Positions 1 through 56,004 of a stretch of 56,004 nt of DNA are shown here, piece after piece (the stretch's first letter is position 1; the number at the start of each line of letters is the position of its first letter). The stretch is from positions 1 through 56,004 of the forward strand of contig DATIBR010000184.1 in assembly GCA_035457425.1 (NCBI GenBank), read 5' to 3'. This DNA is from Terriglobales bacterium (GTDB lineage: Bacteria > Acidobacteriota > Terriglobia > Terriglobales > Acidobacteriaceae). Position numbers and translations under genes: made by a program. The notes below the pieces were generated by a model that ran no database searches, had not been told where the DNA came from, and was given only the letters and a program-made list of their open reading frames with translations.

Positions 1-1
1 G

Positions 2-388
2 AAGCGCAACAACCTGAAGCCGATGGCGCGGATCGTGGGCTGGACGCAAGCTGGAGTGGAGCCGCGCATCATGGGCATCGGTCCAGTGCCGGCCATCGCC
101 AAGCTGGAGAAGAAGAGCGGGCTCAAGCTCGCCGACTTCGACGTCGTGGAGCTGAACGAAGCGTTCGCCGCGCAGGTGCTCGCCTGCGACCGCGAGCTGC
201 ACTTCGACCGCGCGAAGCTCAACGTGAACGGCGGCGGCATCGCGCTCGGTCATCCTATCGGCTGCACCGGCGCGCGCATCGCGGTGACGCTCGTCCACGA
301 GATGAAGCGGCGCGGCGCGAAGCGCGGCCTGGCGACGCTGTGTGTGTCCGGTGGACTGGGAATGACGCTCGCTTTAGAGCAGGCCTAG
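2..388 (+). CDS. Acetyl-CoA acetyltransferase (thiolase), C-terminal part
   Basis: Partial gene cut by the window edge; 128 residues of the C-terminal thiolase domain remain, in frame from base 2. The two catalytic motifs of this half are visible: the histidine in [10 protein letters not shown] and the second active-site cysteine in LCVSGGLG near the end. Thiolases condense or cleave acyl-CoA units in fatty-acid degradation or acetoacetyl-CoA metabolism; which direction cannot be told from the fragment. The stop codon (386-388) overlaps that of the convergent Nudix gene (385-387). Confidence 0.93.
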
Positions 389-954
389 ATCTTGTCGCTG
401 TGCGCGGCGAGCCACTCCGCCGCTTTCTTCACCATGTCCTTCTCGCCCTTGTAGGCGAGCATGCGCTCGGCGTCGGCGAGTGGGAGCCAGCGGGCGCCGC
501 GGACCTCGTGCTTCATCTCTTCCGAGATGTTGCCGATCTCGCCGCCCAGGTAGCGCAGCAGGTAGAAGCTGACGACCTTGAAGATGCGGGCGCCGTCGGA
601 CCACTTGCGCACGTAGACGTACTTGATGTCGCCCAGCTTGGCGACGACCTCGCAGTCCAGGCCGGCTTCCTCGCAAACCTCGCGGCAGGCGGTCTCATCC
701 GGCTTCTCGCCCTCGTCCACCCAGCCCTTGGGAAGGGCGAGCACGGTCTTGTTCTTGTCGCCGGAATCCTCGCGGCGGGGCTCGATGACGGCGAGCTCCC
801 ACTCCCCGGTCTTCGAGGCGCTGCCGACGCGCCGGACGACCACGCCGCCGGCGGAGAACTCGCGCTCCATCTTCCCCTTGGAGCCGCTGGAGGGCGTCGC
901 CTTGGCGGTGGGTGCTGTAGCCTTGGAAGCAGTCTTGGACGAGCGGCGCGGCAT
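385..954 (-). CDS. Nudix hydrolase
   Basis: 189 residues. A complete Nudix box (G-x5-E-x7-REVCEEAGL) occupies about residues 77-99, so the Mg-binding glutamates are intact and the enzyme should hydrolyse a nucleoside diphosphate linked to another group; the substrate is unknown. The first 28 residues are a Lys/Ser/Ala/Thr-rich, probably disordered tail ahead of the fold (starting near [12 protein letters not shown]), so a start at that internal Met is possible. It is tail-to-tail with the thiolase gene, the stops overlapping by two bases. Confidence 0.9.
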
Positions 955-1097
955 GGGCGGCGTAACCGTAGCATAGATGCGCGACGGCGGAAGGCCGCCG
1001 CTCCGGCCGGCTGAAGCCGGCGCTCCGGCTGCACAATTTGTGCGGCACCCACGCCACCTGCGGGCGGGCGGCGGCGTCTAAGGATTGAGCGCTTCCG

Positions 1098-2069
1098 GTG
1101 AACGAGCCGGGAGCGTCGGGGGACGCGGGCCTGGGTACACTCGGCAAAATCCGTCGCTCGGTGAAAGCCTTCACCGACGAGTTGACGCGTCCTCTCGGCC
1201 CCGGCAAACCTGCTGAGGAAGCCCCCCACGCCGTCCCCAAGCTCGGAATCGCGCTGGGCGGCGGCTTCGCGCGCGGCCTGGTGCACGTCGGCGTCCTCAA
1301 AGTCCTCGAAGAAGAGAAGATCCCCATCACGTTCCTGGCGGGGACCAGTGTGGGCGCGGTCATCGGCGCGGCGTACTGCTCCGGCGTCGGCGCGAAGGAA
1401 CTGGAAGAGATCGCGCACCTGGTGCGCTTCTCGAGCTTCGCGCGCTGGACGCTCTCGCGCTACGGCCTGGCCACCAACGACCGCATGACCGGCTTCCTGG
1501 AGAAGCTGGTCAAGGCGAAGACCTTCGAAGAGCTGAAGATCCCATTCGCCATCTCGGCGACCGATTTCGTGACCGGCGAGCCGGTGGTATTCAAGTCGGG
1601 GCCGCTCATCGATCCCATCCGCGCGAGCTGCGCCTACCCGGGCATGTTCCTGCCGGTGAACGTGAACGGCCGGCTGATGGTCGACGGGCTGCTGGCGCAC
1701 AGCGTGCCGGCGCAGCCGCTGCGCGAGATGGGGGCCGACCGCGTGCTGGCCATCTACCTGAGCGCGCACTGGGTGCAGAAGGCGCCGCGGCATATCTTCG
1801 ACGTCATCGGGCAGTGCTTCTCCATCGCGGAATCCAAGATGTGCCAGCTCTGGAAGGTGCACGCCGACCTGGTGCTGGAGCCCGACTGCAACGGCTGCAC
1901 CTACGACGGGTTCGAGCGCGCCAAGGAGCTGATCCGCGCCGGCGAACAGGCCGCGCGCGCGGTGATGCCGCAGATCCGCGGGTGGTTCGAGCAGCCCCAG
2001 ACGCAGGTCGTGACCTCGCCCGCCAAGGGCGGCGGGGCGCCGAGCACGGCGCCCGCGCTGGCAAAGTAG
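1098..2069 (+). CDS. Patatin-like phospholipase
   Basis: 323 residues, GTG start. The patatin fold is shown by the oxyanion-hole run GGGFARG (about 54-60), the nucleophile elbow GTSVG with Ser84, and the catalytic aspartate in VDG (Asp196), together the Ser-Asp dyad of patatin and RssA-type lipid acyl hydrolases. There is no signal peptide, so a cytosolic or peripheral membrane enzyme is likely. Only a weak AAGGAT lies upstream of the GTG. The stop codon falls inside a heptanucleotide tandem repeat and a strong terminator follows. Confidence 0.88.
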   Translation: MNEPGASGDAGLGTLGKIRRSVKAFTDELTRPLGPGKPAEEAPHAVPKLGIALGGGFARGLVHVGVLKVLEEEKIPITFLAGTSVGAVIGAAYCSGVGAKELEEIAHLVRFSSFARWTLSRYGLATNDRMTGFLEKLVKAKTFEELKIPFAISATDFVTGEPVVFKSGPLIDPIRASCAYPGMFLPVNVNGRLMVDGLLAHSVPAQPLREMGADRVLAIYLSAHWVQKAPRHIFDVIGQCFSIAESKMCQLWKVHADLVLEPDCNGCTYDGFERAKELIRAGEQAARAVMPQIRGWFEQPQTQVVTSPAKGGGAPSTAPALAK

Positions 2070-2095
2070 TCCACAGTCCACGGTCCACAGTCCAC
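2068..2095. repeat. Heptanucleotide tandem repeat, AGTCCAC family
   Basis: Four consecutive 7-nt units: AGTCCAC, AGTCCAC, GGTCCAC, AGTCCAC. The first unit contains most of the stop codon of the patatin gene. Sixteen bases (2075-2090) recur as an exact inverted copy at 2177-2192, on the other side of the terminator. Confidence 0.9.
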
Positions 2096-2145
2096 AGAAG
2101 CCGCACGGGTGATCGCGCGGCTTGTGCCGAGGCGTCCGATCCATG

Positions 2146-2177
2146 AAAAGGGCGGCCCCGAGCGGGGCCGCCTTTTC
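2146..2177. terminator. Bidirectional intrinsic terminator between patatin and citrate synthase genes
   Basis: A 9-bp GC stem (2151-2159 with 2164-2172, loop GAGC) is extended by A-T pairs, with an A-run on the left and TTTT on the right. It serves both convergent genes. Confidence 0.88.
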
Positions 2178-2192
2178 TGTGGACCGTGGACT
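2177..2192. repeat. Inverted copy of the AGTCCAC heptamer repeat
   Basis: Two units (GTGGACC, GTGGACT) form the exact reverse complement of 2075-2090. The pair could form a long stem enclosing the terminator. Confidence 0.8.
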
Positions 2193-2196
2193 ACTT

Positions 2197-3501
<1,305 letters not shown>

Positions 3502-3603
3502 AGAAATGCCTCCCGGGCAGGAGGCGGCGAGGCCGCGCTGCCGCGGCAAATGAAGTGGGGGAGAAGCCTGGCCGCATTCTAGGCCGCCTCGCGACAACCG
3601 GTC

Positions 3604-3617
3604 GTGACCGCCGTCAC
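3604..3617. promoter_or_regulatory. CRP/FNR-type palindrome upstream of gltA
   Basis: GTGACCGCCGTCAC fits GTGA-N6-TCAC exactly and is a 12-of-14 dyad, widened by one more C-G pair on the outside. Its centre is about 109 bp before the gltA start. Two similar sites occur at 7343 and 9911. Binding is inferred from the motif only. Confidence 0.5.
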
Positions 3618-3662
3618 GGGAAGCGGTGATTCCCGGCGCGGCTGGGAGCGAGGTGAAAGAAA

Positions 3663-3684
3663 CAGGGCGGCCGAAGCCGCCCTG
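3663..3684 (-). terminator. Terminator of the secreted TQGYWK protein gene
   Basis: A 9-bp perfect stem (CAGGGCGGC / GCCGCCCTG) with a four-base loop that reads TTCG on the minus strand, followed in that direction by TTTCTTTC. It lies 20 bp past the stop codon at 3704. Confidence 0.8.
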
Positions 3685-3703
3685 CGAGGGATTACGAGCC
3701 CAA

Positions 3704-4591
3704 CTACTGGCAGTGGCCGGGGCCGGTCAGACCGTTGTTGAAATCGTCCAGCGCGCTGGTGAGGGCGGAAGTGGACGCCGCCGACATGGAGGAGGTTCCC
3801 ACGGGCGGGACGACTGCGTTGCCGATGAGGGCATCGGCGGCCGCGATGGTCGAAGCGATCGAAGTGCCATCCGCACCGCTGGCGATATTGAGCTTCGCCG
3901 CGATCAACTGGTGGGCGAGCGAGACGAGGCCGTTGCCCTGAGCCGGCTTGTCGAAGATGGCCTGCAACTCAAGGTCGGTGTAACTCACATTGCCCAGCGT
4001 CAGCGAGGCCACCGGCCAGACGTCGGTGTTGTTGCCGGTCGGGATGGGGCCATGGGTCTTCCAGTAGCCCTGGGTGTAGGTGCAGCCACCGGTGGGCTCG
4101 CACGGGCTGGTCGAGACGGTGATGGTCGCGCTGAAGTCGCTGCGCTGACGGGTGTTGTCGGCGTGCGAAAAGGCGCGGAAGACGTAGGTGGTGCCGCACG
4201 CCAGCGGCTGGGCGCAATTGGTGGAGCCGCCGTTGTCGAAGAGGAAGTCGCCGACCTCGACCTGAATGCTTGTTCCGGCAGCAAGGTTGTAGGCGTAGCC
4301 ACTCGCGTTGCCAGAGAACGACGCCTTGCAGAGTCCGAACGCGGTGTCAGAGTTCGCGGGCCAGGCGCCGCCGTAGAGGCCATTGAAGTCGTCCAGCGTC
4401 ATCCACTGGAGCGAGAAGCCGGCAGGAGCGCCGGTGGGCGAGCCCGCGGCGAACGTGATGAAGATGTTGGTGTCGCCCGCGCCGCCCGAACTGATGGACG
4501 GCTTGGACATCTTCGGCTTGGGTGCTGCCGCGAAAGCCGGAAGAGCGGCGATGAGGGCCAGAGCTACGAACGCTACCAGAACCTTGCGCAT
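3704..4591 (-). CDS. Secreted protein with CTYTQGYWKTH motif
   Basis: 295 residues. A clear signal peptide covers residues 1-22 (hydrophobic core, AFAAA cleavage region), so export is expected. Residues 35-165 look like beta-rich extracellular sequence with several cysteines. The CTYTQGYWKTH motif at about 170-180 recurs in otherwise unrelated secreted bacterial proteins; its role is not known to me. The C-terminal third is rich in Ala, Ser and Thr and ends GHCQ. A strong ribosome-binding site (AAGGAG) precedes the start, and the gene stands alone with its own terminator. Confidence 0.8.
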   Translation of the reverse strand: MRKVLVAFVALALIAALPAFAAAPKPKMSKPSISSGGAGDTNIFITFAAGSPTGAPAGFSLQWMTLDDFNGLYGGAWPANSDTAFGLCKASFSGNASGYAYNLAAGTSIQVEVGDFLFDNGGSTNCAQPLACGTTYVFRAFSHADNTRQRSDFSATITVSTSPCEPTGGCTYTQGYWKTHGPIPTGNNTDVWPVASLTLGNVSYTDLELQAIFDKPAQGNGLVSLAHQLIAAKLNIASGADGTSIASTIAAADALIGNAVVPPVGTSSMSAASTSALTSALDDFNNGLTGPGHCQ

Positions 4592-4642
4592 TTCTTGTTT
4601 CTCCTTAACATCGACGAGGTGACGTGCAAAAGTTTGAAACCG

Positions 4643-5023
4643 TCATGAATCGTGGCCCGAGCCACGGGAAAGCTGGTATTCGAGGAACTGCACTGCCAAG
4701 GTGACGCCACGCCCCTCCGCTTCACCCTGCTGTACCGTGCGGACGATGCGACCGAGGGAGACGAACTGCGCGCCCTCTTGATGCATCGCCCTCACCGCCG
4801 GGAGTCGCAGGTCGATCTCGAGCGTGCTGCCTGCCGCGTAGGTCCGGTCGCCGTGGAAGAGAAGGCCCGTGCGGCTGATGTTCCGAGTCGCCGAGTCCAG
4901 CCACTGCTCCTTACCTACCTCGCGGTACCGCAACGGAAGCCGGATCTCCATCCGTGGAGCCCGGTCCTCTTGGTTCCGCGGGTCTGGCAAACTGCGCTCC
5001 CTGGGAGGAGGTGGGGAAGTCAA
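4643..5023 (-). CDS. PilZ domain protein
   Basis: 126 residues. The pattern is that of a stand-alone PilZ domain, which binds cyclic di-GMP: an arginine-rich start (RAPRMEIRLPLRY) and, about 20 residues on, TRNISRTGLLF, matching the (D/N)xSxxG motif. The start used is TTG at 5023; an ATG 24 codons later would remove the arginines that contact the ligand, so the longer form is preferred, though its ribosome-binding site is weak. No target protein is encoded next to it. Confidence 0.75.
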   Translation of the reverse strand: MTSPPPPRERSLPDPRNQEDRAPRMEIRLPLRYREVGKEQWLDSATRNISRTGLLFHGDRTYAAGSTLEIDLRLPAVRAMHQEGAQFVSLGRIVRTVQQGEAEGRGVTLAVQFLEYQLSRGSGHDS

Positions 5024-5315
5024 CCGCGAGTCTAGGGATGGATGCGCGGACCAACAATCGAACAGGGGTGGGGTGTGGGGCTAGCGCTTCGTGGCGGGAG
5101 CTACCACACTTTCGTGGGGTGTCCGGCCGCCGCGGCGCGGAGGTCGTCACCGAGGAAAGCCGCGCCAGCGCCTCACTCCGTTGCCGCCGCGCGTAGTCTC
5201 ACGCACGATGCGGGCATGCCCTGCGACGCGGGCGCCGGCCACAGAAGCCGTGCACGGGATCCAGTACAGGGCGGCGGGCGCGGCAATCGCGCCTTCGGTC
5301 AGCGCCTGCGCCAGG
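5024..5315. other. Non-coding gap, no feature recognised
   Basis: This 292-bp stretch lies between the PilZ gene and the response regulator stop. Reading frames here are short or antisense shadows. A run GGGGTGGGGTGTGGGG at about 5063 has three G-tracts, too few for a standard quadruplex call. Confidence 0.5.
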
Positions 5316-5975
5316 TCACTCCAGGTCCACCAGCTTGTGGTTAATGGCGAACAGAGCCAATTCCAGCCGGTTGGAGACGCCGACCTTGTCGAAGACGTTG
5401 GTGAGGTGGTGCTTGACCGTGTCCTCGCTGATCTTGAACTTCTGAGCGATGTCCCTGTTGGTGTAGCCGGCGACGACGGCGGCCACGACGTCGGTCTCGC
5501 GCGGCGTCAGGCGGAACTTTGCCCCGGGCGCCGCCGGGTGCGCCTCATTGTCGCGCAGGTACTCCAGCATGTCGGCGACGCTGTCGCGTCCCACCCAGTA
5601 TTCGCCCTTCATCACGCTGCGGACGGCCTTGATGAGCAACTGGGTGGCGGAGTCCTTCATCACGACCCCACGCGCGCCGAGCCGAAGCGCCTGGACGACC
5701 TGGGGCTTTTCGATCGACGCGGTCAGCAGGAGCAGGCGGGTGCCATGCTGGGCGTGGCCGAGTCTCCGGAGGACGTCCAGGCCAGAGCCGCGCGGCATGG
5801 CCAGGTCGAGCAAGAGGATGTCGGGCGCGGACTGGCCGACCACGGCGATCGCCTCTTCGCCGTCGGACGCCTCGCCCACCACTTCCATGTCGGGCTCAAG
5901 AGCGAGCAGGCGGCGCAGGCCGTCGCGGAAGATGGGGTGGTCGTCGGCGACGGCGATGCGGATGCGGTCGGTCAT
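5316..5975 (-). CDS. Response regulator, NarL/LuxR family
   Basis: 219 residues. A receiver domain spans residues 1-120, with the acidic pair Asp11-Asp12, phosphoacceptor Asp57 (LLLDLAMP), a conserved Thr/Ser (LLTAS) and Lys (VMKDS). A LuxR-type HTH follows at about 155-212 (LTPRETDVVAAVVAGYTNRDIAQ). It should be a DNA-binding transcription factor activated by the adjacent kinase, whose stop overlaps this start in an ATGA (5972-5975), so the two are translationally coupled. The target genes are not identifiable from the sequence. Confidence 0.93.
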   Translation of the reverse strand: MTDRIRIAVADDHPIFRDGLRRLLALEPDMEVVGEASDGEEAIAVVGQSAPDILLLDLAMPRGSGLDVLRRLGHAQHGTRLLLLTASIEKPQVVQALRLGARGVVMKDSATQLLIKAVRSVMKGEYWVGRDSVADMLEYLRDNEAHPAAPGAKFRLTPRETDVVAAVVAGYTNRDIAQKFKISEDTVKHHLTNVFDKVGVSNRLELALFAINHKLVDLE

Positions 5976-7177
5976 GCGGTGACTCCCTGGCGACTGCGGT
6001 CGAACGTGACCTCGATCCTGGCGCCGCGCGCGCTCGACTGGATCGCCATCCGTCCGCCGATCGCGGCCACGCGCTCCTTGATCATGATGGGTCCCTTGCG
6101 GCTGTCCAACAGGTCGTGGTGGTCGAGGCGGCCCTGGAAGGGGAAGCCGCGGCCATCGTCGTCGATGATCAGCCGGAGGCCGCCGTCGTAGGTGCCGAGC
6201 CGCACCACGACGTGCGTCGCATGGCTGTGCTTGCGGATGTTGACGAGCGCTTCCTGCACGATGCGCAGGAGCTCGGCGCACAAGCGAGGCGCCAGCGGGT
6301 CCTCATCGAGTTCGACCGCGCAATCGACGGCGATGCCGGTCTCGTTCTCGAAGCGGTAGGCCAGGTTGCCGATCTGTTCGTTGAGCTGTTGGGGGTCTGC
6401 GGGCGCGGGTTTGAGTTCGTGCATCACCTCACGCAACGTGACCGCTTGCTCGCGGACCACCTCCTGCAGCGCGGCGATCTCGCGCTCCGGGACGCCGCTG
6501 TTCGCCAGCCTGCGCAGGACGTCGAGCCGGACCTCGATCGCCAGCAGCGACTGCAGGGGGCCGTCGTGCAAGTCGCGCGCGATGCGGGAGCGTTCCAGGG
6601 CCAAGGCCGTCGTGCGCCGTTCCCGCGCCTGCGCCTCGGCCAGGTATCCCATCAAGACCGCGAGGATGAGCGCGTAGGTGGCGCGCATGATGAAACGGTT
6701 GACTTCGAATTCACCTACTACGAAAGGCGTGAGGTGGAAGGCGAGCAACGCGGCCTCGGCGCCCAGGATCCCGATCACGGCAGAGACTGTCAGCAGCGTC
6801 TCGCGCATGCCCCAGCGATAGGCTGCCGCCAGCAGGGCGAAGACGAAGAACAAGAAGAAAGGGCTATTGGGCCCATCGGTGAACAGGCTGATGGTCGCGG
6901 CCCACACGATGTCCACCGTGTGAAAGTATGCGCGAAAGCGCGTCAGGGCCGGCAGGCGCCACGTCAGCAGGAAGAGCGCGATGCTCCAAGCGCTGTAGAC
7001 CAACAGCAAGCCGTAGGCGAGATGGGCGTAGCGCACCGGCTCGGTGGGATCAAGATAGATAGCCAGGAGCGAGGCGGCCGTCAGTGTCAGCCGTGCCGTG
7101 GCGAGCTGCCGCTCCTGCCGCGCGTCGATGGAGGCGGGCGACAAAGGGTCGTGGGCAATGGCAAAGGAACTGCGCAA
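5972..7177 (-). CDS. NarL-type sensor histidine kinase
   Basis: 401 residues, TTG start preceded by GAGGAAA. The N-terminal half (about 30-180) has around six hydrophobic segments forming a membrane sensor with short loops. The HisKA_3 dimerisation helix carries phospho-acceptor His204 in ARDLHDGPLQSL. The HATPase domain shows the N box (QEALVNIRKHSHA) and G1 box (DDDGRGF). This is the histidine kinase type that partners LuxR-HTH regulators. The signal is unknown, and the lack of a periplasmic domain suggests sensing within the membrane or cytoplasm. Confidence 0.92.
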   Translation of the reverse strand: MRSSFAIAHDPLSPASIDARQERQLATARLTLTAASLLAIYLDPTEPVRYAHLAYGLLLVYSAWSIALFLLTWRLPALTRFRAYFHTVDIVWAATISLFTDGPNSPFFLFFVFALLAAAYRWGMRETLLTVSAVIGILGAEAALLAFHLTPFVVGEFEVNRFIMRATYALILAVLMGYLAEAQARERRTTALALERSRIARDLHDGPLQSLLAIEVRLDVLRRLANSGVPEREIAALQEVVREQAVTLREVMHELKPAPADPQQLNEQIGNLAYRFENETGIAVDCAVELDEDPLAPRLCAELLRIVQEALVNIRKHSHATHVVVRLGTYDGGLRLIIDDDGRGFPFQGRLDHHDLLDSRKGPIMIKERVAAIGGRMAIQSSARGARIEVTFDRSRQGVTA

Positions 7178-7342
7178 GAGTTTCCTCGCAGGAGAGCTCG
7201 GCCTGGGGGACGCCGATTATGCCCACCTTGCGGCCGGCTGTCACGCGGTTTCGCCGGCTGAGCGGGGAGCGCCGGTTCGGTCCAGGTTTTGCACAAGCGG
7301 GGGCAGAAATGCACAGGAAACGCTGCATCCATGCCCGCTTCC

Positions 7343-7356
7343 GTGATTGCCGTCAC
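7343..7356. promoter_or_regulatory. CRP/FNR-type palindrome at the GAF-transketolase promoter
   Basis: GTGATTGCCGTCAC fits GTGA-N6-TCAC and overlaps the predicted -35 element at 7347-7352. A regulator bound here would either replace the -35 contact or block the promoter. Confidence 0.5.
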
Positions 7357-7375
7357 TCGCAAACGCCGGTAAACT
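7347..7375 (+). promoter_or_regulatory. Predicted promoter of the GAF-transketolase operon
   Basis: TTGCCG (7347-7352), a 17-bp spacer and TAAACT (7370-7375) lie 41 bp before the chosen GTG start at 7416. The hexamers each match four of six consensus bases. Confidence 0.5.
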
Positions 7376-7415
7376 AAGAGTGTTCCCTAGTAAATCTTTT
7401 TTCAGGATCACCAGA

Positions 7416-8033
7416 GTGAAACGCTATCAGTCTGCGCGCGCGGTGTTGGCGGCGGTCGAGAAGGCGCTGGCCGGATCCAAGCCAGGCGTGCTCGCGACGC
7501 CGTTCGAGGACGTCCTCGGGATCCTCTACGAGGGACGCCATTACTTCTGGATCGGGATCTACCTGGTCGTCGGGCGCGAAGTGCGCCGGCAGGCATTCCG
7601 CGGCCCGGTGCCGCCGTGTCACACCTTCGCCTTCGGCAAAGGGAACGTGGGGACGACGGGCGAGCGCGGCATCACCAAGGTCATCGCCGACGTCTCGCAA
7701 GACCCGACCTACTCGATGTGCTTTCTCGAGACGAAGTCGGAGATCGTGGTGCCGATCAAGATCGCGGGACGCACGCTCGGGGTGATCGACGCCGAGAGCG
7801 ACCAGCCGAACGCCTTCGGCGCAGAAGACCGCGTGTTGCTGGAGCGCGTCGCGAGGCTGCTGGCGAAGTTCCTGACGTCGAAAGGGAAGTACGTGGTGCG
7901 CAAGGCGCGCGAGGCGGACGAGCGCGCCGGCAAGACGAGAGCCGGCGTCCAGAAAGATGAGAAGCACGCGCCGGCGAGCGAGAAGTCGCAGGTGAGCCGC
8001 AAGGCCGCCGCCGGGGAGAGCCCGCGCGCATGA
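7416..8033 (+). CDS. GAF domain protein resembling free methionine-(R)-sulfoxide reductase
   Basis: 205 residues, GTG start with AGGATC upstream; an earlier in-frame TTG at 7347 lies in the promoter and was rejected. The GAF core (about 30-155) resembles free-Met-sulfoxide reductases: GRGxxGT-like GKGNVGT, then SEIVVPIKIAGRTLGVIDAESD. From memory of that family, two of its three cysteines align here: Cys68 (PPCHTF) and Cys102 (SMCFLETKSEIV, the catalytic position). The third position is Val78. The last 45 residues are a charged Lys/Ala-rich tail. The stop overlaps the transketolase start (ATGA). Redox repair is inferred; a ligand-sensing GAF is the alternative. Confidence 0.72.
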   Translation: MKRYQSARAVLAAVEKALAGSKPGVLATPFEDVLGILYEGRHYFWIGIYLVVGREVRRQAFRGPVPPCHTFAFGKGNVGTTGERGITKVIADVSQDPTYSMCFLETKSEIVVPIKIAGRTLGVIDAESDQPNAFGAEDRVLLERVARLLAKFLTSKGKYVVRKAREADERAGKTRAGVQKDEKHAPASEKSQVSRKAAAGESPRA

Positions 8034-8869
8034 TGAAGAACGTCGAGTCGGTCGAGGAACTGAAGCAGATCGCGCGCGCCCTGCGCGTGGACATCGTGAA
8101 GATGATCGGCTCGGCCGGCTCGGGACATCCCGGCGGCTCGTTGAGCGAAGTGGAAGTGCTGACCGCGCTGTTCTGGCGCGTGCTGCGGCACGATCCCAAG
8201 AACCCTGGCTGGCGCGACCGCGACCGCTTCATCCTGTCGAAGGGGCACGGGTGCCCGGCGCTCTACGCCGCGTACGCGCGTGCGGGCTACATCGATCCGA
8301 AGCTGCTGAGCACGCTGCGCAAGCTGGGCTCGCCGCTGCAAGGGCATCCCGACAAGCGCATGCTGCCGGTGCTGGAGGCCTCGACCGGCTCGCTCGGACA
8401 GGGCGTCTCGATCGGCATCGGTTGCGCGATGGCGGCGAAGCTCGACCAGCTCGACTACCACACCTTCGTGATGCTCGGCGACGGCGAGTCGCAGGAGGGC
8501 CAGGTGTGGGAGGCGGCGATGTTCGCGCCCTTCCACAAGCTGAACAACCTGACCGTCATCGTCGACAACAACAAGCAGCAGCTCGACGACTGGACCGATA
8601 CCATCCTCTCGCTGAAGCCGTTCGCCGAGAAGTGGGAGGCGTTCGGATGGAACGTGGTGGAGATCGACGGACACGACTTCGCCCAGGTCATCCCGGCGCT
8701 CGAGAACGCGCGCCACAACAAGACCGAAAAGCCCACCTGCGTCATCGCGAATACGGTGAAGGGCAAGGGCGTGTCGTTCATGGAGAACAACATCAAGTGG
8801 CATGGCGTGGCGCCGAAACCGGAAGAGGTCGAGGCCGCGCTAAAAGAACTGGAAGCCCAACCCGTCTAA
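8030..8869 (+). CDS. Transketolase, N-terminal (TPP-binding) subunit
   Basis: 279 residues, the length of the N-terminal half of split transketolases. The family motifs are GSGHPGGSLSEVE, the glycine-rich DGESQEGQVWEAAMFA Mg/TPP-binding motif, and VDNNKQQLDDWT. Together with the next gene it would transfer two-carbon units between sugar phosphates in the pentose phosphate pathway. The start overlaps the GAF stop by ATGA and the C-terminal subunit follows 11 bp downstream, so all three genes form one operon. Confidence 0.93.
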   Translation: MMKNVESVEELKQIARALRVDIVKMIGSAGSGHPGGSLSEVEVLTALFWRVLRHDPKNPGWRDRDRFILSKGHGCPALYAAYARAGYIDPKLLSTLRKLGSPLQGHPDKRMLPVLEASTGSLGQGVSIGIGCAMAAKLDQLDYHTFVMLGDGESQEGQVWEAAMFAPFHKLNNLTVIVDNNKQQLDDWTDTILSLKPFAEKWEAFGWNVVEIDGHDFAQVIPALENARHNKTEKPTCVIANTVKGKGVSFMENNIKWHGVAPKPEEVEAALKELEAQPV

Positions 8870-8880
8870 GAGGAGACCGA

Positions 8881-9861
8881 GTGGCGACCACAGCGATGAA
8901 AGCGACCACCACCAAATTCGAGCTGAAGATGGGGAAGGCGACGCGCGAGGCGTACGGCGAGGCGCTGGCGGAGATCGGGCGCAAGAACCCGAACGTCATC
9001 GCCATCGACGCCGACCTGGCGAAGTCCACCTTCTCGGCGACGTTCGGCAAGGAATTTCCCGACCGCTTCTTCACCGTCGGCATCGCGGAAGCGAACATGG
9101 TCGGCATCGCGAGCGGCCTGGCGCTGAGCGGGAAGATCCCGTTCGCGTCGTCGTTCGCGGTCTTCCTGGTGGACAAGGGCTACGACCAGATGCGGATGTG
9201 CGTGGCGTATCCGCACGTGAACGCGAAATTCGTGGGATCGCACGGCGGCATCTCGATCGGCGAAGACGGGCCGAGCCAGCAGTCGGTCGAAGACCTGGCG
9301 CTGGCGTGCGCGCTGCCGGGATTCGTCGTGATCCATCCGGCCGACGAGCATGCGGCGCGGGCGCTGGTGCACCGCATGGCCGAGCACAACGGGCCGTGCT
9401 ACATGCGCACCGGTCGCGCGAAGGCGCCCATCGTGTACTCGGCGAGCGACAGCTTCGAGATCGGCAAGGCCAAGGTCCACGGCGAGGGCCGCGACTGCGC
9501 CATCGTCGCGTGCGGCTTCGAGGTCGGTTACGCCCTGCAGGCGCAGGCGCAGCTCGAAGAAGAGGGCATCCGCGTGCGCGTGGTGGACATGCACACGCTC
9601 AAGCCGCTGGACGAAGACGCGGTTGCCAAGGCGGCGCGCGAGTGCGGCGCCCTCGTCACCGCGGAAGAGCACCTGCTCGATGGCGGACTGGGGGCGCGCG
9701 TGGCCTCCGCCGCGGCAAAGACCCATCCGGTGCCGATCGAGATGGTCGGGGTGCGCGATACCTACGCGGAATCGGCGACGCCCGAGCAGCTCATGGAGAA
9801 GTACGGGCTGACCGCGCCGCACATCGTGAAAGCGGTCCGCGAGGTCCTGAAGCGGAAGTAG
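8881..9861 (+). CDS. Transketolase, C-terminal subunit
   Basis: 326 residues. The pyrimidine-binding half carries the catalytic glutamate in VGIAEANMVGIASGLA and the SHGGISIGEDGPSQQ loop; a C-terminal transketolase domain starts near residue 190. GTG start at 8881 with AGGAG five bases upstream; an ATG five codons later is too far from that site. A strong terminator follows directly. The split arrangement is common in many bacteria and archaea; the active enzyme needs both chains. Confidence 0.93.
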   Translation: MATTAMKATTTKFELKMGKATREAYGEALAEIGRKNPNVIAIDADLAKSTFSATFGKEFPDRFFTVGIAEANMVGIASGLALSGKIPFASSFAVFLVDKGYDQMRMCVAYPHVNAKFVGSHGGISIGEDGPSQQSVEDLALACALPGFVVIHPADEHAARALVHRMAEHNGPCYMRTGRAKAPIVYSASDSFEIGKAKVHGEGRDCAIVACGFEVGYALQAQAQLEEEGIRVRVVDMHTLKPLDEDAVAKAARECGALVTAEEHLLDGGLGARVASAAAKTHPVPIEMVGVRDTYAESATPEQLMEKYGLTAPHIVKAVREVLKRK

Positions 9862-9876
9862 CAGATCCTTCCGCCG

Positions 9877-9902
9877 AGCCCGCGCTCCGCGCGGGCTTTT
9901 TT
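9877..9902 (+). terminator. Terminator of the transketolase operon
   Basis: An 8-bp perfect stem GCCCGCGC / GCGCGGGC with loop TCC, followed by six T. Confidence 0.93.
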
Positions 9903-9910
9903 CCTGTGCT

Positions 9911-9924
9911 GTGACACGGGTCAC
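9911..9924. promoter_or_regulatory. CRP/FNR-type palindrome upstream of the membrane protein gene
   Basis: GTGACACGGGTCAC fits GTGA-N6-TCAC. Its centre is about 51 bp before the ATG at 9969, a usual activator distance from a start site in between. Confidence 0.5.
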
Positions 9925-9968
9925 GGTGGGCGCTCGCCGGCGGAGCTAGTGTCGGTGCGAGGTGCCTT

Positions 9969-10442
9969 ATGGACCTGCTCCACTTTCATCTCGTCCTGAA
10001 TCACGTGCCGGTCATTGGGATGGGCATCGTGCTCCTGCTGCTCGTGGGTGCACTGCTGCGGCGCAGCGCCGAGCTGATGCGCGCCACGCTGGTGCTCATC
10101 GTGGTCCTCGGACTCGCGGCGCTGGGCGCATTCTTCACCGGCGAGCCCGCGGAAGACGGCGTCGAGCATCTTCCGGGGATCTCCAAGGCCACGATCTCCG
10201 CGCACGAAGAGGCGGCGGAGCTGGCGCTCGCGGCGATGGAAACGCTGGCGGTGATAGCGCTGCTCGGCTTGCTGATGTGGGCGCGCAGGCCGGCCGTCCC
10301 GGGGTGGTTCGTGACCGTCATCGTGCTCGGCGCCATCGTGACCAGCGGCGCGATGGGATACACCGCCAACCTCGGCGGCAAGATCCGGCACACCGAACTG
10401 GGCGTCACGAATCCCGCGGCGACCGGGAGCGAGCGCGACTGA
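9969..10442 (+). CDS. Four-helix membrane protein (DUF2231-like)
   Basis: 157 residues with four predicted transmembrane segments (about 12-30, 38-56, 84-102, 108-128). Conserved-looking polar and histidine residues sit near the helices: HFHLVLNHVP at the N terminus, a central SAHEEAAE, and GYTANLGGKIRHTE near the end. This spacing recalls small DUF2231-type proteins, some of which are suspected to bind haem; that is only a resemblance. It is monocistronic, with a CRP/FNR-like palindrome upstream. Confidence 0.72.
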   Translation: MDLLHFHLVLNHVPVIGMGIVLLLLVGALLRRSAELMRATLVLIVVLGLAALGAFFTGEPAEDGVEHLPGISKATISAHEEAAELALAAMETLAVIALLGLLMWARRPAVPGWFVTVIVLGAIVTSGAMGYTANLGGKIRHTELGVTNPAATGSERD

Positions 10443-10472
10443 GAGCGGCCGATTCCGCGATTTCAGCGGCTT

Positions 10473-10481
10473 TGCTATAAT
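10473..10481 (+). promoter_or_regulatory. Extended -10 promoter of tRNA-Glu
   Basis: TGCTATAAT is a perfect TATAAT with the TG extension, followed by a T-run. No good -35 is seen. It is 19 bp before the mature tRNA. Confidence 0.8.
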
Positions 10482-10499
10482 TTTTTGGTCCCGCCAGGT

Positions 10500-10574
10500 G
10501 GCGCTATCGTCTAGGGGTTAGGACGGAAGATTCTCAATCTTCAAACCCGGGTTCGATTCCCGGTAGCGCTACCA
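10500..10574 (+). tRNA. tRNA-Glu (anticodon CUC)
   Basis: A full cloverleaf of 75 nt including an encoded CCA (10572-10574). The acceptor stem is GGCGCTA / TAGCGCT with a G-U first pair. The D arm is GTC...GAC, the anticodon stem GAAGA / TCTTC encloses loop TTCTCAA, giving anticodon CTC, and the T stem CCGGG / CCCGG has loop TTCGATT. It decodes GAG, the dominant Glu codon in this GC-rich genome. Confidence 0.97.
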
Positions 10575-10691
10575 ACCTTCCTCCATCACTGTCTCCCCGC
10601 GTCCCGTTCCGGGAAGCCGAAGCTCCACGAGGGCCGATTCCGGTTGGAAGCTCGTCCGCCGCCTGCTGCGATAGCAGCAGGAGGTTGCCCC

Positions 10692-10991
10692 ATGCTCGAC
10701 GCGGAGCGCGAAGTGCGCGCTCTGGCCAACATGTTGGACTTCGGTTGCTTCGTGGTGATCTTCCTGCTGCACGCAGTGGTTCTGCTGTCGCTGGCGTCGG
10801 TAGTGCGCGCCGGTTGGCTGGGAGCCACCGGGCTGCTGGTGATGGTGCTGCCGCTGGGCCTGTGGCTGTTCGCCCTGATCACGCTGCGCAAGTACCTGGA
10901 GCGGCCGCGACAGCGCTTCCGCTTGCGCTGGCGGTGGGATACCCACGAGCCCAGGCAGGAGCCGGCGCAGGATGGTCCCAAGGCCGCATGA
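10692..10991 (+). CDS. Small two-helix membrane protein
   Basis: 99 residues starting at an ATG with a perfect AGGAGG seven bases upstream (10679-10684); the frame stays open 16 codons earlier but without a better site. Two hydrophobic helices (about 20-40 and 44-65) are followed by a basic Arg-rich segment (RKYLERPRQRFRLRWRW) and an acidic/proline tail, implying a cytoplasmic C terminus by the positive-inside rule. I do not recognise the family. Confidence 0.75.
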   Translation: MLDAEREVRALANMLDFGCFVVIFLLHAVVLLSLASVVRAGWLGATGLLVMVLPLGLWLFALITLRKYLERPRQRFRLRWRWDTHEPRQEPAQDGPKAA

Positions 10992-11134
10992 ATCGCGACC
11001 TCGAGCCAGCATTACCATCGTTATCTTGCGTTTGGCGGCGGCAAGGCGCATTCTTTCCACAGAAACACCAGCAATCTCCCAGGTCAGACCCCCTTCTGGC
11101 CAAGCATGTCAGCAGTCAAGGAAGACGTAGGCAC

Positions 11135-11488
11135 ATGGATAAGCTCGTCCAGAAGCAGACGACCGCCTCCGACGCGAAGACGAGGCGGTGGGGCCGGTAC
11201 AAGGTCGAGGTGCGGGTGAAGGTGGTGCTTGCCAACCGCGGCGCGGTGTATGGGCAGGGCTCGGACATCAGCGAGGGCGGCATGGCGCTGTTCATCCCCA
11301 CGGAACTCGAGGTGGGGCAGACGATCAAGGCGGAGCTGACCCTGCCGTATTGCCGCGAGAAAGTGGGACTGCGCGGGGTGATCCGCAACCGCGCCGGCTT
11401 CCGCTACGGCGTGGAGTTCAGCGTGCTCAGCGACCACGAGAAGATCCTCATCCAGAGGGTCTGCCACGCGCTTTCCATGGTGCAATAG
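11135..11488 (+). CDS. PilZ domain protein
   Basis: 117 residues forming a single PilZ domain. An arginine cluster (TRRWGRYKVEVRVKV, about 16-30) precedes SDISEGGMAL, the (D/N)xSxxG motif, followed by beta strands and a C-terminal helix. It is expected to be a small cyclic di-GMP receptor. The ATG at 11135 has AAGGAAG about ten bases upstream. It is the second PilZ protein in the window; the partner is unknown. Confidence 0.83.
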   Translation: MDKLVQKQTTASDAKTRRWGRYKVEVRVKVVLANRGAVYGQGSDISEGGMALFIPTELEVGQTIKAELTLPYCREKVGLRGVIRNRAGFRYGVEFSVLSDHEKILIQRVCHALSMVQ

Positions 11489-11561
11489 GGGCTGTTCCGA
11501 TTTCCGGACAAGGACAAAGAAAACGAGGGCAGGGCGCCGCGCCTCTGGTAAAAGTTCGCTC

Positions 11562-11948
11562 ATGGACGACGTGAACCGCAGGATCGCGCTGGTCACCGAG
11601 GAGCTGCGCAAGCTGGAACAGGACCTGATGTGGACCGCCGTGGACGACGCCGACAGCGAGAAGCTCCGCCTGCTCGACGGCGCCAACAGCACGCGGCTGG
11701 TCACCGAGTTCAAGATCGCGGTCGATGGGATGCGGCGCTTCCTGTGGGCCTACATCGAAGCGGCCGACCGCTACCGCGGCGCCGGCATGAACTACGCGTT
11801 GCAGACGGCCCGGCTGCAGCGCGCGACCGAGATGCTGCACTCGCTGCACGAAGAGCTGCCCGACGGCGCGCGCGCGGAAGCGCGTGAGCTGCTGGCCAAA
11901 GTCGCCGCGCTCGTCCAGGACCATCGCTCGCGGCAGGCGAAGGCCTAG
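11562..11948 (+). CDS. Uncharacterised helical protein
   Basis: 128 residues, almost entirely predicted alpha-helix with charged heptad-like stretches (MDDVNRRIALVTEELRKLEQ at the start), no signal peptide and no membrane segment. I do not recognise a family. It lies 73 bp after the PilZ gene on the same strand and may be co-transcribed with it. It converges with the metallophosphoesterase gene, whose stop abuts this one with no spacer. Confidence 0.7.
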   Translation: MDDVNRRIALVTEELRKLEQDLMWTAVDDADSEKLRLLDGANSTRLVTEFKIAVDGMRRFLWAYIEAADRYRGAGMNYALQTARLQRATEMLHSLHEELPDGARAEARELLAKVAALVQDHRSRQAKA

Positions 11949-13028
11949 CTACTTCTTCTTCTTGGCCGCCGAGTCGGAGTTCCCGGCAAAGCACCAGTGA
12001 ACGAATGCCGGCGCGTAGCGCGCCGCCACCTCCGGCGGCACGTCCCCTTCCTTCACCTCGCGATATTCGAGCTCCAGCGCGCCGGAGGCTTCGGCGGTGA
12101 CGAGCAGGTAGCCGTAGACATCGGTCTTCGAGCCGGAAGGCGCGTCGGGCGGCAGCGCGTAGCGATGCGCTCCGCCGGACCCGACGATGTACCCCGGAAG
12201 CACGCCGCCATTCTGCTTCCAGAAGGGCGTGTCGAAGGCGTTGGGCATATAGAAGTGCTGATGGCTGGCGAAGACCGTGACCGGCTTGCCGGTCTTCTGC
12301 TTGAACTCGAGCAGCATGCGGTAGACGCGCTCGCCGCTCGTCAGGCCAAGCTCCCAGTCGTCCATGGCGTGGTCCCTGCCGAACGAATGCGGCAGGGCCG
12401 CATGCGACCCGACGACCACGGCCTTGACCTCGGGATTCGCCGCGGCGCGCTGCAGCACGCCCTCGAACCACGCCATCTGCGCGGCGTCGAACTGGTCGCG
12501 GCTGGCGTTGTCGAGGTAGATCAGGTCGAGGCCGCGCTCGATCCAATGGAAGTACGTCCTCGGTTCGCGCGTCTCCGGCTCTTCGTTCCGGCGCAGCGCC
12601 TCGACGGCGGGCTGGTTCACGTAGGGGCGGAAAGCAGCCAGGAAGTCGGCGCGCGTGTTGCCGCCGTACAGTTCGTGGTTGCCGATGCCGAGGAAGACGG
12701 GAGTATCGCCCCACGCCCTGAGCTGGTGCTGTTGGAAGTCCTGCCAGGCGGTCTCGCGCTGATACTGCTCGAGCGACGGCGGCTGCCGGTCCTTCGCGTT
12801 CAGGATGTCTTCATCGATCTTGCTGCCCCAGCGCAAGTCGCCGAGGTGCCAATAGAAGGCGACGCCTTGCTCGCGCGCGTCGGCGGCGATGGCGGGCATC
12901 ACGACGTCGCCGCAATTGCGCGAATCTCCGGAGATGGCGAACTTGAACTCCGCGGGAGCAGGCGGGGCCGGCTTCTTCGCCGCGGCCAGCAGCGGGAGGC
13001 AGAGCACGAGCGCCAACAGTCGCTTCAT
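11949..13028 (-). CDS. Exported metallophosphoesterase
   Basis: 359 residues. A signal peptide covers residues 1-17. The calcineurin-like metal-binding blocks occur in order: GDSRN (about 34), WHLGDLRWG, GIGNHELYGG, VVGSHAALPHS and ASHQHFYMPN. The last replaces the usual GHxH by SHQH but keeps both histidines. It should be a periplasmic or surface phosphatase with two metals; the substrate is unknown. The C terminus ends in four lysines. It diverges from the D,D-dipeptidase gene with only 40 bp between the starts. Confidence 0.87.
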   Translation of the reverse strand: MKRLLALVLCLPLLAAAKKPAPPAPAEFKFAISGDSRNCGDVVMPAIAADAREQGVAFYWHLGDLRWGSKIDEDILNAKDRQPPSLEQYQRETAWQDFQQHQLRAWGDTPVFLGIGNHELYGGNTRADFLAAFRPYVNQPAVEALRRNEEPETREPRTYFHWIERGLDLIYLDNASRDQFDAAQMAWFEGVLQRAAANPEVKAVVVGSHAALPHSFGRDHAMDDWELGLTSGERVYRMLLEFKQKTGKPVTVFASHQHFYMPNAFDTPFWKQNGGVLPGYIVGSGGAHRYALPPDAPSGSKTDVYGYLLVTAEASGALELEYREVKEGDVPPEVAARYAPAFVHWCFAGNSDSAAKKKK

Positions 13029-13068
13029 CGGTCCTCAAATCCTACCAGCCGGGGGGTACAGTAGTCAG

Positions 13069-13806
13069 ATGCCGCACCTGCCGCGTTTGCCCCTCCTGAT
13101 CCTGCTGTTCGCCGGGCTGCTCGGCGCGCAGGAGCCCTCCGAGCAGTCGTTTCGCATCATGCCGGTGCGGCCGGTCGCGCAGTTGCGCGCCGAGGCGCTG
13201 GCGGCGAAGCCTCCGGTGGAGCAAGGGAAGCGCAAGCCGGAGCTGGTCGAACTGGTGAACCTCGACCCGACGATCAAGCTCGACATCCGCTACGCCAGCG
13301 CCAACAACTTCTTGAGCACACCGATGTACACGGAGGCGCGCGCGTTCCTGCAAAAGCCGGCGGCCGCCGCGCTGGTGCGCGCGCATCGCCGACTGAAGAA
13401 GCAGGGCTACGGTCTGCTCATCCACGACGGCTACCGGCCGTGGTACGTGACGAAAATGTTCTGGGACGCGACGCCGGCGGACAAGCACGAGTTCGTCGCC
13501 GACCCGAGCGAGGGCTCCCGCCACAATCGCGGATGCGCCGTCGACCTGTCGCTCTACGACCTGAAGACCGGGCGCGAGGTCGCCATGCCGAGCGGCTACG
13601 ACGAGATGAGCGAGCGCTCTTACGCCGACTACCCGGGCGGCACCGCCGAGCAGCGCCGCCTGCGCGACCTGCTGCGCCGCGCCATGGAGCGCGAAGGCTT
13701 CCAGGTCTACGAGCAGGAGTGGTGGCACTTCGACTACCAGGACTGGAAGAAGTACCCCATCCTCAACGTTCCCTTCGAAAAGCTTGGCAGCCAGATCGCG
13801 AAGTAA
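13069..13806 (+). CDS. D-alanyl-D-alanine dipeptidase, VanX-like, exported
   Basis: 245 residues. A signal peptide covers about 1-20. The VanX/DdpX active site is complete: the arginine in IHDGYRPW, the zinc ligands in SRHNRGCAVDL (SxHxxGxAxD), and catalytic Glu with zinc-binding His in QEWWHFDY. It should cleave D-Ala-D-Ala outside the cytoplasm, which fits recycling of wall peptides rather than vancomycin resistance; no vanH, vanA or vanRS genes are present. A 58-residue membrane protein gene follows 68 bp downstream. Confidence 0.9.
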   Translation: MPHLPRLPLLILLFAGLLGAQEPSEQSFRIMPVRPVAQLRAEALAAKPPVEQGKRKPELVELVNLDPTIKLDIRYASANNFLSTPMYTEARAFLQKPAAAALVRAHRRLKKQGYGLLIHDGYRPWYVTKMFWDATPADKHEFVADPSEGSRHNRGCAVDLSLYDLKTGREVAMPSGYDEMSERSYADYPGGTAEQRRLRDLLRRAMEREGFQVYEQEWWHFDYQDWKKYPILNVPFEKLGSQIAK

Positions 13807-13835
13807 CGGGAACCCGCAAGCGCCGGGCGGTGTCC

Positions 13836-13856
13836 GTAGGAATAGCAGCTTCCTAC
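13836..13856. promoter_or_regulatory. Perfect dyad before the 58-residue protein gene
   Basis: GTAGGAA and TTCCTAC are perfect 7-bp arms around a 7-nt loop, ending 18 bp before the start codon. It could be an operator or a leader hairpin. Confidence 0.4.
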
Positions 13857-13874
13857 ATACTTCCTAGAGGACCC

Positions 13875-14051
13875 ATGACGGCGAAGTTGATGTTGGCCAT
13901 CTTCCTAACCTCCTACGCGCTCGGCAGCACGGTCTACGAGGCGTTCTCCCGCAACCTGGGCATCGTGGCCATCGCGATCACCATCGCGTGCGCCGTGAGC
14001 GGCACGTTCCTGCTGTGGCGGACGGCCGAGGAGCAGCTCCCGAGCGAGTAG
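13875..14051 (+). CDS. Small membrane protein, 58 residues
   Basis: Starts with ATG preceded by GAGG at five bases. Two hydrophobic segments (about 4-17 and 27-48) and an acidic C terminus (TAEEQLPSE) describe a tiny two-helix inner-membrane protein. I do not recognise the family. It has its own strong ribosome-binding site, a dyad upstream and a terminator just downstream, which argues for a real gene. Confidence 0.68.
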   Translation: MTAKLMLAIFLTSYALGSTVYEAFSRNLGIVAIAITIACAVSGTFLLWRTAEEQLPSE

Positions 14052-14065
14052 CGCTCTGTCAAAAA

Positions 14066-14099
14066 GCAAAAGGCGCGGCCCGACCGGCCGCGCCTTTGC
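14066..14099. terminator. Bidirectional terminator
   Basis: GGCGCGGCC (14072-14080) pairs with GGCCGCGCC (14086-14094), flanked by A and T runs. It separates the small membrane protein and the convergent DUF885 gene. Confidence 0.87.
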
Positions 14100-14112
14100 T
14101 CTTGCCTGCGGA

Positions 14113-15912
14113 CTAGCGGCTGGCGTGCGTGGCGCCGGCGGCGTGCTTCTGCTGCTGGATCCAGGCATTGATGCGTTCTTCGAGGACGTCGAGTGGCAGA
14201 GCGCCCGCGCCCAGGACCTCATCGTGATAAGCGCGGATGTCGAACTGCGAGCCCAGCTCCTGCCTCGCCTTCTCGCGCAGCGCCGCGATCTTCAGCGCGC
14301 CGACCTTGTAGGCCAGCGCCTGGCCGGGCCACGCGATGTAGCGGTCGGTCTCCGACTGGATGTCGGGCTCGTCCTGCGCCGAGTGCGCGTGGAAGTAGTC
14401 GACCACCTGCTGGCGCGTCCAGTGCTTGTAGTGGACGCCTGAGTCCACGACCAGCCGGATGGCGCGCAGCATCTCGTCCTGCAGGCGGCCGTAGTCCGAA
14501 TAGGGATTCTGGTAGAAGCCGACTTCCTTGCCAAGCTTCTCGGAGTAGAGCGCCCAGCCCTCGACGTAGGCGGTGTAGCCGGCTTGCTGCCGGAACGGCG
14601 GGAGCGTCGGGAGCTCCTGCGCGATCGAGATCTGCATGTGGTGACCCGGCACGCCTTCGTGGTACGCCGTGGACTCGAAGCTGATGATCTTGCGGTCCTG
14701 GTAGTCGCCGGTGTTCACCATGATGTGGCCGGGACGCGAGCCGTCGGGCGTGCCCTGGTTATAGGAGGCGCCGGAAGCTTCCTTCTCGCGGAACTGCTCG
14801 ACCGGCATCACCTCGACCTTCGCCTTCGGCATGCGGCCGAACAGTTGCGGCAGCTTGGCGTTCATCTGGTCGATGTAGCGGCGGTAGTAGTTCAGGATGT
14901 CCTCGCGCGACGTGGGCCGCAGCTTCGGGTCCTTCTCGATCGCAGCGTTGAAGCTCTTCAGGTCGGTGTAGCCCTGTTTCTTCGCGATCTCGAGCATCTC
15001 GCCCTCGATGCGCGCCACTTCCCGCAAGCCGAGCTGGTGGACTTCCTCGGGCGACATGCCGGTAGTGGTCATGTCCTTGATGCGGGCGCGGTAGCGCGCG
15101 TCGCCGTCGGGCAGCGACCAGATGCCTTCATTCGCTCGCCCGGCTGGGGCGTACTGCTCCTTCACGAACTGGTCGAACTTGGCGTACGTGGGCATCACCG
15201 CGTCCTGGATCGCGGCGAGCACGGCGGCGGAGAGCCGCTGCTTGTCGGCGTCGGAGAAAGATGCCGGGAACTTCTTCAGCGGCATGGCGAAGGGCGTGTC
15301 TTCCGGCTTCTGGCTGGTGATGCGCTCCACCTGCGCCGGGATCTTCTCGAGCAGGTACTTCGGAGGCATCAGCTTGTCGCGCATGCCGTTGCGCATCTGG
15401 ACCATCGTCTCGTCGAAGGCGCGCGGGAACTGCTTCAGGCGCGCGATGTAGTCCTCGTAATCCTTCACGGTGTCGAAGGGCAGCAGCTGCACGAGTTGCG
15501 GCGCGTCCAGATGGATGCCGAAGAACTGGTTGACCGGCATCTCCCAGTTCTTGAAGTGCGCGTTGTCGAGCTGGCGCGAGAGGTCGCGGACCATCAGGCG
15601 CTTGTTCAGCTGCTCCTGCTCGGGGAAGCCTTCGGTGTCGACGGAGTTGAACTTGTCGAGGAAGACCCTGGTCTGGCGCAGGTCTTCGTCGATGGCCTTC
15701 TGGGAGAAGTCGCTCAGCTTGTCGTTGTATCGCTTGTCGCCCAGGATGGACGCGAACTCGGGGTTCGTGCGCAGCACGTATTCCCACTGCTCCTTGAGCA
15801 GCGCGTCGAGCTTCTTGCGGTTGGCGTCGACTTGTTCCTTGGTGTGCGGTTGCGCCACCAGCAGCGGCGCGCAGAAGGTCAGGGCGAGCAGAAAGACACA
15901 CAGGTTTCGCAT
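14113..15912 (-). CDS. DUF885 family protein, predicted exported metallopeptidase
   Basis: 599 residues. A signal peptide covers about 1-20. The DUF885 signature YHEGVPGHHMQ (about 425-435) supplies an HExxxxHH-type metal site and is followed by AQELPTLPPFRQQAGYTAYVEGWALYSEKLG, with the second glutamate expected of zinc peptidases of this fold. The C-terminal DIRAYHDEVLGAGALPLDVLE is also family-typical. The start at 15912 is preferred because GAGGA lies five bases upstream; an ATG five codons earlier lacks a site. Substrate unknown; members are often secreted in Acidobacteriota and Bacteroidota. Confidence 0.9.
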   Translation of the reverse strand: MRNLCVFLLALTFCAPLLVAQPHTKEQVDANRKKLDALLKEQWEYVLRTNPEFASILGDKRYNDKLSDFSQKAIDEDLRQTRVFLDKFNSVDTEGFPEQEQLNKRLMVRDLSRQLDNAHFKNWEMPVNQFFGIHLDAPQLVQLLPFDTVKDYEDYIARLKQFPRAFDETMVQMRNGMRDKLMPPKYLLEKIPAQVERITSQKPEDTPFAMPLKKFPASFSDADKQRLSAAVLAAIQDAVMPTYAKFDQFVKEQYAPAGRANEGIWSLPDGDARYRARIKDMTTTGMSPEEVHQLGLREVARIEGEMLEIAKKQGYTDLKSFNAAIEKDPKLRPTSREDILNYYRRYIDQMNAKLPQLFGRMPKAKVEVMPVEQFREKEASGASYNQGTPDGSRPGHIMVNTGDYQDRKIISFESTAYHEGVPGHHMQISIAQELPTLPPFRQQAGYTAYVEGWALYSEKLGKEVGFYQNPYSDYGRLQDEMLRAIRLVVDSGVHYKHWTRQQVVDYFHAHSAQDEPDIQSETDRYIAWPGQALAYKVGALKIAALREKARQELGSQFDIRAYHDEVLGAGALPLDVLEERINAWIQQQKHAAGATHASR

Positions 15913-16007
15913 GCAGTCCTCGAGCATTTAGACGGAGCTCCCCAGGGTTGGTTAGACAGCAGGAGTCCTTAGAAGGGTACTACGGGCGAGGAGGCGGGAA
16001 GGTTCCG

Positions 16008-16220
16008 CTAGGCGGCAGCGGCGGGCGAGGCGTGGTCGCCCAGGCGGAACTCCGAGCCGCAGAGGGCACACTGGATCTCCCACGAGTGCCCGGAGACGCC
16101 GCGGCGCTTCTTGGCGTCGGGCAGGTGGTCGAGCAGGTTGTAGGTGAAGCAGTTGGGGCACTGCGCGCCGCGCGCGTGCGGCAGCGGCGAGACGAGAAAT
16201 GGGCGCATCGGGGCCGACAT
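16008..16220 (-). CDS. Small zinc-ribbon protein
   Basis: About 70 residues if begun at the ATG at 16220; the frame extends to a TTG at 16298, and neither has a good ribosome-binding site. Two cysteine pairs, CPNC (FTYN) and CALC (GSEF), about 30 residues apart, form a probable zinc ribbon. The C terminus is Ala-rich. Function unknown; such proteins often bind nucleic acids or other proteins. It is divergent from the ABC transporter genes. Confidence 0.6.
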   Translation of the reverse strand: MSAPMRPFLVSPLPHARGAQCPNCFTYNLLDHLPDAKKRRGVSGHSWEIQCALCGSEFRLGDHASPAAAA

Positions 16221-16322
16221 ATCTAGAAAGATGCGCGTCGCCCGCGCCAAGTTCGCCGGAACGCGGAGCCGCTCGGGAAACTTTGTGGCCGTTCCCAACG
16301 TAGTAACATCAGTAAATACGAC

Positions 16323-17051
16323 ATGCCTCAGCTCCTAGACAGCCCAGCCGTCGCCGTCCGCAATGTCTCCCGGCACTACCCAATGGGCCAAACGGTGGTG
16401 CGCGCGCTCGAGAACGTCAGCCTGGAGGTCGGCGCGGGCGAGTTCGTCGCGCTGCTCGGCAGCTCGGGCTCGGGGAAATCGACCCTTCTGAACCTGATCG
16501 GCGGGCTGGACCGCCCGAGCTCCGGCTCGATCACCGTGATGGCGCGGGACCTCGCCCGGCTGAGCTCGAAAGAGCTGGCCGCGTACCGGCGGAACACCGT
16601 CGGGATGATCTTCCAGTCGTTCAACCTCGTGCCTTCGATGACGCTGGCGGAGAACGTGGAGCTGCCGATGCGGTTCGCCGAGGTCGAGCGGAAGCGGCGG
16701 GGCGAGCTGGTGCGCCAGGCGCTGGAGCGCGTGGGGCTGGCCGACCGCGCGACGCACCGCCCGAGCGAGCTTTCCGGAGGCGAGCAGCAGCGCGGCTCCA
16801 TCGCGCGCGCGCTGGTGAACCGGCCGGCGTTATTGCTGGCGGACGAGCCGACCGGCAATCTCGACAGCCACACCGGCGCCGAGATCATGAACCTGGTGCA
16901 AGGGCTGAACCGCGACGGCATGACCGTCGTCCTCGTCACGCATGAGCGCGCGCTCGCCGACCGCTACGCGAGCCGCCAGATATTCCTCTCCGACGGCCGG
17001 CTTTCGGCGCATCCGGTGGCCGCGGCCGAGGCCGAGGAGGTGGCGCCATGA
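16323..17051 (+). CDS. ABC transporter ATP-binding protein, MacB/LolD type
   Basis: 242 residues with all ATPase motifs: Walker A GSSGSGKST (about 50-58), Q-loop IFQSFN, signature LSGGEQQR, Walker [13 protein letters not shown] and the switch His in VTHE. It belongs to the group that pairs with FtsX-fold permeases. After the signature it reads GSIARALV, where relatives normally have VAIARALV. The permease start overlaps its stop by ATGA. Confidence 0.93.
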   Translation: MPQLLDSPAVAVRNVSRHYPMGQTVVRALENVSLEVGAGEFVALLGSSGSGKSTLLNLIGGLDRPSSGSITVMARDLARLSSKELAAYRRNTVGMIFQSFNLVPSMTLAENVELPMRFAEVERKRRGELVRQALERVGLADRATHRPSELSGGEQQRGSIARALVNRPALLLADEPTGNLDSHTGAEIMNLVQGLNRDGMTVVLVTHERALADRYASRQIFLSDGRLSAHPVAAAEAEEVAP

Positions 17052-18373
17052 TGGCTTACGACATGCTCGAGCTGGCGGGGCGCAACCTGAAGGAATCGAA
17101 GCTGCGCAATCTGCTGACGACCGCGGGCATCGCGGTGGGCGTGGCCTCGCTGGTGGCGCTGCTCTCGCTCGGCATCGGGCTGCAGGCGTGGGCGAACCGC
17201 AACCTGAACCGCTCCGGCATCTTCGAGACGGTCGCGGTGTTCTCCAAGCGCGACTTCATGAGCTTCGACAGCGACGAGCGGCGTCAGGAGAAGACCAAGT
17301 CCAACGAGAATGCGCGGGCGCTCGACGGCGCCGCGCGCGCCGCGATCTCGAAGCTGCCCAACGTGGTCGAAGTCTATCCCGAGATGCGCTTCCAGACAGA
17401 AGCCGTGTTCGACGGGCGCTCGCAGTTCTCCACCGTCGCGGGCCTGCCGATGTCCGCCAAGGAGAGCGACGCGTTCGACGACGCGCAGGGCAAGTTCTTT
17501 TCCGGACCGGAAGCGGATGAGGCGGTGCTGCAGGAGGATTTCGCGAAGCGCATCTCGCCCAACGGCTCGCCCCTCGGGAAGCAGCTCACGCTGCGTTATG
17601 CCGAGCGCAGCGCGCTCGACGACGGCGCGCAGGAGCAGGGCTTCTCCGTACTGCGCCGCGAGCGGACCTTCACCATCGTCGGCATCGTGAAGCAGGAACC
17701 CTACGGCGGCTGGCGGAACTTCGCGCGCGGCCGCATCTTCATCCCGGTGAACATCGCGGAGAAGATGAATGTGCTGCAGCCTTCCACGCTGCGCGACGCG
17801 GTCTCGAGCGGCGGCAAGCCGAGCTACATCAGCCTGCTGGTGCGGGTGAAGAATCCGAAGGACGCGCAGGCGGTGCAGGAGGCGATCAAGAAGATGGGCT
17901 TCACCACCTGGTCGGCGCTGGACGCCAGCAAAGGCATGCGGCGGTTCTTCCTCGCGCTCGACCTGTTCCTGATCATCTTCGGCTCGCTCGGGGTGGCGGT
18001 GGCGTCGCTCGGCATCATCAACACGCTGGTGATGGCGATCCTGGAGCGGCGGCGCGAGATCGGCATCATGAAAGCCATCGGCGCCAGCGACGCCGACGTG
18101 CAGAGCCTGTTCTTCGCCGAGGCGGCCGCCATGGGCATGGCCGGCGGCGCGCTCGGCGTGGTGCTCGGCTGGGCCATCGGGCGCGTGATCAACCTCGGCA
18201 CCAACTGGTGGTTCGCGCGCCAGGAACTGCCGCCGGAAAACTTCTGGCTGGTGCCGTGGTGGCTGGTGGCCGCCGCCATCTTCATGGCGGTGCTGGTGAG
18301 CCTGATCTCCGGGCTGTATCCCGCGGCGCGCGCGGCGAAACTCGATCCCGTGCAGGCGCTGCGCTACGAATGA
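17048..18373 (+). CDS. ABC transporter permease, MacB/FtsX family
   Basis: 441 residues. One transmembrane helix near the N terminus (about 25-50) is followed by a large periplasmic domain (about 55-300) and three helices at the C terminus (about 305-335, 355-385, 405-430), the topology of MacB_PCD plus FtsX. With the upstream ATPase it would form a mechanotransmission or lipoprotein-type transporter. It is linked by ATGA overlaps to both neighbours, including an esterase gene, which suggests a shared envelope process. Confidence 0.92.
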   Translation: MMAYDMLELAGRNLKESKLRNLLTTAGIAVGVASLVALLSLGIGLQAWANRNLNRSGIFETVAVFSKRDFMSFDSDERRQEKTKSNENARALDGAARAAISKLPNVVEVYPEMRFQTEAVFDGRSQFSTVAGLPMSAKESDAFDDAQGKFFSGPEADEAVLQEDFAKRISPNGSPLGKQLTLRYAERSALDDGAQEQGFSVLRRERTFTIVGIVKQEPYGGWRNFARGRIFIPVNIAEKMNVLQPSTLRDAVSSGGKPSYISLLVRVKNPKDAQAVQEAIKKMGFTTWSALDASKGMRRFFLALDLFLIIFGSLGVAVASLGIINTLVMAILERRREIGIMKAIGASDADVQSLFFAEAAAMGMAGGALGVVLGWAIGRVINLGTNWWFARQELPPENFWLVPWWLVAAAIFMAVLVSLISGLYPAARAAKLDPVQALRYE

Positions 18374-19245
18374 TCCCTCGGCTCCAGAGAATCGCGCTCG
18401 CGCTCGCGCTATTCTGCGCCGCGATTCCGGCCTTCGCGGCGACGCGCGCCGAGTGCGCCAGCGTCAAGAGCAAGTTCCTGCGGCAGACCGTTCGCTACTG
18501 CGTCCTGCTTCCGGCGAGCTACGACACCGACAAGCAGCGCCGGTATCCCATCCTCTATTACCTGCATGGGCTGTTCGACAACGAGCAGTCGGCGCTCCAG
18601 AACGGCGTTTGGAACATGATCGAGAACCTGCAGCAGCGCGGGCAGGTGAGCGAGTTCATCACTGTGACGCCGAACGGCGGCGCGACCTTCTATGTGGACG
18701 CGCGTGATGGCCGGCAGCCTTACGAGCAATTCTTCATCCGCGAGTTCCTGCCGGCGGTCGAAAAGAAGTACCGCGTGCAGGCGGGCCGCGGGTCACGGGG
18801 CATCACCGGGATCTCGATGGGCGGCTACGGCGCGCTGCGTCTGGCGTTCAAGTATCCGCAGCTGTTCGGCTCGGCCAGCGGGCACAGCTCCGCGATCTTT
18901 CTCAAGCTGCCGCCGAACATCCGCGAGCTGACGGGAGCGCGCAACGACGTGCTCGCGCCCATCTACGGCTCGCCCTATGACGAGAAGTTCTACGACCGCA
19001 ACAGCCCGCTCGCCCTCGCGCGCGCGAATGCCGCGCGCATCCGCGGCATGAAGATCTATTTCGATTGCGGCACGGAAGATGGCTACGGCTTCTTCGCCGG
19101 CACGCGCGCGCTCGACCAGGAGCTGACCAGGCTCAAGGTGCCGCACGAGGCGCACCTCTATCCCGGCGCGCACGACTGGACGTACTTCGCCGAGCACCTG
19201 CCGGCCTCGCTCAAGTTCCATTCCAAGGCTTTCGGCGGCCGATAG
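18370..19245 (+). CDS. Exported esterase, alpha/beta-hydrolase (esterase D family)
   Basis: 291 residues. A signal peptide spans about 1-23 (ALALFCAAIPAFA). The putative-esterase fold shows YLHGLFDNEQ, the nucleophile elbow GISMGGYG and the catalytic His in PGAHDWTYF. The family includes S-formylglutathione hydrolase and antigen-85-like acyl transferases; with a signal peptide this one acts outside the cytoplasm, where S-formylglutathione is not expected. Its ATG overlaps the permease stop (ATGA), so it is part of the ABC operon. Confidence 0.88.
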   Translation: MIPRLQRIALALALFCAAIPAFAATRAECASVKSKFLRQTVRYCVLLPASYDTDKQRRYPILYYLHGLFDNEQSALQNGVWNMIENLQQRGQVSEFITVTPNGGATFYVDARDGRQPYEQFFIREFLPAVEKKYRVQAGRGSRGITGISMGGYGALRLAFKYPQLFGSASGHSSAIFLKLPPNIRELTGARNDVLAPIYGSPYDEKFYDRNSPLALARANAARIRGMKIYFDCGTEDGYGFFAGTRALDQELTRLKVPHEAHLYPGAHDWTYFAEHLPASLKFHSKAFGGR

Positions 19246-19249
19246 CTCG

Positions 19250-19678
19250 CTACTTCTTCTTCAGCCAGACGTCGCGCAGATAAAGCGACGCCTTCATCCA
19301 GCCCTCGTTCACGCGCTCCACCGGCAGCTGCAGGATGGCGGCGGTGTCGTTGGCGGAGATATCGAGCGTGGTGCGCAGGATGAAGACCGCGCGGTCGGTG
19401 GGCGCGAGCAGCGGCAGCAGGTCTTCGAGTTCGTCGGTGTCGGGGAAGCGCGGCTCGGGCGTGTCCAGCTTGAGCGATTCGGAGACGGCGTTGCGGAAGA
19501 GCTTGCGCGGCAGCTTGTCGGTGGTGAGCGGTTCGTGCTCGCGCACGTACTGCACGAAGGCCTCCTGCGTGGCCAGCTCGGCCGGCTCCTCGGCGCCCAG
19601 GAACATGCGGCAGAAGCCGTACACCGAAGTGTTCCAGCGCTGGTAGAACTCGTGGAAGTCCTGTTCGTCGACGGCCAT
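19250..19678 (-). CDS. ECF-like sigma factor, short
   Basis: 142 residues. The N-terminal part (about 5-65: FHEFYQRWNTSVYGFCRMFLG, then TQEAFVQYVRE) looks like sigma region 2 and the C-terminal part (about 88-138: LAPTDRAVFILRTTLDISANDTAAILQLPVERVNEG) like region 4 with its HTH. The linker is short and the protein is below the usual ECF length of 160-190. No anti-sigma gene adjoins; it converges on the esterase gene with four bases between stops. Confidence 0.75.
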   Translation of the reverse strand: MAVDEQDFHEFYQRWNTSVYGFCRMFLGAEEPAELATQEAFVQYVREHEPLTTDKLPRKLFRNAVSESLKLDTPEPRFPDTDELEDLLPLLAPTDRAVFILRTTLDISANDTAAILQLPVERVNEGWMKASLYLRDVWLKKK

Positions 19679-19860
19679 GCGAGCCGGTGATTATTGCAGA
19701 AAGGTGAGTTGCCGTGGGGGGATCGCGCCGCCGCCATCGATTTCCGTTATCGGCTCGATAAAAAGTTTGGATTGGGTTTCCACTGGTCACCTGCGCCACA
19801 CTTCCGGCACACAGTACAGGCCAGCCGTGCAGCGTCGCTAACCGGGTCGGAGGTGACTGG

Positions 19861-21480
19861 GTGGAGACGAACGTCTATTGGCTGTGGCTGCTTTCCATGG
19901 GCAGCCTGATCTTCCTGATGCAAGCCGGTTTCTTCCTGCTCGAGGGCGGGCAGGTGCGCGCGCGCGACGTCGCCAACGTGATGATGAAGATGACCGGGCA
20001 CATGGGCGTCGGCATCATCGTCTTCCTGCTGTTCGGCTTCGCCATCAAGCAGTTCGCGTGGCCGCTGGCCGCCATGCCCAACGGCTGGCACGCGCCCTGG
20101 GCGTTCATCTCCGACGGCGCTCAGTCCATCGCGTTCTACGTCTCGCTGATGTTCGCGCTCGTCTCCTGCGCCATTCCCAGCGGGTGCTTCTCCGGCCGCA
20201 TGAAGTTCTCGGCGTATCTCCTGTTCGCCGCGCTCTACGTCGGGGTCATCTACCCGGTCTTCGCCTACCTGCTGTGGAACGGTCCGCTGGCGCGGCTGGG
20301 CGTGCAGGACTACGCCGGCTCGCTGGGCGTGCACGCCGTCGGCGGGATCGTCGGGCTGGTGGGCGCGAAGTTCCTCGGGCGCCGCAAGACGCCGGCCACG
20401 GCGCACGACGTCCCGATGATGGGCCTGGGCGCGATGCTGCTGATGTTCTGCTGGTTCGGCTTCAACCTCGGCTCGGTGCCGGGATACGGCAACGTGGCGC
20501 AGGACCTGCCGCTGGTCGCCATCAACACGCTGGCGGCGATGGCCGGCGGCATCGTCGGCTCGATGGCGGGAACGTGGAAGAAGAATGGGAAGCCCGATCC
20601 CATCGTCACGCCGAACGGTGGGCTGGCCGGCGCGGTGGCCATCTGCTCGAGCGTCCACCTGGTGCACCCGCTGTTCGCCATCGCGCTCGGAATCGTGGCG
20701 GGCGCGCAGATCCCGTGGACCGCGAAGTTCATCGAGCGCAAGCTCGATATCGACGACCCGTGCGGCGTTGGCCCGGTGCACATGACGCCCGGCCTGCTCG
20801 GCGGGCTCGCCGCCGGGCTGTGGGCGCCGATGATCCCCAACGGCTTCCACGGCTACACCGTGCACTTCACCGCGCAGCTCGTCGGCACCGCGACCGCCAT
20901 CGCCTACGGCTTGCTGACGTCGGTCGCGTTGTTCTGGCTGCTGCAGAAGCTGTTCGGCCTGCGCGTGAGCGAGGACGAAGAGCTCAGCGGCCTCGACGTG
21001 GCCGAGCATGGCATGGCGTCGTATCCCGAGTTCTTCGCCGAGGCCGAGCGCGCGACGCCGCTGCAGGTGCTCTCCGGCGTGCGCGTGGACCAGGTGATGA
21101 CGCAGCCGGCCACCGTGCGCCTCGCGGACACGCTCGAGACGGTGCAGGAACTCATGTTCAGCCGCGAGGTGTTCGCCGTGCCCGTGTTGAATCCCTACGA
21201 CGAGCTGTGCGGCATCATCACCATGGCTGACGTGACGAAGATCGCGCGGGAGGAACGCGGCAGAGTCGCCGTCGCCGCGGTCTACACCAGGGAAGTGCAG
21301 TCCGCATTCCCGGACCAGACGGTGCACGAAGTCGTGGAACGGATGCGCGAGCGGCACCTGGCGAACTTCCCCGTCGTCTCGCGCAGGGAAGAGAATCGCC
21401 TGCTGGGGATGGTCAGCAAGGCGGACATCGTGCTGGCGTATCGCCGAATCGCGATCGGAGACGCTACCGCAGGAGATTGA
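19861..21480 (+). CDS. amt: Ammonium transporter with C-terminal CBS domain pair
   Basis: 539 residues, GTG start with GGAGG upstream. Residues 1-385 are an Amt channel of about ten helices; both pore histidines of the family are found, in the segments GSLGVHAVGG and GPVHMTPGLLGG. Residues about 405-535 contain two CBS motifs (VDQVMTQPATVRLADTLETVQELM and the VHEVVERMRERHLANFPVV repeat), which in other proteins bind adenine nucleotides. The fusion suggests energy-dependent gating of ammonium uptake in place of, or besides, GlnK control. No glnK gene adjoins. Confidence 0.92.
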   Translation: METNVYWLWLLSMGSLIFLMQAGFFLLEGGQVRARDVANVMMKMTGHMGVGIIVFLLFGFAIKQFAWPLAAMPNGWHAPWAFISDGAQSIAFYVSLMFALVSCAIPSGCFSGRMKFSAYLLFAALYVGVIYPVFAYLLWNGPLARLGVQDYAGSLGVHAVGGIVGLVGAKFLGRRKTPATAHDVPMMGLGAMLLMFCWFGFNLGSVPGYGNVAQDLPLVAINTLAAMAGGIVGSMAGTWKKNGKPDPIVTPNGGLAGAVAICSSVHLVHPLFAIALGIVAGAQIPWTAKFIERKLDIDDPCGVGPVHMTPGLLGGLAAGLWAPMIPNGFHGYTVHFTAQLVGTATAIAYGLLTSVALFWLLQKLFGLRVSEDEELSGLDVAEHGMASYPEFFAEAERATPLQVLSGVRVDQVMTQPATVRLADTLETVQELMFSREVFAVPVLNPYDELCGIITMADVTKIAREERGRVAVAAVYTREVQSAFPDQTVHEVVERMRERHLANFPVVSRREENRLLGMVSKADIVLAYRRIAIGDATAGD

Positions 21481-21510
21481 TCGGGGACGCTTGGGCCCAG
21501 GGCTGCCATG

Positions 21511-21545
21511 AAAAGGGCGGAAGCTTATGCTCCCGCCCTGTTTTC
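21511..21545 (+). terminator. Terminator after the ammonium transporter gene
   Basis: AAAAGGGCGG-A-AGC-TTAT-GCT-C-CCGCCCTGTTTTCTT: a 9-bp stem with one A-C mismatch and T-rich tail. Confidence 0.82.
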
Positions 21546-21578
21546 TTGCGGCGTGCGAGTCGCCCGCCTCCACATGCG

Positions 21579-22472
21579 CTAGCGCGATGAGATGGAGTAG
21601 CGGACCAGCACGTCTTCCACGTAGGTGACGTCGAACAGGTTGTCCTGCGTGAGATAGCGATACTCCTTCGAGGTGAGGCCGTCGCCCGACTTGTTCTCCA
21701 CCAGCAGCGTGCCCTGGCCAAGCATGGCTTCCACGGCCGAGCGCCGCATGCCGCGCTGTAGCTGGATGGCGCTGTTGGCGGGCGCGGGCGGCGCCGGGGT
21801 CGTCTGGTCGAAGATGTTGCGCGAGTCCTTGGTCTGCTTGAAATCCACCCAGGGCGAGAGCCGCTGCATGATGGCCTCGGGCGTGAGCTCGCTTTCGGGG
21901 ATGCGGCCGCTCCAGCGCAGGTTGAAGCGCGAGCCGCCCTGCGTGCGCTTCTGCGCGATCTCGCTTTGCTTGATCTGGTTGGCGATCTGGGCGCGCGAGT
22001 TTTCCGCCCACTGTTCGCGCTCGCGCCGCGAGCGCTCGCGGTCCAGGTCGCGCCGCAGCTGGTCCTTGCGGCGCGGGTCGGATTCGCGGTCGATGTCGCT
22101 CTCGAGCTGCCGCTCGTAATTGCTCTTCGGGATCATGCGCGCGGAGACGCCCGAGGTGTCGTCCCAGAAGGTGCCGTAGCCGCCGCCATCAAGCTGGAAC
22201 TCGATGCGGTCCTTCTTGACGACGACGGCGGTGACGGTGGGCGTGTCTCCCTTGCGGATGGCGACGCCAAAGCCCTTGATGCGCTGCGAGTACTGCCGCC
22301 AGTCGAGCGGCTGGCCGCTGGAGAAGTTCAGGTCCACGCCCTGCTGCGTCCCGGGCATGTCGATCTTCACCTCGACCTCGCGGCCGAGGAAGGCGTTCTG
22401 CAACGACGACTGCGCGGTCGCAATGTTGGCGAGGACCAAGACGGCAGCGAACAGCAATACTGGCTTGCGCAT
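21579..22472 (-). CDS. Secreted protein of unknown function
   Basis: 297 residues. A signal peptide spans about 1-20 (LLFAAVLVLANIATAQ). Residues 25-110 appear beta-rich, 118-175 form a strongly charged helical or coiled-coil stretch rich in Arg, Glu and Asp, and 215-297 form a second small domain with the conserved-looking QRGMRRSAVEAMLGQG segment. That last block resembles short repeats in outer-membrane lipoproteins of the SmpA/BamE type (a Gly-Met/Arg-x3-Val-x3-Leu-Gly pattern). The family is not recognised with confidence. Confidence 0.7.
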   Translation of the reverse strand: MRKPVLLFAAVLVLANIATAQSSLQNAFLGREVEVKIDMPGTQQGVDLNFSSGQPLDWRQYSQRIKGFGVAIRKGDTPTVTAVVVKKDRIEFQLDGGGYGTFWDDTSGVSARMIPKSNYERQLESDIDRESDPRRKDQLRRDLDRERSRREREQWAENSRAQIANQIKQSEIAQKRTQGGSRFNLRWSGRIPESELTPEAIMQRLSPWVDFKQTKDSRNIFDQTTPAPPAPANSAIQLQRGMRRSAVEAMLGQGTLLVENKSGDGLTSKEYRYLTQDNLFDVTYVEDVLVRYSISSR

Positions 22473-22565
22473 GGGAGCTGTCCCTTCCAGGGAGAGGAGC
22501 GCGTCATTCTAAATGCCAGGACCGGCAACTCAAGCGGCGGGAGGGAACATCTACTCAGTCCAGGT

Positions 22566-22582
22566 AAGTAGTCCTACTACTT
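22566..22582. promoter_or_regulatory. Perfect dyad upstream of the BNR-repeat gene
   Basis: AAGTAGT-CCT-ACTACTT, 7-bp arms and 3-nt loop, lies 41 bp before the start codon and 29 bp before the AGGAGG site. Confidence 0.4.
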
Positions 22583-22623
22583 TCCGACGGCCACTCTTGT
22601 CCCACCATTTCAGGAGGTTACGC

Positions 22624-24015
22624 ATGCGTGTCGACTCCGCCCTCCGCCGGACGCTCCCTCTCCTGCTCCTGCTCTGTGCGTCCATCGCTTTCGCCCAAGG
22701 CACCACCCCATTCGGTCCGCCCGTCAAAGTCACGCCGGCGGGCGGCTTCGGCTACGAGCCCAGCTTCAGCGCCGACCACTTCGGCAACCTCTTCGCGACC
22801 GCGCACAAGGAGAACTGGCAGCTGGTGATCGCGCCTGACGTGAACTCGCCCACTTCCACGCGCAGCATGTCGTGGATGTGGCATTCGAGCGACGGCGGCC
22901 AGACCTGGCCCGACATCGCCGGCCTGACCGCGCTCAGCCTGGAGCAGCACGAGTTCGGGGACGAGGGCGATACCGCGCTCGACGACGCCAATCACCTCTA
23001 CTTCGTCGATACCAACGTGGCCGACGACAGCATCACGCGCTGGAAGGTGAACGGTCTGGGCGACGTGACGCTCGAGATGACGCGGCAGCTGCTGCCCGCG
23101 GTGCAACTCGTCGACGACCGGCCGTGGATCACCGCGCATGGGGACGGCCACGTCTTCTACTTCGGCAACGAAGGCGACAAGGTCACCTATCCGCTGGGAA
23201 CGCAGGGCGTGGGCTGCGGCCCGGGCCGCTACACGGTCTACAAGTCGCTCGATGGCGGCAACACCTTCGATCCGCTCGGCTGCACGCTTCCGGACTCGGG
23301 CTGGTGCCGCCCGGCGAGCGATCATCGCGCCGGCCAGCACACGGTGTACGCGGTGTGCGGCAACGACGGCGGCTCCGACGACGTGTTCTCGCCCATGAAC
23401 CCCAAGGGCACGCTGTATTCCTACGTCTCGCTCGACGACGGTCAGACGTGGAAGCGCTACGTCATCGGCTCGTACAAGGCGCTCGATTCCACCTTCAGTT
23501 GGCCGAGCGTGGAGGTCGCGCCCGACGGCACCGTCTATGCGATCTACGTGGACGCGCACCAGATGGAGTGCTTCACCGACATCACCGGCGCCACCGTCTG
23601 CGACCCCGATTCCAATCGCGTGATGCTCTATACCTCGAAAGATCAGGGCAAGACGTGGAAGGGCAAAGACATCACCTGGAAGCCGGGACGCTACCGCTAC
23701 GCGTGGCTTTCGATCTCGCAGGACGGCTCGAACCTGGGCGTCGGCGTGTACTACCGGCCCGACAACTCGCAGCCCTGGCGCGTCTATGGCGCCGTCTTCA
23801 AGCCGAATCAGCGGCTGAGCCTGACTTCGCTCGACGAGGCGCACCCGGTGGCGGAAGCCACGGCCGAAGCGCCGGGCGATTACATGGGAAGCGGCTTCCT
23901 GCCCGACGGCACGTTGGGCGTGATCTGGACGCGGCGCGTGCTCGTGCTGGGGGATCCCAGCCTCACGACCGCGGCCGTGGAACGCGATATCTACTTCGCC
24001 CGCTCGGCGAAGTAG
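22624..24015 (+). CDS. Secreted BNR/Asp-box beta-propeller protein (sialidase fold)
   Basis: 463 residues. The start has a perfect AGGAGG six bases upstream and opens a signal peptide (about 1-22). Four Asp-box motifs (SxDxGxTW-like) are visible: SSDGGQTW, SLDGGNTF, SLDDGQTW and SKDQGKTW, spaced about 70-130 residues apart as in six-bladed propellers. Such proteins are exo-glycosidases or binding scaffolds; the catalytic arginine triad of true sialidases cannot be assigned by eye. Two tandem hairpins follow the gene. Confidence 0.85.
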   Translation: MRVDSALRRTLPLLLLLCASIAFAQGTTPFGPPVKVTPAGGFGYEPSFSADHFGNLFATAHKENWQLVIAPDVNSPTSTRSMSWMWHSSDGGQTWPDIAGLTALSLEQHEFGDEGDTALDDANHLYFVDTNVADDSITRWKVNGLGDVTLEMTRQLLPAVQLVDDRPWITAHGDGHVFYFGNEGDKVTYPLGTQGVGCGPGRYTVYKSLDGGNTFDPLGCTLPDSGWCRPASDHRAGQHTVYAVCGNDGGSDDVFSPMNPKGTLYSYVSLDDGQTWKRYVIGSYKALDSTFSWPSVEVAPDGTVYAIYVDAHQMECFTDITGATVCDPDSNRVMLYTSKDQGKTWKGKDITWKPGRYRYAWLSISQDGSNLGVGVYYRPDNSQPWRVYGAVFKPNQRLSLTSLDEAHPVAEATAEAPGDYMGSGFLPDGTLGVIWTRRVLVLGDPSLTTAAVERDIYFARSAK

Positions 24016-24017
24016 TA

Positions 24018-24062
24018 GGTTCCCTGTGGTAGGGAACCCGGGCGCGGCTCAGGCCGCGCCCG
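24018..24062. terminator. Tandem hairpins between convergent genes
   Basis: The first hairpin is GGTTCCCT / AGGGAACC (24018-24038). The second has a 10-bp perfect GC stem (24039-24048 with 24053-24062, loop TCAG), followed by TTCTATT. Confidence 0.8.
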
Positions 24063-24064
24063 TT

Positions 24065-25207
24065 CTATTGGCGCGCGTCTTGCGCGCGGCCCTTCCACTC
24101 GCCGCCCCTGCCGGACCAGTAGCGCAACGCCGAGTGGATGGTCGCGCCCATGTAGAAGACCGCCGCCGCTGGCAGCGTGAGCGCCCAGAGCGGGTTGCGG
24201 CGGTAGGCGCGCAGCGTGGGGATGTAGCCGACCAGCATCAGCAGGGTCGCGACGGCGCCGAGCGCGGTCGCGACCGGCTGCCGCGAGAACAACAACGCGA
24301 TGGGTGCGAGGTAGATCAGGACCATCCCGACGATGGTTGCGAGCAGCAGCGCGGCCGAGTGGCGGAGCTGGTTGAAGGCGCTGCGCGAGATCATCGCTCC
24401 GACGCCGGCGAACGAGCCGTAGCCTCGCAGGCTGCGGGATTCGCTGGTCGGGCCGAGCCAGAGGCGGCCGCCGGCGGCTTTCACCCGGGCGGCGAGCGCG
24501 CAGTCGTCGATGAGCTCGCCGCGGATGGCGGCGAGCCCGCCGGCCTGCTCGAGTGCGGCCGGCCGGATGAGGATCGCACCGCCGGCTGCGCCGGCGGTGC
24601 GGCGGGTCGGGTCCGCGATCCACTTCGGCGGATAAAGCTGGAAGAAGAAGTAGACGAACGCCGGGATGAGCAGCTTCTCAACGGAGCTCGCGCAGCGCAG
24701 CTCGACCATGGCGGAGACCATGTCGCAGCCGCGGTGGGCTTGCGCGGCGAGCGCGCCCAGGGAGCGCTCGCCGTGCGCGATGTCGGCGTCGGTGAAGAAG
24801 AAGAAATCGGCGCCGAAGCGCTGCGCCGCTTCGGCGCCCTGCTGCATCGCCCAGACTTTTCCCGCCCAGCCAGCCGGGAGCGGCTTGCCCTGCACGATCA
24901 TGAGACGATTGGCCTCGCCGCAACTCACAGCGGCGCGCCGGGCGACGGCAGCGGTGTCGTCGGTCGAGCCGTCGTCGACGACGATCGATTGCAGCAGCGC
25001 GACACCTTGTTGCGTGAGGACCGACTTCACCGCGTCATAGATGTGCTCGGCTTCGTTCCGCGCCGGGATGATGGCGACGACGCGGGGCGGCGTTCCGGGC
25101 GCGGCAAGCGGCAGGAAGAAGAAGCGCCAGAACCATCCACGCAGGAAAAAGAGATAGAGCCACGCGGCGAGCGCGAGCGAGCCGGCGAGGGTGAGTGCGA
25201 GCGACAT
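24065..25207 (-). CDS. hpnB: Hopene-associated glycosyltransferase HpnB
   Basis: 380 residues. An N-terminal helix (about 3-25) anchors a GT-A fold with VVAIIPARNEA and a DAD motif (FFTDADIAHGERS), then the HpnB-specific blocks MVSAMVELRCASSVEKLLIP, AFVYFFFQLYPP, GELIDDCALA and SLRGYGSF, and three C-terminal helices. HpnB is linked to hopanoid clusters; the exact transfer is unproven. Start chosen at MSLALT because the frame above it is Ala/Arg/Ser-rich shadow. It is the last gene of a four-gene operon; squalene-hopene cyclase genes are not in the window. Confidence 0.88.
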   Translation of the reverse strand: MSLALTLAGSLALAAWLYLFFLRGWFWRFFFLPLAAPGTPPRVVAIIPARNEAEHIYDAVKSVLTQQGVALLQSIVVDDGSTDDTAAVARRAAVSCGEANRLMIVQGKPLPAGWAGKVWAMQQGAEAAQRFGADFFFFTDADIAHGERSLGALAAQAHRGCDMVSAMVELRCASSVEKLLIPAFVYFFFQLYPPKWIADPTRRTAGAAGGAILIRPAALEQAGGLAAIRGELIDDCALAARVKAAGGRLWLGPTSESRSLRGYGSFAGVGAMISRSAFNQLRHSAALLLATIVGMVLIYLAPIALLFSRQPVATALGAVATLLMLVGYIPTLRAYRRNPLWALTLPAAAVFYMGATIHSALRYWSGRGGEWKGRAQDARQ

Positions 25208-25253
25208 GGTGCGGGCGCTTGATTCTATCCAAGCGGCCCGCCCCTTTCGTTGT

Positions 25254-25823
25254 CTACGCCGGCACGACGCGCGGGAGGAAGCCCTGGCCGAGCAGCGCGC
25301 CCGCGCTCGCGATCTGCGTGAGCGCGCGGTGGCGGTAGCTGAAGGCCTCGCGCACCAGCCGCCGCGCGAACAGGCCGTGCGCCAGGCGGCCGAGCAGGCC
25401 CGGGCGCAGCCGGTAGCGCACGATGTCGCGCACCAGCGTGCCGCGCCGGCCCTCGCGCTCGAGCGCGAGGAACTCATGCTTGTGTCGCCAGCTCATCAGC
25501 CACGAGTTGTGCTCGTCGGTGAAGTGGTGTCCCCAGCGATAGCGCGTGATGTAGGCGCGGTGCCGACGTCGCCACAGCGGGAACCACGCCAGCGGCGCGT
25601 AGGACAGCACGACCTGCGAGCCGGCGCCCAGGAACGATTCGGCACGCCGCCGGAAGCGCTGCGGCACATCGGCCGGCGCGACCAGTCGCTTCTGCTCGAC
25701 GCGCACGCGCATCGCCTCCGGCTCGATGCGCCGCAGGTTCTCGACGTCGGAGAAGAAGGCGAAGACGTCATCCAGCTCTGCCGGGATCCATTGTTCGGTG
25801 ATGAAGGTGTAGTAGTCGCGCAT
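25254..25823 (-). CDS. SRPBCC-fold (START-like) protein
   Basis: 189 residues. The first 150 match the pattern of SRPBCC ligand-binding proteins: TFITEQWIPAELDDVFAFFSDVENLRRI at the N terminus, then a central HRAYITRYRWGHHFTDEH block and a long C-terminal helix rich in Arg. These proteins enclose a hydrophobic pocket for lipids or aromatic compounds. Next to HpnB, a role in handling a hydrophobic lipid is an attractive inference. GGAG lies seven bases before the start; three bases separate it from the DCC gene. Confidence 0.82.
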   Translation of the reverse strand: MRDYYTFITEQWIPAELDDVFAFFSDVENLRRIEPEAMRVRVEQKRLVAPADVPQRFRRRAESFLGAGSQVVLSYAPLAWFPLWRRRHRAYITRYRWGHHFTDEHNSWLMSWRHKHEFLALEREGRRGTLVRDIVRYRLRPGLLGRLAHGLFARRLVREAFSYRHRALTQIASAGALLGQGFLPRVVPA

Positions 25824-25826
25824 AAG

Positions 25827-26345
25827 TCACTCCAGCCAGTCTTTGAGTAAGTTGTTGGGGACGCCGGCCAGGGCCGGCTTGAGCGCCGCCGCGCCCAGCG
25901 ACTGCGGCTTCGGCGGAGGCGGCGGCGCTGCGGGGACCGCACACGCCGCCGCGCCGTAGCGCGCGAGCTCGTGCGCCACGCCCTCGTCGGTGTGCAGGCG
26001 GAAGAGCCGCGAGATCAGGATGCGGTTCTCCGAGATGAGCTGGAACGCGGTCCGCGCCAGCGGCAGCAGCCTGGGCGTCGCCAGGCGGTCCGCCCACTCG
26101 CGGTAGTCGACCAGCGCCCACAGGCACAGGATCCACGCGCGATCGTTCCTGTAGAGCGAGCCGTCGTCCCCGACGACGACCAGCTCGTTGACCTCCTTCG
26201 GCAAGTCAGGGAAGAGGTAGCGCGCGTGGTCCGAGCCTGCCGCGACGAACTCCAGGGGCAGGAACTTGGGCTGCGCCTCCAGCCACCGGCGCGCGCGCAC
26301 GCAGAGCCCGCAGTGGTAGTCGTAGAGAACGGTCAGTTTCTTCAT
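25827..26345 (-). CDS. DCC-family thiol-disulfide oxidoreductase-like protein (DUF393)
   Basis: 172 residues. The DxxCxxC signature is at the N terminus (LYDYHCGLCVRARRW, Cys12 and Cys15) followed by the thioredoxin-like DUF393 domain to about residue 130 and a proline-rich tail. A perfect AAGGAGG precedes the start. Members occur next to membrane lipid and quinone enzymes; the electron partner is unknown. It is the second gene of the HpnB operon. Confidence 0.85.
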   Translation of the reverse strand: MKKLTVLYDYHCGLCVRARRWLEAQPKFLPLEFVAAGSDHARYLFPDLPKEVNELVVVGDDGSLYRNDRAWILCLWALVDYREWADRLATPRLLPLARTAFQLISENRILISRLFRLHTDEGVAHELARYGAAACAVPAAPPPPPKPQSLGAAALKPALAGVPNNLLKDWLE

Positions 26346-26373
26346 GGTCAGCCTCCTTTCGGTGTCGCGGCGC

Positions 26374-26805
26374 TCAGCGCGCTCCTGGCGGCGCGGAGCC
26401 GAGGAATTCGTTGGGCGCGACGGGCGGACGCTCGCCGCGCAGCAGCGCGCGCTTTCGCATGTTCGAGAACACGCGCAGGTTGAGGAAGTGCATGGCGCCC
26501 AGCACCAGCAGGACCAGGCCGACCTTCGTGCTCAGGAACTCGATGGACTGCTGGAGCGTGCTGGGCTTGTCGCCGTACTTCAGCGCGAGCGTGACGTAGC
26601 CGATGTTGATGAGGTAGAAGCCGACGACCAGCAGGTGATTGACCGAGTTCGCCAGGCGCTCGTTGCCGCCGAAGGCGTCGACCAGGAAGAGGATCCCGTT
26701 CTGGTAGAGAGTGCGCGCCACCCAGACGGTGAGCGCGACCGAGATGAGGGTGTAGAAGACGTACGACCAGACGACGAACTGATTGCTTGCTGCGACTGCC
26801 TGCAT
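26374..26805 (-). CDS. Membrane protein, first gene of the HpnB operon
   Basis: 143 residues with three clear hydrophobic helices (about 11-31, 56-76, 92-110). Polar residues inside or beside them (SVNHLLVVGFYLINIGYVTLALKYGD) recur in uncharacterised bacterial membrane proteins. The start is preceded by AGGAGG. No known function. Downstream genes follow with gaps of 28, 3 and 46 bp, so the four are probably co-transcribed. Confidence 0.75.
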   Translation of the reverse strand: MQAVAASNQFVVWSYVFYTLISVALTVWVARTLYQNGILFLVDAFGGNERLANSVNHLLVVGFYLINIGYVTLALKYGDKPSTLQQSIEFLSTKVGLVLLVLGAMHFLNLRVFSNMRKRALLRGERPPVAPNEFLGSAPPGAR

Positions 26806-26850
26806 AGAGCCTCCTGGTGTTGCGGGGCCTGCCCGGGCTGAACCACGCCC

Positions 26851-26940
26851 TGAACATGTTCAAATGTTAAACGCGTTCAAAACATGCCGTCAAGGAAATC
26901 CTGAAGGTGTTCAAAAACGTAGAGTTTGGCGGGAAACTCT
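26851..26940. promoter_or_regulatory. Cluster of palindromes between the HpnB operon and the M24 gene
   Basis: TGAACATGTTCA (26851-26862) is a perfect 12-bp palindrome, TTAAACGCGTTCAA (26867-26880) is an imperfect one, and AGAGTTT-N6-AAACTCT (26921-26940) is a 7-bp perfect dyad. The half-site GTTCAAA occurs at 26858, 26875 and 26909. The pattern suggests operators for a dimeric regulator of TetR or similar type serving divergent promoters; the regulator gene is not nearby. Confidence 0.55.
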
Positions 26941-27001
26941 GCGCTTTTCGAGGTTTGGCGACGCTGGTGGTACATTCGTCGGTCCTTCCGAGGAGTCCGA
27001 G

Positions 27002-28294
27002 ATGAAACCGACTCGCCGAGGTTTTCTGCAGGGCGCGGGAGTAGCGGCCGCCGCCGCGCTGGTGCCGCCGTTCGCAGCCGCCGAAGAGCAGAAGCCGCCG
27101 CTCCCTGAGCCGATCGCGCGGCTGAAGTCGCGCAAGGCGGAGGCCAAGCCCATCACCAAGGAGGAGCGCGAGCAGCGCCTCGAGCGCGCGCGAGAGCTGA
27201 TGGCCGCGAACAAGCTCGACGCCCTCTTCCTCTGCGGCGGGACCTCGCTGCGATACTTCTCCGGGATCTCGTGGTGGCTGAGCGAGCGCCTGTTCGCGAT
27301 GGTCGTGCCGGCGAAAGGGAAGCCGTTCTTCGTCTGCCCGGCGTTCGAGCACGATCGCGCGATGGAGCAAGTGGAGGCGGGGCTCGGCTCCAAGGATCCG
27401 GAGATGCGGCTTTGGCAGGAGGACGAAAGTCCCTACCAGCGCGTGGCCGAGGGCCTGAAGGCGCGCGGCATTGCGGGCGGCAAGCTCGGCATCGAGGAGA
27501 CGGTCTACTGGGTTTACAGCGAGGGTGTGGGGAAGGCCGCGCCGGCGCTCCAGCTGGCGAGCGCCACGGCGGTCACCGCGGGTTGCCGCATGATCAAGAG
27601 CGCGCACGAGCTGGCGTTGATGCAGCTGGCGAACGAGGTCACGCTGGCCGCGTACCAGGCGGCGTATGAATCCACCAAGCCGGGCATGACGCAGCGCGAT
27701 TTTGCGCGCTTCGTCGAGCAGGCGCATGAACAGCAGGGATTCGACGGCGGCGCCGGCGTCCAGGTGGGCGAGTTCTCCGCGCTGCCCCACGGCTCGGTGA
27801 AGCCGCAGGTCATCAAGGAAGGCGAGATCCTGCTGGTGGACGGCGGCTGCAAGGTCGAAGGCTACTCGTCGGACATCAGCCGCACCTTCGTGCTCGGCAA
27901 GCCGACGGACAAGATGAAGCAGGTGTTCGAGGTGGAGCACCGCGCGCAGTCGGCGGCGCTGGCGGCGGCCAAGCCGGGCGTGCCGTGCGAGGCGGTCGAC
28001 GCGGCCGCGCGCAAGGTGATCACCGACGCCGGCCACGGGCCGGATTACAACCGCTTCACGCACCGCGTGGGCCACGGCATCGGCATGGACGTGCACGAGT
28101 GGCCGTACCTGGTCCGCGGCAACCAGCTCAAGCTCGCGCCCGGCATGTGCTTCTCGGACGAGCCCGGCATCTACCTGCGCGGCGAGTTCGGTGTGCGGCT
28201 CGAGGACGACATGCACATCACCGAGTCGGGCGCGGAACTGTTCACGCCGCAGAGCCCGAGCCTGGAAGACCCGTTCGGGAAATCCACAACATAG
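27002..28294 (+). CDS. Tat-exported M24 metallopeptidase (Xaa-Pro aminopeptidase-like)
   Basis: 430 residues. The N terminus has a twin-arginine signal (TRRGFLQGAGVAAAAAL), so it is exported folded. An N-terminal creatinase-like domain (about 55-195) precedes the pita-bread domain. The five metal ligands are present: Asp in LLVDGG, Asp in SSDISRTF, His in HRVGHGIGMDVHE, Glu in SDEPGIY and Glu in VRLEDDMHI. It should cleave an N-terminal residue, probably before proline. GAGGAG precedes the start. Confidence 0.92.
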   Translation: MKPTRRGFLQGAGVAAAAALVPPFAAAEEQKPPLPEPIARLKSRKAEAKPITKEEREQRLERARELMAANKLDALFLCGGTSLRYFSGISWWLSERLFAMVVPAKGKPFFVCPAFEHDRAMEQVEAGLGSKDPEMRLWQEDESPYQRVAEGLKARGIAGGKLGIEETVYWVYSEGVGKAAPALQLASATAVTAGCRMIKSAHELALMQLANEVTLAAYQAAYESTKPGMTQRDFARFVEQAHEQQGFDGGAGVQVGEFSALPHGSVKPQVIKEGEILLVDGGCKVEGYSSDISRTFVLGKPTDKMKQVFEVEHRAQSAALAAAKPGVPCEAVDAAARKVITDAGHGPDYNRFTHRVGHGIGMDVHEWPYLVRGNQLKLAPGMCFSDEPGIYLRGEFGVRLEDDMHITESGAELFTPQSPSLEDPFGKSTT

Positions 28295-28441
28295 AGCGGC
28301 TCCACGGCCCGCATCACCGCGATAAACGCAATCCCTAGTGGTTCATCGGCAGCGAAGCGCGAGGCCTCGCGCTTTTTCCGGAGGGCTGCACCATCCCTGG
28401 TGCTAGTACCTTTTCCACAACCAAGACCTGCAACTTTGTTG
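28295..28441. other. Gap before the mraZ promoter
   Basis: Nothing beyond short hairpins (for example CCATCCCTGG) is recognised between the M24 stop and the mraZ -35 element. The gene-free gap continues to 28678 and contains the promoter and MraZ box. Confidence 0.5.
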
Positions 28442-28469
28442 TTGACACACAACCATTTGCGCGTAGGAT
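28442..28469 (+). promoter_or_regulatory. mraZ/dcw cluster promoter
   Basis: A perfect TTGACA (28442-28447), a 16-bp spacer and TAGGAT (28464-28469). The -10 overlaps the first MraZ-box repeat, fitting autorepression. The leader to the mraZ start is about 200 nt. Confidence 0.78.
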
Positions 28470-28496
28470 GTGGTCCAAAGTGGTAGAAAGTGGTAA
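28467..28496 (+). promoter_or_regulatory. MraZ box: three 10-nt direct repeats
   Basis: Units GATGTGGTCC, AAAGTGGTAG and AAAGTGGTAA are exactly contiguous with a 10-bp period. GTGG repeats at 10-bp steps upstream of mraZ are the known operator for the MraZ ring protein. Confidence 0.8.
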
Positions 28497-28678
28497 GCAG
28501 GCAGTTGATTTCAGGGGCACGGGGAACCGGTCGACCAACGGGTACATGCATAACGACGACCCGAAAAACGACGCGAAAGAGCCCAATGCCAACGAGTTAC
28601 TGACTGCTTTGGCCGGAATCGCAGTACTGGCCGCCCGGCATAGCCGATTGAACACCCCGAAGAGTCGGGGAAACAAGT

Positions 28679-29119
28679 ATGTTTCGCGGCAACCATCCAA
28701 CGCGCGTCGACGAAAAGGGACGGCTCAAGGTCCCGGCGGAATTCAAGCGCCTGATCGACGAGAAGTATGCCAACGCGTTCTACATCACCAGCGTGGATGG
28801 CGAGCGTGCGTTGATCTACCCGATGGAGGAATGGCAGCGCATCGAGGAGAAACTGTCGCGCCTCTCCAGCTTCAACCCGACGAAGAAAAAGTTTTTGGAC
28901 CGCACCAACTACTACGGCCAGGCGGTGGAGATGGACAACCAGGGCCGCGTGCTTCTGCCCTCGATGCTGCGCGAGTCGGCGCAACTGAAGGGCGAGGTGG
29001 CGGTGCTGGGGAACCTGACGCACCTGGCCGTGCGGAACATGGAGTCGTACCGCAAGGAGCTCGTAGAGAACCCGTTCACGGCTGAGGATGAAAAGACTCT
29101 CGACGAACTGGGCATCTAG
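28679..29119 (+). CDS. mraZ: Transcriptional regulator MraZ
   Basis: 146 residues. Two SpoVT/AbrB-like half-domains each carry the DxxxR motif, DEKGR (about 11-15) and DNQGR (about 86-90). It forms a ring-shaped oligomer that binds repeated boxes before its own gene and usually represses the dcw operon. It is the first gene of the cluster; its stop overlaps the rsmH GTG by one base. A GGGGAAA stretch serves as ribosome-binding site. Confidence 0.96.
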   Translation: MFRGNHPTRVDEKGRLKVPAEFKRLIDEKYANAFYITSVDGERALIYPMEEWQRIEEKLSRLSSFNPTKKKFLDRTNYYGQAVEMDNQGRVLLPSMLRESAQLKGEVAVLGNLTHLAVRNMESYRKELVENPFTAEDEKTLDELGI

Positions 29120-30075
29120 TGGCGGCGGAAGAGTTTGGGGATACAGAAAATGCCCCTCGGGGCAGACATGGCGGTGGGGAAGTCAGCCATGTTCCGGTTC
29201 TTTCAAAAGAAGCGATCGACTTTTTGGCAGTCCGGCGCGGCGGCACCTATATCGACGCGACCTTGGGCTTAGGCGGGCACTCCTACGAAATCGCAAGACG
29301 CCTGGGCGCACAGGGTCGTTTGATTGGCTTCGATAAGGACACGCATGCGCTGGAACTGGCGCGCAGGCGCCTGACCAGTCCTCCGGCGGAACTCGCCGGC
29401 GACTGGCCGGAGGTGACCTTGCTGCACCGCAGCTTCGCCGAAGTCGGCCGGACGGCGCCACCGGGAACGGTGGACGGCATCCTGGCCGACATCGGGCTGA
29501 GCTCGCTGCAGCTCGGCGACGCGGCGCGCGGATTCAGCTTTCAGGCGGAAGGGCCGCTCGACATGCGGATGGACCCGCATTCCGAGCGCACCGCCGAACA
29601 AGTGGTAAACCAGCTCGACGAGAGCGATCTCGCCGATCTGATTTACGAATTCGGTGAGGAAAGGAGGTCGCGGAGAATCGCCAGAGCCATTGTCCGCTCG
29701 CGGCCGATACGAACTACCGCTCATCTAGCACAAGTTATATCGGCCGCGAGTCGGTCAATGTATTCCGGAGAAAAGATTCATCCCGCGACTCGAACCTTTC
29801 AAGCGATCCGGATCTACGTGAATCGGGAGCTGGAGGACTTGCGGGCGCTGCTGCGTGACGACGGCGCGCCCCGGGCGTTGCAAGCGGGTGGCAGGCTGGT
29901 GGTGATCAGCTTCCACTCGCTCGAGGACCGGATCGTGAAAGACGCGTTCCGGGACGGCGCCAGGCAAGGGTTCTACCAGCTGCTGACCAAGAAAGTGGTC
30001 ACGGCGGGTGACGAGGAGGTCGATCGCAATCCACGGTCGCGCAGCGCGAAGCTGCGCGCCGTCGAAAAAGTTTAA
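29119..30075 (+). CDS. rsmH: 16S rRNA (cytosine-1402-N4)-methyltransferase RsmH
   Basis: 318 residues, GTG start overlapping the mraZ stop. The RsmH signatures HVPVLSKEAIDFL, the SAM-binding ATLGLGGHSYEIA, DGILADIGLSSLQL and the C-terminal VISFHSLEDRIVKDAFR are complete. It methylates C1402 in the ribosomal P-site. The first 22 residues (MAAEEFGDTENAPRG...) are an extra hydrophilic tail, so translation might start later, but no better site exists. Confidence 0.95.
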   Translation: MAAEEFGDTENAPRGRHGGGEVSHVPVLSKEAIDFLAVRRGGTYIDATLGLGGHSYEIARRLGAQGRLIGFDKDTHALELARRRLTSPPAELAGDWPEVTLLHRSFAEVGRTAPPGTVDGILADIGLSSLQLGDAARGFSFQAEGPLDMRMDPHSERTAEQVVNQLDESDLADLIYEFGEERRSRRIARAIVRSRPIRTTAHLAQVISAASRSMYSGEKIHPATRTFQAIRIYVNRELEDLRALLRDDGAPRALQAGGRLVVISFHSLEDRIVKDAFRDGARQGFYQLLTKKVVTAGDEEVDRNPRSRSAKLRAVEKV

Positions 30076-30086
30076 AGCTGCGGGCG

Positions 30087-30190
30087 AGTAGAGGCGCTGA
30101 GCGCAGTGAGAGTCCGGGGCGGCGTTGCCTACCTCTACTAGGGCGAAAAGAAATTCCTCCGAATCCTTCCACTTACAACGCCGCCCCGGA
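30087..30190 (+). ncRNA. Possible structured leader between rsmH and the 61-residue ORF
   Basis: A perfect 15-bp inverted repeat (30113-30127 with 30176-30190, arm TCCGGGGCGGCGTTG) is interleaved with an 8-bp one (AGTAGAGG at 30087-30094 with CCTCTACT at 30132-30139). In RNA the two would form a pseudoknot or exclude one another. A GCGC-TGA-GCGC hairpin lies inside. The 3' arm ends 47 nt before the next start codon. No named riboswitch matches. Confidence 0.45.
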
Positions 30191-30237
30191 AAAAGTTCAG
30201 CAGCACCGGCCCAACTCCCCCGGGCCGAAGGGGAAAG

Positions 30238-30423
30238 ATGTACCGAGACACGCAGTACACGGGACGAATGATCGAGGACCTGATCGGCAGCGTGCAGAAG
30301 GCGGAAGCGCACGCCGGGACGGGCCTCGGGAGCTCCGAGCCAGCGGTGGCGGCGTGGTACGAGCCGTCCACCTATCCAGTCAACCACAGCAGCGTCATCG
30401 AAGAACTGCTCGGAGTCGCCTAA
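30238..30423 (+). CDS. Small dcw-cluster protein, 61 residues, unknown
   Basis: ATG with GAAGGGG seven bases upstream; its TAA overlaps the ftsL ATG (TAATG), so ftsL translation is coupled to it. The sequence is soluble and acidic, with MYRDTQYTGRMIEDLIGSV near the N terminus and a C-terminal VNHSSVIEELLGVA. No signal peptide or helix long enough to span a membrane. I do not recognise the family. Position and coupling support a real gene with a division-related or leader-peptide role. Confidence 0.65.
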   Translation: MYRDTQYTGRMIEDLIGSVQKAEAHAGTGLGSSEPAVAAWYEPSTYPVNHSSVIEELLGVA

Positions 30424-30893
30424 TGGCAACGGCATCGGTAGCACACAACCAGGGACGCATCGTGGCGCAGACGGCCGCATGGCGCGGCGCGACGCCCGAG
30501 ATCCACTTCGTGAAGGCGATCGACAACTCGCGGCTGGTGAAGGTCGCCGACACCGAGCGCAATCGCGAGATGATGCAGTTCACCATGGCGTGCGCGCTGC
30601 TGTTCGTGCTCGCGCTCGGCTACATGTGGCAGCACTACTCGGCGATCGAGTACGGCTACCGCATCCAGGCGATGAAGGGCGAGCGCGACCGGCTGGTGGA
30701 GATGAATCGCGCGCTGCGGCTCGAAGAGGCCTCGCTGCGCGACCCGCAGCGCATCGACGCGCTGGCGCGCGGCATGGGCATGATCCAGCCGCAGCCCGGG
30801 CAGGTGGTGCAGCTCGACGCGCCCAACCCGGACAGCGGCGGCGCGGTCCTGGCACAAGTCTCGCAGGCAGTCGTCGTGCCTTCGACGCAATAG
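30423..30893 (+). CDS. ftsL: Cell division protein FtsL
   Basis: 156 residues. One transmembrane helix (about 59-78, FTMACALLFVLALGYMW) follows a cytoplasmic tail of about 55 residues; a periplasmic coiled coil with leucine heptads follows (YGYRIQAMKGERDRLVEMNR). Sequence conservation in FtsL is low; the assignment rests on topology and on its place between rsmH and ftsI. It would form the FtsQLB-type divisome subcomplex. Confidence 0.85.
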   Translation: MATASVAHNQGRIVAQTAAWRGATPEIHFVKAIDNSRLVKVADTERNREMMQFTMACALLFVLALGYMWQHYSAIEYGYRIQAMKGERDRLVEMNRALRLEEASLRDPQRIDALARGMGMIQPQPGQVVQLDAPNPDSGGAVLAQVSQAVVVPSTQ

Positions 30894-30960
30894 TTCGAAG
30901 TCGGTTGGTGGTTAAGGGTTCCGGTTTGTCGACTTCAACCAAAGTTCACGACCGGTAAAG

Positions 30961-30992
30961 CATGGCGGTCCCGCTCGGCGGTGACCGCCATG
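30961..30992 (+). promoter_or_regulatory. Perfect hairpin at the ftsI start
   Basis: CATGGCGGTC (30961-30970) and GACCGCCATG (30983-30992) are exact inverted arms with a 12-nt loop, followed by TGTGGTTCTTTTGG. The left arm contains the upstream candidate start codon of ftsI. Confidence 0.55.
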
Positions 30993-33160
30993 TGGTTCTT
31001 TTGGAAATGGCAGAGAAGACACTCCGCACCGACGCGCGCCAACGGCTGTACATCCTGGGTGGGCTGCTTTGTTTCTGGGTCCTGGCCATCGGCTGCCGTC
31101 TGGTCTACCTCCAGGTCTTCCACTACGGCGATTTCGCCAAGCAAGCGCAGCGGCAGCAGCAGCGCTCCATCGAGGTCTCGCCCTCGCGCGGCGTCATCTA
31201 CGACCGCAACGGCAAGGAGCTGGCCATGTCGGTCAGCGTGGACTCCATCTTCGCCGTGCCGTCGGAGGTCCCTGACCAGGAATCTGCCGCCAGCGTGCTC
31301 GCGCAAGTGCTGGGCAGCGACCGCGACGAGATCCTGGCGCGCCTGCGCGGCTCGCGCGCCTTCGCCTGGATCGCGCGGAAGGTCGAGCCGGAGAAGAGCG
31401 CGCGCGTCCGCGCGCTCAACCTGCGCGGCGTCTACTTCCAGAAAGAATCGAAGCGCTACTACCCGAAGAACGAGCTCGCGGCGCAGGTGTTGGGGTACGT
31501 CGGCCTGGATGACGAAGGCCTGAGCGGCGTCGAGCGCGAGTTCGACGAGCGGCTCACCGGCAAGCCGGGCCGCATGCTCATCACCATGGACGCGAAGCGC
31601 CGCTGGTTCGGCTCGGTCGAGCGCCAGCCGGTGCCGGGCGAGAGCATCGTGCTGACGATCGACGAGAAGGTGCAGTACATCGCGGAGCGCGAGCTGGAGC
31701 GCGCGATGGCGGAGACCCGCTCGCAGGCCGGCACCATCATCGTGCAGAACCCGCGCACCGGCGAGATCCTCGCGCTCGCCAGCCGCCCCACGTTCAATCC
31801 CAACGCCTTCCGCAACGTCTCGCCCGAGCAGATGAAGAACCGCGCGGTGAGCGACGTCTACGAGCCCGGCTCCACGTTCAAGCTCGTCACCATCGCGGCG
31901 GCGCTGGAAGAGAAGATCACCAACCCCGACGAGGTCATCGACTGCCAGAACGGCGCCATCTACATCGCGGGCGTCCGCATCCGCGACCACAAGGCGTACG
32001 GCAACCTGACGGTGAGCGAGATTCTGGCGCACTCCTCCGACGTCGGCGCCATCAAGCTGGGCCTGCGGCTGGGAGAAGAGCGCTTCGACCGCTACATCCG
32101 CGCCTTCGGCTTCGGGTCGCAGACGGGGGTGGAGCTGCCCGGCGAGACGCGCGGCATCACCAAGCCGGTGAACCGCTGGTCGAAGGTCTCCATCGGCGCC
32201 ATCTCGATGGGGCAGGAGATCGGCGTGTCCGCGGTGCAGCTCGCCGCCATGACTTCCACCGTCGCGAACGACGGTGTGTACACCCCGCCACGCATCGTGG
32301 CCGCCACCGCACGGCCCGGCCAGCCCTTGCAGCGCATCTCCTACCAGGTGCCCGAGCAACGCCGTGTCGTCTCGCCACTTACCTCGGTCGAGATGCGCCG
32401 GATGATGGAAGGCGTCGTGCTAAGAGGTACGGGCAGGCGCGCGATGCTCGACGGCTACACGGCAGGCGGCAAGACCGGGACGGCGCAGAAGATCGACCCG
32501 CGCACCGGCACGTATTCGCATTGGGCGCACGTCGCCAGCTTCACCGGCTTCGCGCCGGTGAACAACCCGGCGGTCGTGGTGGCGGTGATCCTCGACTCGC
32601 CCGCCGGCCTGCATGAAGGCGGCCAGGTCGCGGCGCCCGTGTTCTCGCGCGTCACGCAGCAGGTGTTGTCGTACCTGAACGTGCCGCACGACGTGGAAGT
32701 GCGGAATCCGCAGCGCCTGCTGTTGCGCGCTGCCGCGCAGGTGAAAGATGAAGAGATCGCAGAAAGCTCTCCCGACCGCTTTGGCGGCACGCTCGCGCCG
32801 GAAGACGCGGATGCGTCCGCGAGCGCCGCGTCGCAGCCGGCCCCGGCGGCGACAGCGGCCGTACGCCCGGCGAGCCTGGTGAAGAGCCAGCCGATCGCGG
32901 CGGAGCCGGCGCGGCCGCCGCTGGAAGCGCCCGCGCTCCCGCAACCGCCCGTGACCGGCGGCACGGTCGTGGTCGACGTCGAAGGCGGCGCGGTCGTGCC
33001 CTCGTTCGTGGGCAAGCCGCTGCGGCAGGTCATCGAGCTGGCGCAGGAGCACGGCATCGAGATCGACGTGGCCGGCTCCGGCGTGGCGCGCGAGCAGGCG
33101 CCCGCGGCCGGCACGCGCATCCCCGCGGGCGCGCACGTCGCCGTGCGTTTCGCGCGGTAG
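30962..33160 (+). CDS. ftsI: Peptidoglycan transpeptidase FtsI (PBP3-like) with PASTA domain
   Basis: 732 residues from this ATG; a second ATG at 31007 (MAEKTLRT) would make it 717 and neither has a clear ribosome-binding site. A transmembrane anchor (about 30-50) precedes the pedestal domain and the transpeptidase: SxxK as STFK (about 303), then SSD (about 358-360) where SxN is usual, and KTG (about 503). A Pro/Ala-rich linker (610-670) leads to one C-terminal PASTA domain (VVPSFVGKPLRQVIELA). It cross-links septal peptidoglycan with FtsW. Confidence 0.93.
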   Translation: MAVPLGGDRHVVLLEMAEKTLRTDARQRLYILGGLLCFWVLAIGCRLVYLQVFHYGDFAKQAQRQQQRSIEVSPSRGVIYDRNGKELAMSVSVDSIFAVPSEVPDQESAASVLAQVLGSDRDEILARLRGSRAFAWIARKVEPEKSARVRALNLRGVYFQKESKRYYPKNELAAQVLGYVGLDDEGLSGVEREFDERLTGKPGRMLITMDAKRRWFGSVERQPVPGESIVLTIDEKVQYIAERELERAMAETRSQAGTIIVQNPRTGEILALASRPTFNPNAFRNVSPEQMKNRAVSDVYEPGSTFKLVTIAAALEEKITNPDEVIDCQNGAIYIAGVRIRDHKAYGNLTVSEILAHSSDVGAIKLGLRLGEERFDRYIRAFGFGSQTGVELPGETRGITKPVNRWSKVSIGAISMGQEIGVSAVQLAAMTSTVANDGVYTPPRIVAATARPGQPLQRISYQVPEQRRVVSPLTSVEMRRMMEGVVLRGTGRRAMLDGYTAGGKTGTAQKIDPRTGTYSHWAHVASFTGFAPVNNPAVVVAVILDSPAGLHEGGQVAAPVFSRVTQQVLSYLNVPHDVEVRNPQRLLLRAAAQVKDEEIAESSPDRFGGTLAPEDADASASAASQPAPAATAAVRPASLVKSQPIAAEPARPPLEAPALPQPPVTGGTVVVDVEGGAVVPSFVGKPLRQVIELAQEHGIEIDVAGSGVAREQAPAAGTRIPAGAHVAVRFAR

Positions 33161-33171
33161 AATCGAGCTCA

Positions 33172-34674
33172 ATGACGTTCGCTTCTCTCCTCGATGGGGC
33201 CGAGGTCCTCAGCCAAAGCGGCAGCGCGTTCGTGAAGGGTGTGGACTACGACTCGCGGCGCGTCCAGCCCGGCTGGCTGTTCGTCGCCATGCGCGGCGAA
33301 GCGACCGACGGCAACCGCTACATCGACGCGGCGTTGAAGGCCGGCGCCATCGCCGTCGTCACCGATGCGGCGGAGGAGAAGCCGCGCGAAGGCGTGGCCT
33401 GGGCGGTCGTGCCGCACGGACGCCGCGCGCTGGCACGCATCAGCGCGAACTTCTACAAGCATCCCGAGAATCGGCTGAAGCTGGTCGGCATCACCGGCAC
33501 CAACGGCAAGACGACCACGTCCTATCTCGTCGAGTCGATCCTCAACGCCGCGGGGCGCAAGAGCGTGCTCGTCGGGACCATCGAATACCACGTCGCCGGC
33601 AAGAAGATTCCCGCGCCGCACACGACGCCGGAAGCGCTCGAGCTCGAAAGGCTCTTTGCGGAAGCGGTCGCGAACGGCGCGACCGACGGCGTGATGGAAG
33701 TCTCGTCGCACGCGCTCGCGCTGCAGCGCGTCTACGGCATCCCGTTCGAGGTCGCGGTGTTCACCAACCTCACGCGCGACCACCTCGACTACCACAAGGA
33801 CTTCGACGACTACTTCGCCGCCAAGCGCATCCTGTTCGAGGGCTGCGGCACCGAGCCGCCCACCACCTCGGTCATCAACGGCGACCACGAGTACGGGCAG
33901 AGGCTGGCGCAGTTCGCCAAGTCGCGCTCCCAGGTCTTCACCTACGGGATCGAGGCCGGCGAGTTCCGCCCGCAGGAGCTCGAGATCACGGAGAAGGGAA
34001 GCCGGTTCGACGTGGAGACGCCCGCGGGAAAGCTCGCGATCTGGACGCCGCTCATCGGGCGCGTGAACGTCTACAACGCGCTAGCCGCGATCACGACCGG
34101 GGTGGCGCGCGGACTGCCGAACGTGGCGATCGTCGAGGGCATCGCGGCGCTGCAGAACGTTCCCGGCCGGTTCCAGTTGGTGGATGAGGGCCAGCCCTTC
34201 ACCGTCGTGGTGGATTACGCGCACACCGACGACGCGCTGCGCAACCTGACGCAGGTCGCGCGCGAGTTCGTGAGCCGAAACGGAGCCCGCGGGCGCGTGA
34301 TCACGCTGTTCGGCTGCGGCGGCGACCGCGACAAGAAGAAGCGCCCGCTGATGGGCGAGGCCGCCGGCAAGGGCAGCGACTTCGTGGTGCTGACCTCCGA
34401 CAATCCGCGCAGCGAAGAGCCGATGGCCATCATCCAGGACGCGCTCCCAGGGCTCGCCGCGACCGGGACGCGGCATGCGGTCGAGCCGGATCGGCGAAAA
34501 GCCATCGCGCTCGCCGTCGCCGAGGCGAAGCCCGGCGACATCGTGCTCATCGCCGGAAAAGGGCACGAGGACTACCAGATCACGCGCGCGGGCACGCAGC
34601 CGTTCTCCGATGCGCAGGTTGCGCGCGCGGCGCTGCAGGTGCTCGGTCACGGCGCGGCGAGGGTGGAGCGATGA
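33172..34674 (+). CDS. murE: UDP-MurNAc-tripeptide ligase MurE, meso-DAP type
   Basis: 500 residues. The Mur ligase ATP loop GITGTNGKTTT (about 104-114), the MEVSSHAL and TNLTRDHLDYH motifs, and the DNPRSEEP segment are complete. DNPR is the signature of enzymes adding meso-diaminopimelate rather than lysine, so the wall should be of the Gram-negative A1gamma type. It is 11 bp after ftsI; its stop overlaps the murF start by ATGA. Confidence 0.96.
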   Translation: MTFASLLDGAEVLSQSGSAFVKGVDYDSRRVQPGWLFVAMRGEATDGNRYIDAALKAGAIAVVTDAAEEKPREGVAWAVVPHGRRALARISANFYKHPENRLKLVGITGTNGKTTTSYLVESILNAAGRKSVLVGTIEYHVAGKKIPAPHTTPEALELERLFAEAVANGATDGVMEVSSHALALQRVYGIPFEVAVFTNLTRDHLDYHKDFDDYFAAKRILFEGCGTEPPTTSVINGDHEYGQRLAQFAKSRSQVFTYGIEAGEFRPQELEITEKGSRFDVETPAGKLAIWTPLIGRVNVYNALAAITTGVARGLPNVAIVEGIAALQNVPGRFQLVDEGQPFTVVVDYAHTDDALRNLTQVAREFVSRNGARGRVITLFGCGGDRDKKKRPLMGEAAGKGSDFVVLTSDNPRSEEPMAIIQDALPGLAATGTRHAVEPDRRKAIALAVAEAKPGDIVLIAGKGHEDYQITRAGTQPFSDAQVARAALQVLGHGAARVER

Positions 34675-36050
34675 AGCTGGCGTTGGAAAAAGTCGGCGAG
34701 TATCTGGGCGCGACCGGCGACTTCGACCGCCATGCCACCGCGATGGGCTATTCCATCGACTCGCGCACCATCAAGCCGGGCGAGCTCTTCTTCGCGATCA
34801 AGGGTGAGCACTTCGACGGCCACGATTTCGTCGAGGCCGCGCTGCAAGCGGGCGCCGTGGCGGCTGTGGTGAGGAAAGACCGCGTCCCCGGCGGCGAACT
34901 GGCTTACCGCTGCATCTCGGTCGACGACACGCTTGCCGCGCTGCAGCGGCTCGCGCTCGCCGTCCGCAAGCTCTGGGGCAAGACGCTGGTCGGCGTGACC
35001 GGTTCCGCCGGCAAGACCACGACCAAGGAAGCCATCGCGCACGTGCTGGCGGCGAAGTTTCGCGTGCTGAAGTCGGAAGGCAATCTCAACAACCACTATG
35101 GCCTGCCGCTGCAGTTGTTGCGCCTGGAACCGGAACACGAGATCGCCGTCATCGAGATGGGCATGAACCACGCCGGCGAGATCGCCGCGCTGTGCAAGAT
35201 CGCCGAACCGAACCTGGGCGTGGTAACGAACGTCGCGCCCGTGCACCTGGGTTTCTTCAGCTCGGTGCGCGAGATCGCGTGCGCGAAGTACGAGCTCATC
35301 CAGTCGCTGCCGCGCGGCGGCACGGCGGTGCTCAATGCCGACGACCCCTACGTCTCGCAGTTCGGGCGCGACTTCCACGGGAAAGTCGTGCTCTACGGCG
35401 TCGACGGGCGCGCCGATGTTCGCGCCGAGAACGTCCGGGAACGCGGGGAGCAAGGCTCGACCTTCGATCTGGTCGCGGGTGAGAGCCATCCGGTCGAGCT
35501 GCCGCTGCTCGGCAAGCACAATGTCTATAACGCGCTCGCCGCCGCGGCGGCAGGGATGCAACGCGGCATGAGCGTGCGCGAGATCGCGGGCGCGCTTGCC
35601 TCGCTCCAGCCCGCCGACAAGCGCGGGCAGTTGCTGCGAGTGGCAGGCGCGACCGTCATCAACGACTGCTACAATTCGAATCCGAAAGCTCTCGAAGCGA
35701 TGATCGATGCGCTCGCCTCGCTGCCCGCGAAGCGGCGCATCGTGGTCGCGGGCGAGATGCTCGAACTGGGCGACGCGGCCGATGAGCTGCATTTCATGTG
35801 CGGCGCGCACGCCGCGGCCCGGCGCATGGACATGCTGGTGGGGGTACGCGGCGCGGCCAGCAAGATCGTGGAAGGCGCCCGCGCGAACGGGTTGCTCGCC
35901 GCGCAGTACGTCGGGTCGCCGGAAGAGGCGGGCGAGTGGCTGGCGGCGACGGTCCGCCAGGGCGACGCGGTGTTGCTCAAGGCCTCACGCGGCGTGCGGT
36001 TGGAGCGCGCGCTCGAGCGCTGGCAGGCGCAGGTTTCGGCCACGAAGTAA
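34671..36050 (+). CDS. murF: UDP-MurNAc-tripeptide-D-Ala-D-Ala ligase MurF
   Basis: 459 residues. The ATP loop GVTGSAGKTTTKE (about 109-121), EMGMNHAGEI and NDCYNSNPKAL are the MurF signatures. It adds D-Ala-D-Ala to complete the pentapeptide. The start overlaps murE (ATGA) and mraY follows after 36 bp. Confidence 0.96.
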   Translation: MKLALEKVGEYLGATGDFDRHATAMGYSIDSRTIKPGELFFAIKGEHFDGHDFVEAALQAGAVAAVVRKDRVPGGELAYRCISVDDTLAALQRLALAVRKLWGKTLVGVTGSAGKTTTKEAIAHVLAAKFRVLKSEGNLNNHYGLPLQLLRLEPEHEIAVIEMGMNHAGEIAALCKIAEPNLGVVTNVAPVHLGFFSSVREIACAKYELIQSLPRGGTAVLNADDPYVSQFGRDFHGKVVLYGVDGRADVRAENVRERGEQGSTFDLVAGESHPVELPLLGKHNVYNALAAAAAGMQRGMSVREIAGALASLQPADKRGQLLRVAGATVINDCYNSNPKALEAMIDALASLPAKRRIVVAGEMLELGDAADELHFMCGAHAAARRMDMLVGVRGAASKIVEGARANGLLAAQYVGSPEEAGEWLAATVRQGDAVLLKASRGVRLERALERWQAQVSATK

Positions 36051-36086
36051 GCGACGGGAAAAACCGGACGGAAGGAACGGCGACTT

Positions 36087-37229
36087 TTGCTCTTTTGGCT
36101 GCTCTACGAAAAGATCTTTCACCTCGACCCGTTCTTTTCGCCTTTCCGCATCTTCCGCTTCCTCACCTTCCGCACCGCGTTCGCGTCGCTCACCGCCATG
36201 TTCATGGCGATGATCATCGGGCCGGCGGTCATCCGCCAGCTGCGTGAGTTCCAGATCGGCCAGTACATCCGCGAAGAGGGCCCGAAGGCGCACCAGAAGA
36301 AGGCCGGCACGCCGACGATGGGCGGCGTCCTCATCACCATCTCCATCGTCGTGCCCACCATCCTGTGGGCGGACCTGACGAACAAGTTCGTGTGGCTGGC
36401 GGTGATGGGCACGCTCGCCTTCGCGGCCATCGGGTTCGCCGACGACTACCTGAAGATCGTTCACCACCGCAACCTCGGCCTCACCGGCCGCACCAAGCTG
36501 ATGCTGCAGTTCCTCGCCAGCATCGTGATCGCGGTGCTGCTGGTGCTGATGCAGGCGCGCGGCGACTACTCCACGCACCTCATCGTGCCGTTCTTCAAGA
36601 ATTTCCGGCCGGACCTGGCGTTCGCGGGCCTGGAGCACAACCCCTACCTGATGCCGATCGCGTTCCTGCCGTTCATCGCCTTCGTCGCGGTCGTGATCGT
36701 AGGCTCGTCGAACGCGGTGAACCTGACCGACGGCCTGGACGGCCTCGCCATCGGCTGCACGGTCATCGCCGCCGGCGCGCTGACCGTGCTCACCTACGTC
36801 AGCGGCCACGCGCAGTTCGCCGACTATCTCGAGCTGCAGCGCATGCCGCAGGTGGGCGAGCTCAGCATCTTCTGCGGCGCGATGGTCGGAGCGGCCATCG
36901 GCTTCCTCTGGTACAACGCGCACCCGGCGGAGATCTTCATGGGCGACGTAGGCTCGCTCGCGCTCGGCGGCGCCATCGGCATCGTCGCCGTCATCATCAA
37001 GCAGGAGCTGCTGCTGCCGTTCATCGGCGGCATCTTCGTCATCGAGGCGCTCTCCGTGATCCTGCAGGTCGGCTCCTACAAGCTGCGCAAGAAGCGCATC
37101 TTCAAGATGGCGCCGCTGCATCACCACTTCGAGCTGATGGGCTGGTCGGAGTCGAAGATCATCGTGCGCTTCTGGATCGCGTCGCTGGTGTTTGCACTCT
37201 TTGCTCTCACGACGCTGAAGTTGCGCTAG
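36087..37229 (+). CDS. mraY: Phospho-MurNAc-pentapeptide translocase MraY
   Basis: 380 residues with about ten helices. TTG start preceded by AAGGAA; the protein then begins LLFWLLYEK, the usual MraY opening. Signatures: [16 protein letters not shown], the aspartate pair in [20 protein letters not shown] and [11 protein letters not shown]. It links phospho-MurNAc-pentapeptide to undecaprenyl phosphate to form lipid I at the inner membrane. Confidence 0.96.
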
Positions 37230-37252
37230 CGTCCACAGGGAACCGTGTCAGA

Positions 37253-38644
37253 ATGGCCGCAGAGATGGAATGGAGCGGGAAACGCGTGCTGGTCGTCGGA
37301 CTGGGCAAGTCCGGCGTGGCCGCGGCGTTTTTCCTGCAGGAGCACGGCGCGCGCGTCACTGTTTCCGACGCCAAGACCGAGGACCAGCTGCGCGAGCTCA
37401 TTCCCGCGCTGCTCGACCGCGGCATCGTGGTCGAGGCCGGCCGCCACGGCGAACGCACCTTCCGCGACCAGGACCTCATCGTCGTCTCGCCCGGCGTGCC
37501 CTATGACGAGCCCCACCTTCAGCAGGCGCGGACACATGGCATCCAGGTCATCGGCGAGGTCGAACTGGCCGCGCGCTTCCTGAAGGGGCCCATCGTCGCA
37601 ATCACGGGCTCGAACGGCAAGACCACCACGACGGCGCTCGCGGGCGAGATCCTCGCCAAGAGCGGGCTCAAGGCGCAGGTCGGCGGCAACATCGGCAAGC
37701 CGGTCATCGAGATGATCCCCACCTCGACGCCCCAGACGTGGAACGTGCTCGAGATCTCCAGCTTCCAGCTCGAGACCATCGAAACCTTCCATCCGAGGGT
37801 CGCCGTCATCCTGAATATCACGCCCGACCACCTCGACCGCCACCGGACGTTCGAGGGATACGTCGCGGCGAAGGCGCGCATCTTCGAGAACCAGGGCGAC
37901 GGGGACTTCGCGGTCCTGAACATGGACGACGCGACGTGCGTCTCGCTGGCGCAGCGCGTCAAAGCGCAGGTCCGCGGCTTCAGCCGCCGCGACGCCGTCA
38001 AGACCGGCGCCTATATAAAGGACGGCAAGATCTTCTACCGCGACGCGGCTGGTGAGCACGAAGTCATGCCGACCTCGGCCATCGGGCTCAAGGGCGCGCA
38101 CAACCAGGAGAACGTGCTCGCGGCGGTGTGCGTCGCGATGCTCGCCGGCGCGAAGCCGCAGCAGATCGCGAGCGCCGTCCGGGAGTTCCGCGCGGTCGAG
38201 CATCGGCTGGAATTCGTCGCCAACATCAACGGCGTCGAGTACTACAACGATTCCAAGGCGACCAACGTCGACGCCACCATCAAGGCGCTGGAATCGTTTC
38301 CCGGCGGCATCCACCTCATTCTGGGCGGCAAGGACAAGGGCAGCGACTACTCGCTGTTGAACGTGCTGCTGAAAGAGCGCGTGAAGCGGGTGTACACCAT
38401 CGGCGCCGCCGCGGCGAAGATCGAGGAGCAGACCGCGGGCGCTGCGCCCACCGTGCGGGCCGAGACCATCGAGACCGCGGTCAAGAAAGCCCACGAGGCT
38501 GCTCTCGCCGGCGAGGTCGTGCTGCTCGCGCCCGCCTGCGCCAGCTTCGACCAGTTCACCTCCTACGAGCACCGCGGCCGTGCCTTCAAGGAACTGGTCC
38601 GCGCGCTCTCCGCCCGCAAGACGCCGGTGGGAGGCGCGGCCTGA
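37253..38644 (+). CDS. murD: UDP-MurNAc-L-alanine:D-glutamate ligase MurD
   Basis: 463 residues from the ATG at 37253. Signatures: N-terminal Rossmann-like VLVVGLGKSGVAAA, ATP loop ITGSNGKTTTT, EISSFQLET and YYNDSKATNVDAT. It adds D-glutamate to UDP-MurNAc-L-Ala. The stop and ftsW start share TGATG. Confidence 0.96.
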   Translation: MAAEMEWSGKRVLVVGLGKSGVAAAFFLQEHGARVTVSDAKTEDQLRELIPALLDRGIVVEAGRHGERTFRDQDLIVVSPGVPYDEPHLQQARTHGIQVIGEVELAARFLKGPIVAITGSNGKTTTTALAGEILAKSGLKAQVGGNIGKPVIEMIPTSTPQTWNVLEISSFQLETIETFHPRVAVILNITPDHLDRHRTFEGYVAAKARIFENQGDGDFAVLNMDDATCVSLAQRVKAQVRGFSRRDAVKTGAYIKDGKIFYRDAAGEHEVMPTSAIGLKGAHNQENVLAAVCVAMLAGAKPQQIASAVREFRAVEHRLEFVANINGVEYYNDSKATNVDATIKALESFPGGIHLILGGKDKGSDYSLLNVLLKERVKRVYTIGAAAAKIEEQTAGAAPTVRAETIETAVKKAHEAALAGEVVLLAPACASFDQFTSYEHRGRAFKELVRALSARKTPVGGAA

Positions 38645-39735
38645 TGGCGAAGCGCGTCAGTGTCGACAAGACGCTGTTCATCGTCACGCTGCTGCTGGTG
38701 TTCATCGGGCTGATCATGGTGTTCAGCGCGTCGGCCGTGATGGCGAGCGAGCGTTACGGCTCGGCGTACGCCTTCCTGCTGCGCCAGGGCGTGATGGCGC
38801 TGCTCGGCTTCGCCGCGATGTTCCTCACCATGCGCGTGGACTACCGCAGGTACAAACACCCGGCGTTCGTCTTCGGCCTGGTCGGCGTCACGACGCTGCT
38901 GCTGATCGCGGTCTTCTTCGTCGACCGCGCGCACAACACGCATCGCTGGATCCGCTGGGGCTGGTTCAGCCTGCAGCCTTCGGAGCTTGCCAAGCCCGCC
39001 ATCATCCTGTTCCTCGCCTGGTTCCTCGAGACGCGTACGCGCTCCATGGACGACTGGCGCAACACGCTGTTGCCTGCCGTGCTGCCGACCCTCATCCTGT
39101 GCGCGCTCATCGTGAAGGAGCCGGACCTCGGCACCGCCATCGTCTGCGCGCTCATCACCGGGGTCGTGCTCTACATCGCGGGCATGCGCCTGCGGTGGTT
39201 CGCCGCCGGATTCGCGGCCTGCCTGCCGGTGCTCTACGTCCTCATCTTCCGGGTGCAGTGGCGCTATGACCGCATCATGGCCTTCCTCGATCCCTACGCC
39301 GACCCGCAAGGCAAGGGCTTCCACATGATCCAGTCGCTCATCGCGGTCGGCACCGGCGGCATCACCGGGCTCGGCCTGATGGAAGGGAAGCAGAAGCTCT
39401 TCTACCTGCCGGAGCCGCACACCGACTTCATTTACGCGGTGCTCTCGGAAGAGTTCGGATTGGCGGGGGCGTTGATCGTGGTCGCGCTGTTCGCGATTTT
39501 CCTCTACCGCGGGATGCGCACGGCGCTCGCGACCAACGACGTCTTCGCGCGCTACCTCGCGACCGGCATCACCGCGATGGTCGTGGTGCAGGCGCTGTTC
39601 AACATCAGCGTGGTGCTCGGCCTGCTGCCCACCAAGGGCATCCCGCTGCCCTTCATTTCCTACGGCGGTTCGGCGCTGTTCGTTACACTGGCCAGCGTCG
39701 GCGTGCTGCTGAACATCACGCAGCAGACGGACTGA
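38644..39735 (+). CDS. ftsW: Septal peptidoglycan glycosyltransferase FtsW
   Basis: 363 residues, about ten transmembrane helices, SEDS family. Signatures: [25 protein letters not shown] (carrying the aspartate expected to be catalytic), [18 protein letters not shown] and [18 protein letters not shown]. It polymerises lipid II with FtsI as partner. The N-terminal cytoplasmic tail is only about ten residues. Confidence 0.96.
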
Positions 39736-39739
39736 ACCC

Positions 39740-40846
39740 ATGAGAGCCATCCTGGCCGGCGGCGGAACCGGCGGACACGTCATCCCTGCGCTCGCCATCG
39801 CGCACGAGCTGCGCGCGCGCTACGGCGCGGAAGTCGCGTTCATCGGCACCGCGCGCGGCATCGAGACGCGGCTGGTCCCGCAGGCCGGCTTTCCGCTGGA
39901 GCTCATCGAGGTCGGCGGGCTGAAGAACGTCTCGCTCGCCACGCGCCTCCAGACGCTCGCTGCGCTGCCGCGGGCCATCGCGCGTTCGTGGCAAGTGCTG
40001 CAGGAGTTCAGGCCGCACGTGGTCATCGGCGTCGGCGGCTACGCCAGCGGCCCCGCCATGCTCGCCGCCTCGCTCAGCTCCATCCCCACGGTCGCCTTCG
40101 AGCCTAACGTGGTCCCGGGACTGGCGAATCGCGCAGTCGCGCCGCTGGTGACGACCGCGGTCGTCCACTTCGAAGAGACCGGCGAATACTTTCGGCGGTT
40201 CGTCGTGACCGGCGTGCCGGTACGCCACGCATTCTTCGACCTGCCGGAACGTCCGGCCGGGGTGCATCCGACGCTGCTGGTGTTCGGCGGCAGCCAGGGC
40301 GCGGCCGCGATCAACAAGGTCGTGATCGAGTCGCTGCCCGAGCTCGCCGGACGCGTGCGAGGGGTGCACATCGTCCACCAGACCGGCGAGCGCGACTATA
40401 ATTCCGCGCAAGCGGCGTATCTGCGGGCTCCCGTGGCAGCAGAGGTTTCCCCATTCATCGACGACATGCCGGGCGCGTTCGCGCGCGCCGACCTCCTCGT
40501 GTGCCGCTCGGGCGCGAGCACCGTGGCGGAGGTGACCGCGGCAGGCAAGCCCGCCATCTTCGTCCCGTTCCCGCGCGCGGCCGACGACCACCAGCGCCGC
40601 AATGCCGAAGCGCTGGCTGCGCGCGGCGCAGCGTTGCTGATCCCTGAAGCGGAGCTGACCAGCGCGCGCTTCGTCGAAGCAGTCGCCGCGCTGCTGAACG
40701 ACGCACCCGCTCGCCAGCGCATGGGCACGGCCGCCAAAGCGATGGCGCGTGCCAACGCCGCCGGCGTGATCGCCGCGATCGCGGCGCGGCTCGCCGGCGT
40801 CGCGTCGGAATCCCAGAACGATTCCCGCAAGGCGGCGGCGCACTGA
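39740..40846 (+). CDS. murG: UDP-GlcNAc:undecaprenyl-PP-MurNAc-pentapeptide GlcNAc transferase MurG
   Basis: 368 residues. The first lipid-binding glycine loop [15 protein letters not shown] is at residues 6-20, [11 protein letters not shown] at about 97, and the donor-site [10 protein letters not shown] at about 257. It converts lipid I to lipid II on the inner face of the membrane. It starts four bases after ftsW and its stop overlaps murC (TGATG). Confidence 0.96.
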
Positions 40847-42261
40847 TGTTCGCGCGCATCCAGCGGATCCACTTCGTCGGCGTCGGTGGCATCGGCATGA
40901 GCGGCATCGCCGAGGTCCTGTTGAACCTCGGCTGGAAGGTCTCCGGCTCCGACCTGAAGGCCTCGCCGGTCACGCAGCGTCTCGCCAACCTGGGCGCCAT
41001 CATCTTCGAAGGGCATCGCGCCGAGAACCTTGCCGCCGCTGACCCCGAGGTCCTCGTCACCAGCTCCGCCATCGCGCGCGACAACCCGGAAGTCGCCGAA
41101 GCGCGCCGCCGCAAGCTGCCGGTCATCCAGCGCGCGGAGATGCTGGCGGAGCTGATGCGGCTGAAGTACGGTATCGCTGTCGCCGGAATGCACGGCAAGA
41201 CGACCACGACGTCGATGGTCGCGCAGGTCCTCGCCGCCGGGGGCCTCGACCCCACGGTCATCGTGGGCGGGCGCGTCGAGGCCATGGGCTCCAACGCGCG
41301 CCTCGGCAAGTCGCAGTACCTGGTCGCCGAGGCGGACGAGAGCGACCGCTCGTTCCTCAAGCTCTCGCCCATCCTCAGCGTGGTCACCAACGTGGACCGC
41401 GAGCACATGGACTGCTACCGCGACATGGCCGACGTGGAGCGCACCTTCATCGAGTTCATGGACCGCGTGCCGTTCTACGGCTTGGTCGTCGCCTGCAACG
41501 ACGATGACGCGCTGCGCGCCTTGCTGCCGCGCGTCGATCGCCGCATCGTGACCTACGGCGCACGCGCCGGCTCCGACTTCCTGATCGTGGCCGTGAGCTG
41601 CGCCGGCGGCGCGGGCAAGCCGATGTCGAGCTTCCAGGTGTCGTATGGCGGAAGGTCGCTGGGCGACTTCCACCTCCACGTCCCGGGCGCGCACAACGTG
41701 CTGAATGCCACGGCCGCGATCGCGGTCGGCATCGGGCTGGACGTGCCGGTCGCGAGCATCCGCGAAGCGCTCGAGCACTTTCGTGGCGTCGATCGCCGCT
41801 TCCAGGTGAAGGGAACCGCCGCCGGCGTGACCGTGGTCGACGACTACGGCCACCATCCGACCGAGATCCGCGCCACGCTCCAGGCCGCCCGGCAGTGCGG
41901 CTACCGCCAGATCCACGTTGTCTTCCAGCCGCACCGCTACACCCGCACGCAGCTCCTGATGGATGAGTTCGCCGGCGCCTTCGGCGACGCCGATACGGTC
42001 CACGTGCTCGACATCTATGCCGCCAGCGAGCCGGCCATCGCGGGCGTCACGGGAGAGGCGCTGGCGCAGCACATCGCGCGGCGCGGCGGCCAGGTGGCGG
42101 CCTACCGCGCGTCGTTTGCGGACGCCATCGAAGCGGTGGCGAGCGCCGCCGGCGAGGGCGACCTGGTGCTGACGCTGGGCGCCGGCAACGTCTCGCAGCT
42201 CGGGCCGCAGCTGCTGGAGCGCCTGGGCGCCCGCAGCGGGAGCGCGGCGGCGCGAAAATGA
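40846..42261 (+). CDS. murC: UDP-MurNAc:L-alanine ligase MurC
   Basis: 471 residues. Signatures: HFVGVGGIGMSGIAEVLLNLG at the N terminus, ATP loop GMHGKTTTTS (about 114), EADESDRSF, and VVDDYGHHPTEI. It starts the peptide stem by adding L-alanine. murB and ddl, which in many clusters follow murC, are not found; the next gene is ftsQ after 137 bp. Confidence 0.96.
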   Translation: MFARIQRIHFVGVGGIGMSGIAEVLLNLGWKVSGSDLKASPVTQRLANLGAIIFEGHRAENLAAADPEVLVTSSAIARDNPEVAEARRRKLPVIQRAEMLAELMRLKYGIAVAGMHGKTTTTSMVAQVLAAGGLDPTVIVGGRVEAMGSNARLGKSQYLVAEADESDRSFLKLSPILSVVTNVDREHMDCYRDMADVERTFIEFMDRVPFYGLVVACNDDDALRALLPRVDRRIVTYGARAGSDFLIVAVSCAGGAGKPMSSFQVSYGGRSLGDFHLHVPGAHNVLNATAAIAVGIGLDVPVASIREALEHFRGVDRRFQVKGTAAGVTVVDDYGHHPTEIRATLQAARQCGYRQIHVVFQPHRYTRTQLLMDEFAGAFGDADTVHVLDIYAASEPAIAGVTGEALAQHIARRGGQVAAYRASFADAIEAVASAAGEGDLVLTLGAGNVSQLGPQLLERLGARSGSAAARK

Positions 42262-42398
42262 CTAGAAAGTAAACCCGAAGATATCGGCAACAAAGCCGAC
42301 AAAAACCGGAGTTTTCCGCACTTTTCCCCTCACCATAAAGCCAATCCCGCGTTATAGTTAGCGCACGGCGAGTCTCTGCCCAAAGTCCGGCGAGGGTG

Positions 42399-43493
42399 AT
42401 GGCGGGAAACGGAAGGTTCACGCGCGAGGATGAGTCTGAGTCGAGGCGGCGCGGCACGCGTGCCGGCGTGCAGCCGCCCGACGACGATCTGCGCGAACTC
42501 GAGGTCGACGCGCGCGATCTCGACCTCCCCGATCTTGAGAACGAAGCCGAGCCGCAATTCCTGCGCGGCCAGCGGCGCGTCTCCGTCCGCCGCGGGCCTC
42601 TCCCCAAGAAGACCGCCAACCGGCTGAAGTACGTGGCGCTGGTCGCGCTCGCGGCGGGCGTGCTGGGCACCGTGGCTTTCGCGGTCTACCGCTACGGCGC
42701 GCACTCATGGCGCTTCCGCGTCGAATCGGGCGACAGCATCGAGCTGAACGGCAACCAGAACGTCACGCGCGCGCAGGTGATGGAAGTGATGGGCGGCGAC
42801 ATCGGGCGCAACGTCTTCTTCGTCCCGCTCGAAGCGCGCAAGAAGCAGCTCGAGCAGATCCCGTGGGTGGAGTCCGCGGCGGTGATGCGCCTGCTGCCCG
42901 ACCGGCTGCGCGTGGAAGTGAAAGAGCGCACGCCGGTCGCCTTCGTGCAGCTCGGCTCCAAGATCCTGCTCGCCGATGCGCACGGCGTGCTCATGGACCT
43001 TCCGCCGAGATCGCAAAACAAGTATTCGTTCCCGGTCATCGTGGGCGCTTCGGACGCCGAGCCGCTCTCGACGCGCGCGGCGCGCATGAAGATCTACAAC
43101 GCGCTGGTGCGCGAGCTCGATTCCGACGGCTCGAACTACTCGAAAGACCTGAGTGAAGTGGACCTCTCCGACCCCGACGACGTGAAGGTGACCGTGGCCG
43201 ACCCGGCGGGCGCGGTGCTGCTGCACCTGGGCTCGGCGAGTTTTCTCGAGCGCTACAAGACCTACATCTCGCACGCCGCGGAGTGGCGCGCGCAGTATCG
43301 CAAGCTTGAATCGGTGGACCTCCGTTTCGACCGCCAGATCATCGTCAATCCGGATTCGCGGAGCGCAGCGCCGGCTCCGCCGCCGGCTTCCAGCCCAACC
43401 GTCCAGCCAGCCAGGACCACCACCAGAGCGAAGGCCAGGGCCAAAGTTAAGAGCAATGGGAAAAGAGCAGCCGAACCTACTCACCGCGATTGA
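42399..43493 (+). CDS. ftsQ: Cell division protein FtsQ (DivIB)
   Basis: 364 residues. A hydrophilic N-terminal tail of about 75 residues precedes one transmembrane helix (about 78-98). A POTRA domain follows (about 105-180, IELNGNQNVTRAQVMEVMGG) and then the FtsQ beta domain (IPWVESAAVMRLLPDRLRVEVKERTPVAF). The C terminus is Pro/Thr/Lys-rich. The ATG at 42399 is preferred over a GTG one codon earlier. A TATAGT (42353-42358) upstream may be an internal promoter. Overlaps ftsA by 38 bp. Confidence 0.9.
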   Translation: MAGNGRFTREDESESRRRGTRAGVQPPDDDLRELEVDARDLDLPDLENEAEPQFLRGQRRVSVRRGPLPKKTANRLKYVALVALAAGVLGTVAFAVYRYGAHSWRFRVESGDSIELNGNQNVTRAQVMEVMGGDIGRNVFFVPLEARKKQLEQIPWVESAAVMRLLPDRLRVEVKERTPVAFVQLGSKILLADAHGVLMDLPPRSQNKYSFPVIVGASDAEPLSTRAARMKIYNALVRELDSDGSNYSKDLSEVDLSDPDDVKVTVADPAGAVLLHLGSASFLERYKTYISHAAEWRAQYRKLESVDLRFDRQIIVNPDSRSAAPAPPPASSPTVQPARTTTRAKARAKVKSNGKRAAEPTHRD

Positions 43494-44676
43494 CGTGGGC
43501 AGCGCCAAGGTCTGCGCCATCGTGGCGGAGATCACGGAAACGGGTGTGCGCTACCGCGGGCACGGCATCGCGGAATCGCGCGGCACCCGCAAGGGCGTGA
43601 TCGTCGACCTCGACAAAGCCGTCGCGAGCATCCAGCGCGCCGCCGAGCAGGCCGAGAACCTGGCGGAGGCGCCGGTGGAAAGCGCGGTCGTCGGCGTCGC
43701 CGGCCCGCACGTGCGCGGCGTGAACAGCCGCGGCGGCATCGCGCTGGGCGCGCGCTCGCGCGAGATCACGCGCGACGACGTGCGCTCCGCCGTGGAACGC
43801 GCCCGCGCGGTCGCGCTGCCGCCGGACAGGGAAGTGCTGCACCTGCTGCCGCAGGAGTTCATCCTCGACGACCACAACGGCATCCGCGATCCCGCCGGGA
43901 TGGTCGGCTCCAAGCTCGAGGTGCAGGTTCATCTGGCGACCGCGGCTTCGACTGCCACGCAGAACGTGGTGACGGCGGTGAATCGCGCCGGCATCCAGGT
44001 GGACGACACGGTTTTCGAGCCGCTCGCCGCCGCGGACGCCGTCCTGCGATCCGACGAGCGCGAGCTCGGCGTCTGCCTGTGCGACGTCGGCGCCGGCTCG
44101 ATGGACGTGATCGTCTTCTTCGAGGGCGCGGTCGCGCACAGCGGCGTGATCCCCATCGGCGGCGACCACTTCACCAACGACGTTGCGGTCGGCCTGCGCA
44201 CGCCGCTGCACGAGGCCGAGAAGATCAAGAAGCTGTTCGGCAACGCCCTGGTCACGCGCGTGCCGGAAGGCAATGAGATCGAGGTGCCCGCGGTCGGCGA
44301 CAAGCCGTCGCGCCTGATGCCGCAGCGCCTGCTGGCGGAGATTCTGGAGCCGCGCGCCTACGAGCTGTTCGAGATGCTGCGCGACCACCTGCGTCAGGCC
44401 GGCGTGCTGGAGCTCTGCGGCGCCGGCTCGGTGCTCACGGGCGGAGCCGCGCGCCTGCCGTCGCTGGCGGAGGTCGCCGAGACCGTGCTGCGCAAGCCGT
44501 CGCGCCTCGGCCGGCCGTCGCCGATCGCCAAGATGCCGGCCACGCTGGCCGAGCCGGAATTCGCCAGCGCCGTCGGCCTGGTCTTCTATGGCCATCGCAC
44601 GCGCCTGCTGCGCGGTCCGCAGGAGCAGGGCATCGGGGCAAGGCTGAAGTCGCTGTTTGCAAGGAAGTCAGGGTAG
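43456..44676 (+). CDS. ftsA: Cell division protein FtsA
   Basis: 406 residues of the actin fold. Signatures: AIDVGSAKVCAIVAE (phosphate 1), the 1C domain after about residue 85, CDVGAGSMDVIVFF (phosphate 2), and the adenosine motif GAGSVLTGGAARLPSL. A C-terminal amphipathic segment (GIGARLKSLFARK) should tether FtsZ filaments to the membrane. The start lies inside ftsQ, implying coupled translation. Confidence 0.95.
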   Translation: MGKEQPNLLTAIDVGSAKVCAIVAEITETGVRYRGHGIAESRGTRKGVIVDLDKAVASIQRAAEQAENLAEAPVESAVVGVAGPHVRGVNSRGGIALGARSREITRDDVRSAVERARAVALPPDREVLHLLPQEFILDDHNGIRDPAGMVGSKLEVQVHLATAASTATQNVVTAVNRAGIQVDDTVFEPLAAADAVLRSDERELGVCLCDVGAGSMDVIVFFEGAVAHSGVIPIGGDHFTNDVAVGLRTPLHEAEKIKKLFGNALVTRVPEGNEIEVPAVGDKPSRLMPQRLLAEILEPRAYELFEMLRDHLRQAGVLELCGAGSVLTGGAARLPSLAEVAETVLRKPSRLGRPSPIAKMPATLAEPEFASAVGLVFYGHRTRLLRGPQEQGIGARLKSLFARKSG

Positions 44677-44766
44677 GGCTGAGGAAAACTTTACCGGCTC
44701 GGAGTCGGGGATTTCGGGTTACAGTCCGAACCAGACCTCCGGCCGGCGATCTGCGAGCGCAACCAT

Positions 44767-45993
44767 ATGGCTGACGACAAGAAGAGCGAAGTCCGGATCC
44801 AGTTCAACGAGGAGCCGCGCAATAACGCCCGCATCAAGGTGATCGGCGTGGGCGGCGGGGGCTCCAACGCCGTGAACCGCATGATCGACGCCAAGGTCGA
44901 GGGCGTGGAGTTCGTGGTCGCCAACACCGACCTGCAGGCGCTCCAGATGGCCAAGGCCGCGCACAAGATCCAGCTGGGCGTGAAGCTGACCAACGGCCTG
45001 GGCGCGGGCGCGAATCCCGAAGTCGGCCGCCGCGCCGCGCTCGAGGATTCCGACCAGATCATCGAGGCGCTGGAGGGCGCGGACATGATCTTCGTGACCG
45101 CCGGACTCGGCGGCGGCACCGGCACCGGCGCCGCTCCCATCATCGCTTCGCTCGCCAGCGAGATGGGCGCGCTCACCGTGGCGGTCGTCACCAAGCCGTT
45201 CGCCTTCGAAGGCAAGCGCCGGCTGCAGCAGGCCGAGCGCGGCATGCAGGAACTCATCGACTCGGTCGACACGCTCATCGTCATCCCCAACGAGAAGCTG
45301 CTGGCGGTCGCGCAGAACGCGGGTTTCTTCGAGTCGTTCCGCGTGGCCGACGACATCCTGCGCCAGGCCGTGCAGGGCATCTCCGACATCATCACCATTC
45401 CCGGGATCATCAACCGCGACTTCGCCGACGTGAAAGCCATCATGGCCGGCATGGGTCCGGCGGTCATGGGCACCGCCACCGCGAAGGGCGAGGGCCGCGC
45501 CACGCTCGCCGCGCAGGCGGCCATCGCATCGCCGCTGCTCGAGGCCGGCGCCATCGACGGCGCGCGCGGCATCCTCATCAACATCACCGGCTCCAGTTCG
45601 CTCAAGCTGAGCGAAGTCCACGAAGCCTCCACCATCATCCAGAGTGCCGCCCACGAAGAAGCCAACATCATCTTCGGCGCGGTCATGGACGAGAAGATGA
45701 AGGACGAGGTGAAGATCACGGTGATCGCCACCGGCTTCCAGACCGAGAAGCTGCACAAGAAAGACAAAGTGGTTTCGGCGGCGGCCACAGCGATCGCGCA
45801 GCAGCGGACGGCGGCCTCCTACGCGCAGCCCGCGACTCCGCCGCCTCCGCCGACGCGGCCTTCGATCCCGATCGCGGCGCGGCCGGTGCAGTCTCCGTCG
45901 CCGCTGCAGAACGCCAAGGAAGCGGTGCGCGACGTCGAGCGCGACGACCTCGACGTGCCCGCCTTCATCCGCAAGCGCGGTGACGTGCAGTAG
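44767..45993 (+). CDS. ftsZ: Cell division protein FtsZ
   Basis: 408 residues. The tubulin-like GTPase has [17 protein letters not shown] at the N terminus, the GTP-binding GGGTGTGA loop (about 115-122), and the T7 loop region [12 protein letters not shown] Pro/Ala-rich linker (about 350-380) leads to the C-terminal peptide [13 protein letters not shown], which binds FtsA. There is no clear Shine-Dalgarno sequence before the ATG (GAGCGCAACCAT), unusual for so highly expressed a protein. Confidence 0.97.
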
Positions 45994-46169
45994 CGCGGCG
46001 GATCACGGGAACAACATTTTCCGCATGCGCTGCTGGAATCGCGCGTCGGAGCGGTGATATCCGGCCCGTGTCGCAGGTGGTACGGCCCGCCGCAACATCA
46101 TCCAGAGCTGCTGCATCGAATCAGTTGGGAGCAAAGCCATTTGCGACGTTTTCCACAGGATTTTCACCG

Positions 46170-46198
46170 TTGCAAATTCGACAATATGCCCCTACTAT
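46170..46198 (+). promoter_or_regulatory. Promoter before the compact PBP gene
   Basis: TTGCAA (46170-46175), a 17-bp spacer and TACTAT (46193-46198). A hairpin (CAGGG 46240-46244 with CCCTG 46267-46271, inner GGCG / CGCC) lies in the leader of about 90 nt. The rest of the 304-bp gap after ftsZ shows nothing else I recognise. Confidence 0.6.
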
Positions 46199-46297
46199 CG
46201 GGCAGCTACTCACCCAGGAATTAAGGGAGCGACGGAACTCAGGGAAGGCGGCGGGAAGCGCCGCGCCCCTGGACTCAGGCGATCAGTCAACGTGTCG

Positions 46298-47512
46298 ATG
46301 AAAAAAGGTCACGCCCTCCACGCCGCTCTCCTCGCTCTGCTGTGGCTGTTCGCCACGACCGCGTACGCGCGCTCGGCTTCCAGCAAGAGCAGCACTCCGA
46401 AGTCTTCCGGCGCCAACGTCAGCGAAAGCGCTAGCACGAAGAAGAAGATGAGCGCGAAGCGCCACAGCCGGCGCACGCGCCGCTCGGCCAAGGGGCGTCG
46501 CCACCGCCGTTACTACGAGCGCTTCTACACCAGCTCGTACGCGGAAGACGTCACGGCCGGCGACGTCGCCACCGGGGAAGATCCCATCGTGCGGGCGGCC
46601 GCGGTCGAGGCGCTCGGCAACATGAACGGGACCGTGGTGGCGGTCGACCCGACCAGCGGGCGCATCCTCACCATGGTGAACCAGAAGCTGGCGCTCGCCG
46701 AGGGCGCGACGCCGTGCTCCACCATCAAGCTCGTCACGGCGCTGGCCGCGGTGAACGAAGGGCTGGTTGACAAGGAGACCGAGGTCCGGCTCTCGCGGCG
46801 CGCGACCATGACGCTCACGCAGGCGCTCGCGCACTCCAACAACACTTACTTCGAGGTCCTCGGCCGCAAGCTCGGGTTCGAGAAAGTCGCGTACTACGCG
46901 CGCCAGTTTGGCCTGGGAGAGCTCGCGGGCTACAAGATCCCCGACGAACAGCTCGGCGAATATCCGGAGCAGGCCATCCCGGCGAAAGAGGGCGGCGTAG
47001 GGAAGATGTGCTCGTTCGGCGAGGGCATCTCGATGACGCCGCTGCAGCTCGCCGCGCTGGTCTCCGCCATCGCGAACGGGGGCACGCTGTATTACATGCA
47101 GCACCCGCGCTCGGCGGAGCAGGTGGCGGAGTTCCAGCCGCGCATCAAGCGGCAGCTGCCCATCGGCACGCTCATCCCGCAGCTCACCGACGGCCTGGCC
47201 GGAACGGTGGAGTACGGGACCGGCCGCAGCGTGCGCTACAACTTCAGCGAGGAGCAGATCCTCGGCAAGACCGGCACCTGCTCGAAAGACGGGACGCGCT
47301 TCGGCTGGTTCGCGTCGTACGCCAACACGCAGTACGGCCGCATCGTGACCGTCGTCTTCCTGCGCGGCGGCCGCCCGACCTTCGGGCCCAAGGCCGCCGA
47401 GATCGCGGGCCGCATGTACCGCAACCTCTACGACCACAGCTTCTTTGCGGTCTCGCCTGAAGCGCCGGCGACGCAGGGCGGCGAGGGCGACGCCGTCGGC
47501 GCGCCGCACTAG
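46298..47512 (+). CDS. Compact penicillin-binding transpeptidase
   Basis: 404 residues. A signal peptide or anchor (about 8-24) is followed by a strongly basic Ser/Lys/Arg-rich stretch (28-75), then only a transpeptidase domain: STIK (about 141), SNN (about 180) and KTGT (about 323). The pedestal and dimerisation domains of class B PBPs are missing. The basic region may bind the wall or membrane lipids. Its own promoter follows ftsZ. It could act as a transpeptidase or carboxypeptidase; a GTG two codons earlier is an alternative start. Confidence 0.85.
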   Translation: MKKGHALHAALLALLWLFATTAYARSASSKSSTPKSSGANVSESASTKKKMSAKRHSRRTRRSAKGRRHRRYYERFYTSSYAEDVTAGDVATGEDPIVRAAAVEALGNMNGTVVAVDPTSGRILTMVNQKLALAEGATPCSTIKLVTALAAVNEGLVDKETEVRLSRRATMTLTQALAHSNNTYFEVLGRKLGFEKVAYYARQFGLGELAGYKIPDEQLGEYPEQAIPAKEGGVGKMCSFGEGISMTPLQLAALVSAIANGGTLYYMQHPRSAEQVAEFQPRIKRQLPIGTLIPQLTDGLAGTVEYGTGRSVRYNFSEEQILGKTGTCSKDGTRFGWFASYANTQYGRIVTVVFLRGGRPTFGPKAAEIAGRMYRNLYDHSFFAVSPEAPATQGGEGDAVGAPH

Positions 47513-47515
47513 AGA

Positions 47516-47586
47516 GAAGCAATAAGCGATAAGCGATAAGCCAGAACAAACTCGGCTGCCGCTTATCGCTTATTGCTTATTGCTTC
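47516..47586. repeat. Inverted pair of AATAAGC/GATAAGC heptamer repeats
   Basis: The left arm (47516-47541) holds AATAAGC, GATAAGC, GATAAGC; the right arm (47561-47586) is its reverse complement with one mismatch in 26. It lies between two convergent genes and may act as a terminator. The right arm encodes the last residues and the stop codon of the minus-strand gene. Confidence 0.88.
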
Positions 47587-48129
47587 TGCCGGCGTCTTGC
47601 CGATCGCGGCGGCTGTCTTCTCCAGCTTCGAGAGCGCGTCGGCGAGCTTCGCGGTGTCAGCGACGGGCAGGGCTGGGTCGCTCAAGCGCCGCTTCAACTG
47701 CTCGCGCAGCACCTGCCAGTCCACGTTCGCGCCGGGACGATTCGACTTCTCGACCAGCCACGAGATGCTCTTCTTGCGCAGCTGATACACGACTTCTTCG
47801 AGCCCGGGACGCGGGGTGAACGTTTGCTGCGCCTCGCAGTACTCGCCCAGCCGGTAGAACATCACCGTGCCGACGGCGTTCCGCTTATCCCGCAGCCGGA
47901 CGCCGGTGATGTTGAAGGAGCGGACGACGCCGAGGCAGTCGCTCTCCTGGTCCTGCTCCCAGAGCACCAGGGGCGCGGTCTCGTTCCAGGGCGCGCCGCG
48001 GAAGCCGGCGTCGAGGTACTCCTGCAGGGCCGCGCGGACGGCGGCGCGCTGCTGGGCTTCGTGGTCGCGCGCCGCCGCCGGGACACTGGTCGCGAGCAGC
48101 AATGTAAGCACGAGGACGCGGCGGGGCAT
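47563..48129 (-). CDS. Secreted protein of unknown function
   Basis: 188 residues. A signal peptide spans about 1-20 (LVLTLLLATSVPAAA). The mature part has two cysteines (SDCLGVV and GEYCEAQ) and a helical C-terminal half. The final AEAISNKR and the stop are encoded by the heptamer repeat, so the ancestral C terminus was probably different. No family recognised. Its upstream region carries a G-quadruplex motif and TATACA, a possible -10. Confidence 0.72.
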   Translation of the reverse strand: MPRRVLVLTLLLATSVPAAARDHEAQQRAAVRAALQEYLDAGFRGAPWNETAPLVLWEQDQESDCLGVVRSFNITGVRLRDKRNAVGTVMFYRLGEYCEAQQTFTPRPGLEEVVYQLRKKSISWLVEKSNRPGANVDWQVLREQLKRRLSDPALPVADTAKLADALSKLEKTAAAIGKTPAEAISNKR

Positions 48130-48162
48130 GGCTACGTTTTACTACAGGAGGACTGGTGTATA

Positions 48163-48184
48163 CCCCCTCCCCCCGCCCTCCCCC
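48163..48184 (-). promoter_or_regulatory. Putative G-quadruplex motif upstream of the secreted protein gene
   Basis: On the minus strand four G-tracts of 5, 3, 6 and 5 are joined by single-base loops A, C and A. It lies 34 bp before the start codon, on the sense strand, immediately upstream of GTATACA. Confidence 0.65.
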
Positions 48185-48208
48185 GGGTGGCGGTCTTAGA
48201 GGGCAAGG

Positions 48209-48236
48209 CAAAAGGAAAAAGGCAAAAGGCAAAAAC
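48209..48236. repeat. Heptanucleotide tandem repeat, CAAAAGG family
   Basis: Units CAAAAGG, AAAAAGG, CAAAAGG and CAAAAAC at exact 7-nt steps. Same unit length as the repeats at 2068 and 47516, with unrelated sequence. Confidence 0.82.
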
Positions 48237-48278
48237 GCCCACGGACTGACGTACTTCAAGAGTTTTCCGGCGCGGTGT

Positions 48279-48451
48279 TTTGGAATCAGTGGGTTGCGGC
48301 GAAAAGTCTGTCGCGAGGTCTGACGGGGGTCTGTGCCCGATCCGACGAGGGTCCGTGGCTCGGTCTGACAGGATCTGCGGTCCGAGCGAGCGGCGAATCA
48401 AAAAAGAGAATTCGCCTGAATCTTTGGAATCAGCGAGTTACAGCCGAAAAT
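48279..48451. repeat. Imperfect direct repeats around three 23-nt units
   Basis: TTTGGAATCAG opens two imperfect copies of about 34 nt at 48279 and 48423. Between them lie three units of the form TCYGACRRGGRTCYGYGG at 48319-48340, 48341-48363 and 48364-48386. No ORF covers the stretch. The second copy contains the insertion site of the mobile element. Confidence 0.6.
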
Positions 48452-48459
48452 CCGTCAAA
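48452..48459. repeat. Target-site duplication, left
   Basis: CCGTCAAA, identical to 51216-51223. Eight base pairs is the duplication length typical of the IS1595 family. Confidence 0.85.
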
Positions 48460-48484
48460 CGGAATTATCCCTTTCACAAACCCA
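48460..48484 (+). repeat. Terminal inverted repeat, left end
   Basis: Starts CGGAATTAT and ends ACAAACCCA; 20 of 25 bases match the reverse complement of 51191-51215. Mismatches are at positions 10-13 and 16. Confidence 0.85.
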
Positions 48485-48515
48485 AGCTAGACTCTGGCCC
48501 ACTTGTGGCCCTGCT

Positions 48516-48689
48516 TTAATCGTTCCTATGCCCGTAGCGGTAAAAAATGAAGTAGTTCCATACTGACCACGCGACAAGAATGGCAGTCGTAATCGCGACT
48601 CCGCGAGTGAGCATGATCGCCGCAGCCATGACAATGAACCCGCCAAACAGTGAAGCGCACAACCTGACCTTATGCTGTTCTTCGGTCAA
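48516..48689 (-). CDS. Tiny two-helix membrane protein, cargo gene 4
   Basis: 57 residues from a TTG one base after the stop of the preceding gene (TGA-G-TTG), so translation is probably coupled. The reading begins TEEQHKVRLCASLFGG; two hydrophobic helices (about 10-27 and 31-50) are separated by the polar turn TRG, and the C terminus is polar (YRYGHRND). It ends 31 bp before the left inverted repeat. The family is unknown. The non-ATG start lowers confidence, but helix pattern and placement support it. Confidence 0.5.
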   Translation of the reverse strand: MTEEQHKVRLCASLFGGFIVMAAAIMLTRGVAITTAILVAWSVWNYFIFYRYGHRND

Positions 48690-48690
48690 C

Positions 48691-48894
48691 TCAGCTAGCC
48701 CTGTACTTGTGCCAGCTCTTGTCGGCTGGATTCTTCTTCGGCAGGTGTACCCAGTTCTTGTCCGCCTTGCCGCACACCGCGCACGGCGGCTTGCTGCGCT
48801 TCTTTCCCTTCGGCGGCTTTACTGTGAGGATCGCTCCCAGTGCATCCTCGAACTTCGCGGGGATGTGGGGAACGGGTTTGGATTTGTTCGGCAT
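48691..48894 (-). CDS. Small basic protein with CxxC, cargo gene 3
   Basis: 67 residues. The ATG at 48894 has AAGG five bases upstream and lies seven bases after the PIN-like gene. A lysine/proline-rich middle (KPPKGKKRSKPP) precedes CAVCGKADKNWVHLPKK and a final SWHKYRAS, a possible single zinc site using two cysteines and two histidines. It may bind nucleic acid. No family recognised. Confidence 0.6.
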   Translation of the reverse strand: MPNKSKPVPHIPAKFEDALGAILTVKPPKGKKRSKPPCAVCGKADKNWVHLPKKNPADKSWHKYRAS

Positions 48895-48901
48895 TTGACC
48901 T

Positions 48902-49348
48902 TCAGCCTTGAAGATGACGTGGAGCAACTTTTCCAGTTGCTGAAATCGAAAACACAAACGGCCCCGAGTTGTTAGCACACTTGCTTCTCATCTGTCCCTT
49001 TGCCTTACAGAGCAGATCGCCTATGTTGCCAATGCCGCCGGACGTGAAAACGAACTGGCGGACTTTATATTGCACGATGAGCTGCTGTTCGATTGCGCGC
49101 GTGCGCTGCTTCTGGTCGAACGTGATGAGTATCCACTTGCGCTTACCCACGAGCGGCAGCAGTTCGCGGTCCTCGGTCCATCCCTTGAAGTAATCCCTGT
49201 GGCGTTTATATCGGAAGCCACAGTGCCGCAGCTTGTCTACGCAGTCGTCATAATCGAGGTTGTGGCAGAGGTACAGCGTGAAACCCTTAAGCCGCTTGCT
49301 CGATTTTAATTGCTTCCTCGATTTCTGCTTCGAGTCTGCCATAGTCAT
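48902..49348 (-). CDS. PIN-like (VapC45-type) toxin candidate, cargo gene 2
   Basis: About 148 residues from the ATG at 49348; an ATG two codons later and a GTG at 49375 are alternatives, all overlapping the upstream gene. The layout follows VapC45-like PIN proteins: an N-terminal strand and helix (TLYLCHNLDYDDCVDKLRHCGF), H-D-x-F, WTEDRELLPLVGKRKWILITFDQK with the acidic pair and the ITxD aspartate, and a C-terminal PFVFSISATGKV. The first catalytic aspartate is replaced by cysteine (LYLCHN for the usual xxxDxN). Toxin activity is inferred from fold and partner. Confidence 0.65.
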   Translation of the reverse strand: MTMADSKQKSRKQLKSSKRLKGFTLYLCHNLDYDDCVDKLRHCGFRYKRHRDYFKGWTEDRELLPLVGKRKWILITFDQKQRTRAIEQQLIVQYKVRQFVFTSGGIGNIGDLLCKAKGQMRSKCANNSGPFVFSISATGKVAPRHLQG

Positions 49349-50093
49349 TCGCCAGCTGTGGAATTGTGGCCCCACCGTTCTTGCGGCTCAGCAGAAATGC
49401 AGTAGAGATGCGGGAATCTACTAGTACGGGCATCCCAAAGGACACCGTTGGGTCAATCACTACAAACTGCGGGGCATTGGCTGGCGCGTTCAAGTATTCC
49501 TTGCGCGTGAACGGGAACAGCCGCTGGGCAATCCCATGCGTGTTCCGCTCCACTCGCCGGAGCCACGGCTGTAAGAAATTGAAGACTTGCTGGCCACCAG
49601 CCCTAAGGTTAACGAGATGCGTTGTGCCTACTCCCTTGTCTTCCAGGTAGATTGTCACTCCGCGTTTGGTTTTCTCTGTACTCAGATCGTAATCGGCCAA
49701 CGGGTACTTGGATGGTTTCTCCCGACGCAGTTCCTCTACACCGTGGCGGATGCCTTGCAGACTCACATTGTGAGCGTGGCGCAGACTCTCTAGAACAAAA
49801 CATTCCACCAGATTCTTAAAGGACAACAGCATTGGCTTGTGGCTGTAAATCGTAGTGAGCGGAGCGGAGTCTTCGTCGCCTATCACCCAGTAACGCAGCT
49901 TGGACGGAAGGATGTGGAGATAGCGCGCAGCTTCCTCAATCGTATAATTCGGTACTTCCAGCGGATTGGGTTGGCGTGGTCGCATGGAGTCAGCCCGAGA
50001 TGCCAGAGTATAACGGACACCCCCTTGGATGACCGTGGATTGTCTTTTTGTTCTGAATCTGGAACAACACGTTGCAATCTTGGTGCGGGCCAT
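49287..50093 (-). CDS. HTH-DUF433 antitoxin-like protein, cargo gene 1
   Basis: 268 residues. The ATG at 50093 is supported by AGGAGGA six bases upstream; an ATG 36 codons later lacks a site. A MerR-like helix-turn-helix (about 49-70, YTIEEAARYLHILPSKLRYWV) is followed by a middle domain and a C-terminal DUF433 domain (about 212-265: VVIDPTVSFGMPVLVDSRIS, then TIPQLANDYGRLEAEIEEAI). DUF433 proteins are the usual partners of VapC45-like PIN toxins, and the toxin gene overlaps this one by 62 bp. It is much longer than a simple DUF433 antitoxin and may autoregulate through the HTH. Confidence 0.75.
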   Translation of the reverse strand: MARTKIATCCSRFRTKRQSTVIQGGVRYTLASRADSMRPRQPNPLEVPNYTIEEAARYLHILPSKLRYWVIGDEDSAPLTTIYSHKPMLLSFKNLVECFVLESLRHAHNVSLQGIRHGVEELRREKPSKYPLADYDLSTEKTKRGVTIYLEDKGVGTTHLVNLRAGGQQVFNFLQPWLRRVERNTHGIAQRLFPFTRKEYLNAPANAPQFVVIDPTVSFGMPVLVDSRISTAFLLSRKNGGATIPQLANDYGRLEAEIEEAIKIEQAA

Positions 50094-50146
50094 GCGACAC
50101 TCCTCCTGTCGCGGCCCGCGCCCAAGCGTTACCGTCGTCGCCTTTT

Positions 50147-50168
50147 AACCCGCCCTGCAAGGCGGGTT
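50147..50168. terminator. Hairpin between transposase and cargo
   Basis: AACCCGCC / GGCGGGTT with loop CTGCAA. On the + strand it is followed by ATGTTTTT, so it would stop + strand transcription entering the transposase; on the minus strand no T-run follows, so read-through into the cargo is possible. Confidence 0.6.
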
Positions 50169-50208
50169 ATGTTTTTGGCGAACATCTCTAGTTGTACTGG
50201 TGGGCCTA

Positions 50209-51150
50209 TTAGCCCGCTTTCTGCTCCTTTGAGTCCCGGAGCATGAGCCTCTTTCCTGCGCTCTGCTGAATAGCCATCAACGTGCGCTGCCCATCTTTCA
50301 GCTTGCGCGTGTTGTACCTGAAATCGAACTCGCCCAAGTAGCGGTGTAGGTGGTGCTGGCCCACTTGGTGATAGACACCAGTGAGGCCGCGCTTCAACGT
50401 GGCGAACAAGCCTTCGCAACTGTTGACGTGTACCCACTCGCGGCTGTACTCGCCCTTGCTATGGGTGACGGTGTGATGCCCACCTTCAAACATATGCCCA
50501 ATGTTCTTGTAGCTCGGAAACTCATCCGTGCAGAACGCTGCGGAACGGTCAACGTTCTTGCGGATGATCTCGCTCAGGTTCTCGCCCGTCACTCGCGTAA
50601 CGGGAAAGGAACGCGCATCGCCGTCGCGTTGAATGACGGAGACTACTGCCGTGCGCGTCTTGCCAGTAGCGCGGCCCATGAACTGAGTCTTGCCCTTGCC
50701 GCCTACATAGGTTTCGTCTGCCTCAACGATGCCCCGAAGCTTCTCCTTAAATGATGGTTGGCTCATCGCGTACCGAATACGATGAGCCATGAACCACGCA
50801 GACTTGTACGTCACTCCAAGCATCCGGTGTAGCTGGTGGGCACTCATGCCCTTCTTGGAAGCGCACAGAAGATGAATCGCAAACAGCCACTTGTGGAGAG
50901 GGATGTGGCTGTCCTCGAAGATCGTGCCGACTGTCACCGTGAACTGCTCGCGGCACCTCGCACACTTGTACACGCCAACGCGGACGTGCTTGCCCTTCTT
51001 GCTGGTCTTGGGCGTGAGCTTATAAATCTCCGTGCTGTCACAGTGCGGACAGACAGGGCCGTTCGGCCAACGCTGCCCCTCTAGGAACTGACGGGCCTTG
51101 TCCGCATCGCTGAAGTGTTCCGCCAGACTCGCTAGATTCAGGCTGTCCAT
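50209..51150 (-). CDS. IS1595-family (ISXO2-like) transposase
   Basis: 313 residues, full length. An N-terminal zinc ribbon uses CPHC (34-37) and CARC (63-66). The ISXO2-like DDE domain has Asp145 (VEADETYVGGK), Asp209 (FCTDEFPSYKNI) and the HVNSCEG motif with Glu246, then GVYHQVGQHHLHRYLGEFDFRYNTR, so the catalytic set is intact. The start has GAGGG upstream, and a consensus promoter runs out of the right inverted repeat. Confidence 0.94.
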   Translation of the reverse strand: MDSLNLASLAEHFSDADKARQFLEGQRWPNGPVCPHCDSTEIYKLTPKTSKKGKHVRVGVYKCARCREQFTVTVGTIFEDSHIPLHKWLFAIHLLCASKKGMSAHQLHRMLGVTYKSAWFMAHRIRYAMSQPSFKEKLRGIVEADETYVGGKGKTQFMGRATGKTRTAVVSVIQRDGDARSFPVTRVTGENLSEIIRKNVDRSAAFCTDEFPSYKNIGHMFEGGHHTVTHSKGEYSREWVHVNSCEGLFATLKRGLTGVYHQVGQHHLHRYLGEFDFRYNTRKLKDGQRTLMAIQQSAGKRLMLRDSKEQKAG

Positions 51151-51173
51151 ATCGTCCCTCTCTATGGGGCGAA

Positions 51174-51202
51174 ATGTTAGCGAATACCACTGGGTTTGTC
51201 AA
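51174..51202 (-). promoter_or_regulatory. Transposase promoter inside the right end
   Basis: On the minus strand: TTGACA (51202-51197, inside the inverted repeat), 17-bp spacer, TAACAT (51179-51174). It is 24 bp before the transposase start. The left end has TTTCACA instead, so only the right end makes this promoter. Confidence 0.78.
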
Positions 51203-51215
51203 GTATATAATTCCG
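51191..51215 (-). repeat. Terminal inverted repeat, right end
   Basis: Read inward on the minus strand it begins CGGAATTAT and ends ACAAACCCA like the left end; 20 of 25 positions match. Confidence 0.85.
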
Positions 51216-51223
51216 CCGTCAAA
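51216..51223. repeat. Target-site duplication, right
   Basis: CCGTCAAA, identical to 48452-48459. The last A begins the palindrome AATCCCCGGGGATT. Confidence 0.85.
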
Positions 51224-51258
51224 ATCCCCGGGGATTCGTGAAAAATCCCCGGGGGATT
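51223..51258. repeat. Two copies of an AATCCCCGGGGATT palindrome
   Basis: A perfect 14-bp palindrome (51223-51236) recurs at 51244-51258 with one extra G, both followed by CG. A partial third (CAATCCCCGAG) follows at about 51264. Confidence 0.65.
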
Positions 51259-51374
51259 CGCCTCAATCCCCGAGATCAAGATGGAAAAGAGCCGCGGAGC
51301 TGCAAGCGATGAGAAGGCGAAAGTCAGAGTAGCCGGTGGATAACAAGATGTCAAGATAATTATCAGGATTCGGT

Positions 51375-51417
51375 CCCACCCTTTCGCTCGCACAGATCGC
51401 TCGCGAAAAGGATGGGG
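51375..51417. repeat. Imperfect palindromic intergenic repeat
   Basis: CCCACCCTTTCGC pairs with GCGAAAAGGATGGGG across a 15-nt loop. The rest of the gap to the ABC gene (51224-51560) has GGGTGGGCCACCC at about 51464 and no credible gene. Confidence 0.5.
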
Positions 51418-51560
51418 CACCCTCAGGAGTGTTCACGCTGTGAAGACTTCGACTCAACCAGAAGGGTGGGCCACCCGCCGCTGGTTATGGTGGGCCGGGC
51501 GGCTGAAAAGTCAAACGCGCTACGTCAGGGTGGGAGAAGCGATCGCCACAGCGAGAGCAA

Positions 51561-51595
51561 AAGGAAAGCGCCGGCGAGTCGCCGGCGCTTTCCTT
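51561..51595 (-). terminator. Terminator of the MacA-like/ATPase operon
   Basis: A perfect 16-bp stem with loop AGT (51561-51576 with 51580-51595); on the minus strand the stem ends in CTTTCCTTTTGC. Confidence 0.9.
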
Positions 51596-51608
51596 AACAA
51601 GATTTCGC

Positions 51609-52379
<771 letters not shown>

Positions 52380-52482
52380 GTTGGCGGTCTCCCCGTTTGG
52401 CACCCGGCCCCAGCGGGGCGGGGTACACGTCTCTCAGGCTAGTAAACGGATTAGACGGCCCTGCGGTTCCAAGGTTTAGGGA

Positions 52483-53817
52483 TTATCCCTCTTTTTTCGG
52501 GGCGGCGTTGTTTACCTTCACGGTGGCGCCGTTCTTCAGGCTGCGCAGCACCTTGTAGCTGCCGGTGACGATCTCGTCGCCCTCGGTCAGGCCGCTGGTC
52601 ACTTCGACGTCGGTGGTGCCGGTGATGCCGGTCTGCACGGGCTTGAACTGGACCTTGGCCTGCTTGCCCTTGCCGGTGACGACGAAGACGCCCTGCAGCT
52701 CTTCCTTGGCGTCCTTGGCCGACGATGGAGCGGCCGCTTCCACGCCGCCCTTGCCTTTCTTCTCCTCCAAGTCGCCCTTGGTGCGCAGGGTGAGAGCCTG
52801 GAGCGGGATGGCGAGCGCGTTCTGGCGCGAGGCGGTCGTGATCTTGGCCGTGGTCGAGAGGCCCGGCCGCAGGTTCTCCGGCGGGTTGGTCAGGGTGACG
52901 ACCACCTTGAAGTCCTTCGCCTCCTGCGTGCCCGCGGTGGTCTGCGAGGTAGCCAGGCCGGTGGAGCGGAGGATGGCGATATTGCCGATCTCGGTCACCT
53001 TGCCGGGGAACTTCTTGCCGGGAATGGCGTCGATGGAGACTTCGGCGTCCTGGCCGAGCTTCACGTTGACGATGTCGGTCTCGTCGACGCGGACCTCGGC
53101 GGTGATGACCGACATGTCGGCGAGGGTCATGAGGGTGGAGCCGGGGGAGTTCTGGATTCCGACGACGACGGTCTCGCCTTCGCGCACCGGCAGGCTGGTG
53201 ACCACGCCGTCGTAGGGAGCGAGGTACTGCGTCTTGCTGAGGACGTCGGAGGCGCGCGTCAAGGTGGCGGAGCTCTGCGCGATGCGCTTATTGGCGGATT
53301 CGTTCTGCGCCTTGGCCTGCGCCAGCGCGGCGGCGGCGGAATCGAAGGCGCTCTTCCTGGCGTCGAAGTCGGACTTGGGGATCAGGCCGGACTGGTAGAG
53401 GCCCTGCGCGCGCTGCCAGTCGAGGCGGGTGCGCTCCTCGTCGGCCTTGGCGCGCTCGAGCCCGGCCTGGGCCGCGACCGCGTCGGTGCGCGAGACGTCG
53501 AGCCCGGCGCGCATCGCGTTCACGTCGGCGGAGGACTGCACGTTCTCCAGTTGCGCCAGCAGCTGGCCGCGTTTCACGTGGTCGCCTTCCTTCACATACA
53601 GGCGCACGATCTTGCCGAACGCGTTGGCCCCGATGTTGACGTAGGTCTTGGGCTTGATCTCGCCCGACGCGCTGACGATGCTGGCCAGGTCCTCGCGCCC
53701 CACCTTGCCGGTGGTCACCTCCGGCGCGCTCGACCCGGAGAACGCCACCGAGCCCCACACCACGAGGCCCAGGACCACAGCTACCACCACGATGATAATG
53801 ACGCGCTTCTTAGTCAT
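52483..53817 (-). CDS. Periplasmic adaptor (HlyD/MacA family)
   Basis: 444 residues. One N-terminal transmembrane helix (about 5-26) anchors a membrane-fusion protein: a lipoyl-like half (VGREDLASIVSASGEIKPKTY, VKEGDHVKRGQLLAQLE), a coiled-coil hairpin (about 100-190), the second lipoyl half (LAPYDGVVTSLPVREGE), then beta-barrel and MP domains. In MacAB-type pumps such an adaptor links the permease to an outer-membrane channel. The ATPase follows 103 bp downstream. Confidence 0.9.
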   Translation of the reverse strand: MTKKRVIIIVVVAVVLGLVVWGSVAFSGSSAPEVTTGKVGREDLASIVSASGEIKPKTYVNIGANAFGKIVRLYVKEGDHVKRGQLLAQLENVQSSADVNAMRAGLDVSRTDAVAAQAGLERAKADEERTRLDWQRAQGLYQSGLIPKSDFDARKSAFDSAAAALAQAKAQNESANKRIAQSSATLTRASDVLSKTQYLAPYDGVVTSLPVREGETVVVGIQNSPGSTLMTLADMSVITAEVRVDETDIVNVKLGQDAEVSIDAIPGKKFPGKVTEIGNIAILRSTGLATSQTTAGTQEAKDFKVVVTLTNPPENLRPGLSTTAKITTASRQNALAIPLQALTLRTKGDLEEKKGKGGVEAAAPSSAKDAKEELQGVFVVTGKGKQAKVQFKPVQTGITGTTDVEVTSGLTEGDEIVTGSYKVLRSLKNGATVKVNNAAPKKEG

Positions 53818-54160
53818 GCGACCTCAACGAGTGACCCCACAGAACAGATACGGGGAACGGGGGCACACGGCTCCCTCTTTTTTGCGGCCCGCGGAATGCG
53901 CAAGCTGGCTTGCGACAACTCGCTTGGGTGGGTTTTTCCCGGGTGCTACCCCGCATTATACCTTTGCTCCCCGCCACTTACGTAGCACGAAGTGGCAAGG
54001 TGTCGCGGTCGCCTTCCGGCCGCCGCCGACGTCTAATCGGCAGGGGTGGGTCGCAGCCGGATTAAGGTGAATTGAGGTGCCGCATGCCTTGCCACTCGGA
54101 ACCGAATGAACCTACAATGAATGCACCTCGAAAGCGCCCCTGAAGGAATGGTGTCTGCGT
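53818..54160. other. Divergent control region
   Basis: On the minus strand a perfect TATAAT lies at 53960-53955, about 138 bp before the adaptor start, with no good -35. GCAAGC / GCTTGC forms a small hairpin in that leader. The + strand promoter for the GWxTD gene is at 54089. No gene is seen. Confidence 0.55.
54089..54118 (+). promoter_or_regulatory. Promoter of the GWxTD protein gene
   Basis: TTGCCA (54089-54094), an 18-bp spacer and TACAAT (54113-54118); each hexamer matches five of six consensus bases. It is 42 bp before the start codon. Confidence 0.7.
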
Positions 54161-55870
54161 ATGAACTTCCGTAAGATCCGTCATTTTGCTGCCCTTGCCT
54201 TGGCGCTGCTGCTCTGCCTCGGCGGCAGCCTGCTGAGCGCCCAGGATGCCAAGACGACGGCCCAGCCGGAGGATCCGCTCAATCGCCCGCTGACGGACAA
54301 GGAGAAGAAGGAGAAGGCCAAGTCCCTCAAGAAGGAGCTGAGCCAGACGTACAAGAGCTGGCTCAACGAGGACGTGCGCTACATCATCACGGACGAGGAG
54401 ATGGCGGCATTCAAGCAGCTCTCCAACGACGAGGAGCGCGACAACTTCATCGAGCAGTTCTGGCTGCGGCGCGATCCCACGCCCGACACCATCGAGAACG
54501 AATACAAGGAAGAGCACTACCGCCGCATCGCGTACGCGAATGAGCACTTCGCCGCCGGCAAGCAGGGATGGCGCACCGACCGCGGCCGGATCTACGTGGT
54601 CTTCGGTCCGCCCGACCAGATCGATTCGCACCCCTCCGGGGGCCGCTATAACCGCCCGATGGATGAGGGCGGCGGGAGCACCTCCACCTTCCCGTTCGAG
54701 ACCTGGCGCTACCGCTACCTGGATGAGATCGGCCAGGAGGTGGAGATCGAGTTCGTCGATACCTGCATGTGCGGCGATTACCACATGACCATCGACCGCT
54801 CGGAGAAGGACGCGCTGCTCAACACGCCGAACGGGGGCCTGACGCTCTACGAAGAGATGGGCATGGCCGGCAAGGCGGACCGCTGGACCAGGGGCGGCCC
54901 GGAGCGCATCGGACGCGGTCCGTTCAGCGGCCGCGAGAACATGGACACGAGCAAGTACTTCGACCGGCTCGACCGAATGGGCAAGCTGTTGCGGGCGCCG
55001 GCGATCAAGTTCAAGGACCTGGACGAGGTCGTCAGCCACAAGATCCGCTACAACCTGATGCCGTTCGACGTGCGTACGGACTTCGTGCGCGTGACCAGCG
55101 ACACCGTGCTGGTGCCGGTCACCATCCAGGTGAAGAACAAGGACATCACGTTCGCATCCAAGGAAGGCATCCAGCGCGGGGTGGTCAACATCTTCGGCCG
55201 CGTGACGTCGATGACCGGGCGCATCATGCAGACGTTCGAGGACACGGTACAGATCGACGTCCCGAACGAGCTGCTCGACAAGACGCGTGAGAACGTTTCG
55301 CTGTACTGGAAGGCGCTGCCGCTGCGCCCGGGGCGCTACCGCCTCGATGTCGTGGTGAAGGACGTGAACGGCGACCGCCTGGGAACGTGGCAAAGCCGCG
55401 GCGGGCTGGTGGTGCCGAGCTACGATGAGGACCGCCTCGCAACCTCGAGCCTGATCCTGGCCGACCAGATGGAGAAGGTCGCGACCAAGGACATCGGCGG
55501 CGGCAACTTCGTCATCGGAAATACCAAGGTGCGTCCGCGCGTGGAGCCCTCCGACGGCAAGCCCGCGACGTTCAAGCGTTCGCAGCGCATGAACCTGTGG
55601 ATGCAGGTCTACAACCTCGGAATCGACGAGAAGACGAAGAAGCCGTCGGCGACCATCGAATACGACGTGGTGAACACCGCGACCAACAAAGCCGTGTTGC
55701 ACACCAGCGAATCGACCGCGCAGATGGGCAACGTGGGCGAGCAGGTGACGCTGGAGAAGTCGCTGGCGCTGAACGGACTGGAGCCCGGCACCTACCAGAT
55801 CACGGTGAAGGTGAACGACTCGGTTTCGAAGCAGACGCTGATGCCGACCGCCAAGTTCACGGTCGAGTAG
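54161..55870 (+). CDS. Secreted GWxTD domain protein
   Basis: 569 residues. A signal peptide spans about 1-27. The GWxTD domain lies at about 55-215: KSWLNEDVRYIITDEE, FIEQFWLRRDPTP, and the name motif GWRTDRGRIYVVFGPPDQI near residue 137. The C-terminal half (about 300-569) is beta-rich with two Ig-like segments. The domain is common in Acidobacteriota and related phyla; its function is not established. The next gene also encodes a secreted protein. Confidence 0.9.
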   Translation: MNFRKIRHFAALALALLLCLGGSLLSAQDAKTTAQPEDPLNRPLTDKEKKEKAKSLKKELSQTYKSWLNEDVRYIITDEEMAAFKQLSNDEERDNFIEQFWLRRDPTPDTIENEYKEEHYRRIAYANEHFAAGKQGWRTDRGRIYVVFGPPDQIDSHPSGGRYNRPMDEGGGSTSTFPFETWRYRYLDEIGQEVEIEFVDTCMCGDYHMTIDRSEKDALLNTPNGGLTLYEEMGMAGKADRWTRGGPERIGRGPFSGRENMDTSKYFDRLDRMGKLLRAPAIKFKDLDEVVSHKIRYNLMPFDVRTDFVRVTSDTVLVPVTIQVKNKDITFASKEGIQRGVVNIFGRVTSMTGRIMQTFEDTVQIDVPNELLDKTRENVSLYWKALPLRPGRYRLDVVVKDVNGDRLGTWQSRGGLVVPSYDEDRLATSSLILADQMEKVATKDIGGGNFVIGNTKVRPRVEPSDGKPATFKRSQRMNLWMQVYNLGIDEKTKKPSATIEYDVVNTATNKAVLHTSESTAQMGNVGEQVTLEKSLALNGLEPGTYQITVKVNDSVSKQTLMPTAKFTVE

Positions 55871-55914
55871 AGGAACGAAGGCGCTCCCGGAGCTGTACGC
55901 GCGAGGTTAGAGAA

Positions 55915-56004
55915 TTGACCCGTAGGCTCCCATGGATCTCGTTGTTGCTGGTGCTGGCGCTGCCGGCCTGGGCCGCGCCGCGCACCGCGACGGTCTCCGG
56001 CCTG
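55915..56004 (+). CDS. Secreted protein, N-terminal fragment
   Basis: The window ends 30 codons into this gene. TTG start with GAGG about nine bases upstream. The fragment reads as a signal peptide (TRRLPWISLLLVLALPAWA, cleavage near AWAAP) followed by RTATVSGL, which resembles the beginning of a carboxypeptidase-regulatory-like repeat but is too short to assign. Confidence 0.65.
   Translation, partial: MTRRLPWISLLLVLALPAWAAPRTATVSGL

Follow-up and report, generated by a model that had tools for sequence, protein, structure and literature searches.

A conserved structured RNA between rsmH and ftsL in the division and cell-wall gene cluster of Acidobacteriaceae

A conserved structured RNA, which matched no Rfam 15 family, lies in the rsmH–ftsL gap of the division and cell-wall (dcw) cluster in numerous Acidobacteriaceae, which are soil bacteria of the Acidobacteriota. 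It was found in a window of 56,004 nucleotides (i.e., the whole stretch of DNA analyzed, from a Terriglobales bacterium) and is built around a long stem, P1. As the folded RNA is kept in many relatives while its letters change, it probably tunes the amount of division proteins. With a probability of roughly 0.55, we consider it a cis-acting leader that would set the translation of the next open reading frame (ORF).

The locus and its stems

For comparison, we used 111 loci (one initial locus, 30 from an RsmH search of 61 genomes, and 80 GTDB contigs), all of which had an RsmH match (111/111) and some of which represent the same genome fetched twice. A first script located the element in 61 of the 111 loci, including one spurious case inside rsmH (L052), and missed further copies in L025, L092, L005, and L033. 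Covariance models confirmed the copies in L030, L033, L092, G003 (genome of L005), and G019 (genome of L025). The copies form two sequence subgroups, the window's group (TCCGGGGCGGCGTTG type) and the Acidobacteriaceae type (GATCGGGCCGGGGTYGT type). Because a joint MAFFT alignment shifted the 3' arm by five columns, a separate alignment and covariance model were made for each subgroup, i.e., A2 and R1 for the window's group, and A4 and R2 for the Acidobacteriaceae type. The element of the window scored 86.3 bits on the plus strand and 23.1 bits on the minus strand. Pairing tests were based on 112 rows from model matches, with apparent duplicates and minus-strand echoes removed; 111 distinct cores were kept, 43 from the window's group and 68 from the Acidobacteriaceae type.

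The initial annotation had placed interleaved hairpins between rsmH and the division genes, and the conserved RNA lies exactly there, mostly in intergenic sequence. The order in the window is mraZ, rsmH, RNA, a small ORF of 61 aa, ftsL, and ftsI (Table 1). As the Pfam score of FtsL is below the cut-off, it is the gene position that supports this name. No Pfam match was obtained for the small ORF; its TAA shares one base with the ATG of ftsL (TAATG), which suggests that the two are translationally coupled. Using simple consensus scans, from which acidobacterial promoters may differ, we found a single plus-strand promoter-like site within 25000–36000, located before mraZ (28442–28469), and no plus-strand terminator-like site between rsmH and ftsL. 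The RNA is therefore probably transcribed as part of a polycistronic dcw message, and an intrinsic terminator in the window was rejected for lack of such a site. The likely ribosome-binding site GGGGAA (30230–30235) could pair with UUCCUC (30154–30159) by five Watson–Crick pairs and one G-U pair. A small hairpin (GGCCC/GGGCC, 30208–30226) stands right before this site; L032, the nearest relative of the window, has a comparable hairpin composed of other letters. In the window's group, a small ORF whose start is MYTGTMIDELI-like precedes ftsL irrespective of whether the RNA is present or absent, and part of the Acidobacteriaceae type (L184, L186, L188, L190, and L193) carries another small ORF (MSHIYNFFDNHMEA-like, 39–40 aa) between the RNA and ftsL.

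Table 1. Features of the rsmH–ftsL region, in window positions.
Feature	Position	Strand	Remarks
mraZ	28679–29119		
rsmH (mraW), upstream gene	29119–30075	+	PF01795, 321.8 bits
8-bp stem, 5' arm	30087–30094	+	Present; no support outside the genus
P1, 5' arm	30113–30127	+	Compensatory changes in relatives
P2, 5' strand UUGCCU	30125–30130	+	First three bases are the inner end of P1
8-bp stem, 3' arm, within the P2 loop	30132–30139	+	Present; no support outside the genus
P2, 3' strand GGGCGA	30141–30146	+	Includes near-invariant GGCGA
P1 loop, 3' part, with pyrimidine runs UUCCUCC and CCUUCC	30147–30175	+	Supplies the P3 5' strand in relatives
Degenerate P3, 5' strand UCCGAA (L032: UCUGAA)	30158–30163	+	Read by hand
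P1, 3' arm	30176–30190	+	Compensatory changes in relatives
Degenerate P3, 3' strand UUCAGC (L032: UUCAGA)	30196–30201	+	Read by hand
GGGGAA, likely ribosome-binding site of the small ORF	30230–30235	+	Putative function
Small ORF, 61 aa, between RNA and ftsL	30238–30423	+	
ftsL, downstream gene	30423–30893	+	PF04999, 19.5 bits (curated cut-off 22.9)
ftsI	30962–33160		

P1 is the perfect 15-bp stem of the initial annotation and was recovered in full (100% paired, 48 nt between the arms). Four perfect inverted repeats of at least 15 bp with a spacer of 3–100 nt occur in the real window, one of them being P1, compared to one in total across 40 first-order Markov sequences of 56 kb; the stem exceeds chance expectation. 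Within the window's group (14 sequences), 99.0% of the P1 cells are paired, both-side changes affect 10 of the 15 pairs (17 cells), none of 500 shuffles matched any of five measures, and slid-structure controls reached 34–51% of cells paired. For the Acidobacteriaceae type (24 sequences), 98.3% of the cells are paired and 12 cells with both-side changes were counted (0/500 shuffles); the pairs with a both-side change numbered four, a count that 44 of 500 shuffles also reached, and 265 of 500 shuffles had as many pair types. This weaker covariation is probably due to the sequences being more alike. The single-sequence fold of the window RNA showed only a slight gain in stability over shuffled sequences (z = −1.55; 17 of 200 shuffles did as well). 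Across members, P1 comprises about 14–18 bp and closes a loop of about 35–90 nt. Judged by these comparisons, P1 is certain to be a real stem that is conserved by compensation. Three copies (L143, L144, and L013) carry additional G+C-rich, hairpin-like inserts in the P1 loop and retain both P1 and GGCGA.

The 8-bp stem described alongside P1 is present as well, fully paired (100%) and interleaved with the 15-bp stem. An 8-bp Watson–Crick match between 45 nt upstream and the 48-nt loop arises at 5.2% of random window places, or at 9.9% if either flank is counted, and the stem is not clearly above chance. It is identical in L032, the only other genome of the genus seen, which hence provides no covariation. 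Compared to permuted partners, upstream-by-loop pairing yielded z = −0.1 (108 RNAs) and z = 0.4 (61 representatives) and remained at chance in both subgroups (z between −0.2 and 1.2 in all test variants). The stem was rejected as a conserved crossing helix, since it performed no better than permuted partners. The initial annotation had named covariation analysis of the rsmH–ftsL gap in relatives as the check, and uncompensated loss of both stems as the outcome that would speak against its proposal. P1 withstood this check with compensatory changes, whereas the 8-bp stem stayed at chance level and found no support outside the genus in the permuted-partner test. That the RNA must be a pseudoknot or switch between two folds thus does not follow from a stem with a chance rate of about 5–10% that is unsupported in relatives. 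For the same reasons, together with the lack of covariation, we regard a functional pseudoknot of P1 and the upstream stem as highly improbable, even though both stems occur in the two genomes of the genus with the 8-bp stem unchanged.

Internal hairpins and the crossing helix P3

The P1 loop contains a near-invariant GGCGA strand, for which YYGYC at the inner P1 end is a possible pairing partner (P2). All five P2 pairs are formed in at least 75 of the 111 rows, which is a lower bound, as the script took a wrong stretch (CCGTG) in at least 11 rows. In alignment A2, 96.4% of the P2 cells are paired with a both-side change at no pair; one compensatory variant, UUGCC/GGCAA, was found in L148. We consider the P2 hairpin inside P1 likely. 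An alternative helix, P2', is available to the Acidobacteriaceae type, where GTYGTC can pair with GACRAC located after GGCGAAAG. Six perfect P2' pairs are formed in 31 of 68 rows and none of 5000 permuted partners was as good; the corresponding test for the window's group gave 395 of 5000 permutations. The inner end of P1, P2, and P2' have bases in common, and it is therefore impossible for all of them to form simultaneously. Among the 24 Acidobacteriaceae-type copies, GGCGAAAG is invariant and the letters of GUCCNNCC are near-invariant.

The idea of an interleaved conserved RNA holds insofar as many relatives have a crossing helix, but the conserved one is P3 and not the upstream 8-bp stem. 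In P3, the loop stretch beside the 3' arm of P1 pairs with the sequence directly after P1. For the Acidobacteriaceae type, we obtained z = 6.2 (n = 68) and z = 5.1 (38 representatives), with 0 of 5000 permuted partners as good in each case and three control pairings at or below chance. These windows had been narrowed to the stretch beside P1 after sequence inspection, with controls run alongside, which makes the P3 figures somewhat favorable. Like all other tests used here, the permutations are uncorrected for shared descent. Copies with long loop inserts (L143, L144, and L013) were excluded. Earlier tests gave p = 0.35 (window's group) and p = 0.48 (Acidobacteriaceae type) with gapped duplex energies, and p = 0.42 and p = 0.0006, respectively, with wide windows. 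Clear examples are L165 (CCUUCCUCAGA/UUUGAGGAAGG), L066 (CCAUCCCC/GGGGAUGG), and L098 (UUCCUCAUAC/GUAUGAGGGG). On the basis of these pairing statistics, P3 is well supported in the Acidobacteriaceae type.

For the window's group, the same test yielded z = 2.6 with 40 sequences (28 of 5000 permutations) and z = 1.2 with 23 representatives (634 of 5000), next to z = 1.1 for the loop-by-upstream control. Stems had to be at least 10 bp long for an excess to appear (3 of 40 versus 0.44 expected). Good single cases are L118 and L132. L032 forms six P3 pairs (UCUGAA/UUCAGA). At the same place in the window, UCCGAA/UUCAGC, as read by hand, pairs at four of six positions with two broken; an intact P3 is absent from this copy, the longest contiguous stem in the expected place being 3 bp. 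P3 is thus doubtful in the window itself. Taking a covarying helix between the hairpin loop and its flank as the mark of an H-type pseudoknot, the evidence for one is present in the Acidobacteriaceae type and weak in the window's group.

A stem of 14–18 bp can be a substrate of RNase III, and P1 is retained despite sequence change, which would also fit a processing or stability element, i.e., a site at which RNases cut or protect P1, giving the message different lifetimes on its rsmH and ftsL sides. Such an element leaves both the invariant GGCGA motif and P3 unexplained, and we consider it improbable.

Distribution, genomic place, and known RNA families

Of 200 sampled genomes of the family, 41 contained an R1 match and 50 an R2 match, although Infernal's stricter filters in the genome samples may miss weak copies. 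G158 and G208 are in both lists, resulting in 89 of 200 genomes (the samples are apparently identical). In the other 111 of the 200, neither R1 nor R2 matched, so the RNA is dispensable for the dcw cluster. Under the wider searches, R1 matched in 5 of 151 genomes of the class and 20 of 200 of the order, and R2 in 17 of 297 of the phylum, and all of these matches fall in the window's own family. For other families of the class, 12 loci searched with filters off gave nothing convincing (best E 0.39 for R1 and 0.24 for R2); at nine of these 12 loci, the FtsL match starts no more than 37 nt from the rsmH stop or overlaps it. According to record titles, taxa with the element include Candidatus Korobacter, Edaphobacter, Granulicella, Acidipila, Silvibacterium, and Paracidobacterium, with Edaphobacter modestus DSM 18101, Granulicella rosea DSM 18704, and Acidipila rosea DSM 103428 as named isolates. 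Terriglobus albidus (L061) lacks the element and has ftsL directly after rsmH.

Each genome with the RNA has one match, except for G114 with two. Forty of 41 R1 loci and 47 of 48 R2 loci lie between RsmH and FtsL, the 48th (L177) having RsmH followed by the contig end. Overall, this applies to 87 of the 89 loci checked, with one locus cut by the contig end and one extra copy elsewhere. In two loci, L087 and L025 (= L192), the rsmH frame continues into the RNA and stops inside it, so ribosomes completing rsmH would unfold its 5' side.

The R1 exception is the second copy in G114 (L142:4918-5019, minus strand). None of six dcw proteins matched in the 10-kb stretch around it, and the next called start codon follows 394 nt downstream. 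A tRNA-Leu and a phage-integrase fragment (PF00589) are found about 1 kb away, a setting that would fit an integrated element. The genome is a draft of 220 contigs, and misbinning could also account for this copy. An intact copy away from the dcw genes would suit a trans-acting small RNA that is excised from the dcw message and pairs via its CCUUCC and CCUCC runs with the ribosome-binding sites of other mRNAs, and the C/U-rich loop indeed resembles the anti-Shine-Dalgarno loops of small RNAs. We nevertheless find this unlikely: the run covaries with its neighbor in the Acidobacteriaceae type and is thus used within the molecule, no plus-strand terminator-like site follows the element in the window, nearly all genomes have a single copy at one locus, and the draft status of the exceptional genome weakens the extra copy as evidence.

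Start codons were taken as the first ATG with a motif resembling a ribosome-binding site and an ORF of at least 38 aa. For the window's group, 42 of 43 copies have a plausible start codon of the next ORF at a distance of 20–140 nt (median 32.5) from where the model match ends. In eight of these 43 copies (L123, L129, L008, L132, L135, L134, L136, and L150), the best P3 stem reaches into the ribosome-binding site or stops no more than 2 nt away from it. For the Acidobacteriaceae type, where some start codons are doubtful (e.g., L189, L194, and L198), P3 mostly lies 20–130 nt ahead of the ribosome-binding site, which is too far for direct masking. Pairing between the loop and the ribosome-binding site was compared to shuffled loops, leaving out L142, L143, L144, L013, L189, L198, and L194. 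It gave p = 0.006 (23/39) for the window's group, a modest result as relatives are not independent, and showed no excess for the Acidobacteriaceae type (p = 0.32, 30/65). As a general rule, such pairing was rejected, being unsupported in the latter.

The initial annotation knew of no named RNA family with this layout, and no family in Rfam 15 came near its threshold at the window element (15.2 bits and E 1.6 for the best, against a threshold of 33.3); in 10 relatives, the element was free of overlap with any listed match. The mraW motif (RF01746), Acido-1 (RF01686), and Acido-Lenti-1 (RF01687) were without a match in the window and the 10 relatives scanned. An HDV-like or other small ribozyme was rejected due to a mismatch in strand order. 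In the literature on acidobacterial structured RNAs and on RNA elements between rsmH and ftsL, nothing alike was among the best-ranked matches, which do not cover a 2017 survey of 224 RNAs that may name the motif. The mraW RNA motif is located before mraW. PMC2864571 (Weinberg 2010) lists this motif for Actinomycetales and presents it, similar to our RNA, as a candidate cis-regulatory RNA, named for the mraW (rsmH) gene. UpsM is described in PMC5089854 as the 5' leader RNA of the dcw cluster in Rhodobacteraceae. Both RNAs are dcw-cluster leaders confined to one bacterial family; UpsM, according to the same paper, is located before mraZ, is closed by a Rho-independent terminator, and gives rise to a free small RNA, whereas the present RNA sits between rsmH and ftsL with no terminator-like site following it in the window scan.

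Candidate functions and other elements of the gap

As a cis-acting leader, the RNA would work as follows. P1 closes a loop holding the GGCGA hairpin (P2) and the pyrimidine runs, and in many members a pyrimidine run pairs past P1, forming an H-type pseudoknot via P3. The leader may then set, in cis, the frequency of ribosome starts on the next ORF. For most of the Acidobacteriaceae type, this ORF is ftsL; members of the window's group have a small ORF there that overlaps or abuts ftsL. Thereby, ftsL and later genes could be expressed apart from mraZ–rsmH. The initially proposed role, a switch between upstream and downstream expression levels that sets their ratio, would be plausible. The most likely handle would be the opening and closing of the P3 region beside the ribosome-binding site, since the element usually ends 20–50 nt before the next start codon in the window's group. 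Arguing against the leader mechanism are the weak P3 in the window's group, the distant P3 in the Acidobacteriaceae type, and the extra copy away from dcw genes.

SAM-II and preQ1-II are translational pseudoknot riboswitches, and pseudoknotted ribosomal-protein leaders also exist. With these RNAs our element shares the H-type pseudoknot, whose 3' strand can be near the ribosome-binding site; it differs in its much longer P1, the inserted GGCGA hairpin, and a P3 that is often distant from the ribosome-binding site. If the RNA served the division and cell-wall cluster as a riboswitch for a metabolite or ion, or as an aptamer bound by a regulatory protein, this would account for the invariant GGCGAAAG and near-invariant GUCCNNCC inside a covarying, pseudoknotted fold (24 Acidobacteriaceae-type copies), and for the competition of the inner end of P1, P2, and P2' for the same bases, as in switching RNAs. 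As the RNA is found at one locus only, appears to lack a conserved expression platform, varies widely in its distance to the next start codon, and has a gene context hinting at no ligand beyond general cell-wall synthesis, we judge this rather unlikely. More speculatively, and as a possibility to be held tentatively, the RNA could represent a new class of ligand- or protein-sensing pseudoknots that arose in one acidobacterial family, separated ftsL from rsmH, and uses the P1/P2/P2' base competition as a switch. If true, the division and cell-wall cluster would have its own RNA-level control, which to our knowledge is little described for the core division cluster. The conserved RNA, its fixed place, and the named isolates make control of FtsL and downstream division proteins by mRNA folding directly testable, and the element would add a new entry to RNA-family databases.

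The rsmH–ftsL gap of other relatives contains further elements. Seven Sulfotelmatobacter-type loci (L036, L039, L047, L048, L050, L051, and L020), at which neither the script nor the models found the present RNA, share another leader; it comprises the hairpin CCGGAAAACCUGCCGG, one further hairpin, and GGUUCCGUGGUAGGAAUCC as a late hairpin. Three of them (L036, L047, and L050) were without a match near any Rfam threshold. In five of the seven, AACCUG in the first loop could pair with a downstream CAGGUU, a possible pseudoknot without covariation. Lastly, four loci in which the RNA is absent (L007, L010, L031, and L046) carry DnaA-box-like TGTGGAWAA or close variants in this gap.
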